A stretch of 25,360 nucleotides of DNA from Gemmatimonadota bacterium. GTDB taxonomy: Bacteria > GCA-2686955. The notes under the pieces are model-generated. The model was not told the DNA's origin, did no database searches, and saw nothing but the letters and a program-made list of their open reading frames with translations. This document shows, piece after piece, positions 1 through 25,360 of the stretch (its first letter is position 1; the number at the start of each line of letters is the position of its first letter). Location of the stretch: assembly GCA_002686955.1 (NCBI GenBank), contig NYZA01000217.1:1-25360 (forward strand), written 5' to 3'. The position numbers were made by a program, and so were the translations under genes.

Positions 1-1
1 G

Positions 2-58
2 GTGGCCTGTGCCACCCACGACTGGGACGAAAAGGTGTACCTGGAGATCGTGGACTGA
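2..58 (+). CDS. C-terminal end of a probable KH-domain RNA-binding protein (partial)
   Basis: The window opens inside a reading frame that ends at a TGA at 56-58 and encodes a short tail finishing KVYLEIVD. The stop lies five bases before the rimM start. In many bacteria the gene between rpsP and rimM encodes KhpA (YlqC), a small KH-domain RNA chaperone whose C-terminus often ends in a VYLEI-like strand. The position and the tail fit that, but only 18 residues are visible, so the call rests mainly on gene order. Confidence 0.4.
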   Translation: MACATHDWDEKVYLEIVD

Positions 59-63
59 CGCCC

Positions 64-591
64 ATGTCCTCACGCCCCAAACAGGTCGTGGTGGGGCGGA
101 TCGTCGGGGCGCACGGGCTGCGAGGGGAGCTGCGCGTGGCGCCCCTTTCCGATCTGCCGGGACGGCTCGAAGAGCTCGAGCAGGTCGATCTCATGCCCAA
201 AGGGGGCGGTGCCGTCGAGCGGATCCGCGTGGTGGAATCTCGCCCCCACGGAAAGGTGCTTCTGATGTCGCTCGAGGGCGTGTGCGACCGCGATGCGGCC
301 GAAGCCCTGCGTGGATGCGATCTGACCGTTCCCGGTGATGAGCTTCCCGAGCTCCCCGCCGATGAGTTCTACGCTTTCGATCTGATCGGCGCGCGCGTCG
401 AAACGGAAGAGGGGGAGACCCTTGGAACCGTCGCCGAGATCATCGGCTCCGCCGGAGCCAACGTGATCGTCGTGCGGGGCGGTGCGAGGGGTGAGCTCCT
501 CCTGCCGGCGAGCCGAGGAATCGTCCCGAGGGTCGATCCCGCGCGCCGTCTGCTCGTCGTGCGCCCGATTCCGGGCCTGCTGCCGGAGTGA
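64..591 (+). CDS. rimM: Ribosome maturation factor RimM
   Basis: This 175-residue protein is the assembly factor that binds S19 and helps mature the 30S head. The N-terminal RimM barrel starts at about residue 7 with the family signature VVVGRIVGAHGLRGELRV. The C-terminal PRC-barrel-like half spans about 98-170, beginning FYAFDLIGARV and including the conserved ANVIVV and LLLPA stretches. Length is typical. The ATG at 64 follows the preceding stop by five bases. The gene sits immediately before trmD and rplS, the classic order, and is cotranscribed with them. No anomaly is seen. Confidence 0.97.
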   Translation: MSSRPKQVVVGRIVGAHGLRGELRVAPLSDLPGRLEELEQVDLMPKGGGAVERIRVVESRPHGKVLLMSLEGVCDRDAAEALRGCDLTVPGDELPELPADEFYAFDLIGARVETEEGETLGTVAEIIGSAGANVIVVRGGARGELLLPASRGIVPRVDPARRLLVVRPIPGLLPE

Positions 592-594
592 GCC

Positions 595-1380
595 GTGCGC
601 ACTTCGATCGTGATCGACATCATCACCGCGTTCCCGCATCTCTTCCCGGGGCCTCTGTCCGAGAGCATTCCAGGGCGGGCGATCGAGCGTGGCCTGGCCG
701 AGCTGCGAAGCATCGATCTGAGGGAGTTCACCAGCGACCGACATCGCACGATCGATGACACGCCCTATGGCGGGGGTGGCGGCATGGTGCTCAAGGCGGA
801 GCCGGTGGTGGGCGCGATCGAATCGCTACGTGCTGAAAGAGGCGAGAACGATGGCCGGATCCTGCTCATGTCGCCCCGCGGCCGCGTCTTCGGTCATGAG
901 ATGGCGGTGGAGCTCTCTCTCGCCGACCACCTCCTCGTGGTCTGTGGTCACTACAAGGGCTTCGACGAGCGGATCGCCGAGCTCACCGGCGCCGAAGAGG
1001 TCTCTCTGGGGGACTTCGTGCTTTCCGGGGGCGAGCTCGCGGCAATGGCGCTGATCGATGCCGTGCTGCGGCTTTTGCCGGGAGCGCTGGGGAATTTCGA
1101 CTCCGCCGAGGGCGACAGCTTCTTCGAAGGCACCCTAGAAGGGCCGATTTACACGCGACCACGATCATTCAGAGGACGAAGCGTCCCGGAGGTGCTACTC
1201 TCTGGGGATCATCCGGCGATTAGCAGGTGGCGACTGAAAGAGGCGTTGCGTGCAACGCGCGCCCGCCGCCCCGACCTTCTGGCACGGCGTGAGCTGACTC
1301 CAGAAGAAGAAGAGCTCTTGCAGCTCATCAGAAGAGAAGAGAACGCGGCCGATGAGTTCGGCCAGGAGCCGCAATCATGA
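595..1380 (+). CDS. trmD: tRNA (guanine-N1)-methyltransferase TrmD
   Basis: TrmD methylates G37 of tRNAs with SAM and so prevents frameshifting. The 261-residue product shows the SPOUT trefoil-knot landmarks: [13 protein letters not shown] near residues 58-70, [10 protein letters not shown] near 90, [12 protein letters not shown], and [20 protein letters not shown] (knot and SAM pocket). The C-terminal domain carries GPIYTRP and [12 protein letters not shown]. The start is a GTG three bases after the rimM stop, and the TGA stop overlaps the rplS start in an ATGA, which implies translational coupling. Its short C-terminal tail after RRPDLL is slightly longer than in compact homologues. Confidence 0.97.
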
Positions 1381-1718
1381 ATGCAATCGATTTCGTCACA
1401 GCTGGCGAGCTGAGGAACGACATCCCCGAGTTCGCCCCTGGCGATACGGTCCGGGTTTCCGTCAAGGTCATCGAGGGCGACAAAGAGCGCACGCAGGCCT
1501 TTCAAGGGTATGTGATCCGACGTCGGGGGACCGGACTCTCCGAGACCTTCACGGTTCGCAAAGTTTCGGGCGGGGTGGGCGTCGAGCGGATCTTCCCGCT
1601 GCACGTTCCCTCAATCGAGAAGATCGAAGTTCTCCGCAGGGGCCGGGTGCGTCGGTCGAAGCTCTTCTACCTCAGAGACCTGAAGGGGAAGGCGGCGCGG
1701 ATCAAAGAGCGCCGTTGA
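1377..1718 (+). CDS. rplS: 50S ribosomal protein L19
   Basis: This is bL19, a 113-residue protein at the 30S-50S interface. Diagnostic stretches are [18 protein letters not shown] near residues 17-35, [30 protein letters not shown] and the final [20 protein letters not shown]. The ATG overlaps the trmD stop (ATGA). Its own TGA stop overlaps a TTG that is the likely yraN start. Length is normal for the family and nothing is missing. Confidence 0.98.
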
Positions 1719-2080
1719 GCCAGTCCCAGCGACTGGGGCAACGTGGCGAAGAGCTTGCCGAAGCCGAGCTGCGTCGGCGGGGAATGAAGATCCTCGCGCG
1801 CAACTGGCGCTACCGCCACAAAGAGGTCGATCTGATCGCCGAAGATGGCGACGTCGTGGTGTTCGTCGAGGTGAAGACGCGGCGCGGGACAGAGTTCGGT
1901 GGTCCGCTGGCGGCCGTCACCTGGCGGAAGCAGCGCCACCTGACCACGGCCGCGGCGGCCTTCCTGACCGAGCGAAGGTGGATGGCGCGGCCTTCGCGCT
2001 TCGACGTCGTCGGGCTGGTTCTGCGAGGCGACGAAGTCGAGATCGAGCATGTGCGAGGGGCTTTCGATGCCGGAGCCTGA
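1715..2080 (+). CDS. yraN: UPF0102 / YraN-family endonuclease-like protein
   Basis: The 121-residue product is a YraN/UPF0102 protein, a family with a restriction-endonuclease-like fold, usually encoded near rplS and rnhB; its biological role is unsettled. Key features are [16 protein letters not shown] near residues 8-23, the putative active-site segment [20 protein letters not shown] (Asp, Glu-x-Lys) near 35-54, and the C-terminal RFDVVGL. The chosen start is the TTG at 1715, overlapping the rplS stop (TTGA). The next in-frame ATG (1784) would remove the conserved N-terminal motif. The reading frame stays open upstream inside rplS and trmD, but that part is not homologous to the family. Confidence 0.88.
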
Positions 2081-3446
2081 ATCGGTCGATGTGATCGTGG
2101 TCGGTGCCGGGCTCGAAGGCTTGCTCCTGGCGACCGAGCTCGCCTGCGGCGGGTTGCGAGTTACCCTGGTCGAGCGTCGCGCCGAGGGGGGGGGGCGGTG
2201 TCGCGCGGATCGGGAAGAGGGCTTCACCTTCCCGCGCTCGATTCGGCTCGCGCGCTACGGCACCTACGGCTCGCTCGGCGAAATCCTCTTTCGCCAGGGG
2301 GATTCGACCCCTCTGCTCGAGCTCGGCAAGAGCTACGCGCTCTACTCGGGTGGAGTGACCGCCCTTCCGCTCGGTCTGAGATTCGCCTTTCCGACCCGCC
2401 TGGTCGGTGCGCGCGATCAGCTCCGGATCGCTCGACTCATCTTGCGTCTTCGTTCGGCGGCGGACGCCACCTCGGTCGAGGATCTCGATGCCTGGATGAC
2501 CTCCGAGGGGATCGTAGGGCGCCTTGCTCAGCTACTCAGATCTATCGCGGGCACAATGACCATGAGAGCCGATCCCGGCCGCCTGGCCGCCCGCGAAGTG
2601 CTGGAGGCGTTGAGGCGATCGCTCGATCTGGGCATCTCGATGGCCTACCCCGCCGAAGGATGGGCGGCGCTGGCCAGGAGTGCGCTCGATCGTTTCCGTT
2701 CCCACGGAGGTGAGCTCCGATGCGAATGCAGAGCGGACCGAATCCGGATCGCCCGGGGCCGCGTGCTCGGTATCGCTTCCGCCTCGGGCGAGAGTCTCGA
2801 CGGATCGAAGGTGGTTTGGACGGCGGACCCACGCCGCCTTCGCGCCGCCGTCGAGCAGCTCGACCCGGCGATGGATCGTGCCATCGGAACCGTTCGGCCG
2901 GTGGCCGCCACCAGTCTCGCTCTCGCTCTGAGCGAACCTGTGTCGACCACTACCGGCCTTTGGCGAATCGACTCCCCAAACTCTTGGGCCTTCTTTGCTT
3001 CGAATATCGCGGGCAGCCTCGCGCCGAGGGGCAAGCAGCTCCTGCTCGCGTGCGCACCGATGGAGGCTGGCTCGGCATCGGTGGGGGCGACCGCCGAAGC
3101 CCTCGAATCGCGCTTGTGCGAGCTCTTTCCCGGCCTGGCGGAGAGAATCGAGCACCGGCGCTTCCGGGCGATCGATCGCCTTCACGGATCGGACGTCGGC
3201 GCGAACGCCACGAGAAGCCATCGTCCTCCGGTGCGGGCGGCGGCGCCCAGGGGGCTCTTTGTCGTCGGAGACGCATGCGCCGCGGCGGGGCTCGGACCGG
3301 ATATCGGGTTTTCCAGCGCTCGGCGATGCGTGAACACCATCCTTGGAGACCGCGCCAGCCTTCCCCCACCCGAGGTCGATGTGGCGACCGAGGCGGGATC
3401 GGCGGCAAAGAGGCGACGGAAGCGGCGGATCCGTGCCGAACATTGA
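2067..3446 (+). CDS. FAD-dependent oxidoreductase (amine oxidase / phytoene desaturase-like)
   Basis: The 459-residue product begins with a Rossmann dinucleotide-binding motif, VIVVGAGLEGLLLATELA (glycines at about residues 13, 15 and 18), then VERR and a GGR motif, as in flavin amine oxidases, phytoene desaturases and protoporphyrinogen oxidases. The C-terminal FAD-contact motif is GLFVVGDACAAAGLGPDIGF near residue 415. The tail is very basic. The substrate cannot be told from sequence. The start was set at the ATG at 2067 because GAGGGG lies six bases upstream; an ATG at 2049 would add six residues. It overlaps the end of yraN by 14 bases. A run of ten G residues (2186-2195) lies in the FAD-binding region and could slip. 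Confidence 0.82.
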   Translation: MPEPESVDVIVVGAGLEGLLLATELACGGLRVTLVERRAEGGGRCRADREEGFTFPRSIRLARYGTYGSLGEILFRQGDSTPLLELGKSYALYSGGVTALPLGLRFAFPTRLVGARDQLRIARLILRLRSAADATSVEDLDAWMTSEGIVGRLAQLLRSIAGTMTMRADPGRLAAREVLEALRRSLDLGISMAYPAEGWAALARSALDRFRSHGGELRCECRADRIRIARGRVLGIASASGESLDGSKVVWTADPRRLRAAVEQLDPAMDRAIGTVRPVAATSLALALSEPVSTTTGLWRIDSPNSWAFFASNIAGSLAPRGKQLLLACAPMEAGSASVGATAEALESRLCELFPGLAERIEHRRFRAIDRLHGSDVGANATRSHRPPVRAAAPRGLFVVGDACAAAGLGPDIGFSSARRCVNTILGDRASLPPPEVDVATEAGSAAKRRRKRRIRAEH

Positions 3447-4188
3447 GCGGGCGGCCCCCTTCGAGATCGACGCCGGAGTTGAGGCCGGCATCGTTCTGAT
3501 TCACGGATTCACCGGTGCCCCCCAGGAGGTCGAACCGATCGCTTCGGCGCTGGCGGAGCAGGGCGTGTCGAGCATCGGCCCCTTGCTGCCAGGTCACGGA
3601 AGCGAAGTCTCGCGACTGAACCGTGTCGATTGGCGGGCATGGACGGGCGCGGTGGAGGACGCATATCGCGAGGCGCGCCGGCGCTGGGGCTCCGTCCTGG
3701 TCGGAGGGCTCTCGATGGGAGGTGGGTTGGCTCTGCACCTGGCCGCCCACCATTCCGCAGCGTTGCGTGGTGCGGTCGCCCTGGCGACCCCGCTCCGGCT
3801 CCACCATCTCGCGCTACCGATTCTCCCCTGGCTCTCCCGCGTCATCGACTCGACGACCAAGAAGGGGATCGGCATCTCCGATCCCGCGCTCGCTCGCGCC
3901 CGGGTCTCCTACGACCGCCGGCCGCTCGCCGGCGCGCTTCAACTGGACAGATTCTTGGGTGCATTGAGACAGGAGCTCCACGCGGTCACCTGTCCACTCT
4001 TCCTCGCCCACTCCCGCGGCGACCATGCCATCCCTTTTTCCAGCATGGGTGAGATCGTCGCCGGAGTTTCGTCGCGCTCCATCGACACTCTGGAGCTGAG
4101 TCGCTCCGACCACATTCTGCCGCTCGACGTGGAGCGGGAGCAGCTCATCGAACGGATCGTTCGATTTGTGCTGGCGAATCTGGATTGA
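3433..4188 (+). CDS. Alpha/beta hydrolase, carboxylesterase (Est30 / monoacylglycerol lipase-like)
   Basis: The 251-residue product has the oxyanion-hole motif LIHGFTGAP near residues 22-30, LLPGHG near 51-56, and the nucleophile elbow GGLSMGG with the catalytic Ser near residue 94. The acid is probably the Asp in SRGDHAIP and the base the His in RSDHILPLD near the C-terminus. Size and motif order match Est30-type thermostable carboxylesterases. No signal peptide is seen, so it is probably cytoplasmic. The start is the GTG at 3433, inside the last codons of the FAD gene (14-base overlap). The frame is open further upstream, but that stretch is not family-like. It ends ten bases before the convergent queE stop with no visible terminator between. 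Confidence 0.85.
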   Translation: MPNIERAAPFEIDAGVEAGIVLIHGFTGAPQEVEPIASALAEQGVSSIGPLLPGHGSEVSRLNRVDWRAWTGAVEDAYREARRRWGSVLVGGLSMGGGLALHLAAHHSAALRGAVALATPLRLHHLALPILPWLSRVIDSTTKKGIGISDPALARARVSYDRRPLAGALQLDRFLGALRQELHAVTCPLFLAHSRGDHAIPFSSMGEIVAGVSSRSIDTLELSRSDHILPLDVEREQLIERIVRFVLANLD

Positions 4189-4198
4189 GCCGAATCAC

Positions 4199-4834
4199 CT
4201 ACACTCCCCGCGCATCCCCACCCCAAATCGTCTTGTGGATCTGTAGGTTGAGCCGCACCGGAAGGCGATCGTCGAGAATCCAGCGAGCGAGCGCCTTTGG
4301 ATCCAGCTCCCCCCACGCCGGCGCCAACAGCACTTTCGTGGGCTCCGCGAGCCGCAACGAGCCAATACGCTCAATAGCCCATTCATAATCGGCGCGGTCG
4401 CGGAGCACCATCTTCACCTCGTCCCGGCTCGAGAGCTCTTCCAGATTGCTCTCCAGAAAAGCCGTCTCTTCCCCGCTGCCCGGCGGCTTCATATCGATGA
4501 TCCTGCTCGCGCGGCGATCCAGAGGCGAGATGTCGAGGCTGCCGTTGGTCTCGATCTGCACATCGAGACCGGCGTCCAGCAGTTGCTCCACCAGTTTCGG
4601 TGCATCGGATTGCAGAAGCGGTTCCCCACCGGTCAGCGTCACATTTTCGAGTCCGGAGCTCCGCGCTTTGGCGACCAGCTCTTCAACCGAACGCTCTTCA
4701 CCTCCTTCGAATGCCTCGGTAGTGTCGCACCAGGCACAGCGCAAATTGCATCCCGTGGTGCGGATGAAGAAGGTCGGCAATCCGGCCCGCGAGGTCTCCC
4801 CCTGAATCGAAGCGAAGACCTCGTGCACGCGCAT
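4199..4834 (-). CDS. queE: 7-carboxy-7-deazaguanine synthase QueE (radical SAM)
   Basis: QueE converts 6-carboxytetrahydropterin to 7-carboxy-7-deazaguanine in queuosine and deazapurine biosynthesis. The 211-residue protein starts VHEVFASIQGETSRAGLPTF, the QueE substrate-loop signature. The iron-sulfur motif is GCNLRCAWCDT, a CX3CX2C with cysteines at about 29, 33 and 36. The SAM-binding glycines follow in VTLTGGEPLLQ, then QIETNGSL, and the end is LNLQIHKTIWG. It starts 17 bases after the atpC stop on the same strand, so it is probably read as the last cistron of the ATP synthase operon. No other queuosine genes are in the window. Confidence 0.94.
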   Translation of the reverse strand: MRVHEVFASIQGETSRAGLPTFFIRTTGCNLRCAWCDTTEAFEGGEERSVEELVAKARSSGLENVTLTGGEPLLQSDAPKLVEQLLDAGLDVQIETNGSLDISPLDRRASRIIDMKPPGSGEETAFLESNLEELSSRDEVKMVLRDRADYEWAIERIGSLRLAEPTKVLLAPAWGELDPKALARWILDDRLPVRLNLQIHKTIWGGDARGV

Positions 4835-4851
4835 ATCGCGAATCCAGACCT

Positions 4852-5259
4852 CTACCCGGAAGGGGCGAGCCGCAGTTTCGCTCGTGCCCGATCGATCGCT
4901 TTCGTCCGCTCGACGAACGACGCTTCGTCGCTCGCCCGCGCACCCAGCGCTTCATCGAGATCCGCACGCGCCTCTTCGGCCGACAGTTCATCCACCGGGA
5001 TCGCCTGCTCCGTCAGCAAAGTGAGGCGATTGTCGACCATCTGCGCGAAGCCGCCATCGACGAAGAACGCTTTCGCTTCGCCTTCGACCGCTTCGACCCG
5101 CAGTTGACCGATTCCCATCTTGTGGACCAGCGGCGCCCGGTTGACGAGCACACCGACCTCGCCATCGTGCGAGGGGAAAGCCACAAAGGTCGCCTCGCAC
5201 TCCAACACCGGCTCTTCCGGCGTGACCACCGAGCAGTGAAAACTGTTGGCTCCGGCCAT
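4852..5259 (-). CDS. atpC: ATP synthase epsilon subunit
   Basis: The 135-residue protein is the epsilon subunit of the F1 central stalk, which couples rotation and can inhibit ATP hydrolysis. The N-terminal beta-sandwich is recognisable: FHCSVVTPEEPVLECEATFV, then PSHDGEVGVLVNRAPLV (the classic G-x-x-G-V-L-x-x-x-A-P region) and a VDGGFAQMVDNRLTLLTE strand. A C-terminal helical hairpin follows (SAEEARADLDEAL onward). It is full length. It lies 15 bases downstream of atpD, the usual position. Confidence 0.96.
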   Translation of the reverse strand: MAGANSFHCSVVTPEEPVLECEATFVAFPSHDGEVGVLVNRAPLVHKMGIGQLRVEAVEGEAKAFFVDGGFAQMVDNRLTLLTEQAIPVDELSAEEARADLDEALGARASDEASFVERTKAIDRARAKLRLAPSG

Positions 5260-5274
5260 CTCGAGCTCTCCCGG

Positions 5275-6759
<1,485 letters not shown>

Positions 6760-7641
6760 CTATGCGAGGGCGTTGGCACCACCCACGATGTCCAGGAGCT
6801 CCATGGTGATGTGTGTTTGGCGGGCCCGGTTGTACTGCCGGGTGAGGCTGGTGATCATCTCTTCGGCGGAGTCGGTTGCGGCCTTCATGGCCACCATTCG
6901 GGCCACCTGCTCGCTTACGGCCGCGTCGTTGAAGCACTGGAAGAGGCGCACTCGCACGGTCGCCGGCAGGAGCTCGTCGAGAATCTGCGCCGGATCGGGC
7001 GAGAACTCGTACTGAACCGATGTCGTCGACGCAGCAAATCCGTCCGTTCTGCTTTCCTGCTTCAACGGGAGCAGCTGGATTACTTCCGGTCGCTGCCGAC
7101 TGGTCGAGACGAAGCGCATATAGGCGACGTGCACCGCATCGATCTCTCCGGCGGTGAAGCGACCGATCAGCTCGTTCGCCATCGGCTCGATCTGATCGAA
7201 GCGGGGCCGATCGTCGATGTCGGTGCGCTCTTCGGCCAGCTCTCGGCCGATGAAACTGAAATAGTTGATCCCCTTCTTGCCGACCATGTGCACGTCGGTC
7301 TCGATCCCGCGTCCCTCCAACTCCTCGAGATGCGTCAAGGTGGAGCGCAGCACATTCGAGTTGTAGCCGCCGCACAGACCGCGGGCACTGGTGATCGTGA
7401 TCAGCGCGCTGCGCCGCACCTGATCGCGGCTCGTGAGCAGGGGGTGGGCCGACCCGCCTCCCGTCGTCCGCGTCAGGTTGGCCGCCAGCTCCGCCAACTT
7501 CTCGGTATAGGGCCGGGTCGCCACCGCCCGGCTGAACGCCGACTGGAAGCGAGCGGTCGCGATCAGCTGCATGGTGCGCGTGATCTTGCGGATATTGCGC
7601 ACCGCCTTGCGCCGCTTGACGAGAACTCTTCTGTTCGCCAT
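6760..7641 (-). CDS. atpG: ATP synthase gamma subunit
   Basis: The rotor shaft of F1, 293 residues. The N-terminal helix has the family pattern RRKAVRNIRKITRTMQLIAT and the conserved SARGLCGGYNSNV segment is near residue 85. The C-terminal helix contains MVAMKAATDSAEEMI and ends in the typical TRQYNRARQTHITMELLDIV. The frame is open 42 bases further upstream from a GTG, but the ATG at 7641 gives the canonical MANRR N-terminus, preceded by a purine-rich GGAGGAGAG. It lies 66 bases downstream of atpA. Confidence 0.97.
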   Translation of the reverse strand: MANRRVLVKRRKAVRNIRKITRTMQLIATARFQSAFSRAVATRPYTEKLAELAANLTRTTGGGSAHPLLTSRDQVRRSALITITSARGLCGGYNSNVLRSTLTHLEELEGRGIETDVHMVGKKGINYFSFIGRELAEERTDIDDRPRFDQIEPMANELIGRFTAGEIDAVHVAYMRFVSTSRQRPEVIQLLPLKQESRTDGFAASTTSVQYEFSPDPAQILDELLPATVRVRLFQCFNDAAVSEQVARMVAMKAATDSAEEMITSLTRQYNRARQTHITMELLDIVGGANALA

Positions 7642-7707
7642 CGCCTTGCTCTTCTCTCCTCCCGAACCGGCCGAAGCCGGCACGTCGGATCGCCATCGAA
7701 CGCCTGG

Positions 7708-9435
7708 CTACGCGTCGCCGCCGGCTTTGAACTGAGCCTTGAAGTTGTGGGTGACGGACTGGATCTTCTCGCCCAGCTCGTCCGAAATCTGCCCCGTCGA
7801 GTCGAGCTCTTCGATGATCTCCGGGAACTCCGAATGGACGTGCCGCAGCAGGGCCGACTCGAAGGCCAATACCTGCGACACTTCGAGATCGTCTAGCAGC
7901 CCTCGGGTGCCCGCGAACACACTGACGATCTGATCGGCGATCGTGAGCGGGCTGTACTGCGCCTGCTTCAGCAGCTCCACCATGCGCTCGCCGCGGTCGA
8001 GCTGCGCCTGCGTCGCCGCGTCGAGCTCGGTTCCGACCTGGGCGAAGGCCTCGAGCTCGCGGAACGAAGCCAGATCGAGACGCAACGAACCCGCGATCTT
8101 CTTCATCCCCTTGCGTTGCGCATTGCCGCCCACGCGCGAGACGCTGATCCCCACATTCACCGCCGGCCGCACACCGGCGAAGAAGAGATCCGGCTCGAGG
8201 TAGATCTGTCCGTCGGTGATCGAGATCACGTTGGTCGGGATGTAGGCCGAAACCTCCCCTTCCAGCGTCTCGATGATCGGCAGCGAGGTCATCGATCCGC
8301 CGCTGTCGGGGAAATGGTGGACCTTCAGCGCCCCCTTGTCCTCCAGCGAATCGAGCCACGCTTCGGCTTTCTCGAGCCCTTCGGGACGGTGAAAGAGCCC
8401 TTGCTCGTCGTCCGGTCGATGCTCTTCCGGCGCCGCGAAGCCCTCCGGATGAGCTCGTGCAACGGCGCGGTCGCGGCAATCCTCGGGCGTGTCGGCTGGA
8501 ACGATCCCGTACTCATCGCGCAGCTTGACGCTTCGCTCCAACAGCCGCGAGTGCAGATAGAACACGTCGCCCGGATACGCCTCGCGCCCCGGCGGCCGCC
8601 GCAGTAGCAGCGATAGCTGGCGGTACGATTGAGCCTGCTTGCTCAGGTCGTCGTAGACGCAGAGTGTCGCGCGACCCTCCTGATACATGAAGTACTCCGC
8701 CATCGCGGCACCCGCGTACGGCGCGATGTACTGCAGAGGCGAAGGATCGGAGGCCGAGGCCGAGACCACGATCGTGTAGTCCATCGCCCCGTGTTCGCGC
8801 AGCTTCTCGACCACGCCCACCACGGTGGACTCCTTCTGGCCGATCGCCACATAGATGCAGACGACTCCCGTGTCCTTTTGGTTGATGATCGTGTCGATCG
8901 CAACCGCCGTCTTTCCGGTCTTCCGGTCACCGATGATCAGCTCGCGCTGGCCACGGCCGATCGGGATCATACCGTCGATCGCCTTGAGGCCGGTCTGCAG
9001 CGGCTCGTTCACCGGCTGCCGCGCCGCGATTCCCGGGGCCTTGAACTCGAGCGGCCGGCTATGCGGCGTCCCGATCTCGCCCTTGCCGTCGAGCGGGCGC
9101 CCCAGTGGGTCCACCACCCGGCCGACCATCGCGTCGCCACAAGGGATGCTCAGCAGCTCCCCGGTCCGACGAACCGTGTCGCCCTCTTTGATCTCCAGGT
9201 AGTCGCCCAGGATCACCACGCCGGCCGAGCCCTGCTCCAGATTCAGCACCTGACCGAAGGCGCCGTTCTCGAACTGCACCTGCTCGTTGGCCATGGCGTT
9301 GGTCAGTCCGTAGACCCGCGCGATTCCGTCCCCGATCTCGAGGACCTTGCCCACCTCGGCGAGATCGACCGAGCTCCGGTACTGCCGGATCTCCTCCGTG
9401 ATCACCGATGAGATCTCTTTGACGTCCAGTTTCAT
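7708..9435 (-). CDS. atpA: ATP synthase alpha subunit, with a ~65-residue insertion
   Basis: The alpha subunit of F1 at 575 residues, against about 500-510 in most bacteria. The nucleotide-binding motif GDRKTGKTA is at about 169-177, VSRVGGNAQ is present, and the N-terminal [12 protein letters not shown] and the long C-terminal helical domain are intact. The extra length is one insertion of about 65 residues (roughly 311-377, bases 8505-8302) between [16 protein letters not shown] and [13 protein letters not shown], a surface region where the two flanking motifs are normally almost contiguous. The insertion is hydrophilic and keeps the frame. Neighbouring subunits are standard, so the protein is expected to be functional. 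Confidence 0.97.
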
Positions 9436-9455
9436 CCGTATCTGCCTCTCTGGCC

Positions 9456-10055
9456 CTAGTTCCAGTACGATTTCTCGGAGCGCACCTCGCGCGCCGCCCT
9501 TGCTTTCAGCTTCGCCCCGGCTTCGTGCAGCTGGGTCGCAACACTTCCGTCGAGGCGGTCGTCGCCGATCTGCACGACCAGACCGCCCTTGATCGAAGGA
9601 TCGATCGTTTCGCTGAGCTGCGGCGATTTGCCGGTCAAGGCGTGGACCCTTTCCCGCAGTCTCTCGCGCAGCTCTTCGCTCAGCTCGACGGCGGAGCGCA
9701 CTTCGACATCGACGATGTCGCGAAGTGCGTCGTACTCCAGGCGAAGCGCCTCGACAATCGCAGGCAGCATCGCCAGGCGAGAGTTCCGATTGAGCACCTG
9801 CAGCGAGTCGACGAAGAGATCGCTGGAGCTGCCTCGAAACAGCTTCTCCAGCACATCGCGGCGCGCATCCAGACCGACCATCGGACTCGAGAGGAAGTGC
9901 TCCAGATCGGAATCGCTCTCCGTCAGCGCGACCAGCGCCCGCAGCTCGTCGAGCAGATCTTTCGTGGCTTCATCGCCCTCGGCCCCTACGAGCTCGAGCA
10001 TCGAGCGCGCGTAGACCCGACCCACTGTGATCTCTTGAACATCGATCTTGGCCAT
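9456..10055 (-). CDS. atpH: ATP synthase delta subunit
   Basis: The 199-residue delta (OSCP-type) subunit links F1 to the peripheral stalk. Recognisable parts are [13 protein letters not shown] at the N-terminus, [20 protein letters not shown] near residues 54-73, and the C-terminal strand pair [24 protein letters not shown]. It begins five bases after the atpF stop and lies 20 bases before atpA. The N-terminus carries a few residues more than average (MAKIDVQEI). Confidence 0.95.
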
Positions 10056-10060
10056 GGCGG

Positions 10061-10648
10061 CTAGCTCCGCTCCGGCAGGCCGAGATCACCGATCGCGCCC
10101 GCGATCAGCTCGGTGTGGGTGGCGGGGTCGAGCTCCTTGTCGATGATCCGCCCTGCCAGCTCGGTCGCCATGTCGGCGGCCTGCGCATAGAGATCGTGCA
10201 CAGCGGTCTGCTTGGCGATCCCGATCTCGCGCCGGGCCCGCTCGATCATCTTATCGGCCTCCTCTTGCGCCTTCACCTCGATCCGCTGCTTCACCACGTC
10301 CGCGTCGCGGCGTCCCTCTTCGACGATCGCCGTCGCCTCGGCCCGTGCCTCGGCCATCCGCTCTTCGTGGCGTGCCAACTGGGCCGCCGCCTCGTCGCGG
10401 TCCTTCTTGGCCTCTTCCAACGATTCGCGAATGAAACGCTCTCGCGATTGCAGCGCGTTCAGAAGCGGACCCCAAGCGAACCTCCCGAGCACCCAGACCA
10501 CCAGAAGGAAGATCACCAGCGTCCACAGCGCGTTGCCGATATCACCTGCGAAGGGACCGCTGCCGCTCCCATCGCCTCCGGCGGCCATCGCCGCGCCTGG
10601 CAGGATCAGCCCCAGCGCCGCCGCGACCTCGATCGCTTTTCGTTTCAT
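10061..10648 (-). CDS. atpF: ATP synthase b subunit with signal-peptide-like N-terminus
   Basis: The 195-residue b subunit forms the peripheral stalk. The membrane helix is about residues 38-57 (ALWTLVIFLLVVWVLGRFAW) and is followed by a long charged coiled coil (SRERFIRESLEEAKKDRDEA onward) ending in the usual amphipathic C-terminus. Unusually, a hydrophobic signal-like stretch with an AMAA cleavage-type site (residues about 3-22) and a Gly-rich linker precede the helix. The start is the ATG at 10648, with GAGAGAG just upstream; an in-frame ATG at 10702 would add 18 polar residues and bury the signal. Confidence 0.94.
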   Translation of the reverse strand: MKRKAIEVAAALGLILPGAAMAAGGDGSGSGPFAGDIGNALWTLVIFLLVVWVLGRFAWGPLLNALQSRERFIRESLEEAKKDRDEAAAQLARHEERMAEARAEATAIVEEGRRDADVVKQRIEVKAQEEADKMIERARREIGIAKQTAVHDLYAQAADMATELAGRIIDKELDPATHTELIAGAIGDLGLPERS

Positions 10649-10722
10649 CGTCGTCTCTCTCGCCGACGGCCGAGCGGCGTCCACCGCATCGGCCTGTTCC
10701 ATTCTCGGTCCGCTTCGAGCGC

Positions 10723-11061
10723 CTACAGAACCGCCAGCAGGCCCACAACGACGGCGAAGAGTGTCGCACCCTCGACCATGGCCGCGGTGATGATCATCGC
10801 GGTCGAGATCTGACCGGCTGCCTCGGGCTGACGAGCCATCGACTCGACCGCGCTGCCACCGATCCGACCGATGCCGGCACCGCCGCCCATGATAACCAGA
10901 CCCGCGCCGATCGCGCCGCCCATCTTGGCGGCGCCCGCGGTGGTGAGGAATGTGGCGGTTTCGGCCGCGACCTCTGAAGCCATGGCGATGGCCGGAGCCA
11001 TCAGGATCAGAAGGGCCATCGAGAGAAGGGTTCGAACGGTCTTTGCGCCGTTGGTGTTCAT
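10723..11061 (-). CDS. atpE: ATP synthase c subunit with N-terminal signal-like extension
   Basis: The c-ring proteolipid, 112 residues against the usual 70-90. Two transmembrane helices flank the polar loop ESMARQPE. The ion-binding carboxylate is Glu97 in AAMVEGATLF. Residues known to ligate sodium in Na+-type c subunits (Gln in helix 1; Ser, Thr and Tyr in helix 2) are replaced by Ile, Gly, Ala and Phe when the ARQPE loop is used as anchor, so proton coupling is inferred. The first ~30 residues look like a cleavable signal peptide (LLSMALLILMAPAIAMA). The ATG at 11061 follows AAGGA; the open frame upstream is not family-like. Confidence 0.95.
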   Translation of the reverse strand: MNTNGAKTVRTLLSMALLILMAPAIAMASEVAAETATFLTTAGAAKMGGAIGAGLVIMGGGAGIGRIGGSAVESMARQPEAAGQISTAMIITAAMVEGATLFAVVVGLLAVL

Positions 11062-11198
11062 TGTCTGTATTTCCTTGCGCTTTCCAGTGGCGGTCGTGCG
11101 AGGCCGATCGCCGTGTTTCCTCTCGCCATCGCAGTCACGCCTCATGGCCCGCGTGCCCCGCGCATATCCGGGCATGGCGAGTTTTCCTATGAGAGTTG

Positions 11199-12053
11199 TC
11201 AGTGATCGAGAACCACCGACATCCCGATAAAGAGTGAAGTCAAGAAGGTGAAAATAAAGGCCTGCAGGAAGGCCACGAAGATCTCCAGCAGGCTGATCGC
11301 GACACTTCCCAGCACCACCGGCACCGCGACGCCCAGCCCGGCGCCCGCGCCGATGCCGGTCCCGGCCTGCAAGATGAAGCCGAGCAGAACAGCCAACAGA
11401 ATATGCCCCGCGATCATATTGGCGAAGAGCCGCACCGCCAGCGCGAAGGTCTTCGCGATCAGGCCGATCAGCTCTACCGGCACCAAGAGAGGCGCCAGCC
11501 AGAGCGGCCCGGGGCAGAAATGCGCCAAATAGGTCGTCCCCCCGAAACGCAGCCCGTTGGTGACCATCATGATCAGCGTCAGAACCGCCAGCGTGCCGGT
11601 TGCCCAGATGTTGGCCGTCGCCGTGCCCCCGACATGGGTCCCGAAGAGCGCGCTGATGGCGGGAATCGGCAGCAGGCCGAGCACATTCACCGTCAGCACG
11701 AAGAAGAACACACTCCAGATGTAGGGGATGAAGCGATCGGTGTGTTGGTGGAGTACCGGCCGCGCCACCTCGGCGCGCAGATACTCACAGATCGACTCGA
11801 TGAAATTCGCCGATCCCTTCGGCACCAGCCCTTCGATCCCCTCGTCCGTCGAAAAACGTCGCATCGCCCTCGGCACCAGCACCACGAGCAGAATCCCCGC
11901 CAGGATGAGCATCGTGATCTGATCGCTCAGAACCGTCATCACCCCGCCCGGGGTCAAGAATCCCCCGAGATCGACCTGTATCTCTTTGAGCGGGTGTTGG
12001 ACGACGTGATCGAGGGGGCTTCCGCCGGAGGAGATTTCGAGAAGAGATCCCAT
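11199..12053 (-). CDS. atpB: ATP synthase a subunit
   Basis: The 284-residue a subunit forms the proton half-channels against the c-ring. The essential Arg is in KTFALAVRLFANMIAGH at about residue 208. The helix with VNVLGLLPIPAISALFG is near 123-138, and five to six membrane helices are apparent. A C-terminal VAFLQAFIFTFLTSLFIG helix carries the conserved Gln (LQAF). The N-terminus is periplasmic and begins MGSLLEI. It starts six bases after the stop of the atpI-like gene, and 137 bases separate its stop from atpE. Confidence 0.97.
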   Translation of the reverse strand: MGSLLEISSGGSPLDHVVQHPLKEIQVDLGGFLTPGGVMTVLSDQITMLILAGILLVVLVPRAMRRFSTDEGIEGLVPKGSANFIESICEYLRAEVARPVLHQHTDRFIPYIWSVFFFVLTVNVLGLLPIPAISALFGTHVGGTATANIWATGTLAVLTLIMMVTNGLRFGGTTYLAHFCPGPLWLAPLLVPVELIGLIAKTFALAVRLFANMIAGHILLAVLLGFILQAGTGIGAGAGLGVAVPVVLGSVAISLLEIFVAFLQAFIFTFLTSLFIGMSVVLDH

Positions 12054-12059
12054 GTTGCT

Positions 12060-12461
12060 CTACGCAGTCCTTGATTCGGCCATCCTCGCGGACGCGAACC
12101 GAACGTCGAGAACGGCAAGCGCCAGGTGGCTCACCGCCAGCCAGATCAGAAGTGGAGCGCGGTCCAACGTGGTGGCCAGAGCCAACACGATGCCGCCCAA
12201 AAGCGCCACGCCGAAGCGGATTCCCACGGCCATCAGCGCGGCCATCGTCGCCTCGTCACGCGGCTTCCGTCGCACGAGCGGCAGCGCGCCCGCGACCGAG
12301 GCCGCGAAGCTCACCGCGCAACCCGCGCACATCGCGATCACCGCCGATCGCCCTCCCAGACGCAGAGTCGGGAAGTAGCCCACCGACGCGAGCCCGATGC
12401 TGCCCGCGAACGCCCAGAGCACGAATCGGAAGAAGCTCGCTCCGCGGCTCTTCGTCATCAT
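12060..12461 (-). CDS. AtpI-like small membrane protein (ATP synthase I chain family, tentative)
   Basis: A 133-residue protein with four predicted membrane helices: about residues 9-30 (FFRFVLWAFAGSIGLASVGY), 38-60, 72-95 and 101-120. Size, topology and position directly before atpB fit the ATP synthase I chain, an auxiliary protein in c-ring assembly or Mg transport. Sequence similarity is too weak to see by eye, so this is mainly a context call. The ATG at 12461 overlaps the preceding TGA as ATGATGA, which implies translational coupling. The frame continues upstream but reads as the shadow of the atpZ-like gene. Confidence 0.65.
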   Translation of the reverse strand: MMTKSRGASFFRFVLWAFAGSIGLASVGYFPTLRLGGRSAVIAMCAGCAVSFAASVAGALPLVRRKPRDEATMAALMAVGIRFGVALLGGIVLALATTLDRAPLLIWLAVSHLALAVLDVRFASARMAESRTA

Positions 12462-12715
12462 CCGTCTCGGCCGTCCTCGAGACCCCCTGCGCCAGAGTCG
12501 TCGCTTCGGGAGGCCCGCAGAGCCTCGCGGATCAGGTTGTACATTCCCCCGACCAGCCCGATCATCGTGCACGTGAGCAGCCCCCACGGCGTCCAATCGA
12601 AATGGCGATCGAGGGCGTAGCCCACGGCCGCGAGACCCACCACCGACGCTGTCAGCTCCATGCCCATGGAGGCCAGGCGAACCCAGCCGCCCCTCGGCCG
12701 CGAGCGTTCGGACAT
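12458..12715 (-). CDS. atpZ: AtpZ/AtpI-family ATP synthase accessory protein
   Basis: The first gene of the ATP synthase operon encodes about 85 residues with two membrane helices. They are roughly LASMGMELTASVVGLAAVGY (before the conserved ALDRHF turn) and TPWGLLTCTMIGLVGGMYNL (followed by IREALR). This G-x-x-x-D...P...G-G-x-x-Y/N-x-x-R pattern is that of the AtpZ/AtpI family found at the head of bacterial atp operons, thought to help assembly or divalent cation uptake. The start was placed at the ATG at 12715, with GGAG 11 bases upstream. An in-frame GTG at 12754 has no clear ribosome binding site. The stop overlaps the next ATG. Confidence 0.72.
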   Translation of the reverse strand: MSERSRPRGGWVRLASMGMELTASVVGLAAVGYALDRHFDWTPWGLLTCTMIGLVGGMYNLIREALRASRSDDSGAGGLEDGRDG

Positions 12716-12754
12716 CGGGTCGGGATCTCCAGAAACTTGCGAAGACTCAACCAC

Positions 12755-13069
12755 GCAAGACCGCGAACTCTACTCGCGCGCGCACGGTCATTACAACCAG
12801 ATTCGGCGACAATGAATCATCGGTGAAACGCTGCGCGCTCTCCTCGTCGAATGGGAGCCTGAATCGGTTTCGGGTGTGTCAACGAGACCGGGGATTTTGG
12901 GATGGAGTACTGAGGTTTTCCGGCGCTCATCCGAGCGTGCCAGGCTCACCGGCCCCGGCTCCTCGATCCCCACGCGCCTCCGGAAGCGAGCGGTGCCGGC
13001 GATCGACCGGCGCTCTCCCTATCCGTCTTGCGGTGGAGTTACAATCAAGAGAGGGCGCGGCGGTGATGG
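12755..13069. other. Intergenic region between divergent atp operon and beta-helix gene
   Basis: About 315 bases. It must contain the atp operon promoter (candidate -10 at 12790-12795). Short open frames cross it on both strands, but none has family-like sequence or a good start. A GAGGG ribosome-binding-like sequence at 13051-13055 precedes an ATG at 13066. That ATG opens only a seven-codon frame which stops at 13087, inside a dispersed repeat copy, and it could be the remnant of the original start of the downstream gene. Confidence 0.4.
12790..12795 (-). promoter_or_regulatory. Possible -10 element for the ATP synthase operon
   Basis: On the minus strand TGTAAT matches the TATAAT consensus at five of six positions and lies about 75 bases upstream of the atpZ-like start. 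No convincing -35 hexamer is found at 16-18 bases, so this is only a candidate. Confidence 0.25.
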
Positions 13070-14353
13070 ATGCTCCGATTCGACCCTAAGGGTCCGCGCA
13101 AGAATGACTTGTCATCTTGGCGCCCAGATGTGGTGCAGATCTGGTCGATCGGTGAGTTCCGAGCAAACTGGGCGACCGCTTCCGACACTCGCGTTGGCTA
13201 CACCGCGGGGGGCGCCATCGCATTTCTCGATGTCACCGATGGGACCTTGCTGCGGAGCTCGATCATCGAAAGCAATTCAGCCGCCACGGGGGGAGGAATC
13301 CTCTGCGAGGGCTCATCGCCACACATCGTGGGCTGCGAGATCGCGCGCAACGGCGCCGGATTCGGTGCCGGCATACGGAGCGAGGGCGGTGCCCCTCTGA
13401 TTCAGGACTGCAGCATCGTGTCGAATCAAGGGGTAGTCTACAGCGCCGAGGGAGCGGGTGGTGGGATTGCGTCAGGGAGCGGCGGCTTGGTCGTCAGCCG
13501 GTGCATCATCGCCGACAACTACGGTGCCGACACCGGCGGAGGGATCTTCCTCTGGCCCGAATCTCGAGCGCATATCGTCCAGTGCCTCATTACCGGAAAC
13601 GACACTTGCTGGTGCGGCACCTTCGGCAGCGGCGGGGGGATCATGTGCCACTCCGACTTCGCCACGATCACCAACTCGACGATCGCCGACAACTCTGCCT
13701 GCATATCGGGTGATGGCATCGAGATCTCCGGCTCGCCAACGATCACGAACTGTGTCGTGTGGAATCGGATCTATGTCAGGAGAGGCAACCCTAGAATCAC
13801 CTACACTCTCACGAAACACCCTCGCAGTGGAGAAGGGAACATTGTCGCCGATCCTCGATTTCGCGGCGGTGGCGACTATCGGCTGCAAGCCCTTGAATGC
13901 GGTGGTCCCGGCATATCTCCGGCGATCGATGCGGGCCATCCCGGCGTCGAAGACGCCGATCTCTCCTGCGACTGGGGACTTGGCGGTTCTCGCTCCGACA
14001 TGGGCGCCTTCGGTGGCGATGGTGCCGGAATCCGCTGCAATCCCTGTATCCAGGTCTTTGGGATACCGGAGATGGTGGAATATGGCGACGTTCTGAACCC
14101 GGTGATACTGGCGACGAATCTCGGCACTTTCGACGCTTTGGTCGCCGTAGTGACAGGACCGATCGATACAACAATTCCGCTCTATCGCGGTCCGCCCATC
14201 GATGTAGCGCCCGGCGATTCCGTCGTACTCGAGCGCGAGCTCCGAATCGTGCCGTCGATTCCGGCGGGACTCTATCGCTGTGATGTGGATGCGACTCTGC
14301 GCGGCGAATTCGTTTCGCGTGGGGTGTTTGAAACGATTCTGCAAGACGATTGA
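13070..14353 (+). CDS. Right-handed parallel beta-helix protein, probably 5'-truncated
   Basis: The 427-residue frame encodes beta-helix rungs from about residue 48 to 250: repeated patterns such as SIIESNSAATGGGILCEGSS, CIIADNYGADTGGGIFL and STIADNSA. It ends the repeat domain with the SDMGAFGG closing motif near residue 305, then a C-terminal Ig-like domain (VAPGDSVVLEREL). This architecture is typical of secreted polysaccharide-active or surface proteins. However, there is no signal peptide and none of the usual N-terminal capping rung, and residues about 6-24 are translated from the dispersed repeat. The gene has probably lost its 5' end; expression and export are doubtful. It converges on another beta-helix gene. 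Confidence 0.72.
   Translation: MLRFDPKGPRKNDLSSWRPDVVQIWSIGEFRANWATASDTRVGYTAGGAIAFLDVTDGTLLRSSIIESNSAATGGGILCEGSSPHIVGCEIARNGAGFGAGIRSEGGAPLIQDCSIVSNQGVVYSAEGAGGGIASGSGGLVVSRCIIADNYGADTGGGIFLWPESRAHIVQCLITGNDTCWCGTFGSGGGIMCHSDFATITNSTIADNSACISGDGIEISGSPTITNCVVWNRIYVRRGNPRITYTLTKHPRSGEGNIVADPRFRGGGDYRLQALECGGPGISPAIDAGHPGVEDADLSCDWGLGGSRSDMGAFGGDGAGIRCNPCIQVFGIPEMVEYGDVLNPVILATNLGTFDALVAVVTGPIDTTIPLYRGPPIDVAPGDSVVLERELRIVPSIPAGLYRCDVDATLRGEFVSRGVFETILQDD
13085..13140 (+). repeat. Partial copy of a dispersed repeat (second copy at 23540-23634)
   Basis: This segment matches the reverse complement of the palindromic element near 23540-23634. CCTAAGGGTCCGCG is identical (14 of 14), followed by a diverged 20-base stretch (11 of 20 by eye), then GGCGCCCAGAT and GTGGTGCAGAT, which are identical apart from a two-base gap. 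The match stops abruptly after 13140, so the right inverted-repeat arm is absent here. Aligned by eye only. Confidence 0.75.
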
Positions 14354-14432
14354 CACTGAAAAGAAAGATGAAGGAGAGATGAGTCGAGCGACCTGAGCGC
14401 TCCTCCTCGTGCTCGCTTTCGTCCGCGACGAA

Positions 14433-16175
14433 TCAGGGGTAATGCACGCAGTCGAGCCCCACCCATGTGCCGTTGCAGGGGCCGCCGTACGCTCCCATAT
14501 CGCTTCTCGAAGCGTTCGGGAACCAGGCGGGCCACCGGGGATGCCGGTCGAATAGTGCGTCGATCGAGAGCGGATCTCCCGCGTCCACGCAGGGCGAGGC
14601 CGGAGGTAAGAGCAGATCTAATTCTCCGCGACACACGAAGAATGGATCGGTGTCGATATTGCCGATTCCGGGCCAGCCGCCTTCGATGTTGCTGTAGGCC
14701 ACGGTCAGATCGCCGAGGGGAGCCAGTAGCTCCTGGCCTTCGTTGTTCCAGAGAATCGTGTTGGCAATACGAAGTTCTCCTCCGTTGCAGAAGATGCCGC
14801 CGGAGTCGGTATCGGTATCCGGATTGCTCAGCCAGTTGCCTTCGATGCTGCAGTTGTCGATGTCGACATCGCCGACATCCGTGACGCTGATCGCGGCGCC
14901 GGCGGCGGTGTTCCATCCGGCGGCGTAATTGCCGGTCAAGATAGAGTTGGAAAGCAGCGTTCTCGAGCGCGTGACCACTCCCGCACCGCCCGCCCATTGG
15001 CCCTCGGAGCGATTATCCGAAACCACGCAGCCGATCATCTCGACGGTCGCACCCTCCGACGAGCTGATCGCACCGCCCGTGGCCGGGCCCCAGCCCGACG
15101 CGCTGTTGCCAGTGAAGATGCAGCGGTTGAAGCGCGCGAGCCGATGCGTGACGCTTACCCCGCCACCTCTGGCCCGGAAGCCACCGAGCGCGTGGTTGTC
15201 GGCGATGATGCAGTCGTTGAAGACAACACTGGCGTTGGGTTTGTAGCTGTAGATACTTGCGCCACCCCCATCGGCAAAACCGTCGGCGTAGCTCTGAGCC
15301 ACGTTGCCTCGTATCTCGCAGCGATTCAGTACGACCTTGTTCGATCCATAGAGGTAAAGTCCCGCTCCCCAAGCACCGAGAGTGGTGGTGTTGTTCTGAA
15401 TGGCGGTGTCTTCGATGTACCCTTCCTGGCCGTCGCCGCTGACGCCGGCGATTCCGCCATCATCGTTCTCTTCGATTCGACAGCGAACGATCTTGAACAC
15501 CTTGCTGTAGATTCCCAGTCCCGTCGCGTATCGGGTGCTTCTCGAGATTCGGGTATCGATGATCTCGAGTGAGTCGGTGTGGATCGATACGATGTCGCTT
15601 AAGTACGAGTAGTTCGAGTCTATGACGCAGCCCTTGATCGTCGCCTTCTCGCCGGAGAGCATGATGATCCCGGCGCCGCTGCTCGCGTGACAGTTCCGCA
15701 CGACACATCTGTCGAGGAGAATCGAAGAGCTCTCACCATGGATCGCGACGGCCTCGTCGTTTCCCGCGAGCTCCTCGAGAACGCAGAGCCGAATCGTTGG
15801 AGAAGCACGCCGACAGTACACTCCGGTGGCTCCGCCGCGACGGGCTCGCAAGGTCAATCCCGCCAACACGCTTCCGGGTCCCTCTTCCGACACGAACTGG
15901 AAGAGGCGGCCCGAATACCTCCATACGAGGGTCGCGGCCACGACTTCCGGGTCGGTCGGATCTTCGCTCGTAAGCAGCAGCGCCTTGCCTCGATAGTCGA
16001 TCGTCTCTTCTTCGTAGGTGCCGGGCGCGATGAGAATCGTGTCTCCCTCCGCCGCGCTGTCGATCGCTCCCTGGATCAAGAGATGGTCGTCGGGCACCAG
16101 AAGCACCGCACCTTCGCAAAGGGGCGCCGCGGATATGATGATCGAGACGAGTCGTGCGATCGATGTCAGCCGCAT
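14433..16175 (-). CDS. Secreted right-handed parallel beta-helix protein
   Basis: 580 residues. An N-terminal Sec signal peptide (about 1-22, RLVSIIISAAPLCEG) is followed by the capping motif IQGAIDSAAEGDTILIAPGT near residues 34-53, typical of pectate-lyase-like beta-helix repeat proteins. About 15-20 rungs follow with the recurring pattern C-x-I/V-x-x-N-x-A-x-G-G-G-x-x (for example NRCIFTGNSASGWG). The repeat domain closes with SRSDMGAYGG near residue 562. No catalytic site can be assigned. An AGGA ribosome binding site sits five bases before the ATG. It is convergent with the truncated homologue at 13070-14353, 79 bases apart, and both share the same closing motif. Confidence 0.88.
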   Translation of the reverse strand: MRLTSIARLVSIIISAAPLCEGAVLLVPDDHLLIQGAIDSAAEGDTILIAPGTYEEETIDYRGKALLLTSEDPTDPEVVAATLVWRYSGRLFQFVSEEGPGSVLAGLTLRARRGGATGVYCRRASPTIRLCVLEELAGNDEAVAIHGESSSILLDRCVVRNCHASSGAGIIMLSGEKATIKGCVIDSNYSYLSDIVSIHTDSLEIIDTRISRSTRYATGLGIYSKVFKIVRCRIEENDDGGIAGVSGDGQEGYIEDTAIQNNTTTLGAWGAGLYLYGSNKVVLNRCEIRGNVAQSYADGFADGGGASIYSYKPNASVVFNDCIIADNHALGGFRARGGGVSVTHRLARFNRCIFTGNSASGWGPATGGAISSSEGATVEMIGCVVSDNRSEGQWAGGAGVVTRSRTLLSNSILTGNYAAGWNTAAGAAISVTDVGDVDIDNCSIEGNWLSNPDTDTDSGGIFCNGGELRIANTILWNNEGQELLAPLGDLTVAYSNIEGGWPGIGNIDTDPFFVCRGELDLLLPPASPCVDAGDPLSIDALFDRHPRWPAWFPNASRSDMGAYGGPCNGTWVGLDCVHYP

Positions 16176-16271
16176 GCGAGTCCTCGCTGGGTTGCTTCAA
16201 TGATAGACGCTCCATCGACCGAAGGTCGCCTTCGATGCTCCGGAGAGACAGAAACGAAAAGAAGAGCCTCC

Positions 16272-16630
16272 ATGACAACGCCGACTCGAATGCTCCCGCT
16301 CCTGCTCGCATTGGCCATCGCCGCTTGCGCGGGAGCACGTCCGGATGACCCGCTCTAACCTCCCCGGAGACTCACACCCCCGATGTCGCCTACGAAGTCC
16401 CGACCGATCGGAGGGAGCCGATCGATCTGCTTCCCCGCGCACTCCACAAGGAACCTCCCTCATATCCCGCCGAGGCTCTCAGGGCGCGAGTCCAGGGAAG
16501 GGTGATGATACTGGCGACCGTCGGCGCCGACGGCCTCGTCAAGGAGAGCTCCTTGCTCCATCGCCTTCGTGTTTCGCTGATTCGCGCGTCCACCGCTCGG
16601 GCGGTCCGAGGCTACTTCCATTTTGGCGGC
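16272..16630 (+). pseudogene. Frameshifted TonB C-terminal-domain lipoprotein relic
   Basis: An ATG at 16272 begins a lipoprotein signal (MLPLLLALAIAAC, lipidated Cys at residue 19), but this frame stops at 16356-16358. In the frame reached by stepping back one base there, translation continues as LTSPETHTPDVAYEVPTDRR and then KEPPSYPAEALRARVQGRVM and ILATVGADGLVKESS, the classic TonB C-terminal pattern YP-x-x-A...G-x-V...V-x-x-x-G-x-V. After RAVRGYFHF the similarity fades with no recognisable final strand. I read this as one gene broken by a single-base deletion plus 3' decay. A sequencing error at the frameshift is possible, but it would not explain the missing end. Confidence 0.62.
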
Positions 16631-16843
16631 CCCCCTCGAGCGAAAATGTGTTCGGAGCCATCGACGGGGCGGGGAGAGGAGAAGTGCCCGAAGTGTTCCC
16701 CGGCGCACGCGTTCAAAAGCAGGGGCGGTCCGGGCCCATTTCGATGCGCGGCCGTGGGGGTTTGCGTCGCTCGCGCGGTCGAGGTGGCGATTTCGCATAT
16801 CGCCATCCCCCCTGACTTGGCCTCAATCATGACGAGCCGAAGC

Positions 16844-16873
16844 TTGACACCATATTCAGGCACGCGCTATAAA
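16844..16873 (+). promoter_or_regulatory. Strong sigma70-type promoter of rpsT
   Basis: TTGACA (16844-16849) and TATAAA (16868-16873) are separated by 18 bases. The -35 is a perfect match and the -10 matches five of six. Transcription would start near 16880, giving a leader of about 25 bases before the rpsT start. Confidence 0.85.
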
Positions 16874-16905
16874 AGCGGATTCATCCCACTTCTCGGAGAG
16901 ACCTC

Positions 16906-17163
16906 TTGCCACATCATCGTTCCGCAGTGAAGCGCCTGCGCCAGTCGGCCGTCGCCCGGCAGCGCAATCGCAACATCAAGAGCACCATCAAGACCGCCGT
17001 CAAGAAGCTCGACGCCCTCACCGACCCGACCGAGGCGCGCGCCCTTCTCAGCGAGGTGCACGGCATGCTCGACAAGGCCGCCAAGAGGAACGTGATGCAC
17101 GCCCGCACGGCCGATCGCCGTAAGTCCCGCCTGGCGAAGCGGATCGCCGCCTTGGGCGACTGA
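16906..17163 (+). CDS. rpsT: 30S ribosomal protein S20
   Basis: The 85-residue bS20 binds 16S rRNA early in 30S assembly. Its three-helix, Lys/Arg-rich sequence is clear: SAVKRLRQSAVARQRNRNIK at the N-terminus and MLDKAAKRNVMHARTADRRK near residues 53-72, followed by SRLAKRIA. The start is a TTG at 16906, five bases after GGAGAG. E. coli rpsT also starts with UUG, where the weak start takes part in autogenous control, so the same may apply here. Monocistronic: its own promoter upstream and a terminator downstream. Confidence 0.97.
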   Translation: MPHHRSAVKRLRQSAVARQRNRNIKSTIKTAVKKLDALTDPTEARALLSEVHGMLDKAAKRNVMHARTADRRKSRLAKRIAALGD

Positions 17164-17189
17164 TCACGCGACCGGTGTCGCCGGTACCG

Positions 17190-17223
17190 AACCCGCGGTT
17201 GCTGAGCATTCCGCGGGTTTTCT
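17190..17223 (+). terminator. Rho-independent terminator of rpsT
   Basis: A nine-base perfect stem AACCCGCGG / CCGCGGGTT (17190-17198 with 17211-17219), with a 12-base loop that can pair further (TGC/GCA), is followed by a T-rich tract. It lies 27 bases after the rpsT stop. Confidence 0.85.
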
Positions 17224-17235
17224 AGTGTACGGGGA

Positions 17236-19167
17236 CTACTGAGCCCCGCCCAACGCCGCCAGCCGGCGGGCCTGTTTCAACATCCGCGCCGCTTCATCTT
17301 CTCGTCCGGCGCTCCGGTAGGCGGCGGCCAGATCGCGGTGGCAGTGGGGATCGAGGGGGGAGAGTCGCGTAGCGCGCTCGAGCTCACGGATCGAATCGGC
17401 GAGGAGCCCGGCGGATCCCAGCACCCGTCCGCGCGCATTGGCGAATCGGCCGTGCTCGTTGGCCAGGCGCATGGCCCGTTCGTCGTGCAGCACGCTGCCG
17501 GTGGGAGGTGTGTGGGGGGGATCGAGGGCTCGGGCCGGGATCGGTGGAAGGGCTCTCGTTTCGATGCCGGGGGGGAAGACGCGCCAGGCCAGGGCTCCAG
17601 GCAGGATGGTCGAGCCTTGCAGGATCTCTTCCTGGTTGTCGAGGAGGGCGTAGCCGGGTCTGCCTCGAGGACCGCCAGAGAGCAGTCCGCGGCAGATGGC
17701 CACGAAGTGGCGCTGGAGGCGCGGCGGGTCGAAGGGCTCGCCTGCTTCGAAGGGTGCCACCGCCCGCAGGAAGGCCCGCACATCGGACTCGACCGCCTTG
17801 TGCATTTCAGGGGCGGCGGCGGCCAAATAGTCGTAGTACCAAGAGCGGCGGAGGAGCTCCTTGTCGATCAGGGCGACATCGCGCCGGACCTCCTCGACCC
17901 TCTGCAGGTAGATGGCGGCGGAGTAGGCGTCCCAGCGGTCGGTGAGCAGGATGGCGTTCGGCTCGAGGCCAGTGAGCAGCGTGCGCGCGTAGTCGTCCAC
18001 CACGGTGTAGTCGGCGCGGGCGGCGATGGGGCGGGAGGCCAGCCCGGCGACGACGATCAACGCGAAGGCCAGGCCGCGCGAGGCCAGGAGAATGGGCCCG
18101 CGCTCCGGAGAGCGGGCGAGGGAGATGCCCGCGAGCAGCGCCAGTGCGATTTCACCCGGAATCAGGTAGGAGCGGATGTCGGGGATGTCGTAGTTCAGCG
18201 TCAGGAGCAGATTGGCGGCGATCACGCCGGCGAGGGCGGCGGCCTCGAGCGAGCGCAGCCTTCGTGTCGGCAGAGCGAGCACTACGATCGCTGCGAGGGC
18301 GGGGACGTCCTCCACGAGCTCGAACCGCAAGAGCTCTCCCGCCGCGGAGATGAGCGATTCCGCGTCTCGGGTGAACATCCACACCTGATACTGCGCGCCC
18401 CGAATATGCCGGGCGAATGCCGACAGGGTGGATGGATCGCCCCAGTTCATCAGGGGGGAGGCGGCGGCGCGGATCGGTAGCTGAAGCACGATCGTGTAGC
18501 CGAGCACCGTCAGTGCGGCGCCCGAGACCAGAGCCCCGAGCCGTCTCGGCTTCGGGAGCCGGGCCAACAGCGCCAGTCCCATCGGTCCCGCGGCGAGCAC
18601 CGATAGATGATTGCCTGCCGCCAGGCCGAATCCGAAGGAGAAGAGAAGGAAGATCCGCCGGCGGCGCTCTTCCCGGGTTGCGTCGAGGCCCTCCAAGCCG
18701 AGAACAAGCAAGGCCGCCGTCAAGAGCGCCGTCAGGGAGTAGACCTCGACCTCTCCCGCGGCCAGCCAGAACGATCTCGAAAGGGCGAAGGCGAGGGCGA
18801 CCAGGCCGGCGGAGGACAGGGCGGAACTGGTGCCGGCACCTCGCCGGGAGCAGCAACGAGCGATCGACCACAGCACCAACCCGACGGTCAGTGCGGCCGG
18901 TGCATGCGAAAGCCAGGGGAGAATCGACGCGGGCGAGCCGGAGGCCCAAGGCGCGAGGCAGTAGCCGACCAGCGCGAAGAGCGGATAGCCGGTCGGATGG
19001 GCGACCCCGCCGGTCATCACGACGGCCATCAGTTCGCCCGAGTCGATCAGGCCCACAACGCCGGAGTTCGAGCCGGAGTACACAAGTGCGGCCACCACGA
19101 CGAGAGCCATGGCGGTCGCTGTGAACAGGATCGCTTCGCGAGTCACGATTCGGGTCGCCGGTCGCAT
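17236..19167 (-). CDS. DUF2723 multi-pass membrane protein (GT-C / O-mannosyltransferase-like) with C-terminal TPR
   Basis: 643 residues. After a first membrane helix (about 13-31) comes the DUF2723 signature LIDSGELMAVVMTGGVAHPT followed by GYPLF near residues 40-65, with the acidic pair typical of GT-C glycosyltransferases. About ten hydrophobic helices extend to residue 370, then a soluble domain, then a TPR-like pair near the C-terminus (LADSIRELERATRLSPLDPH onward). The eukaryotic relative TMEM260 is a protein O-mannosyltransferase, so a sugar-transfer role in the inner membrane is plausible but unproven. It lies downstream of the HU and COX24-like genes on the same strand and converges on rpsT. 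Confidence 0.85.
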   Translation of the reverse strand: MRPATRIVTREAILFTATAMALVVVAALVYSGSNSGVVGLIDSGELMAVVMTGGVAHPTGYPLFALVGYCLAPWASGSPASILPWLSHAPAALTVGLVLWSIARCCSRRGAGTSSALSSAGLVALAFALSRSFWLAAGEVEVYSLTALLTAALLVLGLEGLDATREERRRRIFLLFSFGFGLAAGNHLSVLAAGPMGLALLARLPKPRRLGALVSGAALTVLGYTIVLQLPIRAAASPLMNWGDPSTLSAFARHIRGAQYQVWMFTRDAESLISAAGELLRFELVEDVPALAAIVVLALPTRRLRSLEAAALAGVIAANLLLTLNYDIPDIRSYLIPGEIALALLAGISLARSPERGPILLASRGLAFALIVVAGLASRPIAARADYTVVDDYARTLLTGLEPNAILLTDRWDAYSAAIYLQRVEEVRRDVALIDKELLRRSWYYDYLAAAAPEMHKAVESDVRAFLRAVAPFEAGEPFDPPRLQRHFVAICRGLLSGGPRGRPGYALLDNQEEILQGSTILPGALAWRVFPPGIETRALPPIPARALDPPHTPPTGSVLHDERAMRLANEHGRFANARGRVLGSAGLLADSIRELERATRLSPLDPHCHRDLAAAYRSAGREDEAARMLKQARRLAALGGAQ

Positions 19168-19252
19168 CGACCCGCCGAGCTCGGCGTGATCGAACGACCG
19201 GAGGGGAGTATCGGCACCATGCCGGCCCGCCCCTATCTACGGCCCGCGACGA

Positions 19253-19348
19253 TCAGATCTTCTTCTTTTTGTGACGATTCGCGCGGCGCCGCTTCTTGCG
19301 TTTGTGGGTCGCGATCTTGTGGCGCTTGCGCTTCTTTCCACAGGGCAA
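19253..19348 (-). CDS. 31-residue COX24/AURKAIP1-domain small ribosomal protein (mS38/bS22-like)
   Basis: A very short, extremely basic protein of 31 residues: MPCGKKRKRHKIATHKRKKR, then RRANRHKKKKI. The G-K-K-R-K-R-H-K-x-x-T-H-K-R-K-K-R pattern is that of AURKAIP1/COX24-domain proteins, the family of mitochondrial mS38 and mycobacterial bS22, which sit on the small-subunit rRNA near the decoding region. The start is a TTG at 19348 with a perfect GGAGG eight bases upstream, and the stop is TGA. It lies 66 bases downstream of the HU gene and 85 bases upstream of the DUF2723 gene, so it is probably cotranscribed with HU. It is too small for routine ORF calling. Confidence 0.82.
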   Translation of the reverse strand: MPCGKKRKRHKIATHKRKKRRRANRHKKKKI

Positions 19349-19414
19349 TGAACGATCCTCCTCGCGGGCCGTGGCACGCCGGCACTCTCGGCGCCTGTGC
19401 TCCCCGGCTCGCGG

Positions 19415-19690
19415 TCACCCGGCTACGCGGGCTTTCAGGTCTTTCGATGGCTTGAAAACAGGAACATCTCGTGCGGGAACCGCAACCGAGGCCCCGGTGC
19501 GGGGGTTGCGAGCCATGCGGCCCTTGCGGGACTTCACCTTGAAGCTCCCGAAGCCACGGATTTCGATGTTCTGGCCTTCGCTCAGCGCCTGCGAGATGCA
19601 CTCGATGAGCGCGTCCACACTGGCTGCCGCGTCTTTCTTGGTCAGGCCCGTGTCATCAGCAACTTGCTCGACGAGATCCGCCTTCGTCAT
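19415..19690 (-). CDS. HU-family DNA-binding protein
   Basis: A 91-residue nucleoid protein of the HU/IHF family. The N-terminal helix is MTKADLVEQVADDTGLTKKD, the core strand is IEIRGFGSFKVKSRKGR, and the DNA-binding arm is RMARNPRTGASVAVPARDV, followed by FKPSKDLKARV. The RNPRTG arm tip with its Pro that intercalates between bases is intact. HU and IHF cannot be separated by eye. The ATG at 19690 has GAGGAGG eight bases upstream. The frame is open further upstream but is not family-like. A candidate promoter lies about 180 bases upstream. Confidence 0.95.
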   Translation of the reverse strand: MTKADLVEQVADDTGLTKKDAAASVDALIECISQALSEGQNIEIRGFGSFKVKSRKGRMARNPRTGASVAVPARDVPVFKPSKDLKARVAG

Positions 19691-19867
19691 GTTCGCGTCC
19701 TCCTCGTGACCGCAATGGTGGATGCTTGCCGCCCATCCCGGCCGACCGACGCTTCCGGCGATCGCGCATTGGGTGGACCATCGGCCCGGGCAGCCCCTCT
19801 CCGGCGAGATTGGCTCGTGCATCGTATCTGTATGTGAGAACACACGATACACGCTGCCTGCGACCGG

Positions 19868-19897
19868 ACGCTACCAGACCGATTCCTCGCCTGTCAA
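19868..19897 (-). promoter_or_regulatory. Candidate promoter of the HU gene
   Basis: On the minus strand TTGACA (19897-19892) is followed after 18 bases by TAGCGT (19873-19868), which keeps the three most conserved -10 positions. The predicted leader of about 170 bases is long for HU, so a nearer promoter may exist. Confidence 0.45.
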
Positions 19898-19912
19898 CAC
19901 GCCAAACGCATT

Positions 19913-19929
19913 CGGAAGAAGAACTTCCG
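19913..19929 (-). terminator. Hairpin after the TPR lipoprotein gene
   Basis: Perfect six-base stem CGGAAG / CTTCCG with a five-base loop, 14 bases after the stop. Only a weak T run follows (GTTTGG), so termination efficiency is doubtful. It also separates this gene from the HU promoter. Confidence 0.35.
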
Positions 19930-19943
19930 AGTCCGTGGACGGA

Positions 19944-21191
19944 TCAGCAGTCCGGGTTCGCGAAGAAGAGATCTTCCTCGGCGATCATCTTCGCGTTTAC
20001 CACCTCGACCTTGCCCGATGCGAAGGCGCCGACCTGGGCATCCGCCGCTGCCTGTCGGTACTCCGCGAGCGCCTTACGATAGTGGCGATTCACCGCGTCG
20101 GCCTGCCGCCGGCATTTCGACTCGTTGTATTTCGTCATCGCGCGGTCGCCGTGGCTCTCGTGGATCTCGCCGTACGAAGCGTGGAGCTGCGCGTCGTTCC
20201 CATCAACCGCGAGCCCTCTGCGGACCATCTTCTCGGCGGCTTCCAGGTTGCCCATTTTCACATATGCGATCGAGCAACGGTGCATCGCCCCGAGATTCTC
20301 CGGGTCGAGTCGCACGCACTCCTCCAACGACCCCGCGGCCCCTTTCAGGTCGCCGAGCGCCATCAGGCACTGCCCTTTTCGTGAGTGGGCCATGGCGTTC
20401 GTCCCATCGAGGACGATCAGCCGATCGTAGACCTGGACCGCCATCGGCAGGTCATCGGTGCGGCGGTACGCGATCGCCAACCTCTCGTTGAACTCGAAAT
20501 CGTTCGGCGTCAAGTCGACCGCCGCCGTGAGCGTGGGAATCGAGCGCTCCCACTCCTCTTCTCGCTGGTAGAGCATGCCTATCTTGAAGGCCATCGAGGC
20601 GTCGGTCGGATCGGACGCGAAGACCGCCTCGTACTCCTGAGCCGCATCGAGCAGCTCCTCCTCGTTTTCGAGAAGCTGCGCCAGGCGCCGCCGGGCCTCG
20701 ATGTTGTTCGGGTCATCGTCGATCTGCTTCCTGTACAGCTCGATCGCTTCTTCGTACCCGCCGCCACGGGTCAGGAGCTGGGCCTTGCCGTCGAGGGCGC
20801 TCTTGTTCTCCGGCTCCAGCGCCAACACCGCGTCGTACTCGGCTTCCGCCTCGTCGAATTGCTCCATCTCCCAATAGAGTCCCCCCAGGCGCAGGCGGGC
20901 ATCGATGTGGTTCGGATCGAGATCGAGGACCTTCCGGTAGTTCGATTCAGCGCGTACGAACGCGGACATCTTCGCTTCGGGATTCGCCGCGGTTTTGACC
21001 GCCTTGGCGTATTCGTACGCCGTGGAGTAGGCAATGAGGATCTGTCGTTCGTCGGCCGCCAAGGCCGCTGACTTCGCCGGTGGCGGGCTCTGTGCCGGGT
21101 CTTGCGCGGGATCCGCGGCCTGGGGCTGGGTGCAGCCAGCGAAAAGAATCAGGCCGGCGATGGTCAACGGAAGGGATGAACGCGCGATCAT
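19944..21191 (-). CDS. TPR-repeat lipoprotein
   Basis: 415 residues. It starts with a lipoprotein signal peptide (SSLPLTIAGLILFAGC, lipidated Cys at residue 20) and a Pro/Ala-rich linker. At least eight tetratricopeptide repeats follow from about residue 75 to 355, each with the W/L-G-Y-A-P-type spacing, for example NYRKVLDLDPNHIDARLRLG and YDAVLALEPENKSALDGKAQ. It is presumably anchored in the outer or inner membrane and serves as a scaffold; the partners are unknown. The ATG at 21191 was chosen because GGAG lies five bases upstream and the signal peptide starts there. The frame is open 120 bases further upstream, but that part has no signal-like content. Confidence 0.88.
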   Translation of the reverse strand: MIARSSLPLTIAGLILFAGCTQPQAADPAQDPAQSPPPAKSAALAADERQILIAYSTAYEYAKAVKTAANPEAKMSAFVRAESNYRKVLDLDPNHIDARLRLGGLYWEMEQFDEAEAEYDAVLALEPENKSALDGKAQLLTRGGGYEEAIELYRKQIDDDPNNIEARRRLAQLLENEEELLDAAQEYEAVFASDPTDASMAFKIGMLYQREEEWERSIPTLTAAVDLTPNDFEFNERLAIAYRRTDDLPMAVQVYDRLIVLDGTNAMAHSRKGQCLMALGDLKGAAGSLEECVRLDPENLGAMHRCSIAYVKMGNLEAAEKMVRRGLAVDGNDAQLHASYGEIHESHGDRAMTKYNESKCRRQADAVNRHYRKALAEYRQAAADAQVGAFASGKVEVVNAKMIAEEDLFFANPDC

Positions 21192-21333
21192 GTCGACTCC
21201 GATGTGGCGGGGAAGGGCGAGCAAGTGCTGCCTTCGTGCCGCGGCATGGGGTGGTGAAGGCCGGGAACCATAGCGCAACGGTTCATCGGAGCCGGTCGAG
21301 AATGCCGCCACATCGCCGCCGAGCCGCGCGCGA

Positions 21334-21774
21334 TCACTCCCAGGGCGAATCGAAGAAGCGGCCCGAACCCCCGAATGGGGAGTGACCGTAGTAGTTCCGC
21401 CGCCCCATATCGATGTGGAGGACCATGTGCTCGTTCGGCCGGTAGGTCAGCTCAAGGCCTGGCAGAATCGACCCCGTCGCACCGGGAGAGGCGATGCCCG
21501 ACCCCATCGAGGTGTGGGCAAGATCGAGATGGAACCGAAGGTCGAGCGACTCGTGGAGATTGAGGTCGAACGAGTTGAGCAGAAAGCTCTGCTGCACGGT
21601 GTTGCCACCGCCCGAGATGATGGAGTACTGAAAGCCGTGGTTGCGCTCGAAGAGGCTCGGGCTCAGCAGGCCGCCGCTCGCCGGCGCCCCGAGCCTGAAG
21701 CCGATGTCGCTCGCCGGAGAAACGTCGCCAGGGCTCTGCAGGAGTACGAGGGTTGTGAGCAAGGTGTGAATCAT
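21334..21774 (-). CDS. Small secreted outer-membrane-like protein of unknown function
   Basis: 146 residues with a short signal-like N-terminus (MIHTLLTTLVLLQSPGDVSP). The rest alternates in a beta-rich way: LLSPSLFERNHGFQYSIISG near residues 35-54, then SFLLNSFDLNLHESLDLRFH near 62-81, and LELTYRPNEHMVLHIDMGRR near 105-124, ending in an aromatic SPWE. This 'LSPSRF...S..SGGG...Y.PN....I' layout recalls a family of small outer-membrane proteins often seen in FCB-group genomes; I recall the style but cannot name a family. The frame is open far upstream but overlaps the divergent gene. A good promoter lies just upstream. Confidence 0.72.
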   Translation of the reverse strand: MIHTLLTTLVLLQSPGDVSPASDIGFRLGAPASGGLLSPSLFERNHGFQYSIISGGGNTVQQSFLLNSFDLNLHESLDLRFHLDLAHTSMGSGIASPGATGSILPGLELTYRPNEHMVLHIDMGRRNYYGHSPFGGSGRFFDSPWE

Positions 21775-21801
21775 GGGATCTTCGCCCCTTCCATGGTGAC
21801 G

Positions 21802-21830
21802 AATATCAACCAGCCGGGAGCCGAGGTCAA
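21802..21830 (-). promoter_or_regulatory. Promoter of the small outer-membrane-like gene
   Basis: Minus strand TTGACC (21830-21825), 17-base spacer, GATATT (21807-21802). Five of six -35 and four of six -10 positions match. The start of transcription would be about 20 bases before the ATG at 21774. Confidence 0.6.
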
Positions 21831-21847
21831 CGGCAACGATCGTCACC

Positions 21848-21877
21848 TTGACATCGTGTTCCCGACACCGGTATCTC
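21848..21877 (+). promoter_or_regulatory. Promoter of the 540-residue repeat protein gene
   Basis: TTGACA (21848-21853), 18-base spacer, TATCTC (21872-21877). The -35 is perfect and the -10 is moderate. It gives a leader of about 33 bases before the ATG at 21917, and lies back to back with the opposing promoter at 21802-21830. Confidence 0.55.
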
Positions 21878-21916
21878 GAATCGGTCGAATCGAACCCCGT
21901 CCAAAGAGGAGCCCGC

Positions 21917-23539
21917 ATGCGTCCCCAGCGCGAAATCGGAGGAGCCGTCAACTGGCTTCTGATCCTGCTCGCCACCGCCGGTCTCGTCGCATCGATCATG
22001 ATCCCGGGCCGGGCGATGTCTCGCGCGGAGCACGAGAAGACCCAGGCTCGCAAAGAGATGCTCGAAATCGTCACCTTCGAGAATCGGGCCTACAGCGAGC
22101 GGCAGGAGTACATCGGCACCCTCGATTCCCTCCAGCTCTTCTTGGATTGGCAGACGGAGCGGTACCGGGTGGTTCTCGACTCTCTCGGTGGGTTTTTCGA
22201 AACGCTCGAGCATCCGCTGGAGGAGGTGGATCGGGCGGCGGAGAAGGCGGCCAAGCTCCGGGAGTACCTTCAGTACGTCGAGGATCTGTCGACCAAGGAC
22301 CGCTACGTCGCGATCGCCGACTCGGTCTACCGTTTTCTCAGATATCAGGCCGATATTCAATCCGGCGCGGTCGAGTTCAGGCGGCTCTTCGAGGAGGTGG
22401 CCGATGCGTTGAGCAGTGACGCCATCGAGCCCGCCGAATTCGCCAAGCTGGCCTCCAAGGTGGACAGCCTGGAATTGGTCTTTCGCACCGATCCGGAGCA
22501 GGTCGAGGCGCACAACGCCTACCGCGAAGCGCTCTACCTGACGCGGGGACTGATCCCGGCCCGCGAAAGATTCCAGACATCGCTCGTCGACCTCGACACA
22601 TACCTGGAGTCGGGGGGGCGCTGGCCCGAAGCCCTGCGGCTGGCCGGGCGGCGTGCGGACAGTCTTCGTTTCTGTTTCCTCTTCGGTGGCGACGCGAGCG
22701 CGAACCAGTCGCTCGAATCGATAGGCAACTTTTTGGCATATCGGGCGGATCTGATCGAGCGGCGCGAAGGGTACGAGAGCCTCTTCGGTACCGTGGCCGA
22801 CTATCTGCGCGACGAGAGCCGAGACCCCGAGATCGCTCGTGAGATGTCGAACCACACCGACAGTTTGAAGTACTGCTTCCTCTTCGACACTCCGGGGGTT
22901 CTCGGTATGCCGATCGATCAGACCGGGACCGATGGGGAAGAGGGGACGGAGGTCCATGATCGACCGGTCGATCTGAGCCGAATCTCGAACTTCTTGTACG
23001 GTATGGCATCGGCTTGGAACACTCAGCTCGACAGCCTTACCGAGGTCGTGCCCGAGAGTGAGAGAAGGGCGCATCGCAAGGCACGCGAAGAGCTGAAGTC
23101 GCGGTTCGCCTCGGATCAGGCGGCCAAGCTCGGTCGCGCGACCGGATTCGCGGAGAAGCTCGAGCTGATGCGCGGCGAGCTGGGCGGAAAGCTGGAGAAC
23201 ATCGAAGCCGATCTGGCCGAGCATCGCGCACTGATTCCCGATGTGCGGGCGGCTCTGGAGGCCAGGCTCGCGGGTGGTGCCGGAGAAACCGTGACTCTGG
23301 CTGTTCTGCGCGAGACCTTCGAGAGCAACCTGGCGGGCAACGAGAGCCGATACACTCAGTTGAAATCGCAGATCGAGCGGCTCGATCGGAGCCACTTCCC
23401 CCGATCGAAGCTCTCCACGCACTCGCCTGCGCACCCGCAAGCGATGTATCGCCTGGAAATCGAGGGTGACAAGATCTCGGTACGCTCTTTTCACCGTGAC
23501 GACTTCGGCGAGATCATCGAAGGGGACGCGACCTGGTAG
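21917..23539 (+). CDS. Single-pass membrane protein with ~66-residue helical repeats, unknown function
   Basis: 540 residues. One N-terminal membrane helix (about 15-30, WLLILLATAGLVASIMI) anchors a long, charged, helix-rich domain. The same short motif recurs at regular distance: FLDWQTERY near residue 75, FLRYQADIQ near 140, YLTRGLIPA near 207, FLAYRADLI near 272, and FLYGMASAW near 359. Each unit ends with D-S-L plus an aromatic/F-L-F stretch (residues 183, 248, 315). An acidic linker (about 333-352) precedes the last unit. The C-terminal third is coiled-coil-like. I do not recognise a family. AGAGGA six bases before the ATG supports this start. It converges on the CBS-like gene across the palindromic repeat. 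Confidence 0.8.
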   Translation: MRPQREIGGAVNWLLILLATAGLVASIMIPGRAMSRAEHEKTQARKEMLEIVTFENRAYSERQEYIGTLDSLQLFLDWQTERYRVVLDSLGGFFETLEHPLEEVDRAAEKAAKLREYLQYVEDLSTKDRYVAIADSVYRFLRYQADIQSGAVEFRRLFEEVADALSSDAIEPAEFAKLASKVDSLELVFRTDPEQVEAHNAYREALYLTRGLIPARERFQTSLVDLDTYLESGGRWPEALRLAGRRADSLRFCFLFGGDASANQSLESIGNFLAYRADLIERREGYESLFGTVADYLRDESRDPEIAREMSNHTDSLKYCFLFDTPGVLGMPIDQTGTDGEEGTEVHDRPVDLSRISNFLYGMASAWNTQLDSLTEVVPESERRAHRKAREELKSRFASDQAAKLGRATGFAEKLELMRGELGGKLENIEADLAEHRALIPDVRAALEARLAGGAGETVTLAVLRETFESNLAGNESRYTQLKSQIERLDRSHFPRSKLSTHSPAHPQAMYRLEIEGDKISVRSFHRDDFGEIIEGDATW

Positions 23540-23629
23540 GGGTCCGCGCAGGAACAACTAGCGGCTTTGGCCTCCCATCTGCACCACATATCTGGGCGCC
23601 CGAATCACTGGTTGTTCCTGCGCGGACCC
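23540..23629. repeat. 90-base palindromic repeat element with 19-base perfect inverted arms
   Basis: The left arm GGGTCCGCGCAGGAACAAC (23540-23558) is an exact inverted repeat of 23611-23629. The arms flank 52 bases that contain ATCTGGGCGCC. It fills the whole gap between two convergent stop codons, starting one base after the stop at 23537-23539 and ending seven bases before the stop at 23639-23637. A related partial copy is at 13085-13140 in the opposite orientation and also shares the outer TTAGG (23630-23634). As RNA it would form a strong hairpin on either strand, so it may act as a terminator or processing signal for both genes. Confidence 0.85.
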
Positions 23630-23636
23630 TTAGGAG

Positions 23637-24605
23637 TCAGTCCAAGAACCCCCGCTCCTTCATCCAATCGTCGTTGAATACCGATCCCAGATAGCGTGTT
23701 GCGCTGTCCGGAAAGATCGTGACGATGCGGGCGGGCTCGTCCAGCGAATTCGCTAGCTTCATCGATGCCCAGAGCGCGGCGCCGCTCGATCCGCCCCCGA
23801 GGATCCCCTCGCTCCTCACCAACAGCCGAGCGTGGTGAAATATGTCGTGATCGGATGCGCGGTAGATATCGTCGATGTACTGGAAATCGGGACAGTCGAT
23901 CAGGAACTCGTCGCCCAACCCCTCGACCACGTAGGTATGGGGCTCCACCAGCTTGCCGTGATGAAAGTGGTCGTAGAAGATCGAGCCCTCGGGGTCGACC
24001 GCTATCGTCTTGATGCGCGGGTCCCGCTCTTTTAGAAATCGCGACGTTCCGCACACGGTACCGCCGGTGCCGATGCCCGCCACCAGATAGTCGATCTTTC
24101 CGTCCATCTGGTCCCAGATCTCGGGACCGGTCGTCAGGTAATGAGCCTCATTGTTGTCGGGACTGTTGTGCTGATCGGGGAAGTACGCACCAGGAGTCGC
24201 CGCGGCCATTCGCGGCGTAATATTGTTGTAGCTCTCGGGGGATTCCGGCGGAAGAGTGCTGTCGACGGCATGAACGTCGACATCGAGCGCTCGCAGGAGG
24301 GCCAGCTTCTCTTTGCTCAGCGAATCGCGGACCACTACTTTCAGACGGTATCCCTTCTGGATCGCGACCAGAGCGAGGCCCACCGCGGTATTCCCCGAAG
24401 AGCTCTCGATGATCAACTGTCCAGCCTCGATCTTCCCCTCGGTCTCGGCCTTCTCGATCATATGCCTGGCGATCCGATCCTTCACGCTTCCCGTCGGGTT
24501 CATGAACTCGAGCTTGGCGAAGATCCGGCTTTCGAGACCCGCGGTGATCTTGTTGAGTCGCACGAGGGGTGTGCGGCCGATTGCGTCCAGTATGCTGTTC
24601 AGCAT
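23637..24605 (-). CDS. PLP-dependent cystathionine beta-synthase / cysteine synthase
   Basis: 322 residues, fold-type II PLP enzyme. The cofactor lysine is in NPTGSVKDRIA, about residue 42. The substrate loop is ESSSGNTAVGLAL near 67-79, the phosphate-binding loop is GIGTGGTVCG, and the pyrimidine-ring Ser lies in the C-terminal FPDSATRYL. The stretches VVEGLGDEFLIDCPDF and the ending FNDDWMKERGFLD are those of cystathionine beta-synthase rather than O-acetylserine sulfhydrylase, but the C-terminal CBS regulatory domain is absent. It therefore makes cystathionine or cysteine; the choice needs phylogeny. No strong ribosome binding site is seen before the ATG at 24605. A terminator-like hairpin lies in its 5' region. 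Confidence 0.88.
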   Translation of the reverse strand: MLNSILDAIGRTPLVRLNKITAGLESRIFAKLEFMNPTGSVKDRIARHMIEKAETEGKIEAGQLIIESSSGNTAVGLALVAIQKGYRLKVVVRDSLSKEKLALLRALDVDVHAVDSTLPPESPESYNNITPRMAAATPGAYFPDQHNSPDNNEAHYLTTGPEIWDQMDGKIDYLVAGIGTGGTVCGTSRFLKERDPRIKTIAVDPEGSIFYDHFHHGKLVEPHTYVVEGLGDEFLIDCPDFQYIDDIYRASDHDIFHHARLLVRSEGILGGGSSGAALWASMKLANSLDEPARIVTIFPDSATRYLGSVFNDDWMKERGFLD

Positions 24606-24626
24606 CTCTGCTCAATTCGAAAGGGT

Positions 24627-24667
24627 AATAAAGAAAGCCGGAAACCCCGTGTTCAGCGGCTTCCGGC
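24627..24667 (-). terminator. Rho-independent terminator upstream of the CBS-like gene
   Basis: On the minus strand a seven-base stem GCCGGAA / TTCCGGC (24667-24661 with 24643-24637) is followed by TTTCTTTATT. It stands about 20 bases before the ATG at 24605, so it ends an upstream transcript or acts as an attenuator of the CBS-like gene. Confidence 0.55.
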
Positions 24668-24670
24668 CTC

Positions 24671-24863
24671 CTGCGAGGATCTCTGATCCTCGCAGACGCT
24701 GGTCACCACCGTTGGTAACCAACGGGGTCGTCCAGAGAGGTCCTCAGGGGTGCCCACGCACGTGGTGTCCCGCCGGTGGCTGTGGGAGAGAAGGGTCCTG
24801 ATCGCTATCAGGGGTGACCCGGGGAGGTCGTAGCAGTATCGGCCGAATCGAGAGTATCCCCGG
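24671..24863 (-). ncRNA. Hairpin-rich block, candidate structured RNA or leader of unknown type
   Basis: Consecutive near-perfect inverted repeats crowd this region: 24671-24680 with 24686-24695 (10 bp), CCGTTGG/CCAACGG at 24709-24725 (7 bp, 3-base loop), CCAC/GTGG at 24754-24765, CCTGAT/ATCAGG at 24797-24812, and CCGGGGA/TCCCCGG at 24819-24825 with 24857-24863. A longer-range pair GGTCACC (24701-24707) with GGTGACC (24813-24819) could close a multi-branched fold. The minus strand is favoured because a terminator follows in that direction, immediately before the CBS-like gene. I compared it with SAM, T-box, TPP, cobalamin, c-di-GMP and SAH riboswitches, tmRNA, RNase P, SRP and 6S RNA and recognised none. 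Confidence 0.35.
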
Positions 24864-24956
24864 CCCCCCGTGGGGTGCCCATGGCCCGATCGTCAGGAAC
24901 GCCCAACCTCGCATTCAGGCATTCCGTCACGGGCTCTGGATGGATGTCGGGATCTG

Positions 24957-25340
24957 TTAATGTCTTTCCTCAATTTGACGCAGCAGCGTCAGGAGAGCGC
25001 TACTCCTAAAGAAGCCTTCGGAGGAACCTGTGACTCCGAACTCGTTTCCGCTAGAGCCGCCATAGACCACAGTCAATCCCTCTGGCTGGAGGACCAGTGT
25101 TCGGTCGGGGATACCCGGATACCAGCCATGAGGCGAGAGAGTGTGTAGCCGGGGTGCGAGATTCTCACGAACTTCCACCTGTTCCGCGGCAGCCAAGTCA
25201 GCAATTGGCGACCAGATAAACAGTCTAGCATCCATCCAGTGGAAACCATCATAGATCTCTAGAGATATTGTCAAAAGTTGTGGATCGGGGGGGCCGGGTT
25301 GAGGGCATGAAAAAAGGTGGCGTAACCTTCGGGTGACCAA
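24957..25340 (-). CDS. Unrecognised ORF of lower GC content, start uncertain, possibly partial
   Basis: A 127-codon frame that is also open to the right edge of the window. The internal sequence looks protein-like (SLEIYDGFHWMDARLFIWSP, then SPHGWYPGIPDRTLVLQPEG) with mixed hydrophobic and charged residues. Codon choice includes many A/T-ending codons (CTA, ATA, TCT, AGA, GAT), unlike the surrounding GC-rich genes. The only start at the 5' end is a TTG without a ribosome binding site, and runs of C7 and T6 (as read on the minus strand) lie in the first part, so a frameshift or a start beyond the window is possible. No family recognised. Confidence 0.4.
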   Translation of the reverse strand: MVTRRLRHLFSCPQPGPPDPQLLTISLEIYDGFHWMDARLFIWSPIADLAAAEQVEVRENLAPRLHTLSPHGWYPGIPDRTLVLQPEGLTVVYGGSSGNEFGVTGSSEGFFRSSALLTLLRQIEERH

Positions 25341-25360
25341 AAACCCGAGGCCCGGCGGAA

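What the first reader, a model, noticed from the sequence alone, without database searches (positions are those of the whole stretch)
24637..24863. Hairpin-rich intergenic RNA candidate with terminator upstream of a CBS-like gene
About 225 bases contain at least five adjacent strong stems plus a possible long-range closing pair, followed on the minus strand by a stem and T tract ending about 20 bases before the coding start. This is the arrangement of a riboswitch/attenuator or a small RNA gene, and it matches none of the common classes I could compare from memory. An effector linked to sulfur amino acids would be the natural guess if it is cis-acting.
Basis: partly seen in the sequence, partly recalled or inferred. 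Interest (0 to 1): 0.62.

Follow-up and report, generated by a model that had tools for sequence, protein, structure and literature searches.

The report
Orphan hairpin-rich spacer with RNA terminator
Next to a cysteine-synthase-like gene in a bacterium from a barely sampled phylum lies a short stretch that would fold into a row of hairpins ending in a transcription stop signal; it is a real structure, but nothing found supports calling it a sulfur-sensing riboswitch, and no relative was found to test it further.

Summary
On the minus strand, 24861-24627 gives a chain of hairpins (three modest, three strong), the last being an intrinsic terminator with a T-rich tail that ends 21 bases before the ATG of a 322-aa PLP-enzyme (cysteine synthase/CBS-like) gene. 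The folding energy beats all 200 shuffles (z -4.5), and the region ranks third of 137 intergenic gaps sampled from this genome. The interpretation as a riboswitch or attenuator is not supported. Rfam has no match; orthologues of the gene in Aminicenantes, Acidobacteria and others (up to 69% identity) have short leaders with no such structure; no antiterminator pairing better than shuffles was seen; and a covariance model finds no homologue in the genome's only held phylum-mate, 58 other sampled genomes, or 14 genomes carrying close orthologues. With no homologues, covariation cannot be tested. The best reading is an orphan, lineage-specific structured RNA, either a small RNA or a long structured 3' end, whose terminator closes the upstream transcription unit. 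The upstream ORF is cut by an IS end at the contig edge. A functional terminator with otherwise unselected hairpins remains a serious rival. CsrB-type and 6S readings were tested and found no support.

The parts
24821..24861 (-). H1, modest hairpin with inner stem-loops
   Evidence: -9.0 kcal/mol; MFE
24793..24820 (-). H2 hairpin GGGU-cacc-CCUGAU-agcg-AUCAGG-ACCC
   Evidence: -10.6 kcal/mol
24747..24771 (-). H3 hairpin GGG-aca-CCAC-gugc-GUGG-gca-CCC
   Evidence: -9.9 kcal/mol
24699..24735 (-). H5 strong hairpin; contains the perfect DNA palindrome CCGTTGGTTACCAACGG (24709-24725)
   Evidence: -18.8 kcal/mol; exact core CGTTGGTNACCAACG found only here in the genome
24671..24695 (-). H6 strong hairpin, 11-bp perfect arms, 3-nt loop
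   Evidence: -18.3 kcal/mol
24627..24668 (-). H7 intrinsic terminator: stem-loop 24668-24637 plus TTTCTTTATT tail 24636-24627
   Evidence: -20.6 kcal/mol, pairing probability about 1
23637..24605 (-). 322-aa PLP-dependent enzyme (PALP, cysteine synthase/CBS-like catalytic domain only)
   Evidence: Pfam PF00291 1.4e-74; NCBIfam TIGR01137 363.5 bits, under its cut-off of 510
24957..25260 (-). Rest of an upstream ORF (about 100 aa) of unknown family, cut at its 5' side by an IS end
25261..25360 (.). End of a Mutator/IS256-like insertion sequence, at which the contig stops
   Evidence: 91% identical to the flank of a transposase copy on contig C254; Pfam Transposase_mut

Best explanation
An orphan, lineage-specific structured RNA read on the minus strand: either a small RNA with its own promoter or the long structured 3' end of the upstream (now IS-cut) transcript. 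Its hairpins would stabilise the RNA, and H7 with its T tract stops RNA polymerase before the PLP-enzyme gene, which is then read from its own promoter near its start, as relatives appear to do. Shown: the structure and terminator are predicted far beyond chance. Inferred: that it is transcribed, that H5/H6 serve stability or binding, and where the promoters lie.
For: Strong minus-strand folding bias ending exactly in a terminator. Rare for this genome: third of 137 intergenic gaps, and one of only 8 intergenic terminator-like sites in 0.92 Mb; four of the other seven lie 23-48 bases after a stop codon, whereas this one lies 289 bases after the nearest upstream stop, leaving room for a structured RNA. 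Orthologous genes show -10-like boxes (TATAAT, TATACT, CATACT) close to the ATG and no long leader.
Against: No homologue in any searched genome, so no covariation; no transcript data; no consensus sigma-70 promoter in the region. The PLP gene's own promoter could not be identified here. Single-sequence folding z-scores do not prove a functional RNA.
Confidence: 0.48

Rival explanations
1. Only H7 is functional, as an ordinary intrinsic terminator of an upstream minus-strand unit; the other hairpins are unselected sequence or decayed remnants in a spacer reshaped by insertion sequences.
For: IS end at the contig edge and an orphan, cut ORF beside it; no homologue and no family; perfect palindromes with arms of at least 8 are common in this GC-rich genome (236 overlapping counts in 0.92 Mb).
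Against: H5 and H6 stand together and with H7; only five close palindrome pairs in 0.92 Mb; the whole region is z -4.5.
Confidence: 0.27
2. Cis-acting attenuator or riboswitch of the PLP-enzyme gene: transcription starts upstream, and ligand binding decides between the terminator and an alternative fold.
For: Terminator ends 21 bases before the ATG, same strand; no strong separate promoter between terminator and ATG was found.
Against: Absent from orthologues. Best pairings of upstream RNA with terminator arms do not beat shuffles (P 0.60 and 0.18), and the terminator forms with probability about 1. No Rfam class. Short leader ORFs show no run of Cys or Met codons.
Confidence: 0.17
3. DNA-level sites: the palindromes at 24709-24725 and 24671-24695 are operators bound by dimeric regulators of the downstream gene, and their hairpin look is incidental.
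For: CCGTTGGTTACCAACGG is a perfect 8+1+8 palindrome and CTGCGAGGATC-N3-GATCCTCGCAG an 11+3+11 one, 65-120 bases before the gene.
Against: No second exact copy in the genome; one-mismatch copies are few, and the one examined, in G001, lies in coding sequence. Does not explain the terminator or the strand bias of folding.
Confidence: 0.08

Closest known systems
Bacterial small RNAs or structured 3' ends closed by an intrinsic terminator
   Same: Run of stem-loops ending in a GC-rich hairpin and T tract, in an intergenic spacer
   Different: No family match, no homologue, no transcript evidence, no identified promoter
Transcription-terminating riboswitches and attenuators
   Same: Terminator just before a biosynthetic gene on the same strand
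   Different: No conserved aptamer, no antiterminator, orthologues lack it
CsrB/RsmZ-type CsrA-binding RNAs
   Same: Several hairpins; 8 GGA triplets, 4 AGGA
   Different: GGA count equals shuffles (P 0.53), the triplets are mostly not in hairpin loops, and no CsrA is found in this genome
6S RNA (RF00013)
   Same: Similar length
   Different: Hairpin row, not one long bulged rod; no Rfam match here, nor a credible one elsewhere in the genome

Membership tests
Any Rfam 15 family | Match at the curated gathering score | tested here: not met
   0 matches in the window; only sub-threshold chance matches with a permissive search
Riboswitch/attenuator of the CBS-like gene | Conserved leader structure upstream of orthologous genes | tested here: not met
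   Orthologue leaders short and unrelated; model R1 finds nothing convincing in those loci
Riboswitch/attenuator of the CBS-like gene | Terminator with a competing antiterminator | tested here: inconclusive
   Terminator present; alternative pairings no better than shuffles
Riboswitch/attenuator of the CBS-like gene | Covariation supporting stems | not testable with these tools
   No homologues found
Riboswitch/attenuator of the CBS-like gene | Ligand-dependent expression | not testable with these tools
   Needs an experiment
Small RNA with intrinsic terminator | Intrinsic terminator at the 3' end | tested here: met
   H7 plus TTTCTTTATT
Small RNA with intrinsic terminator | Own promoter | tested here: inconclusive
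   No sigma-70 consensus found; promoters of this phylum are unknown
Small RNA with intrinsic terminator | Discrete transcript | not testable with these tools
   No RNA-seq
CsrB-type RNA | Excess of GGA in hairpin loops and a CsrA protein in the genome | tested here: not met
   GGA count P 0.53 (AGGA P 0.02); no CsrA over the cut-off in G000, which is 84.5% complete
6S RNA | RF00013 match | tested here: not met

The most novel reading that the evidence does not exclude
A new class of structured regulatory RNA confined to a barely sampled phylum, acting as a leader that controls cysteine or cystathionine metabolism through the terminator.
Probability: 0.07. Interest if true: 0.6.

Novelty: new member of a known kind. 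Interest (0 to 1): 0.24.

Why it matters
If transcribed, it is an undescribed structured RNA from a phylum with only two genomes held here. It cannot be ranked as a class until related genomes exist; for now it is one candidate among the many structured spacers known in bacteria.

Tried and rejected
Rfam at gathering and permissive thresholds; tRNA/tmRNA. DNA search in own genome, 60 relatives, phages and plasmids: no copy. Single-sequence covariance model R1: only chance-level hits (best other-genome hit E 0.06); ORF lists around the two best of these hits did not point to a related locus. CsrA sponge: GGA not enriched, no CsrA found. 6S. Leader peptide: no Cys- or Met-rich ORF. Relation to the dispersed inverted-repeat family next door: no similarity. 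Operator palindrome repeated in the genome: no. A literature search for cysteine-gene leader RNAs gave nothing used here. A first greedy hairpin-cluster count was confounded by overlapping stems and is not used; a first folding survey timed out; several structure strings had the wrong length.

Full report
Observation. The minus strand of 24866-24621 reads as a chain of hairpins, H1-H3 modest and H5-H7 strong, the last followed by TTTCTTTATT, 21 bases before the ATG at 24605. Its energy is below all 200 shuffles, z -4.50, and the minus strand is favoured over the plus strand. Against the genome itself, one of 1359 tiles from about 0.3 Mb is as extreme. Among 137 intergenic gaps of 150 bases or more in 0.92 Mb, only two are more extreme, and both overlap copies of a dispersed inverted-repeat family. 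So the structure is real and uncommon here.

Terminator. The stock scan missed H7, but a scan allowing its long interior loop finds it as one of three stringent intergenic sites in 0.92 Mb and one of eight relaxed ones. In four of the other seven relaxed sites the terminator lies 23-48 bases after a stop codon; here it lies 289 bases after the nearest upstream stop. The stem forms with probability about 1 in the 355-base spacer.

Surroundings. The downstream gene encodes a 322-aa PALP-family enzyme nearest to the catalytic part of CBS and cysteine synthases. The upstream ORF is an orphan whose start lies in the end of a Mutator/IS256-like element, where the contig stops.

Comparative tests. 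The phylum has only two genomes held, and the other has no close orthologue of the enzyme. Orthologues elsewhere are up to 69% identical. Their upstream regions are short or unrelated, several with a -10-like box close to the ATG, and none resembles this spacer. DNA search and a covariance model built from this one sequence find no credible homologue. A single-sequence model has limited reach, so a diverged homologue could be missed, but no covariation test is possible. Rfam is silent.

Mechanism. A cis attenuator needs a competing fold. The best pairings of the upstream RNA with the terminator's arms are no better than with shuffled RNA (P 0.60 and 0.18), and no Cys/Met leader peptide is seen. 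A CsrA-binding RNA fails on motif excess and on the absence of CsrA. The reading that fits best is a minus-strand structured RNA or 3' end closed by a terminator that insulates the enzyme gene; transcription is inferred, not shown. A plain terminator with incidental hairpins is the main rival. DNA-level palindromic operators are less likely, since the palindrome core is unique in the genome.

Verdict. Real, orphan, ordinary in kind; modest interest until relatives or transcripts are available.

Noticed in passing
window 23536-23640; L152 17829-18030; L125 4470-4651; L163 7070-7160: A dispersed inverted-repeat element, about 100-200 bp, with at least a dozen copies in 0.92 Mb of this genome. 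The outer arms differ between copies (e.g. GGTCCGCGC, CGCCGACC) yet stay complementary within a copy, as in a MITE- or REP-like family.
   Followed up: partly
window 25261-25360: The contig stops inside an IS256/Mutator-like element; the end carries an outward TTGACA that, with TATGAT 15 bases on, could form a hybrid promoter for the cut ORF.
   Followed up: partly
G000 and G001: The CsrA family is found over its cut-off in G001 but not in G000; may reflect incompleteness.
   Followed up: no
G000 intergenic regions: Intrinsic terminator-like sites are scarce in this genome: 8 in about 81 kb of intergenic sequence.
   Followed up: partly
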